This document shows positions 1 to 64,000 of a stretch of 64,000 bases of DNA, one piece after another (position 1 is the stretch's first letter; every line of letters starts with the position of its first letter). The notes beneath the pieces are model-generated. The model was not told where the DNA came from. It saw only the letters and a program-made list of their open reading frames with translations, and searched no databases. A program made the translations under genes and the position numbers. The stretch comes from an uncultured Verrucomicrobia subdivision 3 bacterium (GTDB lineage Bacteria; Verrucomicrobiota; Verrucomicrobiia; Limisphaerales; UBA11358): assembly GCA_903827955.1 (NCBI GenBank), contig CAIKKJ010000075.1, positions 1 through 64,000 of the forward strand, written 5' to 3'.

Positions 1-557
1 GCCATCAGCTCGTCGTCCTTGATGAAATCAATTCCGGCTTCGCAGAGAACCTTTACCAAGTCTGCCGTCTGCTGCGGCGTCAGACCGATGCTGGGCTTGA
101 TGATCGTGCCGATGAGTGGCCGGTCTTCAACATTCGTCAGCTTGCGGCAGCCCGTGACACCGAACTTCGGTCCGCGAAAATGTTGCGCGAACGATGATGG
201 CAATTCCAAGTCCATCAGTTTCAATCCAGTGAACGCGGTGATCTCGTAAAGATTTCCCTGAATCGTGGAGACGAGCGTGGGCAAATTATAGCCCACATTT
301 TCTAGCGACCACGACACGACGACTTCGGCTCTTTGAAATTTTCCGGATGCGGATTTCGTCCCCGGCAAACTCGGCGTGCTCACGGAATCAAGCACGGAAA
401 TTTTCTCCACGCGCGCCGCGAAACGCTGCTTTAATTCCTCCGTCTCGCCCGGCACGGCGACGAATGTGCCGGACGACTGTTCGCCCGCTAGCGTCGCGGC
501 GGCCTGCGCCACATCAAGCGGCGTTTCAATCAGGTAGGTGGCAAAAATTCTTTCCAT
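1..557 (-). CDS. RuBisCO large subunit-like protein (form IV RLP), C-terminus truncated by window edge
   Basis: Manual translation of minus strand from ATG at 557: MERIFATYLIETPLDVAQAAATLAG...HFRGPKFGVTGCRKLTNVEDRPLIGTIIKPSIGLTPQQTADLVKVLCEAGIDFIKDDELM; IKP and KDDE RuBisCO-superfamily motifs. Missing from the ORF track because it runs off the edge. Confidence 0.85.
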   Translation of the reverse strand, partial: MERIFATYLIETPLDVAQAAATLAGEQSSGTFVAVPGETEELKQRFAARVEKISVLDSVSTPSLPGTKSASGKFQRAEVVVSWSLENVGYNLPTLVSTIQGNLYEITAFTGLKLMDLELPSSFAQHFRGPKFGVTGCRKLTNVEDRPLIGTIIKPSIGLTPQQTADLVKVLCEAGIDFIKDDELM

Positions 558-723
558 GCGGCGATGCGACAGTGTGCGTTTTTCCCGCCGCAAATCCAAG
601 CCCGTGCTTTGCTAAAAAACTGCCGAAAGACTTTTGAAAATCGCCAGTGAAACCAACCGGCAGCACCACGCCGCTTTGGGCGCACGGAGCGGGTTGGGAA
701 ATCAAAAACGTATCGTCCGTGGG

Positions 724-833
724 AAAGCGGTGTCGCGGCTCCCGCCTTGCCACCGCAGTCCAAGCCACTGGCGCACTGGTGGCAACGTTCGGAAACGCGG
801 AGCGTCTTGGAGTGCGGTAGTCCTCTACCGCTT
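724..833. repeat. Intergenic palindromic repeat-like sequence
   Basis: Inner arms ccaccgcagtccaag (750-764) and cttggagtgcggtag (806-820) match 12/15 as an inverted repeat; outer aagcggt (725-731) pairs with accgctt (827-833). Confidence 0.5.
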
Positions 834-906
834 GGCGGCTGGCTGGCACGCAAATGGAAAACCTCGCTGGACAGGTGGTTCAGTGAGAAATAATCTGCTC
901 AATGAA

Positions 907-1479
907 ATGAGTGTTTCAAATCTTTCCAAAAATTTCTTTCGCCTCATTGATGGGGAAATTGGCCCTTTCGACCGGCCGTTTCAATTTCGTCTGTTCCCTT
1001 TTGATGCCGGCGGCTCACTAAATTTTTTGAAAATTGCCGCGAAAAATGACGAGGGATTTGCAACTTTTGTTTCGTGGGATTTATTTGGCCACGAAAAACA
1101 GAAGCACGGCAAGTTCGGACGCTACGAATTGCTGGCAGTATGTGACGATGAAAAGTGGTGTATGGATGTGCTGTCCCAGATTGGCCGGCAAGGTTTGAAT
1201 GAACTCATTGAACCCGGAGACACGTTTGACCTTGGTCCGCTGCTAAAACCAGAAGCCCCGGTGCAAGGCGTGGTGTTTGAAGCAGCTTTGCAATTCAAAT
1301 TGCGTCAATGGATTTGGAGTGAGGCGTGCGGTTTGTTGCGCTGCATTGGGGTTACGCGGGCAGAATTGGAATTTGCCAGAAAGCACGGCGTGCCAGTTTT
1401 AATTGAACGATTGAAACGTGCGGAAATTTACCCAAAAACAATTGTTCAAAGAAAAGCTTCAGTCGATCTTGCCGAATAA
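907..1479 (+). CDS. Suppressor-of-fused (SUFU)-like domain protein
   Basis: In-frame ATG at 907 within ORF 634..1479; 190 aa with YELLAVCDDEKWC...IEPGDTFDLGPLL, reminiscent of bacterial SUFU domains. Confidence 0.5.
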   Translation: MSVSNLSKNFFRLIDGEIGPFDRPFQFRLFPFDAGGSLNFLKIAAKNDEGFATFVSWDLFGHEKQKHGKFGRYELLAVCDDEKWCMDVLSQIGRQGLNELIEPGDTFDLGPLLKPEAPVQGVVFEAALQFKLRQWIWSEACGLLRCIGVTRAELEFARKHGVPVLIERLKRAEIYPKTIVQRKASVDLAE

Positions 1480-1484
1480 TTTTC

Positions 1485-2831
1485 TCACTCAAACTGAAAT
1501 CCCTGCTGCCGGAGGCGCTGCAATTTGTAGAGCAGCGCGCGGCGGCTGATGCCGAGGGCTTTGGCGGTTTCCGTGCGGTTTTGCTTGTGCTGCTTCAAGC
1601 CGGCAAGAATCGCGGTGCGTTCAATTTCATCCATCGTCTGTGAATCCAAACTTAAAACCGGCGCGGCGTTTTTGGCGGCGTCACGTAATTTTGTGGGGAG
1701 ATGCTCCGGCAAAATTAATTCGCTTTGCGAGAGCAGCGCGGCGCGCTCGATGGCGTTGCGGAGTTCGCGCACGTTGCCGGGCCACGCGTAATTTTTCAGG
1801 CAGTCGGCGGTGGCCTCGGCGAGTCGCGTGCGATTGCGCGCGAGTTCGGAGACGAACAGATTTGCGAGCGGCAAAATGTCCTCGCGACGTTCGCGCAACG
1901 GCGGGAGATTTAATTCCACAACATTGAGGCGGTAAAATAAATCTTCGCGGAAACGTCCGGCTTTCACCTCGGCTTCAAGATCGCGATTGCTGGCGGCAAT
2001 GATGCGGGCGTTGGTGCGGATTTCGCGATTGGAACCGATGCGCTGAAATTTTCCATCCTGCGTCACGCGCAGGATTTTCGCCTGCAACGGCGGGGTCATT
2101 TCGGCGATCTCATCCAGAAAAATCGTGCCGCCGTCGGCTTCCTCGAAGCGTCCGATGCGCATGGCGCTCGCGCCGGTGAACGCGCCTTTTTCGTGGCCGA
2201 ACAATTCGCTTTCCAAAAGCGTTTCGGGAATCGCGGCGCAATTCACTTTGATAATTTTTCCGGTCGCCCGCGCACTCCACAGGTGAATCACATCAGCGAC
2301 GACTTCCTTGCCGGTGCCGCTTTCGCCGGTGATGAGCACGCGCGTTTCGGATGGCGCGATGAGCGCGAGTTGTTCAAACAGCGCGATGGTGAGCGGGCTT
2401 TGGGCGATGACGTGCGGCGGGAGATTTTTTTGCGCGCCGAGATTCAGCGGCGCAGATTGCGCGATGCCGGTGGCGGCGCGCACGGTGGCGAGGAGTTCGT
2501 CGAGGTCAATCGGCTTGGCGAGATAGTTCAGCGCGCCGTCGCGCATGGCGGTGACGGCTTCGCGGATGTCGGTGTAAGCAGTGACCAAAAGGACGGGCAG
2601 GGACGGAAAACCTTTGCGCGCGCGTTGCAAGGTTTCCAAACCAGAAAGCCCCGGCATCCGCACATCGGAAATCATCATGGAAAATTTTCCGTTCGGCAAA
2701 AGTTTCAGTGCGTGTTCGCCGGAGTCGGCGACGACGGTGTCAAAGCCTTGGCTGCGCAGGAACGAGTCCAGTAGGCTGCGCTGGCCGGGGTCGTCGTCCA
2801 CAATGAGGAGGCGCGGCGTTTCGTTTGGCAC
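1485..2831 (-). CDS. Sigma-54-dependent response regulator (NtrC/AtoC family)
   Basis: REC domain (VDDD...DVRMPGLSGLE), AAA+ GESGTGKE, GAFTGA motif, C-terminal Fis-type HTH. Confidence 0.95.
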   Translation of the reverse strand: MPNETPRLLIVDDDPGQRSLLDSFLRSQGFDTVVADSGEHALKLLPNGKFSMMISDVRMPGLSGLETLQRARKGFPSLPVLLVTAYTDIREAVTAMRDGALNYLAKPIDLDELLATVRAATGIAQSAPLNLGAQKNLPPHVIAQSPLTIALFEQLALIAPSETRVLITGESGTGKEVVADVIHLWSARATGKIIKVNCAAIPETLLESELFGHEKGAFTGASAMRIGRFEEADGGTIFLDEIAEMTPPLQAKILRVTQDGKFQRIGSNREIRTNARIIAASNRDLEAEVKAGRFREDLFYRLNVVELNLPPLRERREDILPLANLFVSELARNRTRLAEATADCLKNYAWPGNVRELRNAIERAALLSQSELILPEHLPTKLRDAAKNAAPVLSLDSQTMDEIERTAILAGLKQHKQNRTETAKALGISRRALLYKLQRLRQQGFQFE

Positions 2832-3013
2832 ACGGCGAGGCTAGCGTAACCGACTTGCGGCCAAAAGAAATTTTCGGCGGGCGGATTTTAACCGCCAAAT
2901 ACGAAAAGCGCCGCGGTAGGTGTGCGGCGAAACGCACATAGCGAATGGTTGTATTTGCCGCAGGACGGGGCTAGGCTCTGGCCACCATCCCATAAACGTC
3001 TCCGGAGGATCGC

Positions 3014-6000
3014 ATGAACCAAAAAACTGTCCTGGCCATGGCCATTAGCGCAGGTGCACTGGTTGGTCTTTTCTTTTTCCACCATTTGCCCATCGCGACC
3101 GGCAGCCGGACGGAAAACGCTGGCAGTGTCCCGCTAAAATCGGCGGTGAAAACGCCGGCGGCCAGCCAGCCGAGGTCAGCTAGGCCAGCACATTCCAAAC
3201 AGAATAATTTCACCTCAGATACTTTAGCGGATGCATTTCAAAATTTTTCGCAATGGGCGAGGCAATTTACGAATGGAACAGTGACGCTCGTGGACGGCCA
3301 GCGGTTCGCGTGGAAACGGCGCGAGGTGATGCGCGATTTGATTGAGCACAATCCGCAGCGCGCGTTGGAAATGGCCGTGCCGTTTGAGTTGCGCCAAAGC
3401 CTGCCGCATGAGGTCAGCAGGTTTTTCGAGGAGCAAGTGGACGGACGCGGCGATCTGGAAGTTTTGGCGGCAACGGATTTTTCAACGAGCGCGACGACCA
3501 TTTCCCGCAAGGTGCAAATTGGTGGCCGGCGGTTTGACGCGTTTGTTTATGGCCGCCGCAACGGACAAGTTTCACAATTAAACATTCCGCTGCACGGCGT
3601 GGCACTGGACGGTAAACTCGCGGTGGCCGCGCAGCCGTTGCGTGAACTGTCGCTGGCCGAGGCGACGGCGCTGGATGCGAAAACGGTTTCCGCGAATGCC
3701 ATTTGTTCCGTGTCCGGCCGCGCGGCGGATTCACGCGGCCACCAGATTTTCGCCGAGAGCGGCGGTGGCGTGCTACATTTTTGCGGCGTGGATCATTTTG
3801 ATCTGGCGGACCGGCAACTCGCGCTGGCCGAGAGCGGCGGGACTTCCGCCGGCACGTTTCCGATTATTCCGTCGGCCGCGCAGGACAACTGGACACACGG
3901 CCGCAAGTCTGTGCTCTACATCCGCGTGAATTTTCCCGACGACCTGACCGAGCCGATTTCCGAACCGGCGGCTTACACGGCGATGAATGGCGTGAATTCT
4001 TTTTACACGGAAAATTCCTACGACCTGACGTCACTCACCGCCACAGTCACGCCCGTCATCACGATGCCGCAGACCAAGGCGTATTATTCCGCCGACGCCG
4101 GCTTGCTGCTCAACGATGCGCGGACGTGGGCGAAAAAGGCCGGTTACGTCACGGCGAATTACGAACGCGACATCGTGGCGCTGACGAGTGTGCCAGGTTT
4201 TTCGTGGGGCGGGCTGGCGTTTGTCGGCGGCAAAGGCGTGTGGTTGCAAAGTTTTGGCGTGGGCGTGACCGCGCACGAACTTGGCCACAACTACGGTTTG
4301 TGGCACGCGAATTTTTGGGACACGCGCACGAACTTCAGCATGGTCGGGCCAGGCACGAATCTGGAATACGGAAATATTTACGACACGATGGGCCCGGCGG
4401 CGGCGGGCAACGCGCTGTTCAATGCCGTGCATAAAAATATTCTCGACTGGCTCAAGGCGGACGCCGTGCAGACCATCACGAGCAACGGCATTTACCGGCT
4501 TTATCCGTTTGACGTGCCGGCGGCGAAACGCGTCGCGGGCAGAAATTATGCGGCGGCGATAAAACGTGATTCGCTCCGTGATTGCTGGCTGGAATTCCGC
4601 ACGAAATACACGGCCAACGCGTGGGACGAGAACGGCCTGCTGCTCAACTGGACGCCGTGGGACGAAAGCAACGGCGGCGCGCACTTGATTGACACCACGC
4701 CCGGTTCACCGGATGCCAACGACACCGCGAGCCGCAGCGACGCGGCGGTCACGATTGGCCGGACGTTCAATGACCACGCCGCCGGGCTGCACCTCACGCC
4801 TTTGCTGCGCGGCGCGAGCGGCGCGGAGCCTTGGATTGATTATCAGGTGAACCTCGGCACGTTCACCAATAATCATCCGCCGGTGCTCGCCATCGAAGCC
4901 GACTTGACCAACGCTGCGCCGGGAACGCTCGTGCATTTTCACGCGACGGCTGCCGACCCGGACGGCGATGCGCTGGCGTATGCGTGGACGTTCGATGATC
5001 TGACGTTCTCCACGAACAACCAGCCGTGGATTGCAAAAACTTTTTCCGGCTCCGGCGACCATCTCGTGCGCTGCGTGGTCAGCGACATGAAAGGCGGCGA
5101 GGCCAGCGCGAATGTCATCGTGAGCACCGGCGCGTCGGCGAAATTCCGTTTGAGCGGACGCGTGACGGATGTGAACGGTTCACCGCTCGGCGGCGTGCTC
5201 GTGGGCAACGGACAAATTGACGCGGCAAAATTCATCGGCGGCTGGACGGACAGTGACGGCCGTTACACCATCGTCAACGTCAGCGTCACGAACAGCTTCG
5301 ACTTGCTGCCGCACCAGTTCGGCTACACCTATTCTAACGCGAACTGGGCGAATCCAATTTTCCCGACGAACAACACGGATGGTTTGGATTTCGTCGCGAC
5401 GCCGCTGCCATTAGTGAATGTTTTTGCCGATACCAATGCCGTCGTCGAAAGCGACGGCGCGGCGCACACGTTCACCGTCACGCGCACCGGCAGCGTGAGC
5501 AATGACCTGACCGTGAACCTAGTTTTGAGCGGCACGGCCACGCTGAGATCAGATTATTCGCTGACGCCGACGATTGTCGCCACGAACGGCGTGACGATTC
5601 CCGCCGGGACGAACAGCGTTACGTTCACTTTTCACGTTATCAACGACTCGCTCGTCGAAGGGCCGGAAACCATTTCGCTGACGCTGCTCGACGACGACCA
5701 GAACACGAGCAATCCCAACTACGCCATCGCGCCGCTCGGCGATGCGACCGTGACCATCATTGACGACGATTCACTCGTGACGCCGACCGTGATGCTCACA
5801 ACCACCACGCCGCAGATTTCCGAAAACGGCATGGATCCCGGCCAGCTCATCTTCACACGCCTCGGCAGCACGGCGGGAGATTTGGCCGTGAATTATTCCG
5901 TCAGCGGCACGGCGACGGCGGGCGCGGATTATGTCACGCTGCCGGGCGTGGCGGTGATTCCGACGGGGCAAAGCAGCGTGACGATTCCGCTGGTGCCGAT

Positions 6001-9000
6001 TGATGACAAAAATTTTGAGACCAATGAAACGGTCACTGCCACCCTCGCCACAAATGTCACTTACATCATCGGTTCACCGTCCGCTGCGACCATCACGATT
6101 CTCGATGATGATTTCATGACCGTGTCAGTTTATGCCACGGGCGATGCCGCCGAACCGGCGACCGTCGGAAAATTCACCGTGAAGCGGGACGGTGATTTGA
6201 CCGAGGCGCTCGTAGTAAATTACAACGTCAGCGGCACAGCCAGCAACGGCGTGGATTATTCCGCATTGAGCGGCATTGTGACAATTCCCGCCGGCGCGGC
6301 CTCGGCGGATATTTCCGTTGCGCCCATTGACGATTCGCTGTTGGAAGGCGACGAGACGGTGATGCTTTCGCTAACCAACACGGTGAACTACGATGTCGGC
6401 ACACCGGGCAGCGCCACGGTTTTCATCCGCGACAGCGAGCGGCCGACCATCACCATCAGCTCAACCAATACGCCGATCTCCGAACAAGGTGCGACGACGG
6501 GGCAATTCATCATCACGCGCAACAGTTCCGTTGGCGACCTCACCGTGTTCCTAAACATCAGCGGCACGGCCACAGCCGGCAGTGATTATGTGCCGCTCGA
6601 CAATCAGGTCCTCATCCCCGACGGCGCGACTTCCGCGACGCTCGATGTGATTCCGTTTCACGATTTGATTTTGGAGCCGATGGAAACCGTCATCGTGACG
6701 TTGCCGACAAACGCCAATTATTTCGTGTCCTCCTCGGCGAGCGCCACGGTGGAAATTCTGGACGACGGCACAAGCACGATTCCCGGCATCGGTTTTTGTT
6801 TTGCGACTTCCGCATTTTTGGAAGGCGAATCGCCGGGCATAGCGGTGACGTTGAGCCAGACTTCCAGCGTGCCGGTGCAGGTCGGCTACCGCGTCATCGG
6901 CGGCACGGCCTCAAGCAACCGCTATTCGCTGCCGCAGGGAATTTTGATCATTCCGTCAAACACCTGGGTCGCGTTCGTGCCGCTGAAAATCACCAACGAC
7001 TCCCTCGTCGAACCGCCGCAGACCATCCGCGTCACGCTCTTCAACCCGGCGAACGCCACGCTCGACGGCATTAAAATCCACACCTACACCATCCTCGATG
7101 ACGACGTATGTTCCGTGAGCGTCACCGCCACGCAGACGAACGCGGCGGAAACCGGTTTAGTCGCGGGCAACTTCCGCATCACGCGCGTCGGCTCGACCAA
7201 TTCCGCGCAGCCCGTGAATTTCCAAATCACCGGCAGTGCCAGCGCGCCGACAGATTATTCGCCGCTCGGAAATTCTACGGTGATCCCGGCGGGCGCGACG
7301 TTTGTGGATCTGCCGGTCACGCCGACGGATGACAACATGATGGAATTTCCGCAGACCGTGGTGCTGACTTTGACCAGTGCCACCAATGCAAATATCATTT
7401 CGCCCAACGTCGCCACCGTAACCATTGCAGACAACGACACGAATAATCTGCCCGTCGTCACCGTCACTTCCACCGACCATCCCAATGCGCTCGAAGGCGG
7501 CGCGAACGGCGAGTTTTTATTCACCCGCACCGGCCCGGTGACAAACGCGCTGACCATTTTATTTTCTGTCAGCGGCACAGCCGGCAACGGCGTGGACTAC
7601 GCAGCCATCACGAACGGCGTGACGATTCCTGCCGGCCAGTCGAACGCCATTGTGAGCGTCGCCGCCGTGGACGACACTTTGGTCGAGGGCGACGAGACGG
7701 TCATCATTTCGTTGACCGAGGGTGCGGATTATCGGACTGCGTATCCGGCGTTCGCAACGGTGACGATCCAAGACAACGACCAGCGCGTGTGGATTGATGC
7801 GAGCGATTTCATCGCGTCTAAATACGCGCCGAATCTTCCCGACCCCGGCCAGTTCACGTTCTCGCGCTTCGGCACGACGAACACGCCGGTCACCATTTTC
7901 TACGCCATCAGTGGCACGGCGAGCAACGGCCTCGACTACGCCAGCATCACCAACTTCATCGTCATCCCCGCCGGCCAACTCACCACGACGCTACCCATTT
8001 TACCGCAGCACAGCGGCATCGTCGTCGGGCCGGTGACGGTGACGCTCACGTTGCTGACGAACACCGCCTTCGTCCTCGGCGCGAAGACGAATGGCACGGT
8101 GACCATCAACGACGACATGCCGGCAGTTTCGATTTCCGCCGTGGTGACAAATGTTTTGGAAGGCAGCGGCTCGAACGGCGTCTTCCGCGTCACGCGCAGC
8201 GGCGACCCAAAATATGATTTCACCGCGCTGCTCGGCGTCGGCGGTCAGGCGACGTTCGGCGTGGATTATCCGCCGTTCGCGACGAATGTTTATTTTTCCT
8301 GCGGCGTGACCTCCGTGGATTTGTTCATCACGCCGACAAACGAAGTTGTGGTGGAAGGCGATGAATCGGTGCTCGCGTTCCTGCTGCCGAGTTCAGCGTA
8401 TTCCATCCTTTCGCCGAGCAACGCCGTGCTAACCATCGCCGACGCGGGCACAAATCAAACGCCACAGGTCATCATCACCAGCCCAAAAACTTACGTCGCC
8501 TTCGCCAACGGCACGAACGCCGGCTTGGTGCTGAATGCGACGATCATTGACGACAGCACCAACGACGTGCTGAAGTGGACGAAGGTGAGCGGGCCGGACA
8601 GCTACGTTTTCGGCGACCCCACGACGAACAACACCACGGTGACCTTCACCAACTCCGGCGTTTATTTGTTGCGGCTCACCGCGGACGACGGCCAGTTGCA
8701 AGGCCACGCAGACATTCTGGTTTTCGTCAGCACGGATGTTTTGAGCGTGACGAACATTTTGCATTGGACGCTCGATGACGGCAGTGGCACGAACGTCCTC
8801 GACTCATCAACGAACGGGCGCAACGGCACGCTGGTCGGCCAGCCAGCATGGATAACGAATGGCGCCATCGCCGGCGCCTTGAATTTTCACGGCACGAATG
8901 ATTGCGTGCGCCAGACCGCCGGCTCCAACACGTTGAACGGTTTGTCCGCCTTCACCGTCGCGCTGTGGATCAAACCGGCGACGAACGCGAGCCAGGGATT

Positions 9001-10453
9001 TTTGACGGCGGATGACGTCAGCACCAATTCTACCTTCAGTTTTTCCACACACACTTTTGCGTCTTGCGGAAATTCCACAAACGTCATCGAGACGACCGTT
9101 TCCACCACGCAGGGCGTGTTTCACCGCAGCAGCGCCAGCGGCGCGCTCAAGCCCGGCGCGTGGTCGCACGTCACGCTGACGTGGACGAACGGCGAGGCAC
9201 TGAAACTTTACATCAACGGCCAACTCGACCAACCGAACGTCGGCTTCATTGCGGGCAGCGGCGCGTTGACGAATTGCCCACAGTTCATCATCGGCAAGGG
9301 CGCGTGGGACAGCCCGGCCTCGTGGAGCGGCGGCGTTGATGATGTGCGCGTATTTGACCAGGCATTGAGCGCGTCGGAAATTCTCGCCCTCGCCGCCGGG
9401 CCGGTGACGAATCACGCGCCAGTCGTGGACGCCGGGCCGGACGTGAGCGTGCAGATGGGAATTCCCGTCACGCTCATCGGCACGGTCAGTGACGATGGCT
9501 TGCCGAATCCGCCTGCGTCCATCACCAACTGGTGGACGTATCTCGGCACGAATAATATCACGATCACCAATCCCGCGAGCCTCACGAACACCTTCGTTTT
9601 CGACACGCCGGGCGATTACGTTTTCCGCCTCACCGCATTCGACGGCGAGCTGACGAGCTTTGATGACGTGACCATCACCGTGCTGGAGCCGATTTACGTC
9701 AGCGTCAATGCCTCCATCAGCGATGCGAACGAACTTGGCCCCGTGCCCGGCGAATTCACCCTCACGCGCACCGGCGACACCAACAGCCCGCTCACCGTTT
9801 ATCTCGGCCTCTCCGGCACGGCGAGCAACGCGGTGGATTATGTTGCGGTGACCAACGCCGTCACGTTCGCCGCGCTAACGAATACAGTTGTCCTGACGCT
9901 CACACCCATCCTCGACGACCGCATCGAAGGCGATGAATCAGTGATGGTCACCGTGCAGACGAACCTCGCCTATGTCATCACCGGCAGCCCGGCAACCGTG
10001 ACGATTCATGATTCACCCTACGGTTTGTGGAGCATCCAGAATTTCACGATCGAGCAGTTGACCTTTCCGAACATCAGCGGCGCGGCGGCGGATTTTGAGC
10101 ACGACGGCGTGAACAATTTTTCCGAATACGCCTTCAACCACGACCCGAAAGCCGCCGACGGCAACCCGCCGTATCAATGGGGTTTTGAAACCAGCACGAA
10201 TGACAACAAGCCGCATCTCACCCTGACGTGGACGCGCCGGCTGCCGCCGCGCGATGTAGAATATGGCGTGTATGTCTCGACAAACTTGTTGGACTGGAAC
10301 ACAGGGACAAATTATGTGCAGGAATTTTTGCACACGAACGACCCGAACGGCATCACCGAAACCGTGAAGACCCGCGCGCTGGCGCCATTTCCGAATTCCA
10401 TAAAACTGTTCATGAACATCCGCGTATGGTTACAGCAAGTTCCCGCGCCTTGA
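3014..10453 (+). CDS. Giant secreted multidomain protein: metzincin-type zinc metalloprotease with PKD, about ten Calx-beta repeats, LamG-like domain and C-terminal module
   Basis: N-terminal signal segment; zinc motif HELGHNYGLWH; repeated [SGTA]...DY...IPAG...D(D)xLVEGDETV...ATVTIxDDD units; LamG-like ILHWTLDDGSGTNVLDSSTNGRNGTL. Confidence 0.88.
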   Translation: MNQKTVLAMAISAGALVGLFFFHHLPIATGSRTENAGSVPLKSAVKTPAASQPRSARPAHSKQNNFTSDTLADAFQNFSQWARQFTNGTVTLVDGQRFAWKRREVMRDLIEHNPQRALEMAVPFELRQSLPHEVSRFFEEQVDGRGDLEVLAATDFSTSATTISRKVQIGGRRFDAFVYGRRNGQVSQLNIPLHGVALDGKLAVAAQPLRELSLAEATALDAKTVSANAICSVSGRAADSRGHQIFAESGGGVLHFCGVDHFDLADRQLALAESGGTSAGTFPIIPSAAQDNWTHGRKSVLYIRVNFPDDLTEPISEPAAYTAMNGVNSFYTENSYDLTSLTATVTPVITMPQTKAYYSADAGLLLNDARTWAKKAGYVTANYERDIVALTSVPGFSWGGLAFVGGKGVWLQSFGVGVTAHELGHNYGLWHANFWDTRTNFSMVGPGTNLEYGNIYDTMGPAAAGNALFNAVHKNILDWLKADAVQTITSNGIYRLYPFDVPAAKRVAGRNYAAAIKRDSLRDCWLEFRTKYTANAWDENGLLLNWTPWDESNGGAHLIDTTPGSPDANDTASRSDAAVTIGRTFNDHAAGLHLTPLLRGASGAEPWIDYQVNLGTFTNNHPPVLAIEADLTNAAPGTLVHFHATAADPDGDALAYAWTFDDLTFSTNNQPWIAKTFSGSGDHLVRCVVSDMKGGEASANVIVSTGASAKFRLSGRVTDVNGSPLGGVLVGNGQIDAAKFIGGWTDSDGRYTIVNVSVTNSFDLLPHQFGYTYSNANWANPIFPTNNTDGLDFVATPLPLVNVFADTNAVVESDGAAHTFTVTRTGSVSNDLTVNLVLSGTATLRSDYSLTPTIVATNGVTIPAGTNSVTFTFHVINDSLVEGPETISLTLLDDDQNTSNPNYAIAPLGDATVTIIDDDSLVTPTVMLTTTTPQISENGMDPGQLIFTRLGSTAGDLAVNYSVSGTATAGADYVTLPGVAVIPTGQSSVTIPLVPIDDKNFETNETVTATLATNVTYIIGSPSAATITILDDDFMTVSVYATGDAAEPATVGKFTVKRDGDLTEALVVNYNVSGTASNGVDYSALSGIVTIPAGAASADISVAPIDDSLLEGDETVMLSLTNTVNYDVGTPGSATVFIRDSERPTITISSTNTPISEQGATTGQFIITRNSSVGDLTVFLNISGTATAGSDYVPLDNQVLIPDGATSATLDVIPFHDLILEPMETVIVTLPTNANYFVSSSASATVEILDDGTSTIPGIGFCFATSAFLEGESPGIAVTLSQTSSVPVQVGYRVIGGTASSNRYSLPQGILIIPSNTWVAFVPLKITNDSLVEPPQTIRVTLFNPANATLDGIKIHTYTILDDDVCSVSVTATQTNAAETGLVAGNFRITRVGSTNSAQPVNFQITGSASAPTDYSPLGNSTVIPAGATFVDLPVTPTDDNMMEFPQTVVLTLTSATNANIISPNVATVTIADNDTNNLPVVTVTSTDHPNALEGGANGEFLFTRTGPVTNALTILFSVSGTAGNGVDYAAITNGVTIPAGQSNAIVSVAAVDDTLVEGDETVIISLTEGADYRTAYPAFATVTIQDNDQRVWIDASDFIASKYAPNLPDPGQFTFSRFGTTNTPVTIFYAISGTASNGLDYASITNFIVIPAGQLTTTLPILPQHSGIVVGPVTVTLTLLTNTAFVLGAKTNGTVTINDDMPAVSISAVVTNVLEGSGSNGVFRVTRSGDPKYDFTALLGVGGQATFGVDYPPFATNVYFSCGVTSVDLFITPTNEVVVEGDESVLAFLLPSSAYSILSPSNAVLTIADAGTNQTPQVIITSPKTYVAFANGTNAGLVLNATIIDDSTNDVLKWTKVSGPDSYVFGDPTTNNTTVTFTNSGVYLLRLTADDGQLQGHADILVFVSTDVLSVTNILHWTLDDGSGTNVLDSSTNGRNGTLVGQPAWITNGAIAGALNFHGTNDCVRQTAGSNTLNGLSAFTVALWIKPATNASQGFLTADDVSTNSTFSFSTHTFASCGNSTNVIETTVSTTQGVFHRSSASGALKPGAWSHVTLTWTNGEALKLYINGQLDQPNVGFIAGSGALTNCPQFIIGKGAWDSPASWSGGVDDVRVFDQALSASEILALAAGPVTNHAPVVDAGPDVSVQMGIPVTLIGTVSDDGLPNPPASITNWWTYLGTNNITITNPASLTNTFVFDTPGDYVFRLTAFDGELTSFDDVTITVLEPIYVSVNASISDANELGPVPGEFTLTRTGDTNSPLTVYLGLSGTASNAVDYVAVTNAVTFAALTNTVVLTLTPILDDRIEGDESVMVTVQTNLAYVITGSPATVTIHDSPYGLWSIQNFTIEQLTFPNISGAAADFEHDGVNNFSEYAFNHDPKAADGNPPYQWGFETSTNDNKPHLTLTWTRRLPPRDVEYGVYVSTNLLDWNTGTNYVQEFLHTNDPNGITETVKTRALAPFPNSIKLFMNIRVWLQQVPAP

Positions 10454-10486
10454 CGCCACGGCAACTCCAGCCAATCATCCGCGAAT

Positions 10487-10816
10487 ATGTTTCCCTACCT
10501 CGCGCTTGCAAAAGATCAACCGTGGCAGCCCGGCCCTTATGCGGGCGTCGAATTGAAAGTGCTGCACAAAAATCCCGACTCCGGCGGCGTGGTGGTGCTG
10601 CGAAAATTTTCCGCCGGCAGCACCATCCCCGCCCACACGCATCCGCTCGCAAACGAATGGGCCTACGTTCTCACCGGCGAATGGGATGAGTCCGGCATGA
10701 CCTACACCAACGGCGCGCTATTCTTCGCGCCCAAGGGAATCCAGCACGGCCCGCATGTCGCGAAGACAGAAGTCACCAGCCTCACCATTTTTGACGGCCC
10801 GTTAACCGTCGTTTGA
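10487..10816 (+). CDS. Cupin domain protein (ChrR-like anti-sigma/cupin)
   Basis: 109 aa with [23 protein letters not shown], cupin motif. Confidence 0.75.
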
Positions 10817-10874
10817 AATGGCGGCGGCCGGAGGGCCGTTGCTGAAACTTCACGCGGTCGCTATATTCAATCCC

Positions 10875-11285
10875 ATGGGCGCATTTCCGGTCAGCCTCGA
10901 AAAAGAAAACCAGCTCGCATCACGCATGGCCGCGCTCGGCGTGCGCGAGGCGGACATCGAAGAAAGTTTTGTCCGCTCCGGCGGCCACGGCGGACAGAAC
11001 GTCAATAAAGTTTCCACCTGCGTGATGCTCGTCCACCGCCCGACTGGCGTGACGGTAAAATGCCAGGAAACGCGCCAGCAGGGACTGAACCGCTACCTCG
11101 CGCGCCGGTTGTTGCTGGACAAAGTTGAAGAAAAGAAAAACGGCTTCATCGCCGCGCAACGCGCCGAGATCGAAAAAATTCGCCGTCAGAAACGTAAACG
11201 CTCCCGCCGCGCGAAAAACAAGATGCTCGCGGACAAATCCCATCACTCGGAAAAGAAAGCCGCGCGCCGTTCGCCGGGGGAATAA
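10875..11285 (+). CDS. Peptide chain release factor family protein (GGQ domain, ArfB/RF-like)
   Basis: In-frame ATG at 10875 in ORF 10818..11285; [13 protein letters not shown] plus basic C-terminal tail; no codon-recognition domain. Confidence 0.82.
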
Positions 11286-11311
11286 AAAAGGCGCGTCAAT
11301 GCTGACGCGCC
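11281..11311 (-). terminator. Rho-independent terminator for hpnH-hpnJ (minus strand)
   Basis: On the minus strand GGCGCGTCA-gcat-TGACGCGCC followed by TTTTTTATT; 19 nt downstream of the hpnJ stop. Confidence 0.8.
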
Positions 11312-11329
11312 GTGAAAGTTGAAGGGCGC

Positions 11330-12781
11330 TTATGCCGCCGCGCGGGCCGCCGCCAGATCGCTCTTGCGCTGATTCAGACTCTTAAAGAATTCGTAGCCTT
11401 CGCGGCAGCGGCGCACCATCACATCCTTGTCTTCGAGCATCGTTTTAATGATGCGCAGAATCGGCTTCGGACGCAGATAGTAGCTGCGATAAAAACGGTC
11501 CACGGCCTCGAAGATTTCTTCCTTTGAGGCTTCCGGATATTCCAGCGTGCTTTGCTGTAAGCCGTCGGCGTGCAGAATGTCGCCCTTGTCCTTCTTGACG
11601 AACCAGCCGTTGAGCTTGGCCTGTTCGTAAAGCTCCGTGCCGGGATACGGCGCGGCGAGCGAGACTTGCAGCGAGAAGACGTCGAGTTCCTTCGCGAAGT
11701 TGATTGTCTGCTCAATCGTTTCTTTCGTCTCGACCGGCAAACCAAGAATGAACGTTCCGTGAATCACGACGCCAGCCTGATGGCAGGACTTGGTAAAGCG
11801 ACGCATCTCATCGGTGGTCACGCCTTTTTTGATGCGTGTGAGGGTTTCGTCATTGCCACTTTCGTAACCGACGAGAAACAGGCGCAGGCCGTTGTCTTTG
11901 AAACTTTTGATTGTATCGTAATCGAGATTCGCGCGGCTGTTACAGCTCCAATCCACACCGAGCGGGCCGAGTTTCTTGGCGATTTCGCGCGCGCGCGGGA
12001 GATTCGCGGTGAAGGTGTCGTCGTCGAAGAAAAATTCGCGCACCTGCGGGAAAATTTTCTTCATGTAGGCCATCTCGTCCGCGACGTTCTGCGGCGAACG
12101 CACGCGATATTTGTGTCCGCCAATCGTCTGCGGCCAGAGACAGAAACTGCACTGCGCCGGACAACCGCGACCGGTATACATCGAGACGTAAGGATGCTGG
12201 AGGTAGCCGATGAAATATTTTTCGATCTCCAGATCGCGCTTGTAAACGTCCGCGACCCACGGCAGCACATCCATGTCCGCGATCATTTCGCGTTCGGGAT
12301 TGTGGATGATCTTGCCGTCCTTGTTTTTGTAGGAGAGGCCGCTGATGGTCGAGAGGTCGCGGTCTTCGGCGACTTCCTTGCAGGTGTAATCGAATTCCTT
12401 GCGGCCGACCCAATCAATCGCCGGAGAAGCTTTCAACGTTTCCGTCGGGAGAACCATCGTGTGCGCACCGATGAAACCGATTTTCGTGTCGGGCTTCTGC
12501 GCCTTGATGGCTTCGGCCACCTTGCAGTCGTTCTTCAGCGACGGCGTCGAAGTATTGATGATGACGTGGTCAAAGTTCTTCGCCTCGGCGAGACATTTGG
12601 CGAGGTCGATGTTGTGTGGAGCACAATCCATCAGCTTGGAATTCGGCGTGAGCGCAGCGGGTTGCGCGAGCCACGTTGGATACCAATAGCTGGTGACTTC
12701 GCGCCGCGCCTGATACCGCGCGCCGGCGCCGCCGTCAAAGCCGTCGAAACTCGGAGGTGAAAGATAAAGGGTTCTGCTCAT
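11330..12781 (-). CDS. hpnJ: B12-binding radical SAM protein, hopanoid biosynthesis HpnJ-like
   Basis: GCPAQCSFCLWPQ (CxxxCxxC), N-terminal MSRTLYLSPPSFDGFDGGAGARYQARREV typical of HpnJ; adjacent to hpnH. Confidence 0.85.
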   Translation of the reverse strand: MSRTLYLSPPSFDGFDGGAGARYQARREVTSYWYPTWLAQPAALTPNSKLMDCAPHNIDLAKCLAEAKNFDHVIINTSTPSLKNDCKVAEAIKAQKPDTKIGFIGAHTMVLPTETLKASPAIDWVGRKEFDYTCKEVAEDRDLSTISGLSYKNKDGKIIHNPEREMIADMDVLPWVADVYKRDLEIEKYFIGYLQHPYVSMYTGRGCPAQCSFCLWPQTIGGHKYRVRSPQNVADEMAYMKKIFPQVREFFFDDDTFTANLPRAREIAKKLGPLGVDWSCNSRANLDYDTIKSFKDNGLRLFLVGYESGNDETLTRIKKGVTTDEMRRFTKSCHQAGVVIHGTFILGLPVETKETIEQTINFAKELDVFSLQVSLAAPYPGTELYEQAKLNGWFVKKDKGDILHADGLQQSTLEYPEASKEEIFEAVDRFYRSYYLRPKPILRIIKTMLEDKDVMVRRCREGYEFFKSLNQRKSDLAAARAAA

Positions 12782-12793
12782 TTAAAATGGTGG

Positions 12794-14230
12794 TTATTCG
12801 GCTTTCTTGTTGGCGGAAATTTTGGCGAGCAACTCATCGCGTTCGCTGGTGTCGCTCGTGCCGCAATGGCTGCCGACGTGCGCTTCGTGATTGTGATTGG
12901 TTTCTTCTTTGCGCGAGAACGCGGCTTGCGCGCCATTCATGGCGGCGCGGGGGGAATTCAGCACGGCCTTCGCTTCGGCAAGATGGCCTTTGCCAATGGT
13001 GACGCCGTTGAAGGCGGTTTTGACCAGTTCGGATGAAGCCGGATACGGCTTGGGTTTCGAGCCGAAGTTGTAGGCGAAATTTTTCCAGTTGTCGCCGCGC
13101 TGGTAATTCGTGCCGAGCGCGCCGCTGGGATCGTAGCCGCAATGCACCATGCAATTTTCACAACGCGGATCGCGCGCCACGCCGTCCACCACGCCGTATT
13201 TGTCCCACGTTACTTTCGTGAGCATTTCCGTGTAGCCGTCATAATGACCGTCGGTCATCAGATAGCACGGAGCTTTCCAGCCCTTGACGTTGTAAGTCGG
13301 AATCGCCCAGGCGGTGCAGGTCAACTCACGTTTGCCCGCGAGAAATTCCTGATACACCGGTGTGCCAAAGATGGTGAACATCTTGCCCCACTCCTCGATC
13401 TTGGCGAATTTCTGGCGCGTCATTTTGCGGGTCAGGAAAAAATCTTCCGGCTGTTTGCCGAGGCGCGAAACCATGTCCTTCTTGGCGGCATCGTATTCGT
13501 AACCGGGCGAAATCGTGTGGCCGTCCACTTCGAGTGAACTCAGATACTTGAACATGTCTTCGAGTTCCTTCACGTCGGTTTCTTTATAGACCGTCGTGTT
13601 GGTCGCGACTTGGTAGCCGCAAATCTTCGCCATCTTGATGGCCTCGACACATTCTTTGAACACGCCCTCGCGTTCGACGATCAAGTCATGCGTGAATTCC
13701 AGACCGTCCACGTGAACGTTCCAATACATCCATTTCGTCGGACGGATGACAACTTTCTTGCGCGCTGCGTCGTTGGCGTTGCGGATGGCGTCGGCTTCCT
13801 TTTCGGAAATCAATTTTTCCGCAACGAGCTTTTTAAGCGTCGGCTCGGTTTCCGCCGTGTAAATCGCGGCAAGGTAATCGCGCATTTTTTTGCGCATGAA
13901 CACGCCGTTGGTGCAGACGTAAATCACGCGGCCCTGTTCCAGTAAACCGGCGATGAGTTCCTCAATCTTCGGATAAATCAGCGGCTCGCCGCCGCAAATG
14001 GAAACCATCGGCGCATCGCATTCCATCGCCACCGCGAGACATTTTTCCAACGGCACCATATCCTTGAGGTTCGTGGAATACTCGCGGATGCGCCCACAGC
14101 CGGTGCAGGTGAGGTTGCAGGTGTGGAGCGGTTCGAGCTGCAAGACCATCGCGAATTTCGGCGTCTTGCGGACTTTATGTTTGACGATGTGGCTGGCGAT
14201 TTTCATCGTCAGCGCGAGTGGGAAGCGCAT
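12794..14230 (-). CDS. hpnH: Radical SAM adenosylhopane synthase HpnH-like
   Basis: CNLTCTGCGRIREY (CxxxCxxC), SICGGEPLIYP, DGHYDGYTEMLTKV...YGVVDGVARDPRCENCMVHCGYD; 478 aa with an internal insertion relative to the usual HpnH. Confidence 0.88.
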   Translation of the reverse strand: MRFPLALTMKIASHIVKHKVRKTPKFAMVLQLEPLHTCNLTCTGCGRIREYSTNLKDMVPLEKCLAVAMECDAPMVSICGGEPLIYPKIEELIAGLLEQGRVIYVCTNGVFMRKKMRDYLAAIYTAETEPTLKKLVAEKLISEKEADAIRNANDAARKKVVIRPTKWMYWNVHVDGLEFTHDLIVEREGVFKECVEAIKMAKICGYQVATNTTVYKETDVKELEDMFKYLSSLEVDGHTISPGYEYDAAKKDMVSRLGKQPEDFFLTRKMTRQKFAKIEEWGKMFTIFGTPVYQEFLAGKRELTCTAWAIPTYNVKGWKAPCYLMTDGHYDGYTEMLTKVTWDKYGVVDGVARDPRCENCMVHCGYDPSGALGTNYQRGDNWKNFAYNFGSKPKPYPASSELVKTAFNGVTIGKGHLAEAKAVLNSPRAAMNGAQAAFSRKEETNHNHEAHVGSHCGTSDTSERDELLAKISANKKAE

Positions 14231-14235
14231 AAAAA

Positions 14236-14439
14236 TTAACGAACGGAGGCGATTTCGTTGGCGGAAGTTTCAATCAGCACAAACGGTGCGCTGTTCGTGC
14301 AAGGCGGGCAGGCCTTCAACAGTCCCGGCAGGAAGAAGCTCGCCGGTGACACGCTCTGACTGGCATTGATGCCGCCGCAGCCCGCGCCCAAAAGCGCGAC
14401 CGCCGGCAGCATTGCCATGAATTTCCAACTTAATCTCAC
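14236..14439 (-). CDS. Small predicted lipoprotein
   Basis: GTG start at 14439 in ORF 14236..14586; MRLSWKFMAMLPAVALLGAGC lipobox-like segment; 67 aa. Confidence 0.5.
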   Translation of the reverse strand: MRLSWKFMAMLPAVALLGAGCGGINASQSVSPASFFLPGLLKACPPCTNSAPFVLIETSANEIASVR

Positions 14440-14491
14440 TTGCCGAGTATAAAACACTCCGCCACGATGGCAACTTCTAATTGACCGGATC

Positions 14492-15298
14492 ATGCTGTTC
14501 AAACACGCCCATGCGGGGAAAGTCGCGCTTTTATTTCTGCTGTCCCTTGCCGCGGCGCTGGCTGGCCGGGCGACGGATAACAACACCTTTATCGAGCAGG
14601 CGGAAAAAGAATTTCAGCGCGCACAAAAAAGTTTTCAAACCGACCCGCAAAACTCCACAAACTCCTGGCGATTCGCGTCGGCCTGCTTTGACCGGGCCGA
14701 CCTCGCCACGAATGACGCGCGCCGCGCAGAATCTGCCCGGCTCGGCATTGCCGCGTGCCAGCAATTACTCGCCCGCGAGCCGAAGTCCGCGCCGGGACAT
14801 TATTATCTGGCGATGAATTTCGGCCAGCTCGCCGAGGCCGAGGCCCCGTCCATCGCCGCCTACAAGCTGGTGCACGAGGTTGAACACGAATTCAAAGCAG
14901 CGGCGGCAGTCGATGAACACTTTGATTTCGCTGGCCCGCCGCGATGCCTTGGCCTGCTTTACCGCGATGCGCCCGGCTGGCCCATCAGCATCGGCAGCAA
15001 ACGCAAGGCGAAAGATTTTTTAGAACAAGCCGCCCGGCTCGCGCCGGATTATCCCGAAAACCAGCTGAACCTCGCCGAATCATATTTGAACTGGCGACAG
15101 CGCGAGGAAGCCGAAAAGGCCTTGGCCAAACTCGACGCTCTCTGGCCAGCCGCGCAGACAAACCTCGGCGGCGAACTGTGGGGGAAAAGCTGGCACGATT
15201 GGTCGGTGCGCCGGGCGGCGGCGAAGACAGAATTTCAAAAAGTCTTCAAGCACGCACCCGGACACAGCAATTTAACTGGTGCAAAATTGAATGGATGA
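14492..15298 (+). CDS. Secreted/periplasmic TPR-like protein
   Basis: Signal peptide LLFLLSLAAALAGRA; alpha-helical repeat-like LGIAACQQLLAREPKSAPGHYYLAMNFGQLAE. Confidence 0.55.
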   Translation: MLFKHAHAGKVALLFLLSLAAALAGRATDNNTFIEQAEKEFQRAQKSFQTDPQNSTNSWRFASACFDRADLATNDARRAESARLGIAACQQLLAREPKSAPGHYYLAMNFGQLAEAEAPSIAAYKLVHEVEHEFKAAAAVDEHFDFAGPPRCLGLLYRDAPGWPISIGSKRKAKDFLEQAARLAPDYPENQLNLAESYLNWRQREEAEKALAKLDALWPAAQTNLGGELWGKSWHDWSVRRAAAKTEFQKVFKHAPGHSNLTGAKLNG

Positions 15299-15332
15299 AC
15301 TAGACTGCCGCTCAAAGCTCGGTAAACCAGCC

Positions 15333-15917
15333 ATGGCAAAAAAACTCATCGCAGCATTGACTCACTCGACGGTGCTCCTGCGCGAGTGGGTAGCCAATCC
15401 ACAAGGCACCGGTTCCATCGCGCCCAGTTCCCCGCAGCTCGGCGCCGCGATGGCACGCTGGCTGCCACGCAACCCCGACAGCTACGTGCTCGAGCTTGGC
15501 CCCGGCACCGGCGCGGTCACGGATGCGCTGCTCAAATACGGCCTGCGCGAAGACCGACTCATTGCCATTGAATTTAACCCCAACCTCGCCAAATTGCTGC
15601 GCAAAAGATTTAGGCACGCCCACATCATCACCGGCGACGCGTGGGAACTCGACACCCTGCTCGCCGAATTGCCGTTGCCGGTGGAGTCCGTCGGCGCGGT
15701 GATTTCCAGCCTGCCGCTGCTGAATTTTCCCAAGGAAAAAGCCGATGAACTCGCGCAAAAAATCCGTTCCATCCTCGAACCACGCGGCCGCTGGGTGCAA
15801 TACAGCTACCAGATCGTGAAAGATCGCGCGCGGGGCGGTGAAGATTTCCGGCTGCTTGCCTCGAAGATTGTCTGGCTGAATTTTCCGCCCGCCCGCGTCA
15901 GCGTTTTTCAGAAATAG
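15333..15917 (+). CDS. SAM-dependent methyltransferase (phospholipid N-methyltransferase/KsgA-like)
   Basis: VLELGPGTGAVTDALL, IISSLPLLNFP; in-frame ATG at 15333 in ORF 15291..15917. Confidence 0.75.
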   Translation: MAKKLIAALTHSTVLLREWVANPQGTGSIAPSSPQLGAAMARWLPRNPDSYVLELGPGTGAVTDALLKYGLREDRLIAIEFNPNLAKLLRKRFRHAHIITGDAWELDTLLAELPLPVESVGAVISSLPLLNFPKEKADELAQKIRSILEPRGRWVQYSYQIVKDRARGGEDFRLLASKIVWLNFPPARVSVFQK

Positions 15918-15920
15918 TTT

Positions 15921-17270
15921 TCAGCCGAAAACCATTTTGCAGACCGTCACCGCCACGACCACGCTGACAAAATCCGCAGTCAATCCCGCCAGCAGCGCGT
16001 GCCGTGTGCGCTTGATGGCCACCGAGCCGAAATAAACCGCCAGCACATAAAACGTCGTCTCCGTGCTGCCGTAAATCGTTCCCGCCGTCCGCGCAATCAA
16101 ACTGTCCGGCCCGAATTGCTTCACCAGCTCCGTGAAAAATCCCAGCGAGCCACTGCCGCTCAACGGCCGCACCAAAACCATCGGCAGCAAATCCGTCGGG
16201 AAGCCGAGCTGATTCAGCACCGGCGACAGCGCGCGACTCAACATATCAATCCCGCCCGCCGCGCGGAACATTCCCACCGCGACGAGCATCGCCACGAGAT
16301 ACGGGATGATGCGGATGGCCACATCAAAACCTTCCTTCGCGCCATCCACGAATTCTTCATAGACCTTCACCCGCCGCAACATGGCGAACAGCGGAATGGC
16401 CGAGAGCAGAAACGGAATCGAAAGCAGCGACACCGCGCCGACGATGCGGATGAAAAGATTTTTTTTCGTTTCCTCTTCTGAAACCGGTAGCCCGAACGTT
16501 TCCGGAAAAACCATCCGCAAAAAGAAAAACGCAAAACACAGCAAGAACGCGGCAAAAATAAAATTCCCCCACCACTGCATCGGCTGAAGCGTCACGGCTT
16601 CCTTCACCGTCGGCTTGTCACTTTCAGCCCTCCCGCCTTCCGCTTTGGCAATTTCCGGTTTCAGGTTTCCAATTTCAGCCTTCACCGCAAACATCGGCAA
16701 CTTGCTCAAAAATTTTGCCATCAGCACGCCGCTGACCGCTGCGCACGCGGTGCAGATGATACTCGTGCCAACGATGGCTGTGGGGTTCGTGGATTTGTTC
16801 GCCGCGAGAATCGCGATGGCCGTGACGGGAATGAGCTGGATGCCGCTGGTGTTGATCGCGAGGAAGGTGCACATCGCATTGGTCGCCGTGCCGGGAGTTT
16901 TGTTGAGCGATTCCAGATCCTTCATCGCACGCAGGCCGAGCGGCGTGGCGGCGTTGCCGAGACCGAGCATGTTCGCGGCGATGTTCATGAGCATGGAACC
17001 CATCGCGGGATGTTCCGGCGGCACTTCGGGGAAAATGCGTTTCATCAGCGGACGCAACGCCCGCGCGAGCAGCGCGACCAGTCCAGCGCGTTCCGCCAGA
17101 CGCATGATGCCAAGCCACAACGCCATCACGCCGATAAGCGCGAAGGCGATGCCGACGACAGCGGTGTTCACCATCTCCAGCGCCTTGTCGGCGACCTCCT
17201 TGAGCTGGCCGTTCCAGCCGCCGATGAGCACGGCGCACAACATCAGCCCCAGCCAGATGTAATTCAGCAT
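15921..17270 (-). CDS. Nucleoside-recognition domain membrane protein, SpmA-SpmB fusion
   Basis: NMLGLGNAATPLGLRAMKDLESLN (SpmA) plus LVRPLSGSGSLGFFTELVKQFGPDSLIARTAGTIYGSTETTFYVLAVYFG (SpmB) in one ORF. Confidence 0.88.
   Translation of the reverse strand: MLNYIWLGLMLCAVLIGGWNGQLKEVADKALEMVNTAVVGIAFALIGVMALWLGIMRLAERAGLVALLARALRPLMKRIFPEVPPEHPAMGSMLMNIAANMLGLGNAATPLGLRAMKDLESLNKTPGTATNAMCTFLAINTSGIQLIPVTAIAILAANKSTNPTAIVGTSIICTACAAVSGVLMAKFLSKLPMFAVKAEIGNLKPEIAKAEGGRAESDKPTVKEAVTLQPMQWWGNFIFAAFLLCFAFFFLRMVFPETFGLPVSEEETKKNLFIRIVGAVSLLSIPFLLSAIPLFAMLRRVKVYEEFVDGAKEGFDVAIRIIPYLVAMLVAVGMFRAAGGIDMLSRALSPVLNQLGFPTDLLPMVLVRPLSGSGSLGFFTELVKQFGPDSLIARTAGTIYGSTETTFYVLAVYFGSVAIKRTRHALLAGLTADFVSVVVAVTVCKMVFG
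16647..16680. repeat. Intragenic micro-repeat in spmAB (encodes AEIGNLKPEIA)
   Basis: ggcaatttccggtttcaggtttccaatttcagcc in the linker between the two SpmA/SpmB halves. Confidence 0.45.
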
Positions 17271-17330
17271 GACGCAACGCTACACAAGCCGCCAAAAAAA
17301 TGCGCGCGGAAAATTCAGGCGGGTTTCAAT

Positions 17331-17345
17331 TTAGAATTATTCTAA
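17331..17345. promoter_or_regulatory. PerR/Fur-type operator (perfect 7-1-7 palindrome)
   Basis: TTAGAATTATTCTAA; compare PerR box TTATAATNATTATAA. Immediately upstream of TTGACC-N16-TAAATT and a Fur-family gene. Confidence 0.8.
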
Positions 17346-17348
17346 ATC

Positions 17349-17376
17349 TTGACCGATCATTCACGCTGTGTAAATT
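17349..17376 (+). promoter_or_regulatory. Candidate sigma70 promoter for fur-sufBC
   Basis: TTGACC (17349-17354), 16-nt spacer, TAAATT (17371-17376). Confidence 0.6.
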
Positions 17377-17387
17377 GTCTGTCGGCA

Positions 17388-17816
17388 ATGAAACCGCGCA
17401 GCCAGCAACCAGACGACCAGCACCTGACCGAACAGTTGGGCGCCACCGGGCTGCGCCTCACGCCGCAACGCCAGCAGGTCTATGATGTGCTGCGGCACAA
17501 GCGCGATCATCCCACGGCGGAAGAGGTTTTTATCCGCGCCAAGAAGTCGATGCCGGAAATTTCCCACGCCACCGTTTACAACTGCCTTGACGCGCTCGTG
17601 AAGTCCGGCCTTGCGCGGCAGGTCACGCTGGATCGCGGCGCGACGCGCTATTGCCCGAACATGCACGAGCACGGCCATTTTCATTGCGATGTGTGCGCGA
17701 CGGTATTTGATGTGGATTTGCCGGAACAGGCGATGAAGCTGCCCAAAGGTTTCAAGGCCGATCATTTTGACATCGCCATTCACGGCGTTTGCGCGGATTG
17801 CGCGAAGAAAAAATAA
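17388..17816 (+). CDS. Fur family transcriptional regulator (PerR-like)
   Basis: GLRLTPQRQQVYDVL...ATVYNCLDALVKSGLARQV...HFHCDVCATVFDVD...CADC; ATG 17388 in ORF 17349..17816. Confidence 0.92.
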   Translation: MKPRSQQPDDQHLTEQLGATGLRLTPQRQQVYDVLRHKRDHPTAEEVFIRAKKSMPEISHATVYNCLDALVKSGLARQVTLDRGATRYCPNMHEHGHFHCDVCATVFDVDLPEQAMKLPKGFKADHFDIAIHGVCADCAKKK

Positions 17817-17822
17817 ATTACG

Positions 17823-19271
17823 ATGAGCACTGCTACCGAGACAATTGAGGAATTGGTCAAGACGGAATACAAATACGGCTTCGTCACCGATGTCGAGACC
17901 GAATCCACGCCGCCGGGCTTGAGCGAGGAGACCATCCGCCACATTTCCGCCAAAAAAAACGAGCCAGCGTGGCTGACCGACTGGCGTATCAAGGCTTATC
18001 AATACTGGCTGAAAATGCCGGAGCCGACGTGGCAGTTCGTTAAGTATCCGAAGATTGATTTCCAAGCCATCAGCTATTTCTCGCAACCAAAGCCGAACGC
18101 AAATGCGCCCAAGAGCCTCGACGAAGTGGATCCCAAGTTGCTGGAGACTTACGAGAAGCTCGGCATTCCGTTGCGCGAACGCAGCCGGCTCGCCGGCGTG
18201 GCGGTGGACGCGATTTTTGATTCCGTCAGCGTCGGCACGACGTATCGCGAAGATTTGGCGAAGAAAGGAATTATCTTTTGCTCGTTCAGCGAAGCGGTGC
18301 ACGAACATCCAGAACTCGTCAAAAAATATCTCGGATCGGTCGTGCCTTACACGGACAACTATTACGCCGCGCTGAATTCCGCCGTGTTCACAGACGGTTC
18401 GTTCTGCTACATCCCGAAAGGCGTGCGCTGCCCGATGGAGCTTTCGACGTATTTCCGCATCAACGCCGCCAAGTCCGGCCAGTTCGAGCGGACGCTGATT
18501 GTCGCGGACGAATCGGCGAGCGTGAGCTATCTTGAAGGCTGCACCGCGCCGATGCGCGATGAAAATCAGTTGCACGCCGCCGTGGTAGAACTCGTCGCGC
18601 TCGACTGCGCGGAAATCAAATACAGCACGGTGCAGAACTGGTATCCCGGCGACGAAAACGGCGTGGGCGGCATCTACAATTTCGTGACCAAGCGCGGTCT
18701 GTGCAAAGGCAAAAATTCGCGCATCACTTGGACGCAAGTCGAGACCGGTTCGGCGATCACCTGGAAATATCCTAGCTGCATTTTGCTAGGCGATGGCTCG
18801 AAGGGAGAATTTTATTCCGTCGCCGTGGTGAACAACATGCAGCAAGCCGACACCGGCACGAAGATGATCCACATCGGCAAGAACACGAAAAGCACCATTG
18901 TTTCCAAGGGTATTTCTGCTGGTCGCGGCCAGAACAGTTATCGCGGCCTTGTGGAAATCCGCAAGAGCGCCGAGAACGCGCGCAACTTTTCGCAGTGCGA
19001 CTCGATGCTCATCGGCGCGAAGTGCGGCGCGCACACGTTTCCCTATATCGAAGTCAAGAACACGACGGCGAGCGTGGAGCATGAAGCCTCGACCTCGAAG
19101 ATCGGCGAAGACCAGATTTTTTACTGCAACTCGCGCGGCCTCGCCACGCAGGACGCGGTGAACATGATCGTGAACGGCTTCTGCAAAGAAGTGTTCAAGG
19201 AACTCCCGATGGAATTCGCCGTGGAAGCGCAGAAACTTCTGGGCGTGAGCTTGGAAGGCAGCGTCGGCTAG
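17823..19271 (+). CDS. sufB: Fe-S cluster assembly protein SufB
   Basis: 482 aa; [44 protein letters not shown]...[22 protein letters not shown]. Confidence 0.97.
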
Positions 19272-19331
19272 ACACAGATTTCACGAATTAACACGAATTT
19301 GATTAGTGAAAATTCGTGCGATTCGTGTCTG
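19271..19331. repeat. Inverted-repeat hairpin between sufB and sufC (ACACGAA-type)
   Basis: GACACAGATTTCACGAATT (19271-19289) vs reverse complement of 19312-19330 GACACGAATCGCACGAATT: 15/19 identical. Confidence 0.6.
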
Positions 19332-19348
19332 AATAATTTTTTAGAAAA

Positions 19349-20110
19349 ATGAGCAAGCAACCTATTCTTGAAATCAAAAATCTTCACGCGGGCGTGGAGA
19401 ATAAACAAATCCTCAAAGGCTTCAGCCTGACGATCAATGCGGGCGAAGTCCACGCGTTGATGGGCCTGAACGGCAGCGGCAAGAGCACGCTCGCTGCGAT
19501 TCTCGCTGGCCGCGATGGCTACGAAGTGACTGAGGGCACGGTGAATTATCTCGGCAAAGATTTGCTGGAACTTGATCCCGAAGAGCGCGCCCGCGAAGGC
19601 GTGTTTCTCGCATTCCAGTATCCGGTGGAAATCCCCGGTGTGAACAGCACCTACTTTTTGAAGGCTGCGCTGAACGAAATCCGCAAGCACCACGGCTTGC
19701 AGGAACTCGACGCGATTGAATTTCTCGCGCTCGTGAAGGACAAAATTAAGCTGCTCGACCTCAACGAGGATTTGCTCAAGCGCTCCGTCAACGAAGGCTT
19801 TTCCGGCGGCGAAAAAAAGCGCGCGGAAATTTTCCAGATGGCCGTGCTCGAACCGAAGCTGGCGATTCTCGACGAGACGGATTCCGGTTTGGACATTGAC
19901 GCGTTGAAAATTGTTTCCAGCGGCGTGAACAAATTGCGTCGCCCGGATTCCTGCCAGCTTGTTATCACGCATTATCAGCGACTGCTGAATCACATCATTC
20001 CCGATGTCGTTCACGTTATGGCCGATGGCCGCATCGTGAAATCCGGCGGCAAGGAACTTGCGTTCGAGCTGGAGGCCAATGGTTACGATGGCATCTTGAA
20101 AAATCTTTGA
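19349..20110 (+). CDS. sufC: Fe-S cluster assembly ATPase SufC
   Basis: ABC ATPase with LMGLNGSGKSTLAAILAGRDGYEVTEG...FSGGEKKRAEIFQMAVLEPKLAILDETDSGLDIDALKIV. Confidence 0.97.
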   Translation: MSKQPILEIKNLHAGVENKQILKGFSLTINAGEVHALMGLNGSGKSTLAAILAGRDGYEVTEGTVNYLGKDLLELDPEERAREGVFLAFQYPVEIPGVNSTYFLKAALNEIRKHHGLQELDAIEFLALVKDKIKLLDLNEDLLKRSVNEGFSGGEKKRAEIFQMAVLEPKLAILDETDSGLDIDALKIVSSGVNKLRRPDSCQLVITHYQRLLNHIIPDVVHVMADGRIVKSGGKELAFELEANGYDGILKNL

Positions 20111-20123
20111 TTAAGCTGCGCGC

Positions 20124-20612
20124 ATGAAATTAGACGAAGCCCAGCGGCAAGCGGTCAGCAAATGGATAGCTGAAGGCGCAAAACTTTCGGAAATCCAAAA
20201 CCGTCTCGCCGCCGAATTCGGCATCAAGCTCACCTACATGGAAGCGCGCTTCCTCGTAGATGATTTGAAGCTCACGCCGAAAGATCCGGAGCCGCCGAAA
20301 GTAGTCGCGCCGCCCGAACCCGCAAAGCCGCTCGCGACCAAGCCGGTTCCCGCTGGCGAAACGCCCGTCGCCGATGAAGTCCTGCCGCCCCTCGGCGGCA
20401 ACGTTTCGGTGAGCGTGGATCAAATCACCCGCCCCGGCGCGGTCATCAGCGGCAAAGTGAATTTCAGCGACGGCCAAATCGCCGATTGGTATCTCGATCA
20501 AACCGGACGCCTCGGCGTCGTGCCGAAAGTGGCGGGCTACAAGCCTTCCGCCGAAGACGTCAAAGAATTCCAACTCGCGTTGCAGCAGGAAGTGGCGAAG
20601 CTCGGCTACTGA
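20124..20612 (+). CDS. Hypothetical protein
   Basis: 162-aa ORF 13 nt after sufC; helical N-terminus, Pro-rich linker, C-terminal domain GKVNFSDGQIADWYLDQTGRLG. Confidence 0.65.
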   Translation: MKLDEAQRQAVSKWIAEGAKLSEIQNRLAAEFGIKLTYMEARFLVDDLKLTPKDPEPPKVVAPPEPAKPLATKPVPAGETPVADEVLPPLGGNVSVSVDQITRPGAVISGKVNFSDGQIADWYLDQTGRLGVVPKVAGYKPSAEDVKEFQLALQQEVAKLGY

Positions 20613-20616
20613 GGCA

Positions 20617-20700
20617 GTTTTTAGTTTTAAGTTTTTAATGTTTAGTTGGAACGCAAACCTTGCGCTCAACTAAAAACTGAAAATTAAAAATTCAAAACTC
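20617..20700. repeat. Long A/T-rich inverted repeat between hypothetical gene and lpxK
   Basis: 33-nt arms 20617-20649 and 20668-20700, 26/33 complementary; loop gaacgcaaaccttgcgct. Confidence 0.7.
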
Positions 20701-20727
20701 CCTCCAGACTTGGCACATTGATGCCCA

Positions 20728-21900
20728 ATGCGTGAAAAATTCCGTGACTGGGCAGAATTCATCGAAACGTTCTTCATCGAAGTCGTCTTCGAAGAACGCC
20801 ATGATTGGAAAGCCAAACTCACGCGCGCCATTCTTTTCGGCACTTCAAAGTTTTACCTCGTCGCCGTCAAAATCCATCGCGGCCTCATCAACTACCGCAT
20901 CCTGCGCGACAAAACGCTCGGCGTGCAAGTCATCGCCATCGGCAACCTCACCGTCGGCGGCACGGGCAAGACGCCCGTCGTAGAAAAATTCGCGCGCGAA
21001 CTTCAGAACGCCGGCCGCAAGGTTGCCATTCTCTCACGCGGTTACCGTTCGCGCCCCGCGCCGCTGCACCGGCGCATCGTGAACAAAATTCTTTTGCGCG
21101 ACGACCAGACGCCGCCGCGCGTGGTGTCGGACGGAAAATCTCTTTTGCTCGATTCCGAAATGGCGGGCGACGAGCCTTACATGCTCGCGTCAAATCTCAA
21201 AGACGTCATCGTGCTGGTGGACAAAGACCGCGTGAAGAGTGGACGTTACGCGATTGAAAAATTCGGCTGCGACACACTGCTGCTCGACGACGGTTTTCAA
21301 TACTGGCGGCTGCGCGGCCGCCGGCACGACGTGGTGCTGATTGACCGCCAGCAGCCGTTCGGCAACGAGCATTTGTTTCCGCGCGGCACCTTGCGCGAAC
21401 CGCATTCGCATCTGGCGCGGGCGCACACCATTTTTATTACCAAGAGCGACGGCAAAACGGCCGAGCTGCGCCAGCGCATTGCGAAATTAAATTCCACCGC
21501 CGCCGTCATCGAGTGCGTGCATCAGCCGCTTTATTTTGAGGACGTGTTCACCGGCGAACGCAAGGGGTTGGAACTGCTCGCGGGAAAAAAAGTTGCGTCG
21601 TTGAGCGGCATCGCGCAGCCGGAAAGTTTTGAGCAAAGCCTCGTCCGGCTAGGCGGTGAATTGGTTTATGCCAAACGTTTCGCCGATCATCACCGCTTCA
21701 CGCAGCAGGAAATCCTGAACACCATCAACCGCGCGAAGAAACGCCAGGCCCACATCATTCTCACCACGCAAAAAGACGCCGTGCGCTTCCCCAAAATTGA
21801 CCGGCGCGACTTGCCATTTTATTTCATGCGCGTTGAAATCAAGATTGTGGACGGCGCGGACGACTTTCAGGATTGCGTGGGTAAAATCTGTTTTCGTTGA
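20728..21900 (+). CDS. lpxK: Tetraacyldisaccharide 4'-kinase LpxK
   Basis: [41 protein letters not shown]. Confidence 0.93.
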
Positions 21901-22792
21901 TGAACACGTTGCTTTATTGGCTTGGACGCGCAGTGATCGGCTGTGTGCAGGCACTGCCGCTGACCTTCGTGGCACGCGTCGGCCGTTGCCTTGGCGCGCT
22001 GGCATGGCTGGTGGACATCAAGCACCGCCGCGTGGTCGTCAAAAATTTGAACCTTGTTTTTCACACGGAAAAATCGGCGGAAGAAATCCGCGCCATCGCC
22101 CGGGAATGTTTCCGGCGCATCGGCGAGAACATGGCTTGCAGCGTCAAAACCGCAGCCATGACCAGAGCGGAACTGCAACCGCATTTGGAACTCGTGCTGG
22201 GCGGTTTTGCGCCGGCCCCCAACGCCGATGGCACAAAGCCCAATTACATATTTGCCGCCGGCCATTTTGGGAACTTCGAGATCTATGCCCGCACGCATGG
22301 TATTTTCCCCGACTACCAGCTCGCCACCACCTACCGAGCCATGAAACAACCCGGCCTCAACCGGCTGGTGCAGGAAATGCGCCAACGCAGCGGCTGCCGG
22401 TTTTTTGAACGGCGCACCGAAGGCGCAGAATTGCGGGCGGCAATGAATCAAGGCGGCCTCTTCCTCGGCCTGCTGGGCGACCAATATGCCCGCGGCCTGC
22501 GCGCCCCGTTTTTCGGCCACATTTGCGACACCGGCCTCGCCCCCGCCGTCCTGGCGTTGCGCTATGATTGCCGGCTATACACGGTAATCTGCTACCGCAC
22601 CGCGCTGGCCAGTTGGCGACTGGAATTCGATGACCAAATTGCGACCCACGAAAACGGCCAGCCGCGCCGCGCCGAGGACATCATTCTCGACGTGAATCGC
22701 GCCTACGAAAAAGCTATCCGCCGCGACCCCGCCAACTGGTTCTGGGTGCACGACCGCTGGAAAGTCCGCCGCCTCCGCCGCCTCGTTCCCGA

Positions 22793-22796
<4 letters not shown>
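21897..22796 (+). CDS. Lysophospholipid/lipid A acyltransferase (LpxL/HtrB family)
   Basis: NLNLVF...AAGHFGNFEIYARTHG...GLFLGLLGDQYARG...NWFWVHDRWK; start overlaps lpxK stop. Confidence 0.85.
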
Positions 22797-23923
<1,127 letters not shown>

Positions 23924-23951
23924 CCTAACTTCCCGGCTGAAAAATAAATTC

Positions 23952-23989
23952 TTGACGCGCACATCTGTCTGTCCTATTGTCATATGACA
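23952..23989 (+). promoter_or_regulatory. Promoter with overlapping palindromic operator upstream of gntR
   Basis: TTGACG (23952-23957)-N17-TATTGT (23975-23980); perfect palindrome TGTCATATGACA 23978-23989. Confidence 0.7.
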
Positions 23990-23999
23990 GTCACCGCGT

Positions 24000-24401
24000 A
24001 TGCTCCTGCAAATTGATTTCAAGTCCGGCACACCAGTCTATCTACAACTGGTGGACCAGATCCGCCATGCCGCGGCGTCCGGCGGGCTGCGCACGGGCGA
24101 ACCGCTGCCATCCATCCGCCCGCTGGCGGAGGAATTGCGCGTGAACCGCAACACTGTGGCCAAGGCCTACGCGGAACTGGAAAGCCAGGGTGTCATCGAG
24201 ACGATTCCAGGCAAGGGTTGTTTTCTCAAGGCGGTCGGTTCCCCGCTCACCAAGTCAGCGCGCAACGATCTCGTCGTGCAGGAAATTGACCGCGCCATCG
24301 TCGCCGCGCATCACTTGCAGATTGGCGATGCGGATTTGATTTCGCTGGTGAAGAAACGGCTGGAGGCGTTTGAAAAGAAGCACAAGGCCACGAACGATTG
24401 A
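24000..24401 (+). CDS. GntR family regulator, YtrA subfamily
   Basis: GTPVYLQLVDQIRHAAASGGLRTGEPLPSIRPLAEELRVNRNTVAKAYAELESQGVIETIPGKGCFL; 133 aa. Confidence 0.9.
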   Translation: MLLQIDFKSGTPVYLQLVDQIRHAAASGGLRTGEPLPSIRPLAEELRVNRNTVAKAYAELESQGVIETIPGKGCFLKAVGSPLTKSARNDLVVQEIDRAIVAAHHLQIGDADLISLVKKRLEAFEKKHKATND

Positions 24402-24417
24402 ATTTAAAAGGACACGC

Positions 24418-25323
24418 ATGAAAACGGAAAACCCAGTCATCGAAATCCAAAACCTCGTGCGGCGCTACGGCAAACACGATGCCGTGGACGGCCTCTCGCT
24501 CACCGTGCAGCCCGGCAGATGCTATGGCTTCTTCGGCCGCAACGGCGCGGGTAAAACCACGACCATCAAGTGCCTGCTTAATTTGCTGCGGCCGGATTCC
24601 GGCAGCGTGCGCGTGTTTGGTCTCGACCCGCGCAAGGATGAAGTCGCCATCAAATCGCGCATCGCCTATGTGCCGGACGTGGTGGCGTTTTATCCGTGGA
24701 TGACCGTGGCCGACACGCTGGAATACTACGCCTCCTTCCGCACCAACTGGAATCGCGACATCGAGGCCGATTTGCTCAAACGCTTTCAGCTCGATGCCGC
24801 CAAGAAAACCACGAGTCTCTCGAAAGGCCAGCGCACACAGCTCGCGCTCATCGGCGCGATTTGTCCCGAACCGGAACTGCTCGTGCTCGATGAGCCGACG
24901 AGCGGCCTCGACCCGATTGTCCGCCGCGAATTCATCGAAACCGTCATCGGCGCGTATCAATCCGGCGACCCCGGCAAGCGCACGGTGTTTGTTTCCACGC
25001 ATTTGATTTCCGAGTTCGAGGGTTTGATTGACGAATTCACCATCGTTGAAAACGGCAAAAATCTTTTGACGATGGAAGCCGACGCCGCGCGGGATCGTTT
25101 CAAAAAAATTCGGGCCCGCTTGCCGCAAGAAACCAAACTGAACCTGTCTGCCGCATTGAGCGTGAAGCAAAGCGGACGCGACGTAGAAATTCTCGCTAAC
25201 GGCAACAGCGAACAGTTGCTCGCGGAATTGAAGGCGCACAAGCCGGAGGAATTAAAAATCGAGGCGCTGACGCTGGAAGAAATCTTCGTGGCGTCGGATG
25301 TTTTGAAAAAGGCAACCACATGA
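24418..25323 (+). CDS. ABC transporter ATP-binding protein
   Basis: GFFGRNGAGKTTTIKCLLNLL...SLSKGQRTQLALIGAICPEPELLVLDEPTSGLDP; ATG 24418 in ORF 24370..25323. Confidence 0.93.
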   Translation: MKTENPVIEIQNLVRRYGKHDAVDGLSLTVQPGRCYGFFGRNGAGKTTTIKCLLNLLRPDSGSVRVFGLDPRKDEVAIKSRIAYVPDVVAFYPWMTVADTLEYYASFRTNWNRDIEADLLKRFQLDAAKKTTSLSKGQRTQLALIGAICPEPELLVLDEPTSGLDPIVRREFIETVIGAYQSGDPGKRTVFVSTHLISEFEGLIDEFTIVENGKNLLTMEADAARDRFKKIRARLPQETKLNLSAALSVKQSGRDVEILANGNSEQLLAELKAHKPEELKIEALTLEEIFVASDVLKKATT

Positions 25324-28136
25324 CCCCGCTCGTCAAAAAAGAAATCCGCCTGCTGCTGCCGAGCTTTCTCCTCGGTTGCCTGCTGGCATTTTCCAACTGG
25401 CTGCTGCCCATCATAGCGCGAGATTTCGACGGAATATTTTACCTGTTCCCATTCGTATTCTGCCCGGCGATGGTGGCCATGATGGCACTCAATCCGTTTG
25501 GCGGCGAGGTGAGCGCGGGCACGCTGGCCAACCTGTTGGCGCAACCCATTTCGCGGCTGCGGCTGTGGCAGACGAAAATTGTGCTGTTGGCGCTCGCGCT
25601 GTTGATTATCGGCCTGCTCTGGTGTGGATCTTTTATTTTACAATTACATTTTTACGGTAACCACGGTGATTTCAAAAATCCGCTGGATGCGCTTATTACC
25701 GCCGTCCTCTTCGGCCTCGTGGTTTTTTCCGGCGGACTGTGGACGGTGCTGCTGCTGCGGCAGGTGGCAGCGGCGTTTTGGTTCACGCTACTCGTGCCGG
25801 GCGTGTTGCTGGTGATTGTCTTCGCCATCTTCGGCGGCGAATCGGACGAACTCATCACCGCCGTGAGCGTGACGGTGCTGGGGCTTTACAGCCTCGCGGG
25901 ATTTTTCTTTGCGCGCTGGCTGTTTTTCCGCGCGCAGGATTTGCAATGGTCGGGCGGCAGCATCGTCATGCCGGAAATGCGCGGGCTAAAGTGGTGGGGC
26001 GAGCGTCCTCGCGAGCCGCACGTCGTGGGTGCCAGCGGCTCGTCAGTAGCCTCGCCCCACCGAAGACATCCGCGCGCGGCACTGTGGCGCAAGGAATTCA
26101 TGCTGCACCAGTCGCAATACGTCATGGCCTTCGTGCTGCTCGTGCTGCACCTCGGCGTGCTGGGCGTGCGACGTTTTTACGACTTGAGCCATTCGCGCGA
26201 CTTGAAATTCACGCTCGAAATTTTCTGGGGTCTGTGGTTTGTGATGCCGCTGCTCGTCGGTTGCGCGGCGGTGGCGGAGGAACGCAAAATCGGCACGCTC
26301 GAAGGCCAGCTCTGCCTGCCGGTAAAACGGCGCTCGCAGTTCGCCATCAAATTTATCGTGATGCTCTTTCTGTCCGTGCTGCTCGGCGTGGTGATGCCGT
26401 TGCTACTGGAAGGTAAACGGATTTTGCCGGGCGGCGGCCTTGATTTCTCAACGGCCACCGGGGTCATGGGACAAATTGCCTCCACAAATTATCCATTCTC
26501 CACCATAGAAACGATTTTGTTGAACACGGTGGTCATGGTGTGTCTTTATTTACCGGTGCTTTTTTTGGTCGGCATTGCTTTGCTGATTGGCGGCATGGCG
26601 TTTTACGCGTCGTCGCTGGCCCGCAACACGCTGCAATCGCTTGCGCCGGCAGTGCTGGGAATTTTGGTCATGTGTTTTCTGCTGGCGGCGGCGGGTATTC
26701 CGGCGGTTCCCACAGTTGATTTTATGTGGCGCGGGCCGCTGGCGTATTTCATCGGCGTGCCGCTGGTGCTGCTCACGCTGGTGGGCTTGGCGTTTTGGAA
26801 TTTTCAGCAGGTCAAAGCCAGCGCACAAATGGGCTGGCGCAACCTGCTGGCGTTCGTGCTGGCCGTGGGGCTGGGCGTGGTGACGACGGCGGCGGTGTAT
26901 CATCGCGCGTGGGAAAAACTCACGCCGTTCGAGCCGGCGCACGGCGCGGCGCGGTTGGCGCTGGCGGATTCTGTCCGGTTGGAAAACCCTTGGAACGACT
27001 TGAGCGTCCGTTTGCCGGAGGGAAAAATCTGGAAAGCCTGGTCCAAATACAACCGACCTGACCCGCTTGATGTGTTGCTGGGAAATTTCAAAGTCGCGAA
27101 GCAGGAAGGCGCATATCTCGGCGGCTCGAATTGGACAGCCGTGGTTGATTGTCTTTGGTATCAACAGGCGGGCATCAAGTCGGACGGGACGCTGTGGGTT
27201 TCGCCAAAGCCAAAACGTCCCAGCGCCTCCGAAAGATTCCGGTCCGTCTTGCCAAAACGAGAAGCACTCGCGCAATTTGGCAGCGAGACCAACTGGAGCA
27301 GTCTGGGCTCGCGAGGAATTTTTGCGTTGCTCGTTAAAAATGACGGAACCTTGTGGCGCTGGGGCGTGACGAATTTTGACTCGAAGCACGAAACCTGGCC
27401 CGGCCTGCAAGCCTTCACGCCCCAGCGGCTCGGAACGGAATCAAACTGGGCGGAGGTTTCCGAACATAACTACCGGTTTCAACTTCGCGAGACCGACGGC
27501 AGCGTCTGGACTTGGAATGACTACGGCAGCACAAACAATCTGACCCGGCTTGAAATTGAACCGGGGTTCACCGTCGAATCCATGACTAGCTTCAAAAATT
27601 TTCGCAGCAAGGCATACATAAATCCTGGATTGCAATACCGCGTCGGCGTGCGCGACGACGGCACCTTCCGCATCTGGTCTGGTGATCGTGTGGTTATCAA
27701 TAAAACTTCACGCTACAATTCTTACGAGCAGTTTCCGATGGATTTGCAAATCGGCAGCGAAACCAACTGGCTCGCCGTCGCTGGCGGCGGCGAAAAAATC
27801 ATCACGCTCAAAAACGACGGAACGCTCTGGCTGTGGAATTTTCAGCGGAGTCAATTCAGCGGTGGAGCACAAAACGAATTTGAATCGGAAATCCAAAAGA
27901 CCGTCCCCGTCCGCCTCGGCAAGCATGCGGACTGGATAGCCATTTCCGGCGGTTGGGAGGCCACCACTCTCGCCGCCGACGGCAGCCTCTGGTATTGGCC
28001 GCTGCAAACCGGCAACCGCTATGACGGTGCCTACAGCACATACGACGACCGGAATGATTTCAGCCACATCCGCCCGCTGCTGGAAAGCTCGCGCAAGCCG
28101 CAGTTGCTGGGAAATGTGTTTGCCGGCGGACAGTGA
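25320..28136 (+). CDS. ABC-2 type permease fused to C-terminal RCC1-like beta-propeller repeats
   Basis: Multiple hydrophobic TM segments in the first ~550 aa, then repeats like GSETNWSSLGSRGIFALLVKNDGTLWRWGV and GSETNWLAVAGGGEKIITLKNDGTLWLWN; one uninterrupted ORF. Confidence 0.8.
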   Translation: MTPLVKKEIRLLLPSFLLGCLLAFSNWLLPIIARDFDGIFYLFPFVFCPAMVAMMALNPFGGEVSAGTLANLLAQPISRLRLWQTKIVLLALALLIIGLLWCGSFILQLHFYGNHGDFKNPLDALITAVLFGLVVFSGGLWTVLLLRQVAAAFWFTLLVPGVLLVIVFAIFGGESDELITAVSVTVLGLYSLAGFFFARWLFFRAQDLQWSGGSIVMPEMRGLKWWGERPREPHVVGASGSSVASPHRRHPRAALWRKEFMLHQSQYVMAFVLLVLHLGVLGVRRFYDLSHSRDLKFTLEIFWGLWFVMPLLVGCAAVAEERKIGTLEGQLCLPVKRRSQFAIKFIVMLFLSVLLGVVMPLLLEGKRILPGGGLDFSTATGVMGQIASTNYPFSTIETILLNTVVMVCLYLPVLFLVGIALLIGGMAFYASSLARNTLQSLAPAVLGILVMCFLLAAAGIPAVPTVDFMWRGPLAYFIGVPLVLLTLVGLAFWNFQQVKASAQMGWRNLLAFVLAVGLGVVTTAAVYHRAWEKLTPFEPAHGAARLALADSVRLENPWNDLSVRLPEGKIWKAWSKYNRPDPLDVLLGNFKVAKQEGAYLGGSNWTAVVDCLWYQQAGIKSDGTLWVSPKPKRPSASERFRSVLPKREALAQFGSETNWSSLGSRGIFALLVKNDGTLWRWGVTNFDSKHETWPGLQAFTPQRLGTESNWAEVSEHNYRFQLRETDGSVWTWNDYGSTNNLTRLEIEPGFTVESMTSFKNFRSKAYINPGLQYRVGVRDDGTFRIWSGDRVVINKTSRYNSYEQFPMDLQIGSETNWLAVAGGGEKIITLKNDGTLWLWNFQRSQFSGGAQNEFESEIQKTVPVRLGKHADWIAISGGWEATTLAADGSLWYWPLQTGNRYDGAYSTYDDRNDFSHIRPLLESSRKPQLLGNVFAGGQ
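25993..26061. repeat. Palindromic element copy 1 (inside ABC permease ORF)
   Basis: 69 bp: GGTGGGGCGAGCGTCCTCGCGAGCCG - 17-nt loop - CGGCTCGTCAGTAGCCTCGCCCCACC; arms identical to 47673..47734. Confidence 0.95.
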
Positions 28137-28146
28137 AGCAAAAACT

Positions 28147-28174
28147 TTGTGTCCGAGCGGCTTCGTGCTAGTTT
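28147..28174 (+). promoter_or_regulatory. Candidate promoter for cysE
   Basis: TTGTGT-N16-TAGTTT, ending 6 nt before the GTG at 28181. Confidence 0.45.
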
Positions 28175-28180
28175 TCCGCC

Positions 28181-29095
28181 GTGGAAACCGTCACGCAACT
28201 CACGAACCAGCTCGTCGCATCCTACGCGAAGGCGGGCGGCATCAATCATCTGGACGGAAAAAACCTGCCGTCCAAACGCGTCGTCACCGAATTGACGTGC
28301 GGTTTGCTGCGCCTGCTCTTCCCCGGATTTTTTGACGAGAAGCTGATTCATTCGTCCGAGATCAAAGTCGAGACGGCGGCGTTGTTAGATTCCATTCTCG
28401 GCACGCTGGAAGATGAAATCCGCAAGGCGCTTGAATACCAAACGCCCGCTGGCCTCGCGAAAAGTGACGTGGCAAATGAGGCGCACAAGCTGACGGTGGA
28501 ATTTCTCGGCAGCCTGCCGCGTGTCCGCGAAATTTTGCAGACGGACGTAGACGCGGCCTTCGACGGCGACCCGGCGGCGGCGAGCAAAGAGGAAATTATT
28601 GTTTCGTATCCGTTCATCGAAGCCATCGCCGTGCAACGGCTGGCGCATGAGCTTTACCTCAAGAACATCGCGCTCATTCCGCGCATCATGAGCGAATGGG
28701 CGCACGCGCGCACAGGCATGGACCTGCATCCGGGCGCGAAGATTGGGACGCATTTTTTTGTGGATCATTGCACCGGCACAGTTGTCGGCGAGACGGCCAT
28801 CATCGGCAACCATGTGAAGATGTATCACGGCGTGACGCTTGGCGCAAAATCCACGGCAGGCGGGCAATTGCTCAAGGGCAAGAAACGCCATCCGACCATC
28901 GAAGATCGCGTAACGATTTATCCCGGCGCGACCATTCTCGGCGGCGAAACCATCATTGGCGTGGGCAGCACCATCGGCGGCAACGTGTTCATCATGGATA
29001 GCGTGCAGCCGAACTCGCTCGTCATCTACGACGGCCTTGATATGCGTGTGTTGAGCAAGGCGGATAAAAATTCCGGGCTCGATTTTCAGATTTGA
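28181..29095 (+). CDS. cysE: Serine O-acetyltransferase (CysE/EpsC family)
   Basis: Left-handed beta-helix GMDLHPGAKIGTHFFVDHCTGTVVGETAIIGNHVKMYHGVTLGAKS...RHPTIEDRVTIYPGATILGG. Confidence 0.92.
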   Translation: METVTQLTNQLVASYAKAGGINHLDGKNLPSKRVVTELTCGLLRLLFPGFFDEKLIHSSEIKVETAALLDSILGTLEDEIRKALEYQTPAGLAKSDVANEAHKLTVEFLGSLPRVREILQTDVDAAFDGDPAAASKEEIIVSYPFIEAIAVQRLAHELYLKNIALIPRIMSEWAHARTGMDLHPGAKIGTHFFVDHCTGTVVGETAIIGNHVKMYHGVTLGAKSTAGGQLLKGKKRHPTIEDRVTIYPGATILGGETIIGVGSTIGGNVFIMDSVQPNSLVIYDGLDMRVLSKADKNSGLDFQI

Positions 29096-29107
29096 AATAT
29101 CCCGGAG

Positions 29108-29158
29108 CAAAACAACGCCGCGCTTCGACGTGAGTCAAAGCGCGGCGTTTTGTTTTTT
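29108..29158. terminator. Bidirectional intrinsic terminator between cysE and rhaT
   Basis: Perfect 12-bp stem AACGCCGCGCTT/AAGCGCGGCGTT flanked by A- and T-rich tracts. Confidence 0.85.
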
Positions 29159-29163
29159 GAGAA

Positions 29164-30411
29164 TTATTTTTTGAGCGCGTCCACAGCGTTCTTGGTGGCA
29201 TCCGCTGTTGCTTGCGCGGCGTCTTTGACCGTTTCCACCGCCGTTGCCGCTGCACCTTTCAACGTGGCCGCGGCGTCTTCCGACTTCTTGTTGCCCCAGC
29301 CGATGATGCAAGTCGAGCCGACGAGCAGCGCGAGCATCAGCACGACCAGTTTTTTCGTGAACGGCTGTGCGCCGCGCCATTCCTTGAAGAAAATTCCCCA
29401 CAGCGTGCTGAAAATGATGATGCTCGCCATATGCAGCGTCCAACTGGAAAATTTATACGCGCCCATCTGGCTCTCACCCATCTGGTAGAAGAAAAATTGC
29501 AGATACCAGAACGTGCCGGCGAGGATGCAGAAAAACCAGTTGCCGCCGAGCGGCACGGCGCTGCCGATCTCGAACGATTGCACGGAAGTTTTTCCACCGT
29601 GGCCGTCGCCGCCCGTTGTCTGGCTGTTCACTGGTTTGACCGTGGGACTGAAGTATTGGTGCGCCGAGCCGTTCTTGATGTGCAGCATCACGCACCAGAG
29701 AAAATTCGTCGTCAGGCCGCCGAGCAAAATCGTGACCACCACCGGCAGACCGGCAAATTTGGGGTCGGTTCCGTGCGCGAGCGACAGGTCGTGAATCGGC
29801 CCGCCGTATTGAAAGCCAAACGAGAAACACGCGCTCATCACGCCGGAGAACGTCGCGATGGCGAGGCCTTTCCACAAATTAAATTCCGGCAGCACGCTGT
29901 TGCTCCCGCTCATTTCCTTTTCCTTGCGCACACCAGCAACGCCACCAATGAAAATTCCCAGCAAACAGACGAACACGCCGAGCAGCACCAACGGCCCGCC
30001 AACGCTCGTGCCGGAATGGTTCAGCAGCTTGTCGGCGAATTCACCCTTCACAATCGGCGGGACGAGCGTGCCGAACGCCGCGCAGTAGCCCAGCGCCACC
30101 GCCATGCCCAGCGACATGCCGAGATAACGCATCGTCAGCCCGAATGTCAATCCGCCGAAACCCCACAACGCGCCCATCAGATATGTCATCCAAAACGTGT
30201 GGCTTGGCGTCTCGTGTAACACTTGGAGCAAATCTTTCGACAGCACAAACGCGCCAATCCACGGGCAAATGAGCCAGCTGAACATTCCGCCCGCCAGCCA
30301 GAAAGTTTCCCACGACCATTTGCGGACGCCTTTGAAGGGAACGTAAAAACTGCCGGACGCGAGACCGCCGAGCCAGTGAAAGACGACGCCAAGTAAGGGA
30401 TTCGGTTGCAT
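29164..30411 (-). CDS. rhaT: L-rhamnose/proton symporter (RhaT family) with Ala/Lys-rich C-terminal tail
   Basis: MQPNPLLGVVFHWLGGLASGSFYVPFKGVRKWSWETFWLAGGMFSWLICPW; tail ATLKGAAATAVETVKDAAQATADATKNAVDALKK. Confidence 0.88.
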   Translation of the reverse strand: MQPNPLLGVVFHWLGGLASGSFYVPFKGVRKWSWETFWLAGGMFSWLICPWIGAFVLSKDLLQVLHETPSHTFWMTYLMGALWGFGGLTFGLTMRYLGMSLGMAVALGYCAAFGTLVPPIVKGEFADKLLNHSGTSVGGPLVLLGVFVCLLGIFIGGVAGVRKEKEMSGSNSVLPEFNLWKGLAIATFSGVMSACFSFGFQYGGPIHDLSLAHGTDPKFAGLPVVVTILLGGLTTNFLWCVMLHIKNGSAHQYFSPTVKPVNSQTTGGDGHGGKTSVQSFEIGSAVPLGGNWFFCILAGTFWYLQFFFYQMGESQMGAYKFSSWTLHMASIIIFSTLWGIFFKEWRGAQPFTKKLVVLMLALLVGSTCIIGWGNKKSEDAAATLKGAAATAVETVKDAAQATADATKNAVDALKK

Positions 30412-30424
30412 GATTTATTTTGGT

Positions 30425-31678
30425 TTAGTTGCGTTTGCTCAAAACTGTTTTCTCGTAATTCTTCGCTTCTGTCAGCCAATGTTCGCCGACGGGAACGCCC
30501 TGACTTTCGCAGTAATAGTCCCAGACCGCGCCGAACGGCAGCGTCTTGGCTTCTTCCTGCAATGCGAGACGCGTGGTGAAATCTCCCGCCGCTTCCGCCG
30601 TGCGGATGAGCGGGGTTTCGAGCAGCGCGATGAGCAGGGCGCGAATCATGTTGCGCGTGCCGATGGTCCACGCGGCGACGCGATTGATGCTGGCGTCGAA
30701 ATAGTCGAGGCCGATGTGAACGCGCTTCTCAAAACCGTTCACCGCGATTTCGCGGGCGATGGCGAGCAGGTCGTCGTTGAGAATCACGACGTGATCGCTG
30801 TCCCAGCGCACGCCGCGGCTGACGTGCAGCAAAATCTCCGGCATGAATTGCAACACGCTGGAAATCTTGTCAGCGATGCCTTCGGTCGGATGATAATGGC
30901 CGGCATCGAGCGTTAGCAGCTTCTTCCGACTGACCGCATAGCCCAGATAAAATTCATGCGAGCCGACCACAAAACTTTCACTGCCGATGCCGAACAGTTT
31001 CGGCTCCACCGCATCGAGATTAAGCTTCGGCGAAATCTGTTTCTTGAAAATCGCGTCGAGCGATTCCGCCAAGCGTTCACGGGGCGAAACGCGATCCGCC
31101 GGCGTGTCCTTCATGCCGTCGGGTATCCACACATTCGTCACGCAGGTCTTGCCGAGCGCCTTACCCATCGCCGCGCCGATCTCGCGCGAGCGGATGCAAT
31201 GCTCAATCCAGAATTTCCGCACACCCTTATCCGCGTGCGACAGCGTGAAGCCATCCGCCGCCTGCGGATGCGAGAAGCACGTCGGATTAAAGTCGAGGCC
31301 GAGGCCGTTCTTCTTCGCCCAAGAAATCCAGTTCGCGAAATGCTTCGGCTCGATGGCGTCGCGATCCACTTTTTTGCCACCAAATTCGCCGTAGAAGGCG
31401 TGCAGGTTCAAGCGATGCTTGCCGGGAATGAGCGAGAGGGATTTATCGAGGTCAGCGCGGAGTTCATCCGGCGTGCGGGCTTTGCCGGGATAATTTCCGG
31501 TGACCGCCAGACCGTTGACCAACGCGCCGCCGGCATTTTCAAAACCACCCACATCATCACCCTGCCAGCAGTGCAGTGAAATGGGAATCGTGGCCAGCGT
31601 TTGCAACGCGTGTTCCACATCCACGCCGAGACCGGCATAACGTTCTTGGGCGAGGCAAAATGATTTGGCAATGCTCAT
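30425..31678 (-). CDS. rhaA: L-rhamnose isomerase
   Basis: [11 protein letters not shown]...[12 protein letters not shown]...[17 protein letters not shown]...[13 protein letters not shown] at 31678. Confidence 0.93.
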
Positions 31679-31715
31679 GTCGTAAAATTCAAATAATATG
31701 GGATTTTGTCCGCGC

Positions 31716-31744
31716 AGGCTAGTCACGCAAGCGCGGGCGGGCAA
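31716..31744 (-). promoter_or_regulatory. Candidate promoter for the rhaA-rhaT unit
   Basis: Minus strand TTGCCC-N17-TAGCCT. Confidence 0.5.
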
Positions 31745-31767
31745 TCCCCAATTGTGGTTAGGTAATT

Positions 31768-32889
31768 TTATTTCGTGCCGTTTGCTTGCAGATGAGCTCT
31801 CAAATCTTTGGACGTAGCCAGCGCGATTACGCGACCTTCGCTGCCGACGGCGCAGTAGAAGTGATAGACCACGCCGTTCCATTTCACGACCCACGGTTTG
31901 TGCGCGTAGGTTTGGTCGAATGGCTCGCTAGGCTGAATTAATTTTTTCCCATCCCATTTGGTCCAGTGAACGAGGTCGTAGGAACACGCAAACGTGTCGA
32001 ACGCGTGCGGCTGCCAGCCGGCTCCAAAATAAAACATCGTCCACACGTCACCCAGCTTCACGATTTGCGGGTCACCGCTGATGCCGTTCTTTTTCGCCTC
32101 GCCGTTGACGATGACGGAGTTGGTTCCGTAGCGGCTCCAGTTTTTCAGGTCGCTGGAAACGGCCATGCCGATTTGTTCGTAGCCGTTTTTATATTTCGCG
32201 TTGTAAAACATCACAAACGGCCAGCCGAGCGACTGAGCCTCGTCGTGGATGATCTGGCTTTTGTAGAGCGTCTTGGTTTCAAACTCGCGCGCGTCCGGCT
32301 GCTTCGGCGACAGCACGGGGTTTTCTGCAAGCCGCGTCCACTCCTTCGCTTTCGTCGGCGATTTTGTCCACGCCACGCCGAGTGAAAGCGGGTCGGTCTC
32401 GTAGCCTTGCTTCGCGCCGCCGATGTAGGTGAGCCAAAACTTGCCGGCGAATTTTTCTAGTGCGTGCGTGCCGTCCCAATGGTAATCGCACAACGCAATT
32501 CCGCCGTCCGCCTGCCACGCGTCCCACTGGTTCGTGGGCGTGAAGGTAAGAATTTTTCCCAGCTTCTCCCAATGCAACAGGTCGTCGCTCTTCGCAAGGA
32601 ACGTCTGGTAGCCCACCTTGTTCGTGATGGCAACATACAGCATGAACCAATGCTTGCCGCTGCGGAAAATGCTCGGGCAATCCACGAGCACGTTCGTGCT
32701 TTCGCCGCGCAGCACTACGCCATATTTAAACGGCGTCTTCACCTCGTCGTAAATCTGCTGCATCACGTTCGTGTCCACAAGCCGGCCTTCGGGGATGGCG
32801 GGGATGACCGTGCGATGGGAATCAGCGGCGTGAACACTCTGGAGTGCCAGACCAGACAAGCACACAGATAGCAGCAACAGTAGTTTCAT
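31768..32889 (-). CDS. Secreted beta-propeller glycosidase-like protein (GH43/GH117/GH130-like fold)
   Basis: Signal peptide [21 protein letters not shown]; repeated FMLYVA...[33 protein letters not shown] blades. Confidence 0.7.
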
Positions 32890-32911
32890 AATCAATTTCA
32901 GTTTGGGAATA

Positions 32912-33985
32912 TCAATGGCCGGAATTTTTCGTCGCGCGGATGATTTCATTGCGACCGCTTTGCGCCGAACTGCAGGCGGCGGCGATGATTTCCATCGAGG
33001 CGAGGCCAAGTTCGCCCGACGAACCATTGGCAGCATTGCCGAGAATCGCCTCGATAAAATTTAGCGCGGGTGATTGCGCCGGATAGATTTCTTCCGCCGC
33101 GAGCGGTTTGAATTCCGTGCGTTGGTTCGCAAAATCGGTCAGCGTCATCGTGCCGCGCCACAGTTCCAGTTGCAAAATGGCTTGGCTGCCGAAAACACGA
33201 ACCTCGTAATTTTTTTCCGCCAACGGCGTTGCGGCCGTGCTGGCGAGCGAAACAAGCGCGCCGTTTTCCATTGTAATGGTTAGGGCGTTGTAGAGGTCGT
33301 TCGGCGAGCCGTCGCGGTCGAAGCGCGCGAAGACTTCGGCCGGGCGCAGTCCGGTGAGAAACGTCAGATACGCCGCCGCGTGCGAGACCTGACAGTAGAT
33401 TTGCCCGCCGCCGGCGATGGCCGGGTCGTTGTAAGAACCGCGCCCCGGCTGGACATAGACGTTGTCCATCCCGTGTGTCGGCGAGGTGTTGATGCCGCGC
33501 AGCAACTGGTCAATCGGGTTGGTCATCAGCACGGAAATCATTTTGACTTCGCCCAGCGCACCGGCATGAATCAAACGCCGCGCCTCGATGCCGTGCCGCG
33601 TGAAATGCCACGGGCAACTGATAAGCAATTGCAAATTTTTCTGTGCCGCCAATTCCACGAGCTCACGCGCTTCGGCGGCGGTGAAAGTCATCGGCTTTTC
33701 CACCAGCACATGCAGCCCGCGTTCGAGCGCAGCCTTGGCTTGCGCGTAGTGGACGTTCGGCGTGGAGGCCACGATGACAGCGTCGAGCGGTTGCAGCGCG
33801 AGCAAGGACTCAACTTCAGTGCAGGCGTGGGCCGCGCCAAAATCCCGCGCGATTTTTTCCGCCTGCTCGCGACCGCGTGTCTGGATGGCGACGAGTTTTG
33901 CCGCCGGATGCGATCGCACCGCCGGCAGGTGAGCGAAGGTCGCCCACCATCCCGCGCCAATCACGCCAATGGAAATTTGCTTCAT
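32912..33985 (-). CDS. Gfo/Idh/MocA family oxidoreductase
   Basis: SIGVIGAGWWATFAHLPAV...DAVIVASTPNVHYAQAKAALERGLHVLVEKPMTFTAAEA. Confidence 0.92.
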   Translation of the reverse strand: MKQISIGVIGAGWWATFAHLPAVRSHPAAKLVAIQTRGREQAEKIARDFGAAHACTEVESLLALQPLDAVIVASTPNVHYAQAKAALERGLHVLVEKPMTFTAAEARELVELAAQKNLQLLISCPWHFTRHGIEARRLIHAGALGEVKMISVLMTNPIDQLLRGINTSPTHGMDNVYVQPGRGSYNDPAIAGGGQIYCQVSHAAAYLTFLTGLRPAEVFARFDRDGSPNDLYNALTITMENGALVSLASTAATPLAEKNYEVRVFGSQAILQLELWRGTMTLTDFANQRTEFKPLAAEEIYPAQSPALNFIEAILGNAANGSSGELGLASMEIIAAACSSAQSGRNEIIRATKNSGH

Positions 33986-34078
33986 GCCGGAAACAGCTGA
34001 CGGCGCGCTTAACTGGTTGCCGCCAAATTTTGGTTTGCCCGACGGTGTCAAAAAAAATGCGCGTTGCCGAGAATTTTG

Positions 34079-34732
34079 TCAGAAAGCGGCGGTCTGCTGC
34101 ACTGCCGCCGCGAGCAGTCCGAGGTAGCTGCTGCGCGAAATTACTTTTGCTCCGAAAGGTTCGGTCGCGGGCGTGACCATTTGGATGTCGAACAATGAAA
34201 ACTTTCTTTCACGCAAATGCGCCGCGAGTTTTACGAGCGCGACCTTCGAGGCGTTGTCTGCGCGGTGGAACATGGATTCGCCCGCGAACAATCCGCCAAC
34301 ACTTACGCCGTAGATGCCGCCCACAAGTTTTCCGGACTGCCAGCACTCGACGCTGTGCGCGTGACCGAGTTCGTGCAGCCGCGTGTAGGCCGCGATGAAC
34401 TCCGGCGAAATCCAAGTGCCGCCGCGTTTCGGATCCGGCGCGGCGCACGCGGTCATTACCTTGCGGAACGCAGTGTTCACGGTGACTTCAAACGGACAGC
34501 GGCGAATAAATTTTGCTAGGCTCGCGGAAACATGAAACGTATCCAGCGGCATCACGCCGCGTGGTTCCGGGGACCACCAAGAAATCGGATTCACGCTCCA
34601 CGGAAAAATTCCGCTGCGATACGCGAGCAGCAGCCTTTCAGGCGAAAGGTCGCCGCCGACCGCGAGCAGGCCATCCGCGTCGGCCGCGTTTACGTCGGGA
34701 AACCAGAGTCGCTGATCCAGCATCGCGGGCAT
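34079..34732 (-). CDS. aat: Leucyl/phenylalanyl-tRNA--protein transferase
   Basis: FPDVNAADADGLLAVGGDLSPERLLLAYRSGIFPW...WWSPEPRGVMPL...GHAHSVECWQSGKLVGGIYGVSVGGLFAGESMFHR. Confidence 0.97.
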   Translation of the reverse strand: MPAMLDQRLWFPDVNAADADGLLAVGGDLSPERLLLAYRSGIFPWSVNPISWWSPEPRGVMPLDTFHVSASLAKFIRRCPFEVTVNTAFRKVMTACAAPDPKRGGTWISPEFIAAYTRLHELGHAHSVECWQSGKLVGGIYGVSVGGLFAGESMFHRADNASKVALVKLAAHLRERKFSLFDIQMVTPATEPFGAKVISRSSYLGLLAAAVQQTAAF

Positions 34733-34735
34733 GGT

Positions 34736-35227
34736 TCACTCCGGCAGTTCCGGCGGCACGTCGCCGTTGATGATGCCGAGGAAAAACATTTCGAACGCCC
34801 CGGCGATCTCCATAAACATCGCGCGCCGCGCGCCCTCGGAGTTTGGCGCAATTTTTTTCTTTGGTTCATAGCCCGGCGAACCCAGCGCAAGCCAGCAGCC
34901 GATGCGCACGTCGTTGACGACTTGCAGCAGCCATTCCAAATCAGTTCGGGAGAAAGCAGCCTGGCTTGCATTTTCTTTATCCGTGAACCGCCCCGGCTCG
35001 TTGATCAGCGCGAGAACTTCCTGCTGGTTTTGCTGGCGTTGCGCCTTGAGCGCGTCGTCGAGCAACTGCTGGTTTTCCTCGCGTCGCGGAAATTTTTTAT
35101 CCTTCGTCAACCGGTGGTGCGCGGCTGGCACGAGCGGATACATGGAAAGCAGATGCAGCAGCAGCAGCTTTTCCTCGGTGGCAAACTCAATCAAAAAGTT
35201 TCCACCGTCATGGCCAAGAAATTTCAT
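34736..35227 (-). CDS. DUF2017-like protein
   Basis: 163-aa helical protein between clpS and aat; DLEWLLQVVNDVRIGCWLALG resembles DUF2017, which adjoins clpS in Actinobacteria. Confidence 0.6.
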   Translation of the reverse strand: MKFLGHDGGNFLIEFATEEKLLLLHLLSMYPLVPAAHHRLTKDKKFPRREENQQLLDDALKAQRQQNQQEVLALINEPGRFTDKENASQAAFSRTDLEWLLQVVNDVRIGCWLALGSPGYEPKKKIAPNSEGARRAMFMEIAGAFEMFFLGIINGDVPPELPE

Positions 35228-35529
35228 TTGCCATCGCGCTCCAGCGTGGCATTGAGCGTGTATTTCTGAAGCTGGTGAACGTAGAACTCCGCTTTCTCCA
35301 AACTCTCCCGCGTCAGCACGCTCTTGCCGTTTTTGTGAACTTCCAGCATGTGCTTCTCGGCTTTCTTGCGCTCCCAGCCGAAGACGGTTTGGAAAACATG
35401 CGTCACATAATCCATCAAATTCACCGGGTCGTCCCAGCAGATGACGAGATAGCCCGGCTCGTGTTCGCTGGCGGAATCCGCCGCATGCGAAATGTCCGGG
35501 GCGACTTCAGGAAAAGCGGTGGCGGGCAT
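35224..35529 (-). CDS. clpS: ATP-dependent Clp protease adaptor ClpS
   Basis: YLVICWDDPVNLMDYVTHVFQTVFGWERKKAEKHMLEVHKNGKSVLTRESLEKAEFYVHQLQ. Confidence 0.95.
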   Translation of the reverse strand: MPATAFPEVAPDISHAADSASEHEPGYLVICWDDPVNLMDYVTHVFQTVFGWERKKAEKHMLEVHKNGKSVLTRESLEKAEFYVHQLQKYTLNATLERDGK

Positions 35530-35561
35530 GATTCAATTTATTTCAGTCGCACAAAAAAACT

Positions 35562-36989
35562 TTAGCACACCCGCGCCACTTCAATGCCAAGCAATTTGCC
35601 CAGCTTGTCAATTTTGTCTGCAATGTGACTCACGCCGACCGCGCAATGATGCGCCGGGCCGTGCGCGTTCCAGTCGTTGACAAATTTCCGCGCGCCGATG
35701 GAAAATTTGTAACGACTGTTCGTATTTCCAATTTCTAAAATTGGTCCGGAAACGGATTCACCTTCGGCCACGAGCAGTTTTAATTTTCCATCTTTCGTTT
35801 CCACGACAGACAGCAACGTCACCGCGCCGTGCTTCACGGACATTTCCACCGACAAGCCGCGTCCGACTTTGCCGTGATAAACCTTAAGCGGACGCACTTT
35901 AGTTTTTCCTTCAGCGATGGCTATGTGACCCGGCCCGTCGTGCCCCATGAGCACCACGTCAGCGGCAAAATCCAGCGCGTAATATTCCGTGAACGAGCCG
36001 CCCACGCCGAAGGTGTCCATGATCTTCATGGCCTGGGCGTTTTTCACTTCGTATTCGCCGGCGACGGGAATGCCGCGCGCGGTCAAAAGTGAATTGCCCA
36101 AAATAATCGAGCTGATGGCGTCTTCGTTTTCTGCATTGCCCGTGCCGCTGTAAAAATACGCGAGCGAGCCGAGGTCGTGTTCCTTCACCAAGCGGTCGAG
36201 CGCGACGGAAGTTTTCGCGGCGCGCTCCAACTCCGCTTGCGAACAATCCGACTGCACGGCAAAAACTTTTTTGAACTTCGCGACGCGCTCCTTGATCTGG
36301 GCGGCAGAAACATCGCGGCGCAGCGCGGCGAGTTCGTCCACCTCCAAAATTTCCAGATGGCCGCCGAACGTCGCGCATTGCAGCGTGGTGTCGGAATAAA
36401 TATCCAGCATCCCGCCGTAATAATGTCCCATCAAACCGAGGCGATTGTGAAACATCTTGTGTGCGACGCGCGCAGCTTCGATCCACGCATCCACTTCGTT
36501 CCAGCAAACCGGATCGTCATGCAGCATTCCGGTGACTTGGTGAAAATCAATGCCGGCGCGGCTGAAAACATTGGCGATTTCCGGCACGGGACACGCGGCG
36601 CAATACGCCAGCCAGTCGCCAGTCATCGCGGTGCGATCGCCCATGCGGTTAAATTTTTCGTAATCAATCGCGGCGGCGGGCGCGAGATTCAAAATGATGA
36701 CGGGAACTTTCGCGCGTTGCACCACGGGCAAAACCGTGGACGAAAGCGCATAAGTTGTGACGTGGAGAAAAATCACATCCACATCGGCCGCACGAAATTG
36801 ATGTCCGGCTTCCAACGCCTTCACCGGATTGTCAATCAGGCCGAGATTCACCACTTCGACGCCGGGACGTTCCAATTTTTTCTGAACGGTGCGAACGTAG
36901 CTTTCAAGACGCGGCTTGAGTCCTTTGAACTGCGGCCAGTAAGTGTCGAGGCCAATGCCGAAGAGACCGACGCGGAGATTACGTTTCAT
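35562..36989 (-). CDS. L-fucose/L-arabinose isomerase family protein
   Basis: RVGLFGIGLDTYWPQFKGL...RLGLMGHYYGGMLDIYSD...GEYEVKNAQAMKIMDTFGVGGSFTEYYALDF...LMGHDGPGH. Confidence 0.85.
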   Translation of the reverse strand: MKRNLRVGLFGIGLDTYWPQFKGLKPRLESYVRTVQKKLERPGVEVVNLGLIDNPVKALEAGHQFRAADVDVIFLHVTTYALSSTVLPVVQRAKVPVIILNLAPAAAIDYEKFNRMGDRTAMTGDWLAYCAACPVPEIANVFSRAGIDFHQVTGMLHDDPVCWNEVDAWIEAARVAHKMFHNRLGLMGHYYGGMLDIYSDTTLQCATFGGHLEILEVDELAALRRDVSAAQIKERVAKFKKVFAVQSDCSQAELERAAKTSVALDRLVKEHDLGSLAYFYSGTGNAENEDAISSIILGNSLLTARGIPVAGEYEVKNAQAMKIMDTFGVGGSFTEYYALDFAADVVLMGHDGPGHIAIAEGKTKVRPLKVYHGKVGRGLSVEMSVKHGAVTLLSVVETKDGKLKLLVAEGESVSGPILEIGNTNSRYKFSIGARKFVNDWNAHGPAHHCAVGVSHIADKIDKLGKLLGIEVARVC

Positions 36990-37012
36990 ATGGAAAAAGC
37001 TTCAGAGTTCAA

Positions 37013-37089
37013 ACCGCGAACCACGCGAAATACACGAACGAATTAATTTTTGATTTCGAGTATTTCGAGTGTTTCGTGTGTTTCGCGGT
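37013..37089. repeat. Inverted-repeat hairpin upstream of the isomerase (ACACGAA-type)
   Basis: ACCGCGAACCACGCGAAATACACGAA vs reverse complement of the right arm ACCGCGAAACACACGAAACACTCGAA: 22/26. Confidence 0.6.
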
Positions 37090-37104
37090 CAAAATTGTTT
37101 TTGT

Positions 37105-37494
37105 TCAACCCGAAATCAAAATGGTGTTCGCATATTGCGTCGTGTCGCCGGTGCGGATCAAGCCGATGGCGTGCGGCACGCGTTTTTTGAAATCCACATG
37201 CGGCTCGAATTTTGTCGGCACGCCGCGCAGCGCGGTGGCGAATTTTGCGCGCGTGGCGGGGGAATTGTTTCTCAGGAACTCCTTCGCCTGAAATGCCTGG
37301 GTGAAATTGTGGTTCGCGCGCACGGCGGCGATGAGTTGCAGCACCGTCGGCAAATCGTCCACGATGGAGATGTCTACCGTTTCAATCATCGGCCAGAACG
37401 GAAAGCCGCGGTCGGCAATGACGAGCGCGTTCGTATGCCGCACGCGCGCGAGCAGCGAGAGGATTTGCGGATTGAGAATACCGTGGTTAATCAT
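37105..37494 (-). CDS. RbsD/FucU-type sugar mutarotase
   Basis: NHGILNPQILSLLARVRHTNALVIADRGFPFWP...RTGDTTQYANTILISG. Confidence 0.88.
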   Translation of the reverse strand: MINHGILNPQILSLLARVRHTNALVIADRGFPFWPMIETVDISIVDDLPTVLQLIAAVRANHNFTQAFQAKEFLRNNSPATRAKFATALRGVPTKFEPHVDFKKRVPHAIGLIRTGDTTQYANTILISG

Positions 37495-37555
37495 GCTTGG
37501 ATTATCGGAGAAACCGGCTCCCCGTCAATCCGTCAAAAACCGCCGCCGGTAATTT

Positions 37556-38533
37556 TTAAATTCTAAAATGGCTGCCCGTGAACTTTGGAAAAATCTGCAT
37601 GACCCACGCTCCGATTAGCCGGCAATGCCAATACACCAACACCACGCCCAAGGCGAGCGGCACTTCACGCCGGGCCAGGCCGGCTTTTTTTCGCTGCCAA
37701 AAAATGGCTTTGCCTCCCTCGAACATTGCGGCATACGAGCGGCGCAGCTCGCGGTAGCTTTCACGCCCAAACCAGGATTGGCCACGAAATGTCCGGCGCA
37801 GCAGCAAATCATCGCGTCCCTGGGCCAGACCACGAATTAAAAAATGCCGTCCACCGTTAGGCGGCGGGTGGCTGACCTGTGCCCCGGTGTGCTGGTGGAT
37901 TTTCATCCCGCTGTTCCGCCATACCACGGCAAGCTGCACACAGGCACCACGGGTCGCCCCCGCTGCCATCCTGGGAAATTCAAATTTCCCCAGCAAGCAT
38001 CTGCGGATAGCAAAATTGTTTGCGTGAAAAACCGGTGACTCCTTTAACACCGCTTCGGTTGCACGCAGCGGAAAAAACCAGCTCAACGCCATCGCCCGCC
38101 CCAGAAAATCTGACTGGTCGAGATAAGTATGCCCGGCCACCACGTTCACCTCCGGGTGGACGAACGATTGCAGGAGCGTGACCAGCCAGCCCGGGTCGGG
38201 AATGACGTCACTATCCAAAAAAACGATGATTTTGCCCTCCGCCGACCGTGCACCGAAATTTTTTAGCTCGTAATAGTTCAGCCCGGCCGCCGCTGCCAAT
38301 CGCCATTCTATGTGCGCATCGCCCGCTTGAAATACCTGCGCCAGTTCATTCCGGACGAGTGCCGCCGGAATGTATTCGTTCAAGGCGACAATGATTTCAA
38401 AGTCCACCGCTGGCTGGGCGGCTGCGTTCAGTTCCAAAATCTGTCGGCGAACTTCCCGCAACATCCGGCGGCAGCGGTCCATTTCTGACAGCCGCACGTT
38501 TTCCCATTCAATGACGATAGAGAATTTTTCCAT
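37556..38533 (-). CDS. Family 2 glycosyltransferase
   Basis: IIVFLDSDVIPDPGWLVTLLQSFVHPEVNVVAGHTYLD. Confidence 0.85.
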   Translation of the reverse strand: MEKFSIVIEWENVRLSEMDRCRRMLREVRRQILELNAAAQPAVDFEIIVALNEYIPAALVRNELAQVFQAGDAHIEWRLAAAAGLNYYELKNFGARSAEGKIIVFLDSDVIPDPGWLVTLLQSFVHPEVNVVAGHTYLDQSDFLGRAMALSWFFPLRATEAVLKESPVFHANNFAIRRCLLGKFEFPRMAAGATRGACVQLAVVWRNSGMKIHQHTGAQVSHPPPNGGRHFLIRGLAQGRDDLLLRRTFRGQSWFGRESYRELRRSYAAMFEGGKAIFWQRKKAGLARREVPLALGVVLVYWHCRLIGAWVMQIFPKFTGSHFRI

Positions 38534-38534
38534 G

Positions 38535-39962
38535 TCAGACCGTTTGCGTCAATCGTCGGCCGAGTTGTAAAAGTTTTTCCATGTCCGCAGCGGACTTGCC
38601 CTCGGCGTAAATGCGCAGCACCGGCTCGGTGCCGGAGCCACGCAGCATTAGCCACGTTGAATCCCCGGCGACAAATTTCACGCCGTCGCGCGCGTCCACT
38701 TTTGCGAGCGGCGAACGGAGAAGTTTTTTTGGCGGATTGGTTTTCAGCGATTCCATGAGCGCGGCGCGTTTCTCCAGCGGATAATGCGCGTCGTAACGGC
38801 CGTAGCGATGCGGGCCAAACTCCTTTTCCAGCCGCGCGTAAATTCTATTCACGGAAATTTTTTCCATCGCCAGCATTTCCAGCAGAAACAAACCGGCCGC
38901 CAAACCATCCCGTTCGGGAATGTGGTTGGCAAAACCGACCGAGCCGCTTTCTTCTGCGCCGAAGAGCGCGCCCGGCTTCATCATTTCCGGCGCGATGAAG
39001 CGAAAGCCGATGCCGACTTCGGTGAGCGGCAGATTCCACGCCCCGCACATTTTGTCCACCATCGCCGTGGTGTTAAAAGTTTTCGTCACCGTGCCGCGCC
39101 CGCCGCGGTTGCGCACGAGATGATGCAGCAACAGCGCGATGACTTGCTGATTCGTCAGCGGATTGCCGCGCCCGTCCATCGCGCCGATGCGGTCGGAATC
39201 GCCATCGGTCACGAGGCAGATGGCGTGCGGATTCTTTTTTAACTGCGCGCCGCCGAGTGCGTAATTTTTCGGCAACGGCTCCGGGCAGATGCCGCCGAAT
39301 AAAACATCATGCTTGGAATTCAGCGTGGTGACGGTGCAATTTGTCTTCGCCAGTAGTGTTTCAAAAACTCCCGCGCCGACGCCGAACAACGGATCATGCG
39401 CCACGCGCAATTTGGATTTGGCGATGAGCTTGAAATCCACGAGTTTTTTGATGGCAGCGAAATGTGCGGGGCGAATGTCTTGAACGGAAATTTTTAGTTT
39501 TGAATTTTTAGTTTTTGGTTGCGGCTGACTGCGGTCCAAAAACCTTTCAACGGCCTTGCACGTCTCCGCGTCGCTGCTGCCGCCGAAGTGCGACTTGAGC
39601 TTGAAGCCGTTGAAGATCGGTGGATTATGGCTGGCGGTGATCACCACGCCGCCGACCGCACCGAGATTTTTCACCGCAAAGGAAACGCACGGCGCCGGCG
39701 TCGGCGTGGAGGTGAGGATGACTTGAAAATTATTCCCCGCAAAAACCTCGGCGGTGATTTGTGCAAAACGGTCGGAGAAAAAACGGCGGTCGTAGCCGAC
39801 AATTACTTTTGGCTCGCGCCCAAAAATTTCAGATTGCGGATTTGAAATTTCAGATTTCCAAAAATCCGCCGTGGCTTGCGCGACGCGCGCGACGTTGGCA
39901 AAGGTAAAATCTTCCGCGATGACCGCGCGCCAGCCGTCCGTGCCGAATTTGATCTGGCTCAT
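38535..39962 (-). CDS. Phosphoglucomutase/phosphomannomutase family protein
   Basis: IKFGTDGWRAVIAEDFT...VVITASHNPPIFNGFKLK...LVTDGDSDRIGAMDGRG...FGAEESGSVGF...LRGSGTEPVLRIYAEG; ATG 39962. Confidence 0.95.
   Translation of the reverse strand: MSQIKFGTDGWRAVIAEDFTFANVARVAQATADFWKSEISNPQSEIFGREPKVIVGYDRRFFSDRFAQITAEVFAGNNFQVILTSTPTPAPCVSFAVKNLGAVGGVVITASHNPPIFNGFKLKSHFGGSSDAETCKAVERFLDRSQPQPKTKNSKLKISVQDIRPAHFAAIKKLVDFKLIAKSKLRVAHDPLFGVGAGVFETLLAKTNCTVTTLNSKHDVLFGGICPEPLPKNYALGGAQLKKNPHAICLVTDGDSDRIGAMDGRGNPLTNQQVIALLLHHLVRNRGGRGTVTKTFNTTAMVDKMCGAWNLPLTEVGIGFRFIAPEMMKPGALFGAEESGSVGFANHIPERDGLAAGLFLLEMLAMEKISVNRIYARLEKEFGPHRYGRYDAHYPLEKRAALMESLKTNPPKKLLRSPLAKVDARDGVKFVAGDSTWLMLRGSGTEPVLRIYAEGKSAADMEKLLQLGRRLTQTV
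39489..39521. repeat. Intragenic A/T-rich micro-repeat in phosphohexomutase
   Basis: aatttttagttttgaatttttagtttttggttg; encodes QPKTKNSKLKI; resembles an arm of the 20617-20700 hairpin. Confidence 0.6.
39825..39859. repeat. Second intragenic micro-repeat in phosphohexomutase
   Basis: aatttcagattgcggatttgaaatttcagatttcc; encodes SEISNPQSEI. Confidence 0.55.
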
Positions 39963-40675
39963 AGCGCAAACGATGGTGGCGGTAGCGAAGGCACGGCAAG
40001 GTCGGCGAGCGCCGGGTCGCTGGCGCAGGCGATCTTCCGCATTTTTTTGACGGCCGCGCCCATGTTGCGCTGGCTGAACAGCGCGGTCCCGGCCACAAAC
40101 GTATCCGCCCCGGCGCGGGCGCATTCGGCGACAGTTTGGTTGTTGATGCCGCCGTCCACCTCGATGCGATAATTCAATTTCCGTTCGCGCCGCCAAGTTT
40201 CCGCCTGCTGGATTTTGGGCAGGCATTCGTGGATAAAACTTTGCCCGCCGAAGCCGGGATTAACAGTCATCACGAGCAGCAAATCAATTTTGTCGAGATA
40301 CGGCGCGGCTTCGGCGATGGCGGTGGGCGGGTTGACGGCGAGACCGACTTTTTTGCCGAGCGATTTTATTTTCCAGAGGAGCTGCGGAACTTTGTCGCCG
40401 AGTTCTACGTGGACGATGATTTGGTCCGCGCCGGCTTTGACAAACGGCTCCAGCAAAATTTCCGGCTTGCCGCACATCAGATGCACGTCGAAGAAAAGTT
40501 TTTTGGCGTGCGGCCGAACGGCGGCGACGACGGCGGGGCCGAAGGAAATGTTCGGCACGAACTGGCCGTCCATGATGTCGAGGTGCAGCCAGTCGGCCCC
40601 GGCGCGTTCGGCGCGTTCAGCCTCCTTGCCAAGGCGGGTGAAGTCGGCGGCGAGCAGTGACGGCGCAATTATCAT
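39959..40675 (-). CDS. rpe: Ribulose-phosphate 3-epimerase
   Basis: IAPSLLAADFTRLGKEAERAERAGADWLHLDIMDGQFVPNISFGP...MTVNPGFGGQSFI...VDGGIN. Confidence 0.97.
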   Translation of the reverse strand: MIIAPSLLAADFTRLGKEAERAERAGADWLHLDIMDGQFVPNISFGPAVVAAVRPHAKKLFFDVHLMCGKPEILLEPFVKAGADQIIVHVELGDKVPQLLWKIKSLGKKVGLAVNPPTAIAEAAPYLDKIDLLLVMTVNPGFGGQSFIHECLPKIQQAETWRRERKLNYRIEVDGGINNQTVAECARAGADTFVAGTALFSQRNMGAAVKKMRKIACASDPALADLAVPSLPPPSFAL

Positions 40676-40731
40676 GGCGCGAGGATAGCGGATGAAGGCT
40701 GGCGGATGGAAGATGGAAAATTTCCGCCGTG

Positions 40732-43700
40732 TTATTTTTTCTTCGCGTCGAGGCTTTTGCGGACGATCCGGGCCAGCGCATGCGGCAGATACGGCTTTTG
40801 CAAATAATTCAAATCCGGGTCAAGCTTGAACCCCTTGCCCAGCGCATCGGCACCGTAGCCGGTGGAAAAAACGACTTTTAAATCCGGCTTCTCCGCCCAC
40901 AGTTTTTCGGCCAGCTCGCGGCCGTTCATGCCGCCGGGCATGATGACATCGGTGAATACGAGCTGGATTTCGTTTTTGTAATCGCGCCAGATTTGCAGGG
41001 CGTTGTTGCCATCTACCGCCTGAAACACGCGGTAGCCGTGGCGGTTTAGCGTGCGGGTGATAATCTCGCGCAAGTCACGCTCGTCCTCGACCACGAGCAC
41101 GGTCTCCGTGCCGCCGAGCGCGCGGAACTGCGTCTCGGTGGCGGCCTCAATCTCCGGTGCGAGCACGGCACTGGCGGGCAGAAAAATATTGAACGTGGTG
41201 CCCTTGCCCATTTCACTATCAATCTCAATCCAACCTTTGTGCTGTTTGACAATGCCATAGACGGTCGCCAAGCCAAGGCCTGTGCCTTTGCCAAGTTCCT
41301 TCGTGGTAAAAAACGGCTCAAAAATGCGCGGCAAATTTTCCGGCGGAATGCCATCGCCCGTGTCGGTGTGGCTCAAACAGACAAATTTTCCCGGCGTGGC
41401 CTCGACGGATTTGCGGATGTGCGCCGTGTCCACGTCGCGCATCGAAATGCGGATTGCCAGCCGTCCGCCCCGCGGCATCGCGTCGCGCGAGTTCACGGAC
41501 AGGTTCAATAAGATCTGTTCCAGCATCGTCGGGTCGGCCTCGACAATCGCCGGCTGGCCGTTGAAATGTATCTGCAACGCGATGTCCTCGCCGAGCAACC
41601 GGCTGAGCATTTCCTTCATGCCGCCAACCACGCGATTCAAATCCAGCGGACGCGGATTGACGATTTGTTTGCGGCCGAACGCCAGCAACTGCCGGGTGAG
41701 ACCAGCGGCGCGTTCGGATGCTTGCTTGATCTGGTTGGCGGAGACGAGCGCCTTCGGCTCCAGCGGCGTCATCGCCAGCAGCGATGCGTGCCCGAGGATG
41801 ATGGTGAGGATGTTGTTGAAATCGTGCGCCACGCCGCCGGCGAGCTGGCCGATGGCCTCCATCTTTTGCGACTGGCGCAATTGCTCTTCCAAGCGTTTAT
41901 GCAGCGTGATGTCGCGGAATAGGCTCAACAGGAGGCGCGGCTTGCCGCCCGCGCTGACGTAGGAATCGGTGACTTCCAAAACCAGCCGGCGGCCATCTTG
42001 CAACACGGCCTGATGCTCCACATTACTACGGGCGATGCAAGCGGTGAAATTAGTGCGGTATTGAAGTAACACCTGTTCCGTGTCCGCATCTGCCGCGTAG
42101 GCCACGCTCAATGGCCGGCCTTCAAGTTTTTCCTGCGGCAGACCTACGAGGCGGCAATACGCGCCGTTCACCGCCACGATACTTCCGTTTTCATCGGTGA
42201 GCCGCATGCCGTCCACGGAATTTTCCCAGACGGAGCGAAACAACGTTTCCGAGCTGCGCAACGCCATCTCCGCCGCATGGCGCTCGCTGACATCGCGGAC
42301 ATGGAACAGCAGTGCCGGGCGGCCCTCAAATTCCACGCGCACCACGCGGCCCTCCACCGGAATGATGTTCCCGTTCGAGGCCACGCTTTCGCTCTCGAAC
42401 CATTTGACTTCGCCGGCGGCGATCTTCACGAGATTTTCCCGTGCGTATTCGCGGCGCGACGGCGGGATGAGCTGCTCGATGGCGTTCTGGCCAATCAAAG
42501 CCTCACGCGGCAATCCATGCAACCGGCAGGCGGCGGCATTCACGTCCAACACATTCGCCTGCAAGTCCTCGACAAAAATTGCATCCGGCGAATTTTCAAA
42601 CAGATCATGGAACCGCTGCTGGCTATGTCGCAATTCTTCCTCGGCGTGCACGCGCTGCAACGCGCCACCGCATTGATCGGCCAGTGTCTGCAACGTCTGC
42701 GCATCGTTAGCGGCAAAACTGTGCGACCGGCGGCTCTGGATGAATAGCACGCCGATGACGCGTTCGCCGTTGCGGATGGGTGCCACCATCGTGGTGCCGA
42801 TTTTCTCGCCGGTTTCCTGCGCCGAAATCACCTCCGCACCCCGGGTGACGACGCGGCGGACAATCGCATTCGCATGCTGCGGCTGGGTTGAGCCGGGGAT
42901 TTCCACTCGTTTGCCGTCAATCGTCGTGATGGTCAGCAGCGAAACCACCTCGTCTTTTTCCGACGAATACAAATCCAACGCGAAATCATCCCAGCGGAAC
43001 AGTTCGTCCGCCGCCTCGCAGATGAACATCGCCGCCTCGGCCGCCGTCGTGACCGCGCTCAACTGGTGGCTTAACTTTCCGAACAGCGCATTGTGGTGCG
43101 CGGCGCGACGGCGCACGGTCACATCCGTGGCCATTGTGAGCGCGGCGAGTTTGCCGTGAAAGGCGAGCGGCGACCAAACGACCTCCATGTCCATCGTCGT
43201 GCCGTCCTTGCGGCGATGACGCCAGACGAGGCCGCTGGCATTCGCGTCCGGCAACGCAGATTTGAGCTGGCCGGCAAACTCACCCGCGCGCAAATCCGCG
43301 AGGCTCATCTTCAAAAATTCATCGCGCGCGTAGCCGTAGTGCTGCACCGCCGCCTCGTTGATCTCCAAAATTTTCAATGTTTCCAGATCGAAGACCCACA
43401 TCGGATGCGGGTTGCCCTGGAACAAAAGCCGGTATTGTTTCTCACTGCGCTTGAGTTCCTCCTGCGTCTCATGGCGCAAGACGCGTTCCGCCGCCTCGGC
43501 CACCGCCCGGCGCACGGCGGACGGCAGACGGTCGCGGTTTTGTTTGAGGACGTAGTCCGTCGCGCCGGCCTTGAGGCTTTCAATGGCCGCGTGTTCACCA
43601 ATGGTGCCGGACATCAGGATGAATGGCAGGAGCGGAAGTTTTTCGCGGACGATTTTCAACGCGTCCAGCCCCGTGAAGTCCGGCAGCTTGTAATCCGAGA

Positions 43701-43890
43701 TGAGCACATCCCATTTCTGCGACTCGAGCGCTGCGAGAAATTCCGCGCGGTTGCTGACCAGCCGGATGTCCGCCGACAGGCTGTCGTGCTCCAGCAAATC
43801 GCGCACCAGCAGCGCGTCGGCCGGGTTGTCTTCCAGATGCAGGATGCGGAGCGTTGGGTTCATTCCGAAAAATTTCTCCAAAACGAGCAA
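40732..43890 (-). CDS. Hybrid sensor histidine kinase/response regulator (REC-PAS-GAF-PAS-PAS-HisKA-HATPase-REC)
   Basis: [13 protein letters not shown]...[72 protein letters not shown]-terminal [23 protein letters not shown]. Confidence 0.93.
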
Positions 43891-44033
43891 ATTTCACGCC
43901 GCACACACGGCATCACGGTAAAAGAGCAGCCGGCGACAAAAATGTAAAGAACAGACGGTTTTCCGAGCCAATCCCACGCAGAGCGCCGAAATGGGCGCGT
44001 TCAAGATTGGGACAGAATGAAAGTTTTTAGACG

Positions 44034-44061
44034 TTGACTTCTCCAACGCATCCGCTAGATT
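44034..44061 (+). promoter_or_regulatory. Promoter for rpsT
   Basis: TTGACT-N16-TAGATT. Confidence 0.65.
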
Positions 44062-44091
44062 TTGCGGCCTTTTACGCAACTAGAATAATTT

Positions 44092-44370
44092 ATGCCGAAC
44101 ACGAAGTCAGCCGAACGCCGCATGCGCGGCAGCGCCCGCAAAAACCTGCACAACCGCAGCATCGCCTCCAACCTGCGCCGCGTGGAAAAAGAATTCCGCG
44201 CCGTGGTTGCCGCCGGCAAAAAAGATGAAGCGGTCAAGCTGCTCCCCGGCGTTCATTCCGCCTACGATAAGGCCGTGAAATCCGGCGTCGTCAAGCGCCC
44301 CACCGCCAACCGCAAGAAATCACGTCTAGCGCTCACGCTAGCCGCCAAGCCAGCCGCCGCGAAGAAATAA
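44092..44370 (+). CDS. rpsT: 30S ribosomal protein S20
   Basis: MPNTKSAERRMRGSARKNLHNRSIASNLRRVEKEF...SGVVKRPTANRKKSRLAL. Confidence 0.96.
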   Translation: MPNTKSAERRMRGSARKNLHNRSIASNLRRVEKEFRAVVAAGKKDEAVKLLPGVHSAYDKAVKSGVVKRPTANRKKSRLALTLAAKPAAAKK

Positions 44371-44389
44371 TTTTCCGCAAACGAAAATA

Positions 44390-44426
44390 AAAAGCCGGAG
44401 CAATTTTGCTCCGGCTTTTTTGTTTT
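44390..44426 (+). terminator. Intrinsic terminator after rpsT
   Basis: AAAGCCGGAGCAA-tt-TTGCTCCGGCTTTTTTG stem and T tract. Confidence 0.92.
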
Positions 44427-44447
44427 TCAAAGTTTCGGCAATCTGCC

Positions 44448-46280
44448 TCACGCCTTGACCGGACTCGCTGCTGGAGCCGGAGCGGCGGCTGGCTTCACTT
44501 TCACTTCGATGTAAAGGTCGCGCAGCTGCTTCGGTGAAACCTGACTCGGTGAATCGGTCATCATGCAAGTGCCCTTCGCGGTTTTCGGGAAGGCGATGAC
44601 GTCGCGGATACTAGACGTGCCACACAGAATCGCGATGAGTCGGTCGAAGCCCAGAGCGATGCCGCCGTGCGGGGGCGCACCATATTTGAACGCGTCCAGC
44701 ATGTAGCCGAAACGCAATTTCGTTTCTTCCGGCGGAATGGCGAGCAGTTCCTCGAAGATGGTTTTCTGCACGTCGGGCTGGTGGATACGAATGGAGCCGC
44801 CACCGAGTTCCACGCCGTTCACCACGATGTCGTAGTGCTGGCCGCGAACTTTCTTCGGGTCGGTCTTGAGCAACGGAACGTCCTCGGCCACGGGCGCGGT
44901 GAACGGATGATGGCTGGAATACCAGCGGTTTTGTTCGCGGTCGAAACCAAGCAGCGGAAATTCGATGACCCAGAGAAAATTAAATTGTTTCGGATCAATC
45001 ACCAGCTTGCCCTGCGTCTTCAAAACGTCGGCGCAATACAAACGGATCTTGCCGAGAATTTCGCAGGCGTTGAGCCATTGGTCGGCGGCGAACAAAATCA
45101 AATCGCCTTCCTGAATCGCCAGCTTCTGTGTGAGCGCGGCCTTCTCGGCCTCGCTGAAAAATTTCACGATGGGTGATTTCCATTCCCCGTTTTCCACTTT
45201 GATGAACGCAAGGCCTTTCGCGCCAAAACTCTTGGCGTATTCGGTCATCGTCTCGATCTGGCCTTGCGTCGCGCCGGCCATGCCTTTCGCGTTGAGCGCT
45301 TTCACCACGCCGCCGTTGGCGATGGTGCCGCTGAACACTTTGAACGTGCTCGCTTTGAAATCTTCCGTCATGTCCACCAGCTCCATGCCAAAGCGCGTGT
45401 CGGGCTTATCAATGCCGTAGCGGTTCAGCGCTTCCTCGAAAGAGATGCGCTTAAACGGCGTCGGCACGTCCATGTTCAACGCCGTTTTCCAGACGCGCTT
45501 GAGCAAGCCTTCGATGAGCGGATAAATATCTTCGCGATCAATGAAGCTCATCTCGATATCTACCTGCGTGAACTCGGGCTGGCGATCCGCGCGCAAATCT
45601 TCATCGCGATAGCAGCGGGCGAGTTGGAAATATTTTTCCACGCCGGCGACCATCAAGATTTGTTTGAACTGCTGCGGCGATTGCGGCAACGCATAAAACG
45701 TCCCGGCCTCGCGACGGTTCGGCACAAGAAACTCGCGCGCACCTTCGGGCGTGGACTTGAAGAGCGTCGGCGTTTCGACTTCGAGGAAGCCTTGTTCGTC
45801 CATGTAGCTGCGCGTGGCGATGGCGACTTTGCTGCGGACTTTTAGGTTGCGCGCCATTTCCGGACGGCGCAGGTCGAGATAGCGATACTGCAAACGCAAT
45901 TCCTCGTTCACCTTGCTGGCGACTTCGGGATCGTCCACCGCGAACGGCAGCACTTCCGCCATGTTCAAGACTTCGAACGCGGTGATGCCGACTTCGATTT
46001 CGCCGGTGGGGATTTTAGAATTGTTCGTGCCTTCGGGACGGTGACGCACCTTGCCGGTGAGGCTCACGACGCATTCGCTGCGGAGCGACGCGGCTTGCGT
46101 GAAAAGTTCCGGCGTCAAATCGCTCGGATCAAAAACCGTTTGCGTGCGGCCTTCGCGGTCGCGGATGTCGATGAAGATGAGGCCGCCGAGATCGCGGCGG
46201 GAATGGACCCAACCCGAGAGCGTGACGGTTTGCCCGATGTGAGCCGGGCGCAGTTCGTTGCAATGATGCGTGCGTTTCAT
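44448..46280 (-). CDS. aspS: Aspartyl-tRNA synthetase
   Basis: TVTLSGWVHSRRDLGGLIFIDIRDREGRTQTVF...QSPQQFKQILMVAGVEKYFQLARCYRDEDLRADRQPEFTQVDIEMSF...GIALGFDRLIAI. Confidence 0.97.
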   Translation of the reverse strand: MKRTHHCNELRPAHIGQTVTLSGWVHSRRDLGGLIFIDIRDREGRTQTVFDPSDLTPELFTQAASLRSECVVSLTGKVRHRPEGTNNSKIPTGEIEVGITAFEVLNMAEVLPFAVDDPEVASKVNEELRLQYRYLDLRRPEMARNLKVRSKVAIATRSYMDEQGFLEVETPTLFKSTPEGAREFLVPNRREAGTFYALPQSPQQFKQILMVAGVEKYFQLARCYRDEDLRADRQPEFTQVDIEMSFIDREDIYPLIEGLLKRVWKTALNMDVPTPFKRISFEEALNRYGIDKPDTRFGMELVDMTEDFKASTFKVFSGTIANGGVVKALNAKGMAGATQGQIETMTEYAKSFGAKGLAFIKVENGEWKSPIVKFFSEAEKAALTQKLAIQEGDLILFAADQWLNACEILGKIRLYCADVLKTQGKLVIDPKQFNFLWVIEFPLLGFDREQNRWYSSHHPFTAPVAEDVPLLKTDPKKVRGQHYDIVVNGVELGGGSIRIHQPDVQKTIFEELLAIPPEETKLRFGYMLDAFKYGAPPHGGIALGFDRLIAILCGTSSIRDVIAFPKTAKGTCMMTDSPSQVSPKQLRDLYIEVKVKPAAAPAPAASPVKA

Positions 46281-46375
46281 GAAATTATTCGCCAGAGCGA
46301 ACAGGAATCTTGGCTGGAAACGCCACAGTTTTCAAAGACTTTTTGCGTTCGTCAGCGGGTGCGCGCTAGCCGGCA

Positions 46376-46978
46376 TCATTGCGCCCGGACGCGGATGAAG
46401 ACATTATTGCCGGGCGGCTTGCCGCAGATGACGTCGTTGGTGCCGTTCGGTGCGGCGTTGGTCTGGACGACGGTGAGGGCAAACCAGTTGGTCGAGGCGA
46501 GGTTGGTGTTGTATTCCGGAAAATAGGAAAACGTGTTCGAGCCGGTAAACTTGAGATTCAAATTGGTGCCGACCGCGAACGTGAGAATTTTCGGCGGCAA
46601 CGGCGTGGGCGGGTTCACCATCACGATGCTGCCGTTAAAACCATGAATGCCGCAGTAGTAGAAGCAATCGGAGGCGTTTGCCGGCACCGCGAACGTGACC
46701 GTTCCCGAACTCGTGTTCTCGCCCGTCACGCCGGCTGGAACTGTTCCAAAAACTGTCGCACCAATTCTAAACGGATGGAAACCAGCCGTGTTCACCGCGA
46801 AGGTGTAAGTTTTGCCGCGCTGCAAGGTGATGGTGGGATTTCCGTTCACGCCATTGATCAAGAAGGCGAATTGTGAACCGGGCGTGGTGACGCTGAAATC
46901 CGCCGCCTGCGCTGCGGGCGTAACCGCCGTCAACCACAGCAGGCCAAAGGTGAATAAAATCAGGTTTTTTAATTTCAT
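46376..46978 (-). CDS. Secreted cupredoxin-like protein
   Basis: Signal peptide; ITLQRGKTYTFAVNTAGFHPFRIG...ASDCFYYCGIHGFNGSIVMV, blue-copper-like C..H pattern. Confidence 0.78.
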   Translation of the reverse strand: MKLKNLILFTFGLLWLTAVTPAAQAADFSVTTPGSQFAFLINGVNGNPTITLQRGKTYTFAVNTAGFHPFRIGATVFGTVPAGVTGENTSSGTVTFAVPANASDCFYYCGIHGFNGSIVMVNPPTPLPPKILTFAVGTNLNLKFTGSNTFSYFPEYNTNLASTNWFALTVVQTNAAPNGTNDVICGKPPGNNVFIRVRAQ

Positions 46979-47079
46979 GGTAAAGTAAGGATGCTTTCAT
47001 TTCCGATTTGTTCCAGACAATTTCACCCCCAAATTCCGCGATTGAGTCAGGGGATTTCTTGCGTATCATTCAGCGCTCT

Positions 47080-50000
47080 ATGTCCAGCAGCCGCAGACAA
47101 TATCCGTTTCACCTGATCGAACCCAAGTGGCAGCAAACTTGGGAGCAGCAGCAGGCTTTCCGCGCGTTTAATCCGAACGAGGAAATTCCCGCGAACCATC
47201 CTTTCGCCGTGCGCCATAAGCTTTCCGGCAAAGTTTCCGCCACGCAACTGCCTGAAAAATTTTACATCCTCGACATGTTTCCGTATCCGAGCGGCGCGGG
47301 CTTACACGTCGGGCATCCCGAAGGCTATACAGCCACGGACATTCTCGCGCGCTACCGTCGCGCGTGCGGATTCAACGTGCTGCATCCGATGGGCTGGGAT
47401 TCGTTCGGTTTGCCTGCCGAGCAATACGCCGTCAAGACCGGCCAGCATCCGCGCGTGACGACCGAGGCGAACATCGCCAACTTCACGCGCCAGATCAAGA
47501 GTCTCGGCTTCAGCTACGACTGGTCGCGCGAACTCGCCACGACGGATGTGGAATATTTCAAGTGGACGCAGTGGATTTTCCTAAAGCTTTACAATTCGTG
47601 GTTCAATCCCGAAACGAACAGGGCTGAACCGATTGAAACGCTGAAATTTCCGGCAGAATTGGAATCAACGTCGGTGGGGCGAGCGTCCTCGCGAGCCGAC
47701 GCGTGGGACGGCTCGTCAGTAGCCTCGCCCCACCAAGACCTCGAATCGCGCCGCCGCGCTTATCGCGATTCCAAACGCCTCGCCTATGTCAGCGAAGCGC
47801 CGGTGAACTGGTGTCCTGAACTCGGCACGGTGCTGGCCAATGAGGAAGTCATAGACGGCAAGAGCGAAGTCGGCGGCTTTCCAGTCATCCGCAAGCCGAT
47901 GCGCCAATGGATGCTCCGCATCACCGCCTACGCCGAGAAATTGCTGGCCGACCTCGACACGATTGACTGGAGCGATTCGCTCAAGGAAATGCAGCGGAAC
48001 TGGATTGGGGGCAGCGAAGGCGCGGAAGTAGAATTTCGAGCTGGTGGAAAATATGTTCGGCGCAGCGATAATGCCGAATCAGAATTTCAAATAGGCCCAA
48101 AAATTCCAGTGTTCACAACACGTCCAGACACGTTGTGCGGCGCAACCTATTTGGTCATGTCGCCAGAAAATAAATTGTTGGATGAAATTGTCGAAGACAA
48201 ATGGCCGTTTTGGGCATACGCAGAATTGAAAGGAACGTCATTATTTGGCAAAGAGCCGGCAACGCCAAAGGAAGCTCTGGAATTGTATCGCAAATATGCG
48301 GCTTCAAAGAGCGATTTGGAACGAACTGATCTCAATCGAGAAAAAACAGGCGTGTATATTGGCGAATCAGCGGTTGAACCCATTCGCGAAAACATAATCC
48401 CCATCTTTGTCGCAGATTATGTTTTAGCAAACTACGGGACGGGCGCAATAATGGCTGTTCCAGCCCACGACGAGCGTGATTGGGAATTTGCGAAAAAATA
48501 CCGACTGTCAATTCGCGCGGTCGTCATGCCACCGGACGAATGGCTCATGAACGCGGTCGGTTCACCGCCGGCGGAATGGTTCACTAACGCATTCAAACTT
48601 TTGAACTTGTCAATGGATTCAATGGATTTGCTGACGGCAGCACGGAAGTTATACGAGCGAGACTGCGGTCTTTTCCCTTATCCGTTTGTTGGAACTGGCA
48701 CTGCAATTAATTCCAGTGGGACTGATGATCTCCAAGTTAATGGCTTATCCACCGCCGAAGCCAAAGCGAAAATCACCGCTTGGCTCGAAGAAAAAAAACT
48801 CGGCAAGCGCACCATCAACTACAAATTGCGCGACTGGCTGTTCAGCCGCCAGCGTTACTGGGGCGAACCGTTCCCGATTGTTTGGAAAAAGGACGCCGCC
48901 GGGAATTTGCACCACGAAGCATTGCCGGAAAGTTCGTTGCCACTGTTGCCGCCGTCGCTCGAAGATTACAAGCCCACTGCCGACGGCCAGCCACCGCTCG
49001 CCCGCGCGAAGGATTGGTTGAATCTGCCCGACGGTTCCGTGCGCGAAACGAACACCATGCCGCAGTGGGCCGGCTCGTGCTGGTATTATTTGCGTTACAC
49101 CGATGCGAAGAACGTGCAGTCGTTCGTCGGCAAGGATGCGGACAATTATTGGATGGCCTCGAATGGCAAGGCGGCGGGCGTGGACCTTTACGTCGGCGGC
49201 ACGGAACACGCCGTGTTGCATCTGCTTTACGCGCGGTTCTGGCACAAAGTTTTGTTCGACCTCGGCCACGTTTCGACGCCCGAACCGTTTTACAAACTCG
49301 TCAATCAAGGTCTTATCCTCGGCGAGGATATGCAGAAGATGTCCAAGGCTCGTGGTAATGTGGTGAATCCTGACGCTGTCGTCGAAGAATACGGCGCGGA
49401 TGCGCTCCGGCTTTACGAGATGTTCATGGGGCCGTTGCAGGACACCAAGCCATGGAACACCAAGGGCGTCGAAGGCGTCTATCGTTTCCTCGGCCGCGCG
49501 TGGCGTTTGTTCGTGGACGAGAAAGCGGAAACGGCTTTTGAACAGGCTGAGACTACGACTGAACCGTCCAAGCACGCAGAGTTGCTTGATTTAATTTTAC
49601 TCGATGGCGGCATTACCGACACGGACGCCACGCCCGCGCAACTCAAGACACTCCACGCCTGCATCAAAAAAGTCACTGAGGATTTGGACGGCATGCGCTT
49701 CAACACAGCGATTTCCGCGATGATGGTGTTCATCAACGAGGCGATGACGTGGCAGACGAAGCCGTTGTCGGTGATGAAAACTTTTCTGCAACTGCTCGCG
49801 CCGTTCGCGCCGCACATCGCGGAAGAATTGTGGGCGCGGCTGCATTCCACGTTCGGCCAAACCGCGCCGTCACTGGCTTATGCGGTGTGGCCGAAGTTTG
49901 ATGCGGCTTTGCTCGTCGAAAGCGAGATCGAACTGCCGGTGCAAGTGAATGGCAAGTTCCGTGACACGATCAAGGTGGCGGTGGACGCCGATAACACAGC

Positions 50001-50112
50001 CATCGAGGCGGCGGCGAAAGCTTCGGAAAAAGTCCAAACGTTTATCGCAGGCAAGGCCATCAAGAAAGTCATCATCGTGCCGAAGCGGATGGTGAATTTA
50101 ATTGTCGGCTAA
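47080..50112 (+). CDS. leuS: Leucyl-tRNA synthetase
   Basis: DMFPYPSGAGLHVGHPEGYTATDILARYRR...TTRPDTLCGATYLV...GTGAIMAVPAHDERDWEF...KMSKARGNVVNPD; ATG 47080. Confidence 0.97.
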   Translation: MSSSRRQYPFHLIEPKWQQTWEQQQAFRAFNPNEEIPANHPFAVRHKLSGKVSATQLPEKFYILDMFPYPSGAGLHVGHPEGYTATDILARYRRACGFNVLHPMGWDSFGLPAEQYAVKTGQHPRVTTEANIANFTRQIKSLGFSYDWSRELATTDVEYFKWTQWIFLKLYNSWFNPETNRAEPIETLKFPAELESTSVGRASSRADAWDGSSVASPHQDLESRRRAYRDSKRLAYVSEAPVNWCPELGTVLANEEVIDGKSEVGGFPVIRKPMRQWMLRITAYAEKLLADLDTIDWSDSLKEMQRNWIGGSEGAEVEFRAGGKYVRRSDNAESEFQIGPKIPVFTTRPDTLCGATYLVMSPENKLLDEIVEDKWPFWAYAELKGTSLFGKEPATPKEALELYRKYAASKSDLERTDLNREKTGVYIGESAVEPIRENIIPIFVADYVLANYGTGAIMAVPAHDERDWEFAKKYRLSIRAVVMPPDEWLMNAVGSPPAEWFTNAFKLLNLSMDSMDLLTAARKLYERDCGLFPYPFVGTGTAINSSGTDDLQVNGLSTAEAKAKITAWLEEKKLGKRTINYKLRDWLFSRQRYWGEPFPIVWKKDAAGNLHHEALPESSLPLLPPSLEDYKPTADGQPPLARAKDWLNLPDGSVRETNTMPQWAGSCWYYLRYTDAKNVQSFVGKDADNYWMASNGKAAGVDLYVGGTEHAVLHLLYARFWHKVLFDLGHVSTPEPFYKLVNQGLILGEDMQKMSKARGNVVNPDAVVEEYGADALRLYEMFMGPLQDTKPWNTKGVEGVYRFLGRAWRLFVDEKAETAFEQAETTTEPSKHAELLDLILLDGGITDTDATPAQLKTLHACIKKVTEDLDGMRFNTAISAMMVFINEAMTWQTKPLSVMKTFLQLLAPFAPHIAEELWARLHSTFGQTAPSLAYAVWPKFDAALLVESEIELPVQVNGKFRDTIKVAVDADNTAIEAAAKASEKVQTFIAGKAIKKVIIVPKRMVNLIVG
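47673..47734. repeat. Palindromic element copy 2 (inside leuS)
   Basis: 62 bp: same two 26-nt arms as 25993..26061 around a different 10-nt loop ACGCGTGGGA. Confidence 0.95.
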
Positions 50113-50145
50113 AACTTGGTTGAACGGTGAAAGTGTGGATGAAGG

Positions 50146-50174
50146 TTGAATTGCACCGGGCAACCTTCTAGTGT
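50146..50174 (+). promoter_or_regulatory. Candidate promoter for wzz-like gene
   Basis: TTGAAT-N17-TAGTGT, 15 nt before the ATG. Confidence 0.45.
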
Positions 50175-50189
50175 GAACTAGAAATTCCC

Positions 50190-50864
50190 ATGAGCAACCC
50201 GCCCATCATCCAAGGTTCACCAGTGCTTCAGTCCGACCCGCCGTTACGCGGGGCGGTGGCACTCGGTCTCACAGTTTTTCTGATCGTGATGATCATCAGC
50301 ACCGCGATCACCTTTGTTTTGCCGGAGTCGTATTCCAGCACGGCGCGAATCAAGGTGGAAATCACGCCGGCGAATCGCGGCCCTAATTTTCTTCAAACCG
50401 AATTTGAAGTCATCCAGTCACAAATCGTGTTGAGCAATGTGGTCCGGCAGTTGAACTTGAACGATTATTGGGGGAAGAAATATTTCAACGGCGAAACCCT
50501 CAAGACCACCGAGTCTTTGCAAATCTTGAAAGCCCGATTGAGCTTGGAAAGTGTTCGTGGCGCCGACCTCATCGCCATCACCGCTTTCAGTGACGACCGG
50601 CGGGAAGCCGCCCAAATCGCCAACGCCATTGCCACCGCCTACCAGAATTTTTGCAGCGAACGACAAAAGGCCGATGGCGCGAAGCCGCTTGATCCACGCA
50701 TCATCGCTGATGCGATGGTAATCTTCGTCGACCCCGCTGAACCGGCTTCCAAGCCGTGCAAACCAAACAAACCACTGAACCTCGCGCTCGGTGCGATAGC
50801 GGGCGCTGGTCTCGGTGCCATGGCCGGTGGTTTGCTGCTGCTGTTTCGGCGCGGACAAAGATAA
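50190..50864 (+). CDS. Wzz/chain-length determinant N-terminal domain protein
   Basis: TM segment LGLTVFLIVMIISTAITFVLPESYSSTARIKVE...second TM near C-terminus. Confidence 0.75.
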   Translation: MSNPPIIQGSPVLQSDPPLRGAVALGLTVFLIVMIISTAITFVLPESYSSTARIKVEITPANRGPNFLQTEFEVIQSQIVLSNVVRQLNLNDYWGKKYFNGETLKTTESLQILKARLSLESVRGADLIAITAFSDDRREAAQIANAIATAYQNFCSERQKADGAKPLDPRIIADAMVIFVDPAEPASKPCKPNKPLNLALGAIAGAGLGAMAGGLLLLFRRGQR

Positions 50865-50954
50865 TTCTGCGAAGTTGCTGTTAGCTGAATTGTCAGAATT
50901 AAAAATCAGCCAACCCAATTTTGAAAACCTGGTCAACTCTGTCCAAGCCTTCGG

Positions 50955-52067
50955 TTACCGGCGCGTCTTGGCGGCGAGTTCCAGAATACCTTCCGCCGCT
51001 TCCTCGTCGCCGTTGATTTCAAATTTCGGCGGCATCGGCTTGCGGCCTACCCACGAATCTTTCGCGTGCATGTCCATCATGCGGTCGAGCAGGTCGGCTT
51101 CGGTGACGTGGTAGCCGAGGCCGAGATCTTCGGTCATGCGCGCGTTGATGAATTGCTCGGCGTGACCCGGCACAGGCAAAACAAACGTCGGCTTGCGAAA
51201 CGCGAACGCCTCGGACAGCGCGGAGTAACCGCCGTTGATGACGAGCGCGTCGGCGCGGGCGAGGATCTCGGTGTTGCTCATCAGGCGACCGTGGAATTTC
51301 ACGTTGCCGTGCGAGTTGCCGTCGCGCCCGACGACGTCCACGTTGAAGGGGAATTCACGGTTGTCAAAATTCACCAGCGTCGCGTGGACGGAACCGCTCA
51401 ACATGAAGACGACGTTCTTCAACTGTTTCGGCGAAAGATTTTTCACTGGCGTCTGGCCAATGATTTCACGGACGTTTTTCCGCACAATCAAACCAATGCG
51501 CTTAAACTTCGGATGCCGCGTGGGTGTTCGTAGCGGATACGGACTCAAAATCAGGTCGCAAAATTTGCGGTGGAACAGGTAGTCGGAAAATTCCACGAAC
51601 CAAAAATGGCTGCGGACGCCTTTGGCATCGCGCCGATGCTTGAAGAATTCCGTGACGACGACTTCGGAATTATTGATGGCTGCGATGGGAATTCTTTTGC
51701 GGCGTAACGGCGCGGTGGCGTATTCGGAGTCCGTCACGGCGATGTCGGGCTTCACCTCGGCGATGATCTGTTCGAGCTTGGCGCGCTTGGCCTGCGCCAG
51801 TTTTGCGAGGTTGCCGACGGTCTTAATCGTGGCCCAGCCGCTCACGCCGCCGTTGCTGCCGGAATAATAAAACGACGCCATCTCATGCAGCGACGCGATG
51901 CCGGGACGGTTGGAAAAATATTTCAACCCGTTGCCGGAGGTCAGCACATGGACTTTTACGCCCGCTGCCGCAAGATTTTCGATCACCGCGTGGCATCGCG
52001 TGCTATTGCCCATGCCAAGGCCGTTGATGAGGAAAAGACAGGAAAAGGACACGCGACAGGTTGGCAT
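50955..52067 (-). CDS. Glycosyltransferase family 28-like (MurG-type fold)
   Basis: INGLGMGNSTRCHAVIENLAAAGVKVHVLTSG...ADALVINGGYSALSEAFAFRKPTFVLPVPGHAEQFINA. Confidence 0.8.
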   Translation of the reverse strand: MPTCRVSFSCLFLINGLGMGNSTRCHAVIENLAAAGVKVHVLTSGNGLKYFSNRPGIASLHEMASFYYSGSNGGVSGWATIKTVGNLAKLAQAKRAKLEQIIAEVKPDIAVTDSEYATAPLRRKRIPIAAINNSEVVVTEFFKHRRDAKGVRSHFWFVEFSDYLFHRKFCDLILSPYPLRTPTRHPKFKRIGLIVRKNVREIIGQTPVKNLSPKQLKNVVFMLSGSVHATLVNFDNREFPFNVDVVGRDGNSHGNVKFHGRLMSNTEILARADALVINGGYSALSEAFAFRKPTFVLPVPGHAEQFINARMTEDLGLGYHVTEADLLDRMMDMHAKDSWVGRKPMPPKFEINGDEEAAEGILELAAKTRR

Positions 52068-52109
52068 TGTCCGCTTGACAAAATCAATAAATATTCAGAC
52101 AAGCCAGCG

Positions 52110-52880
52110 ATGATTATTTGCGCCGACGACTACGGAATGCGCGCGGACATTGACCGCGCCATCCTCCAGCTCTGCGATAACGGCAAGCTCGCCGCCGTGT
52201 CGTGCATGGTCTTGTTCGAGCGTTGCGACGGCGCGCTGATGGAAAAAATCCGCGCGCACGAAAGCCGCGTGGACCTCGGCCTGCACTTTTGCCTAACGAA
52301 TGAAAACCTGCCGCTCTCCGCGCCGCTGGATAAAAACGTGCTGCCGGAGTTTGGAAAATTATTTCGGCGCGCAATATTCCGGCGATTGAAGCACGAGGAA
52401 ATTTTATCACTGCTCGCGGCGCAATACGATTTGTTCGTCAAAAAATCCGGGCGCGCGCCGGACTACATTGACGGGCATTTGCATTCGCATCAACTGCCGG
52501 TGGTGGCGGGCGCGCTGGTGGATTTTGTTAGTCAGTTGCCAACGGAAAAACGGCCTTACATCCGCAACACGCGGCTTTGCACGCGCGAACTCCAGCGCAA
52601 AAATCTGCCGCCCATGAAAGCTGGTTTCATCGGCGCGTTCGGCGCGCGGCTGGAGAAAAGGCTGCGCGCGGCAGGCATCGCCACGAACGACGGCTTCTCC
52701 GGCATCTACGATTTCAAAGAGTGGCGGCGCTACTCGGAATTTTTCCAAAAGTTCGCCGCGTGCTTGCCGGAGAAAAATGGAATCCTCGTCACGCATCCCG
52801 GCTTCGACGAAGACTGGCGGCGCAGCGAATTTGAAACATTGGAAAAATTTCCTGGCGGTGCGAATCGCTTTCAGCGCTGA
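52110..52880 (+). CDS. ChbG/YdjC/HpnK-like carbohydrate deacetylase
   Basis: MIICADDYGMRADIDRAILQL...RVDLGLHFCLTNE...DYIDGHLHSHQLP; ATG 52110 in ORF 51885..52880. Confidence 0.85.
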   Translation: MIICADDYGMRADIDRAILQLCDNGKLAAVSCMVLFERCDGALMEKIRAHESRVDLGLHFCLTNENLPLSAPLDKNVLPEFGKLFRRAIFRRLKHEEILSLLAAQYDLFVKKSGRAPDYIDGHLHSHQLPVVAGALVDFVSQLPTEKRPYIRNTRLCTRELQRKNLPPMKAGFIGAFGARLEKRLRAAGIATNDGFSGIYDFKEWRRYSEFFQKFAACLPEKNGILVTHPGFDEDWRRSEFETLEKFPGGANRFQR

Positions 52881-52881
52881 A

Positions 52882-54474
52882 TCATTGCGGCACGGCGACG
52901 AGCGCGATGCCGTTGCCGTAAAATGTCACCGCCGAGTCGTTGGAATTCACCAAGGTCGCGGCGCGTAGTTCAAAAAAGTTGGTCCGCGAAAACAGCGCGC
53001 CCGCCGCCTGTAATTCCAGTTCGCGCGACTTGACGTAGTGGCTGATCAGCCGTGCGTGACGGAAAATATTATTCTTTTCGCCCGGCGGCACGGCGGCGAT
53101 GTAATCCGCATCGCGCACCTCGACGCGGCCTGCCGCCCGCGCTTTCAATTGCTGATAAACCAGATTCATCTTCGCGCAGCTCGGCACGAAGATCGGGCCG
53201 TTTGCGATGCGGTCGCCCTCGAATTTGCAAATCACCGGCATGAACCACAAATCAGCGGCGACCGTGACGAGCAGCGCCGGCAGGAAAATCTTTTTCAGCC
53301 ACGGCAATTCCAGACAGCGCGCCGCGCCGACGCCGGCGAGCGTGAACAACAGCGGCGAAATCAGCAGGCAATAGCGCGAGTGAAACGGCTTGCCCGCGAC
53401 GAAGCTGAACGCCAGATACGCGAGAAAAACAAAGGCGGCGGTCAGCAGACCGGGCGGTTGCGCCAGCGTTTCGCGTAGTGTGGCGGAACGATTTTTTAAC
53501 GCCGACTTCACGGCGAGGATTGCGCCCAGCAAAATCCCCAGCGCAAAAATCACCGAGACGGCGTTCACCGCAATCAGTGCCGGCACGCCGCCGAAAGCAC
53601 GTTGCGCCAGAGTTTGAAAATCACCGGGCGCATAAGTCCAGCCGGGGTTCCAAAAATTCACGAGGAAGGTGAACGGCGAGGAAAAAATTTTCAGCGCGTC
53701 CGGCGAGAAACCGCCGTTGCCGCCGGTCAGCATCCCGCGCGTATTGGCCCAGTCGTGCCGCGCGTCGCCGAGAACGTAGGGGACGTAGCTCGCTGCCGCC
53801 GCGAGCAGGCCGATGACAAGCCAGCACCAGTTCACGCACAGCCGCGCAAACCAGCCGAACGCGATGAGCGGCAGAATCAGCGACAGCGTGCTCATGTGAA
53901 ATTGCGCGCCGGCGAGCAGCAGCAGCGGCAGCAAAAAAATCGCGCGCGATTTTTGAATTCGCACGCAGCGGAACAGCGCGAGGAAAATCACCGCGCCCAG
54001 CAACGGCATCGGCGAAGGATTCCAGACAATTGAAGAATATTGCACCATCCACAGCGACACGGCCATGAACAGCGCGCCAAAACTTGCCGCTGTGACGCCA
54101 ACCAATTCACGCGCCAGCCGCCACGTCAGCGCGATGGCGGCGAGGTTCACGGCGATCATGAGCAGCACCACTCCGTCGAGCGAGCCGTAGAGCTTGAGTC
54201 CGGCGACGCAAAAAAGCGTCCACAGCGGGCCGGGAAGTTTGGAGTGCGGATTGCAGTTGGGCTGGCCGATGTAGAGTGCGCGTTCGCCACCGTTCTCAAA
54301 ATTCGCGGCGACCTCGTAGGCCTCGATACCGTCCACCTGATAGCCGAGCGCGTGGCTTTGCGCCCAGCCGAAATAGCCCAGGCGCAACGCCAGCGCGACG
54401 AGCAAGATGACCGGCAGATGCCAGGCGGAATATTTTTTCAGCCAACCAACGGCAGGATTGGATGGCGGCTGCAT
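52882..54474 (-). CDS. GT39/ArnT-like polytopic glycosyltransferase
   Basis: Many TMs; ALALRLGYFGWAQSHALGYQVDGIEAYEVA...HSKLPGPLWTLFCVAGLKLYG...HSRYCLLISPLLFTLAGVG; ATG 54474. Confidence 0.75.
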   Translation of the reverse strand: MQPPSNPAVGWLKKYSAWHLPVILLVALALRLGYFGWAQSHALGYQVDGIEAYEVAANFENGGERALYIGQPNCNPHSKLPGPLWTLFCVAGLKLYGSLDGVVLLMIAVNLAAIALTWRLARELVGVTAASFGALFMAVSLWMVQYSSIVWNPSPMPLLGAVIFLALFRCVRIQKSRAIFLLPLLLLAGAQFHMSTLSLILPLIAFGWFARLCVNWCWLVIGLLAAAASYVPYVLGDARHDWANTRGMLTGGNGGFSPDALKIFSSPFTFLVNFWNPGWTYAPGDFQTLAQRAFGGVPALIAVNAVSVIFALGILLGAILAVKSALKNRSATLRETLAQPPGLLTAAFVFLAYLAFSFVAGKPFHSRYCLLISPLLFTLAGVGAARCLELPWLKKIFLPALLVTVAADLWFMPVICKFEGDRIANGPIFVPSCAKMNLVYQQLKARAAGRVEVRDADYIAAVPPGEKNNIFRHARLISHYVKSRELELQAAGALFSRTNFFELRAATLVNSNDSAVTFYGNGIALVAVPQ

Positions 54475-54478
54475 CTTC

Positions 54479-57400
54479 TTATTCTTCCGCGAACAGATAT
54501 TCCAAATCTGTCGCCGTGAGGCTGCGGGCGAAGCCTTCTTCGCCAAGCACGTCGGCGATGGTCTTGGCCTTGCTCTGTTGCAGTTCCCAGATTTTTTCCT
54601 CCACCGTGCCGGGCGCGATGAGGCGATACGCGTTCACCGTCTGCGTCTGGCCAATGCGATGCGAGCGGTCAATGGCCTGCGCCTCGACTGCCGGATTCCA
54701 CCAAGGATCGTAAAGCACAACGTAGCTGGCGTTCGTCAGATTCAATCCCGTTCCCGCCGCGCGCAAACTCAAGAGGAACACGCACGCGCCGGATTCTTTT
54801 TGGAAATCGTTCACGACGGACTGGCGATCTTTTGTCTGGCCGGTTAGGACGTGCGTGTGGATGTTGCGCGCTTTACATTCCTTTTGGAGGAGTTCGAGCA
54901 TCTGCACAAATTGCGAGAAGACCAAAACTTTTTGGCCGTCGGCAATGAGCGGATCGAGCAATTCAAAGAGCGTATCGGTCTTGCCGCTGGCGGTGTCGCT
55001 GCCGACGAGCGCGGGATGGCAGCACACCTGGCGCAACCGCGTGAGCGCGGCGAGGACGTGCATCTTGGATTTGTTCAAGCCCTGCGTCTCGACCGCCTTC
55101 ATCACCTGATCGCGGCTGCGGCGCAACTCGGCGAGATACAGTTTCCGCTGGTCTTCACCGAGCGGACAATCGCGGCGCTCCTCGATGCGGTCGGGCAAAT
55201 CTTTCGCGACGTGTTTTTTCAAACGGCGCAGCAGGAGCGGGCGCAGCTTGGCGGACAGACGGCGGCGCGCGATGCGCTGCTCGGATTCGGCATTCTCGCC
55301 GCCTTTGGGTTCGTAGGTGTCGAGAAATTGATCCTGCGTGCCGAGATAACCGGGCTGGATGAAATCCACGATGCTCCACAGATCGAGCAAGCGGTTTTCC
55401 AGCGGCGTGCCGGTGAGCGCGATTTTGTTTTCGCACTTCAATTGCTTCACCGACTGCGTGACCTGCGCGCCGGGATTTTTGATGAACTGCGCCTCGTCCA
55501 AAATCACCGCACGGAAACTGAACTTGTGAAACTCTTCCAAGTCGCGCCGCAACAGCGCGTAGTTCGTGACGATCAAATCGTGCTGTGGAATCTGTTTCCG
55601 CAAATTGTGCCGCGCCGCGCCGCTTTCCAGCACGAGCACTTTCATGTCGGGCGTAAACTTCTCCGCTTCGCGCCGCCAGTTGTGCAGCACGGACGCGGGG
55701 CAAATCACCAATGACGGCTTGGGATTTTTCACATTGCGTTCCTTGAGCCAGTCGAGCCACGTCAACGTCTGCAAGGTTTTGCCGAGCCCCATGTCGTCGG
55801 CAAGAATGCCGCCGAGTTTGACCTGCACGAGGTGCGCGAGGAAATCAAAACCGTCTTTTTGATACGGGCGCAATTCCGCCTGCAAACCTTTCGGCAATTG
55901 CGCGTTCGGCACGCCTTTGAAATCACGGACTCGCTCGCGCAACGCCTGCGCCTCGGGTGAATCCACAAAACGCATCAACCCGTTTTCGTCCAGATGTGCG
56001 ACGTGTTCCAGCCCGACTTTTTGCGGCACGGCAATGAGTCCAGCCACGCCCATGTCGGCCATCGCTTCGTGCGCACTCTGCACGGCGTTCGTGTCAAGCT
56101 CCACCCAGCCGGCGTTCGGCAATTTCACGAACCGGCTGGTCGCGGCGGCGAGGCGATCCAAATCGGCCTTGGAAAGTTTCATGCCTTCCGCCTCCCATTC
56201 GGCACTCACGGACAACCAGTCAATGCCGCTGCCTTTGACAATTAATTTTGGCTTGAGTGCACGCGGCTTGAGAAACAGGTGATGGAACGCGGGGTTGCCA
56301 AGAAATTCTGCATCAGCCGGCCGGGAAGCCCAGGCTTCCGCCAGCAGGCCGAGAAAGTTTTCATTCGCATCGCCGATCCACAACCCGGGCTCCTGCATGA
56401 ACCAGTCGAGTTTCCGCAGCCAATGCACGGACGGATCGAGGCGCGGGTCATCAAGGATTTCCGGTTTGTCGCCGGCCTTGATGCTGCGGTTGTGCGGTGC
56501 CCATTCGTGGCCGTTCCAAACCCAGGTGCTTTTGTCGCGCAAACTTTTCGCGAGCAACCGCAGCTGCACGGTGTCATCCATCAGTTCAAAGACAAACTGC
56601 GGCGTGGCCTGATGCGCCACGCAAAGCTGCTCCCAGTCCACGCCGTGATTCGCCTGCGTCTTGCGCAAGTGCAGCAGCAAGCGATGGCTCAGTTTGCGCA
56701 CGGGCACGGACGGTTTTTGTGAAAGATATTTCAGCACGCCGTTCGGCGGCGCGTTGCGCAGCAGGAAAAATGTGTTGCCGATGAGGGCGATGGGCGCCTG
56801 GCGGTTGAAAAATTTTGCGTCGGCGATCGCGTGGGAAGTGCCATCCTGCAACGTGATGCGATGCGTGAAGGAAAGTTCTTGCGTGCCGTTCTCCAGCTGG
56901 GGCGTGAGCGAAACCACATCGCCATGAAAATGGATCATCTGGCCGTTGGCCGCGAGTTCGAGCCGGCCAGTGTTGCCCCAGCGCGCGAGCCACTGCAGCA
57001 GTTCCGCATCGGTCAGCAGCAGCGACGTCTCGTGGCCGGCGCGTTCGCGGTGCGTGTCGTAAATCCACTGGACGAATTCCCAGTCCCACGGGGTGAACAG
57101 CTCCTGCTCGTGCGCGGCGCGAACGACGAGATCCACAAGGTCATGCAGCGAACGCGCTTTTTCGCCGGTGCGCGGACGGAGCAAAAGAAATTGCAGCGCG
57201 AGCCGGTGGCGCGAAGGTTCCGCCACATCCGGTTGCGGTTTGCACACGACGCGCAGCGTGGCGCGCGGCGTGTCGAGGTGCAGCGGCGCGGGCGGCGAGA
57301 GCCAGTTTTCCAATTCCTTGACGAGGCGTTGTTCCTGCTCGGCTTCCTCGGCCTTGGCAAAACGCTCCGGGCTGGCGTGCGTCTGCAATTCCGGCGGCAC

Positions 57401-57748
57401 GGAACGCTTGGCGCGCAAAAACAAAAACGCGAGTTCCTCCAGCCGGTTTTTGCCGGTCGCGGCGAGCAACTTTGGCCACCAGTCCGTCGCGGGAAAATCG
57501 CGGCGCGAGAGCGAGAGTTTTTCAAAATAATCCTCAAGCAGCAGCCACGAGCGTTGCGAATCCGGGCAGGTGGCAAAGCCTTTCAGGATGTCCTCACGCT
57601 CGCAGACGGTGTTCTTGGAGTCGGAAAGTTCGCGGCGCAAATCGGCGAAGGCACCGTAAGTCTGCGACAAAACCTTGTGGTGGGCGTCGTATTTATTCGC
57701 GCCCGTGCGGGTCGCGCCATTCCCGTTTCTGATTGGAGTTCTCGGCAT
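54479..57748 (-). CDS. SNF2-family DEAD/DEAH helicase
   Basis: GGILADDMGLGKTLQTLTWLDWLK...VICPASVLHNWRREAEKF...ILDEAQFIKN...LTGTPLENRLLDLWSIVDF...YDPWWNPAVEAQAIDRSHRIGQT. Confidence 0.96.
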   Translation of the reverse strand: MPRTPIRNGNGATRTGANKYDAHHKVLSQTYGAFADLRRELSDSKNTVCEREDILKGFATCPDSQRSWLLLEDYFEKLSLSRRDFPATDWWPKLLAATGKNRLEELAFLFLRAKRSVPPELQTHASPERFAKAEEAEQEQRLVKELENWLSPPAPLHLDTPRATLRVVCKPQPDVAEPSRHRLALQFLLLRPRTGEKARSLHDLVDLVVRAAHEQELFTPWDWEFVQWIYDTHRERAGHETSLLLTDAELLQWLARWGNTGRLELAANGQMIHFHGDVVSLTPQLENGTQELSFTHRITLQDGTSHAIADAKFFNRQAPIALIGNTFFLLRNAPPNGVLKYLSQKPSVPVRKLSHRLLLHLRKTQANHGVDWEQLCVAHQATPQFVFELMDDTVQLRLLAKSLRDKSTWVWNGHEWAPHNRSIKAGDKPEILDDPRLDPSVHWLRKLDWFMQEPGLWIGDANENFLGLLAEAWASRPADAEFLGNPAFHHLFLKPRALKPKLIVKGSGIDWLSVSAEWEAEGMKLSKADLDRLAAATSRFVKLPNAGWVELDTNAVQSAHEAMADMGVAGLIAVPQKVGLEHVAHLDENGLMRFVDSPEAQALRERVRDFKGVPNAQLPKGLQAELRPYQKDGFDFLAHLVQVKLGGILADDMGLGKTLQTLTWLDWLKERNVKNPKPSLVICPASVLHNWRREAEKFTPDMKVLVLESGAARHNLRKQIPQHDLIVTNYALLRRDLEEFHKFSFRAVILDEAQFIKNPGAQVTQSVKQLKCENKIALTGTPLENRLLDLWSIVDFIQPGYLGTQDQFLDTYEPKGGENAESEQRIARRRLSAKLRPLLLRRLKKHVAKDLPDRIEERRDCPLGEDQRKLYLAELRRSRDQVMKAVETQGLNKSKMHVLAALTRLRQVCCHPALVGSDTASGKTDTLFELLDPLIADGQKVLVFSQFVQMLELLQKECKARNIHTHVLTGQTKDRQSVVNDFQKESGACVFLLSLRAAGTGLNLTNASYVVLYDPWWNPAVEAQAIDRSHRIGQTQTVNAYRLIAPGTVEEKIWELQQSKAKTIADVLGEEGFARSLTATDLEYLFAEE

Positions 57749-57844
57749 CTAAACTAAAAAATAATGTTCTATCATTTCGACAGAACCCGCGTGGCCGGTC
57801 AATCGCAAATGAAAAGTTTTTTGGTCGGGACGTGGGCGACGCGA

Positions 57845-57872
57845 TTGACGATGGCGTTTTTTTTGATAGATT
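57845..57872 (+). promoter_or_regulatory. Promoter for asd
   Basis: TTGACG-N16-TAGATT, ending 12 nt before the ATG. Confidence 0.6.
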
Positions 57873-57884
57873 GTCCGGCCTTTT

Positions 57885-58889
57885 ATGAATCGCAATCCGC
57901 ATGTCGCAATTGTCGGTGCCACGGGAGCCGTGGGCATCGAGATGATCAAGACCTTGGAAAAAAGAAAATTTCCCGTGGGCAAACTCACCCTGCTCGCCTC
58001 GGCGCGCTCGGCGGGGAAAAAATTAAAATTTCGCGGCAAGGCGATCACGATCAAGGAACTCACCAAGGATTCATTCGCGGGCGTGGACATCGCGCTGTTC
58101 AGCGCGGGCGGCGGCATCTCGCGGGAATTCGCACCGATCGCGGCCAAGGCCGGCTGCGTAGTCGTGGATAATTCCAGCGCGTTCCGCCAAGATCCGAACG
58201 TCCCGCTCGTCGTGCCGGAAATCAACGCGGCGGACGTCAAGAAGCACAAGGGCATCATCGCGAATCCGAATTGCACCACGGCCATCACGCTGATGGCGTT
58301 GTATCCGCTGCACAAAAAATTCGGCGTGAAACGCATTTTTGCTTCGAGCTACCAAGCGGTTTCTGGCACGGGCGCACAGGCGATTGAAGAATTGAAGCGG
58401 CAGGTCGGCCAGGTCGTCGCCGGCAAAAAGGTGACGAAGGAAGTGTATCCCCACCAGATTGCCTTCAACGTGCTGCCCCATGTGGATTCATTTTTGCCGA
58501 CCGGTTACACGAAGGAAGAGATGAAGATGGAGAACGAAGGCCGCAAAATCATGCACCACGACAAATTTCGCGCGAGCGTGACCTGCGTGCGCGTGCCGGT
58601 CTATCGTTCGCATTCGGTCGCCGTGAGCGCGGAATTTGCCAAGCCCATCACCGTGGCCGCCGCGCGGGCGGTGTTGAACAAAGCGCCCGGTCTCGACGTG
58701 GTGGATGAACCGGAAAATAAAAAATATCCGATGCCGCTCAACACGTCCGAGCAATACAACTGCCAGGTTGGCCGGATTCGTCTGGACTGCGCGTTGGACA
58801 ACGGCTTGTGCTTCTGGGTCTCGGGTGATCAGTTGCTCAAGGGCGCGGCGCTGAACGCGGTGCAGATCGCCGAGGAACTGCTGAAGTAA
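57885..58889 (+). CDS. asd: Aspartate-semialdehyde dehydrogenase
   Basis: VAIVGATGAVGIEMIKTLEKRKFPVGKLTLLASARSAGKKL...NPNCTTAITLMALYPLHKKFGVKRIFASSYQAVSGTG. Confidence 0.96.
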   Translation: MNRNPHVAIVGATGAVGIEMIKTLEKRKFPVGKLTLLASARSAGKKLKFRGKAITIKELTKDSFAGVDIALFSAGGGISREFAPIAAKAGCVVVDNSSAFRQDPNVPLVVPEINAADVKKHKGIIANPNCTTAITLMALYPLHKKFGVKRIFASSYQAVSGTGAQAIEELKRQVGQVVAGKKVTKEVYPHQIAFNVLPHVDSFLPTGYTKEEMKMENEGRKIMHHDKFRASVTCVRVPVYRSHSVAVSAEFAKPITVAAARAVLNKAPGLDVVDEPENKKYPMPLNTSEQYNCQVGRIRLDCALDNGLCFWVSGDQLLKGAALNAVQIAEELLK

Positions 58890-58921
58890 CCAGCTGGTTA
58901 CAAAATTAAAAGTCCATTGAG

Positions 58922-58951
58922 CGTCCGCCAAAGTGTGATAGCTTTGGCGGA
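58922..58951 (+). terminator. Perfect hairpin between asd and next gene (terminator/attenuator-like)
   Basis: gtccgccaaag-tgtgatag-ctttggcggac, 11-bp perfect stem followed by tttcatttt. Confidence 0.55.
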
Positions 58952-58961
58952 CTTTCATTTT

Positions 58962-60227
58962 ATGGCAAAACGCAGGCAGCAGCAGGAATCCGGGCAGGCG
59001 GCGAACAATTTCCAATTCACCCTCGCGGGACTGATTATCTTTAGCCTAGCGCTGATGGGCGGCGCGTCGCTAATCACTTGGAAGCTGTCGCAGAAGAGCG
59101 CGGCGCGCACGGAGCCTTACGCGGTGGATACCAAGGACAAGTCCGCCACCGTCCGCAGCGGGGCGTGGGGCACGCTGCTCACGCGTGACATCGAACTGGA
59201 ACGGCCAGCGGAATACCTCACGGAAGAAGTCGCGTTGCCGAAGCCGGAAATCTGGTCGTTCGCTGGGATGCGCCCGGAGGCGGTGAAAAAACTGTTCGCG
59301 GCGAACGGGGTTTCCGCCGGACAGATCGCCTCAGCCTTCGCGCCGGGAAGTTATTCGGAGAAAAACTCCGGCACGGAATTAAAGCCGTCGGAGTCATTTC
59401 TGACTTCATTCACCCCGGAGCAGCGTCAGAAACTCTACCTCGCGCTAGCCGGCGCGGGCGTGAACCTGTATCTGGATTTCCCTTACATTTTTCCGGGCAA
59501 TGATTTTGCGGACATCTGCACCAGCGGACATCTGCTGCCGGAGGAAGTGGCTTTGCTGAAGCAACTCGCCTATCCAAATGGAACGGCGCAGCAGTTGTCC
59601 GATTATTTTTTCCTGCTGGAAAAAATTCCCACACTGGAACGGCGCACGAAGGTAACGCAGGCGCTTTCGCGGCAGTCCGCCGTGCTCGCGCGCCTCGCGG
59701 TGCAACCGGACACGGACATTGACAAGATTGCGAGCTACTGGGGCAACGTGCCGAACGTGCGCTTCACCAACATCCGCCCGCTGATGGAATCACTCAAGCA
59801 ACTGCCGGAGGGTGGCAGCCTGAGCCTGCTGTATTTCCTGCCCAAGTTTGCGCGCGAACGGCTCTACACCTTTCCGCTGCCCGCGCAGACTGGCGACCCG
59901 GTGATGGACTGCCATTGGACGACGTTCAACTTTTTCAACGAGACGCCCGACAACCGTTTCAATGACGCCAACTATGCCGTGCAGTTCATCCAGAAAAATT
60001 ATTATCAGATTTCCGCGCCGTCGCAGTATGGCGACATCTTGCTGTTGATGAATGAAAAACAGGAGGTGAAACATTCCGCCGTCTTCATTGCCGACGACAT
60101 CGTCTTCACGAAAAACGGCAACAACTATCGCCAGCCGTGGATGCTCATGCGGATTCCTGACCTGCTCACGACCTATCCCGCCACACCGCCCATGAAGACA
60201 GTTTACATGCGGCGCAAGACCGATTGA
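58962..60227 (+). CDS. Membrane-anchored hypothetical protein, possible NlpC/P60-like C-terminus
   Basis: Single N-terminal TM; C-terminal DCHWTTFNFF...YGDILLLMNEKQEVKHSAVFIADDIVFTKNG resembles papain-like Cys/His peptidases. Confidence 0.55.
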   Translation: MAKRRQQQESGQAANNFQFTLAGLIIFSLALMGGASLITWKLSQKSAARTEPYAVDTKDKSATVRSGAWGTLLTRDIELERPAEYLTEEVALPKPEIWSFAGMRPEAVKKLFAANGVSAGQIASAFAPGSYSEKNSGTELKPSESFLTSFTPEQRQKLYLALAGAGVNLYLDFPYIFPGNDFADICTSGHLLPEEVALLKQLAYPNGTAQQLSDYFFLLEKIPTLERRTKVTQALSRQSAVLARLAVQPDTDIDKIASYWGNVPNVRFTNIRPLMESLKQLPEGGSLSLLYFLPKFARERLYTFPLPAQTGDPVMDCHWTTFNFFNETPDNRFNDANYAVQFIQKNYYQISAPSQYGDILLLMNEKQEVKHSAVFIADDIVFTKNGNNYRQPWMLMRIPDLLTTYPATPPMKTVYMRRKTD

Positions 60228-60230
60228 AAA

Positions 60231-60668
60231 TTATTTTACGCCCGCTTCCTTCATGTAGGCGCTGGAAATCCTGATGTTCGCCGCTTTGGCGACATCCATC
60301 ACCCGCACAATCTGCCCCCACGGCGCGGCCTTGTCCGCCCGCACGGCCAGCTTGGCTTCATTGCCGGTGGCACGGGCTTTTTCGGCATCCACAATCAACC
60401 GGCCGCGCAACTGGTCTGGCGTCACCACATCGCCCGCCAGGCCGTAGCGCAAAGTGCCGGAAGCCTCGATGCTCACGAGCAACGGCGGATTTTCATTCGC
60501 GCCGGATCGCAAGGCGGAATTGGATTCCGGCAACGCCAGCCGCAGCGCGGGCTGCTGCCGAAACGTCGTCGTCACCAGCAGAAAAATCACCAGCACGATC
60601 AGCACATCAATCAGGGCGACGATGATGACCGCCGGCGCGGTGCGGCGTTTGTGCAGGATGAATCTCAT
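60231..60668 (-). CDS. exbD: Biopolymer transport protein ExbD
   Basis: PAVIIVALIDVLIVLVIFLLVTTTFRQQPALRLALPES. Confidence 0.9.
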   Translation of the reverse strand: MRFILHKRRTAPAVIIVALIDVLIVLVIFLLVTTTFRQQPALRLALPESNSALRSGANENPPLLVSIEASGTLRYGLAGDVVTPDQLRGRLIVDAEKARATGNEAKLAVRADKAAPWGQIVRVMDVAKAANIRISSAYMKEAGVK

Positions 60669-61264
60669 TTCTTCTCCGCAGATTGGCGGCGGATGAATTC
60701 CGCGCACAGCGTTTCCATTTCCACGGCGAGCACTTCAACCTTTTTTGAAAAATAACTCCAGGCCACCAGCGACGGGATGGAAATCAGCAGGCCGATGAGC
60801 GTCGTCCGCAAAATCAAACTGATACCCTGCGCCAGTTTGGAAGCGTCGTTGATGTTCGTCAAACCCGTCTGCCCGATGTCGCCGAACACCGTCATCATGC
60901 CGAAAATGGTTCCGACCAGGCCGAGCAGCGGCGCGATGCCTACGATGACTTCCAGCACGACCAACCCCTGCTCCAACTTCACGACTTCATGACGCGCGGC
61001 TGTTTCCACCGCCGCCTCGGTGTCGGCTTTGGGCCAGTCACGATGCGCATCGGCAACCCGCAGCAGGCGACCGAGCGACGACGGCTGCGCTTCACAAAGC
61101 TGCCGGAGATTTTTCAAATCTTCGTCCGTGCGGCAAACCGCGACCGCAGCGGCGAGCCGCGCCGGCACGACGCTGCCCCAGCGCAATGTCCACGCGCGCC
61201 AGATGATCACACCCAGTCCCGCCACCGAGGTCAGGCCGAGTAACACATAAACAATTTTATCCAT
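60665..61264 (-). CDS. exbB: MotA/TolQ/ExbB proton channel protein
   Basis: VLEVIVGIAPLLGLVGTIFGMMTVFGDIGQTGLTN...GISLILRTTLIGLLISIPSLVAWSYF. Confidence 0.93.
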   Translation of the reverse strand: MDKIVYVLLGLTSVAGLGVIIWRAWTLRWGSVVPARLAAAVAVCRTDEDLKNLRQLCEAQPSSLGRLLRVADAHRDWPKADTEAAVETAARHEVVKLEQGLVVLEVIVGIAPLLGLVGTIFGMMTVFGDIGQTGLTNINDASKLAQGISLILRTTLIGLLISIPSLVAWSYFSKKVEVLAVEMETLCAEFIRRQSAEKK

Positions 61265-61288
61265 AAATTTTTCGAGTCGCGAACCGGT

Positions 61289-62257
61289 TTAATAATAATA
61301 AAACGTAAAGGAAATTTCCCGATAATTCGCATTGATCATGCGCTTCATGTCCGCCGGCCATTTGCCGAAAGGCGCAGCATCCTGCACGGCTTCCTCGCAA
61401 ACGTAGCCGAGCAACTGGCCGACGGTATTCTCCAAAAATTTCACTTCCATGATTGTGCCGTCAGCCTGCAACTTGAAATGCACGATGACCTTGCCGGTGC
61501 GGTCCTCGGCGAAACGATGGCTGTCCAGCAAATCATACCAGCGCTGCGTGACCGCCTCGACAATTGCGCGGTCGTAATCACCAAACGCCGTGGATTTCAC
61601 GTCGAGCGACGACCATTGTAACTGTCGCTTCACGCCGCCGTCCTGATGCATCGCCTGGCCGGGCAGCTGTTGCGTCTGCGCCTGTGCCTGTTTCAAAGTG
61701 CGCGGCCGCTGTTGCGCCGGTGCTGATTCGGGTTTGGGCTGGACCGGCTTGCTCAATTTCAAATCGCCCAGGCTCATCGGGTCATGCGGATGCGCTTCCT
61801 CTACCGGTTTGGTTTCTGGCGCTGCTTCCGCCGGCGGCGGGGTAGACGGCTGCAATTTCGGCAGCATCGGCACGTCCTCGGTTTTCGGCACATCCTTCTG
61901 CTTGCCGTTCACCTTTGGCTGGCTGGAATTTTTCTCCGGCTCGGGATTGGCCGCTTGGGAATTTTTGTTGGAATAATATTTCGTCTGCTTCGGCGGCTCC
62001 GGCGCGGCGTGGCTCACGTCCACAAAAATCAACGGCGGCTCGGCCTCGTGCTTGGCCGCCAGCATGGTGGTATTTTTTTTCTCGGGTTTTTTGAACCATG
62101 AGATCGCCTGCAACCGTTTCCACCAGCCAAGCTTTTTTCCCGCTTCGTAGCCCGACCACGCGCCGAGGTGTAACATCAGCGAAATCAAAAGCGCGACGAC
62201 CAGCCGGCTGGAGCCAAGCCGGCCGGGACGCAACGACTGGATTTCAGCGCGAGCCAT
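61289..62257 (-). CDS. TonB-like energy transducer
   Basis: N-terminal TM, Pro/Lys/Glu-rich linker, C-terminal RTGKVIVHFKLQADGTIMEVKFLENTVG; upstream of exbB-exbD. Confidence 0.82.
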   Translation of the reverse strand: MARAEIQSLRPGRLGSSRLVVALLISLMLHLGAWSGYEAGKKLGWWKRLQAISWFKKPEKKNTTMLAAKHEAEPPLIFVDVSHAAPEPPKQTKYYSNKNSQAANPEPEKNSSQPKVNGKQKDVPKTEDVPMLPKLQPSTPPPAEAAPETKPVEEAHPHDPMSLGDLKLSKPVQPKPESAPAQQRPRTLKQAQAQTQQLPGQAMHQDGGVKRQLQWSSLDVKSTAFGDYDRAIVEAVTQRWYDLLDSHRFAEDRTGKVIVHFKLQADGTIMEVKFLENTVGQLLGYVCEEAVQDAAPFGKWPADMKRMINANYREISFTFYYY

Positions 62258-62357
62258 GAACGGAAATTTTGCCTCATGGACGCGTCTCCGGCAACAGCAG
62301 GGTTTGACGTCCGTTTTCCCGCCTTGCAGTTTCACCGCGTTTTGCTTTCATCGCGCC

Positions 62358-63119
62358 ATGCCGAAAGTTCCGCTCGCCCAAATCGTCACACACTGCGATA
62401 AAATCCTCCGCACCGCCGAAATCGGCGACTACGACGGCGCAGTGAACGGCTTGCAGATGGAAAATTCCGGCCACGTCACGCGTATCGCCGCGACCGTGGA
62501 TGCCAGCCTCGCCACGGTGAAGCTTGCCATTGCGGCGCAAGCGGATTTGCTCATTGTGCATCATGGCTTGTTTTGGTCAAAGATGCAGCCACTGACGGGC
62601 AAAAAATTTGAGCTGCTGCAATTGCTCGTTGAAAACAACCTCGCCATTTACAGCTCGCATCTGCCGCTCGACGCACACCCGAGGCTGGGTAACAATGCGC
62701 AGCTCGCCGAAGCGCTGGGCTTGAAAAATCTAAAACCATTTTTCTTCAGCCACGGGCAGAACATCGGGCTAAAAACTTTTGCCAAAATTTCCCGCGCCGA
62801 ACTGGCCAAAAGGCTAGAACGTGCGACCGGCGCGAAACCAAAATTGCTTCCCGGTGGAAAAGAAGCCTGCGGGCGCATCGGCATTGTCACCGGCGGCGCG
62901 GGCGGCGAGTTGAAACAGGCGGCGGCGGAAGGCGTGGACACCTTCATCACCGGCGAAGGCCCGCACTGGACTTATGCGCTTGCCGAAGAACTGGGCGTGA
63001 ATGTTTTTTACGCCGGCCATTACGCCACGGAAACATTTGGCGTGAAGGCACTGGCGGCGGAGCTGGCCAAAAAATTCCGTGTGCCGTGGGAATTTCTCGA
63101 CCACCCGACGGGGTTATAG
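62358..63119 (+). CDS. Nif3-like dinuclear metal centre protein
   Basis: DYDGAVNGLQ...DLLIVHHGLFW...YSSHLPLDAHPRLGNNAQLAEALGL...FITGEGPHWTYALAEELGVNVFYAGHYATETFGVKAL; ATG 62358. Confidence 0.93.
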   Translation: MPKVPLAQIVTHCDKILRTAEIGDYDGAVNGLQMENSGHVTRIAATVDASLATVKLAIAAQADLLIVHHGLFWSKMQPLTGKKFELLQLLVENNLAIYSSHLPLDAHPRLGNNAQLAEALGLKNLKPFFFSHGQNIGLKTFAKISRAELAKRLERATGAKPKLLPGGKEACGRIGIVTGGAGGELKQAAAEGVDTFITGEGPHWTYALAEELGVNVFYAGHYATETFGVKALAAELAKKFRVPWEFLDHPTGL

Positions 63120-64000
63120 GTCGGGCTTGATCTTCGGATCGCGCGGATTTTTTTTCTGCGCGGCGATACCGTCGCGCACGCCGCGTAAATCTTCACGAAA
63201 GACGCGGGCGAGTTCCTTTTTCCCAGTGAGCGAGTATTGCGCAATCTTGATGTAGAGTTGCACGAAACGGCCGACCTTCATGCAAAACATCAGCGGGTTG
63301 CCGGAGTTTTCGTGCATGAGCGCCGCGCCACCAAAGCTGTAGGCGTAACGGGTTTTAAATACATCCTCGGTGGTCATGCGGTGATGATTGTGCCGCACCA
63401 CGGCGCGCGGTTCGTAAATCAGGCAATGGCCGGAACGCAGCACGCGATAATTGATGTCAATGTCTTCGCCGCTGCGCAACGGCGCGCCGGCACCAAGGCG
63501 GTTGTCGAAACCGCCGAGCTGGTCGAGTGCGAGCTTACGGAACGACATGCTGCTGCCGTGGCCGACATTCCACGGTGCCATGCCTTTTCCCTTCAGATGC
63601 TTGGCGAAAACTTTCAGGACATTCCGCAAAACTAGGCCAATGCTGAAACGCACTTCGTCCGGCATGAATTCGCGGCGCACTTCGCCCAGATCCTGCCCGG
63701 CGACTTCCTCAAACAAATCGGCGGCGGTTTCATTGCGATGCGGCACGACCCGGCCGGAGCAGCCCCAGACTTCGGGACGGGAATAATTTTCGACGAGTAA
63801 CGAAAGCCAGTTGGTCGCGGGCAGGCAGTCGTCATCGGTGAAGGCGATGATTTCGCCGGTGCAATGCGGCAGTCCGGAATTGCGGGCGAGCGACTGGCCG
63901 AGGCGCGGTTCGACAATGTATTTGGCGCGGAACTGCTCCGCAATTTTCGCGGATTTTTCTTTTTCCTCGCCATTGCTACTGTCCACGATGACGACTTCAA
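63114..64000 (-). CDS. Family 2 glycosyltransferase, N-terminus beyond window
   Basis: EVVIVDSSNGEE...VEPRLGQSLARNSGLPHCTGEIIAFTDDDCLPATNWLSLL; open at the right edge. Confidence 0.9.
   Translation of the reverse strand, partial: EVVIVDSSNGEEKEKSAKIAEQFRAKYIVEPRLGQSLARNSGLPHCTGEIIAFTDDDCLPATNWLSLLVENYSRPEVWGCSGRVVPHRNETAADLFEEVAGQDLGEVRREFMPDEVRFSIGLVLRNVLKVFAKHLKGKGMAPWNVGHGSSMSFRKLALDQLGGFDNRLGAGAPLRSGEDIDINYRVLRSGHCLIYEPRAVVRHNHHRMTTEDVFKTRYAYSFGGAALMHENSGNPLMFCMKVGRFVQLYIKIAQYSLTGKKELARVFREDLRGVRDGIAAQKKNPRDPKIKPDL

Follow-up and report, generated by a model that had tools for sequence, protein, structure and literature searches.

GTGG-tagged REP-like palindromes, probably mobile and carried in-frame inside genes of uncultured Verrucomicrobiota

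Two copies of one palindrome in the window

The window, the whole 64,000-nucleotide stretch of DNA analyzed here, carries the same palindrome in two protein-coding genes. It belongs to a family of small, probably mobile DNA repeats of uncultured Verrucomicrobiota, which are often found inside essential genes and leave the frame unbroken.

Copy 1 is 69 bp long (25993-26061), and copy 2 is 62 bp long (47673-47734). The initial annotation had described identical arms in the two copies, and this holds in coordinates and sequence: both are bounded by GGTGGGGCGAGCGTCCTCGCGAGCCG and CGGCTCGTCAGTAGCCTCGCCCCACC, and chance matches of these arms were found in 0 of 100 dinucleotide shuffles. Within one copy, the arms are only 81% complementary to each other, because the inner 8 nt differ (CGTCCTCG vs. 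GCTACTGA). Copy 1 is read in-frame as WGERPREPHVVGASGSSVASPH, 23 residues within a 938-aa ABC-2 permease, which confirms the earlier observation that it is carried without breaking this reading frame. Copy 2, located in-frame in a leucyl-tRNA synthetase (LeuRS), is read in a different frame, as VGRASSRADAWDGSSVASPHQ. No Rfam family was found in the window. The features are as follows:

25320-28136, plus strand: ABC-2 type permease, 938 aa, host gene of copy 1, with a C-terminal repeat region
25993-26061, plus strand: REP head-to-head dimer, copy 1, 69 bp, in-frame in the permease
25993-26018, plus strand: left REP monomer, type A, GTGG tag and GGCGAGCG-TCCT-CGCGAGCC
26036-26061, minus strand: right REP monomer, type B, GTGG tag and GGCGAGGC-TACT-GACGAGCC, read on the minus strand
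47008-50112, plus strand: leucyl-tRNA synthetase, host gene of copy 2, likely start at 47092
47673-47734, plus strand: REP head-to-head dimer, copy 2, 62 bp, in-frame in LeuRS

The permease ends in a long region (27000-28136) of NDGTLWxW-type repeats, which resembles RCC1-like repeat proteins and gave repeated partial matches.

Copy number and spread of the family

A search with the 24-nt arm, allowing up to three mismatches, gave 25 matches in the 3.86-Mb genome to which the window belongs (hereafter, the own genome) and none for the reversed control. From these, 14 inverted pairs were extracted; a further pair is truncated where its contig stops, and contig C211 has two single arms. Of the 97 relatives searched, 47 also carry the arm, at most 126 times in one genome; over all 97 together, the reversed control matched once. 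REP sequences typically occur in many dispersed copies per genome, and this is what these counts display. Among the matches listed for the exact 26-nt arm, all were on contigs labelled Verrucomicrobia, Limisphaerales or Pedosphaera or on metagenome-assembled (MAG) contigs without a taxon label.

The spacers between the arms measure 0 to 109 nt in 86 distinct pairs, and some of them, for example gctcaaacccaaggctcacgac, recur in several genomes. Judged from the sequences, these recurring loops suggest that the pair spreads as a unit. The arm counts, the distribution over relatives and the permease orthologs without the insert (see below) all bear out the initial view of a dispersed, mobile-looking palindromic family.

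Some individual copies have particular surroundings. One (L001, G000:C32:26437-26506) adjoins a KdsC-like start (DVDGVLTDGSI) that runs into a stop; the gene may have been disrupted by this copy. After several pairs (L086, L089, L101, L113, L166), some of which lack a loop and measure 50 bp, the sequence continues with AAACTG and in many cases a CACTAC-like motif; this may be a target preference or an additional repeat. Near the Y1 transposase gene of contig C191 lies a further palindrome, of the CACAGAGGCACAGAG type (L055:2679-2757).

Anatomy of the arms

The anatomy was derived from 172 arms of the 86 distinct pairs, collected with a pattern that fixes the arm ends within three mismatches. 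GGTGGGGCGAG and CGAGCC are almost invariant, an invariance of the ends that is partly due to this pattern, and the inner eight bases are variable. The GTGG tag, GGCGAG and CGAGCC are all nearly invariant, each base of the tag being kept in at least 165 of the 172 arms. As a single strand, an arm consists of an unpaired 5'-GTGG tag and a short hairpin, whose stem includes a tandem G.A/A.G mismatch and whose loop is TCCT, TACT or TCCC; the tags face outward. The plan of REP sequences, in which one end of a short hairpin bears an unpaired GTAG-type tag, is recognizable in GTGG followed by GGCGAGCG-TCCT-CGCGAGCC. DNA folding yields this hairpin for the type A arm and not for types B and C.

Types B and C alter the inner pairs, which were left free by the pattern: at pair 8, 128 arms have G-C and 37 have C-G. 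On the aligned arms, this switch is read as a change on both sides within one arm, for which a long palindrome offers no explanation. In A/B pairs, the inner part of one arm is not complementary to that of the other; hence, two REPs describe the unit better than one long palindrome. The REPIN architecture, two inverted REPs with the tags outward, is present in the extracted pairs, and a REPIN-like head-to-head REP pair is the structure supported by these comparisons. Of the likeness to REP/RAYT sequences or Rickettsia palindromic elements (RPEs) first proposed, the dispersed, REP-like character stands; the more exact designation is a GTGG-tagged REP head-to-head dimer.

Host genes and sites without the element

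At least 9 of the 14 pairs of the own genome are located in-frame inside conserved, Pfam-supported genes: the ABC permease, LeuRS, MutS, MutY, OGG, PriA, PurL, a beta-ketoacyl synthase (KAS) and a squalene/phytoene synthase (SQS/PSY). Two others lie just upstream of genes, for fumarase and a LolA-like protein. The placement relative to coding sequences, left as a question by the initial annotation, is therefore largely intragenic. About 19 more in-frame cases with Pfam support come from other genomes, including RibD, Mfd, MutL, RecN, PdxJ, PdxA, PurD, HflX and GcvT. Repair and replication genes (MutS, MutL, MutY, OGG, PriA, RecN, Mfd) account for 7 of about 23 distinct Pfam-supported hosts, a plain count uncalibrated for gene length. 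REP copies are expected mainly outside genes, whereas 9 of 14 pairs are in-frame in Pfam-supported genes here; intragenic REPs are, however, accepted as members of the REP superfamily in the Opitutus terrae study (PMC3733652). In-frame insertion into functional genes, as in RPEs, is a property of the GTGG-tagged palindromes.

The permease provides the clearest site without the element. In six of six orthologs, 39-56% identical over their matches, the linker is 39 aa long vs. 52 aa in the own genome, and none contains the peptide, so that it is not a conserved segment of this protein. The 23-aa (69-bp) element brings a net gain of 13 aa (39 bp); hence, about 30 bp of the permease target were lost or replaced. 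For OGG, the shortest linkers have 18 aa vs. 38 in the own genome, a difference below the 25.7 codons of the element. LeuRS stretches without the element range from 68 to 106 aa, a variation that makes the net insertion length unusable in this gene. By inspection, no direct repeat indicating a target duplication is apparent in the flanks of the elements; only a pyrimidine before and a purine after the element are seen.

Shared landing sites and conservation of the arms

The same linkers are occupied repeatedly. In the MutS linker (L231-L260), the GTGG-tagged family is present in seven sequences, two of them decayed, and GTAGGGACGCG and GTAGCAGCCGACG palindromes are found in others. In the OGG linker (L371-L400), the own genome has the GTGG-tagged family, and no fewer than three further palindromes are found there elsewhere; a different palindrome occupies one LeuRS linker. 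By sequence comparison, then, the same MutS, OGG or LeuRS linker carries unrelated palindrome families in other species. Inverted repeats of at least 12 nt occur in 12 of 84 such linkers vs. 0 of 497 equal-length nearby windows of the same loci; of the 12, four belong to the GTGG-tagged family, the reason these genes were picked, and eight are other palindromes.

At orthologous insertions, the arms are nearly identical and the loops have diverged. In LeuRS, 50 of 50 arm positions are identical vs. 0.50 at the four-fold sites of the gene, and all 15 four-fold sites inside the arms are unchanged (P = 3e-5). The arms agree at 49 of 50 positions in PurL (L011/L063; four-fold sites 0.68) and likewise in MutS (L240/L157; 0.67), and the intact MutS copies as a whole range from 47 to 49 of 50 vs. 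0.48-0.69. Two MutS copies, L242 and L245, have decayed to neutral levels. Near-unchanged arms of this kind may arise by constraint, conversion or repeated insertion alike.

Search for a transposase

The PF01797 profile identified three Y1 genes in the own genome, none with family arms nearby. At 33 Y1 and 30 RAYT loci, which include part of the Y1 genes of the arm-rich genomes, no convincing family arm was found within 1.5 kb of a Y1 gene. A PF01797 match is absent in the arm-bearing genomes G016 and G048, both incomplete MAGs. With no family arms beside the Y1 genes, we infer mobilization by a RAYT from the architecture; since no RAYT with the same REP was found among the loci read, the pairs are named REPIN-like only.

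A RAYT gene is present in the own genome (L057, G000:C151:57946-58752), flanked by several REPs of the form GGAG-CGCCGGCG-TCCT-CGCCGGC. These are GGAG-tagged and share the CGTCC[TC]CG core of the GTGG-tagged arms; two further RAYT loci (L305, L315) show similar cognate REPs. The REP-associated Y1 transposase proposed at the outset was thus found in part, as a RAYT with REPs of the same architecture, but the arms of the GTGG family are not beside it. A Y1 gene 3.5 kb from the C191 copy was considered as a partner and rejected: the ORF is IS200-like, no arms were found within 1.5 kb of it, and its proximity is probably a coincidence.

Y1 domains nested in housekeeping genes

In the own genome and nine relatives, a Y1 (HUH) domain is located in-frame inside alanyl-tRNA synthetase (AlaRS), at one of two sites:

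L056 (G000:C118:3332-5554), L331, L332 and L334-L340: AlaRS with nested Y1, ten genomes

The nested domains keep the catalytic motifs, DHxH and Y-x-C-x-NP, in all ten genomes. For the own genome, only one AlaRS place is listed. In L056, inverted GGAG-tagged REP-like sequences appear to flank the Y1 domain; in G045, the AlaRS site is empty and the flanks are contiguous. In other relatives (L321, L323, L324, L326, L328, L330), Y1 is in-frame in DnaE, a DinG-like helicase, ClpB, a UDPGP-like protein and PriA. The literature searched contained nothing relevant on RAYT domains within synthetases or other housekeeping genes; as far as searched, Y1 domains nested in AlaRS are undescribed.

Tentatively, and with a probability somewhat below even, the REP/RAYT sequences of Limisphaerales could be gene-resident: REP pairs, and sometimes apparently intact Y1 domains with their REPs, would be maintained in-frame, as translated domains within essential proteins (AlaRS, DnaE, PriA, ClpB, MutS, LeuRS), at recurrent landing sites common to unrelated families. 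If true, transposase expression and copy survival would be tied to indispensable host genes.

Origin and maintenance of the element

With good confidence, the element is regarded as a non-autonomous inverted REP pair, most likely spread in trans by a RAYT-type Y1 (HUH) transposase, via single-stranded DNA, and kept in flexible linkers. GTGG-GGCGAGCGTCCTCGCGAGCC in single-stranded form would be the putative substrate for RAYT binding and cutting. Insertions in flexible protein linkers would be retained by selection, and small gains or losses of flanking bases would restore the frame. Most reading frames through the body are open, so that copies survive as inserts of 17-30 aa in housekeeping proteins.

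Two alternatives concern the conservation of the arms. The palindromes could be functional sites, protein-binding sites or RNA hairpins under DNA or RNA selection, instead of mobile parasites. The near-identity of the arms at the orthologous LeuRS, PurL and MutS insertions, where four-fold sites and loop drift, is what such selection would produce, but decay has brought the orthologous L242 and L245 copies of MutS down to neutral levels, the family is missing from about half of the relatives, and the same linker is occupied by different palindrome families; this explanation is unlikely. Arm identity may also reflect repeated independent insertion at a hot spot, or gene conversion, and not one old, constrained insertion. 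This would be compatible with the REP reading and is somewhat less likely than not. Several unrelated families in the same MutS and OGG linkers and the unequal loops of the MutS copies (23, 26, 32 and 41 nt) point in this direction; however, loops appear homologous in PurL (identity 14/18, 11/18 and 9/18) as well as in MutS L240/L245 (17/26), and one codon phase is common to all copies within a gene.

Other element types agree less with the anatomy. In-frame insertion into genes is the hallmark of RPEs (PMC3733652), and the arms contain CGTC, as would suit a Rickettsia-type RPE or a CGTC-tagged REP. This CGTC is, however, within the hairpin, the outer unpaired tag being GTGG, whereas CGTC families carry it at the terminus and have 8-9 bp stems; such an assignment is disfavored as very improbable. 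The inverted ends and a size of 50-100 bp would fit a MITE that descends from a classical DDE insertion sequence bounded by terminal inverted repeats. Against it, the flanks show no direct target duplication by inspection, the arms make up most of the element, and no parent insertion sequence with GGTGGGGCGAG ends was noticed among the Y1 genes, the only ones covered; there is very little likelihood that the element is of this type.

Significance and comparison with known systems

The kind of element is known, and the GTGG family itself seems undescribed. The family had initially not been recognized as described: this appears correct for the GTGG family, but intragenic REP dimers are already known in Verrucomicrobiota, having been reported, with repair genes over-represented, for Opitutus terrae (Di Nocera et al. 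2013, PMC3733652). The preference for genes and the common landing sites are unusual and, together with the nested transposase domains, more than routine: throughout an order, core genes harbor short palindromic elements that behave as insertions compatible with the protein. One linker with different families in different species offers natural replicates, which allow tests of how REP pairs move and come to be tolerated, and of the reason why so many are found in DNA-repair genes. A richness of REP hosts in repair genes was noted by Di Nocera et al. in other bacteria (PMC3733652).

The GTGG-tagged pairs resemble the GTAG-superfamily REPs of Opitutus terrae, especially GTAG-20, in the host phylum, the GTGG tag and the head-to-head dimers, a likeness by description and not by consensus (PMC3733652). 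They also share with these REPs the in-frame intragenic copies encoding 20-30 aa and the over-representation of repair genes. As differences, at least 9 of 14 paired copies are in-frame here, and landing sites are common to several species and families. As in Rickettsia palindromic elements, palindromes are found in-frame in genes of many functions; the position of the tag and the host phylum, compared by description, are different.

REPINs have been described mainly outside genes, with a cognate RAYT. Unlike them, the GTGG-tagged family is without a linked RAYT in the loci tested. Like REPINs (Bertels and Rainey 2011, PMC3116915), the pairs consist of two inverted REPs and a spacer, and some spacers recur between copies and genomes here. 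In RAYT/TnpA-REP systems, a Y1 transposase accompanies its cognate REPs; no RAYT was found with GTGG-GGCGAG arms at its ends, but the RAYT of contig C151 is flanked in the same manner by GGAG-tagged REPs, whose hairpin core is that of the GTGG-tagged family.
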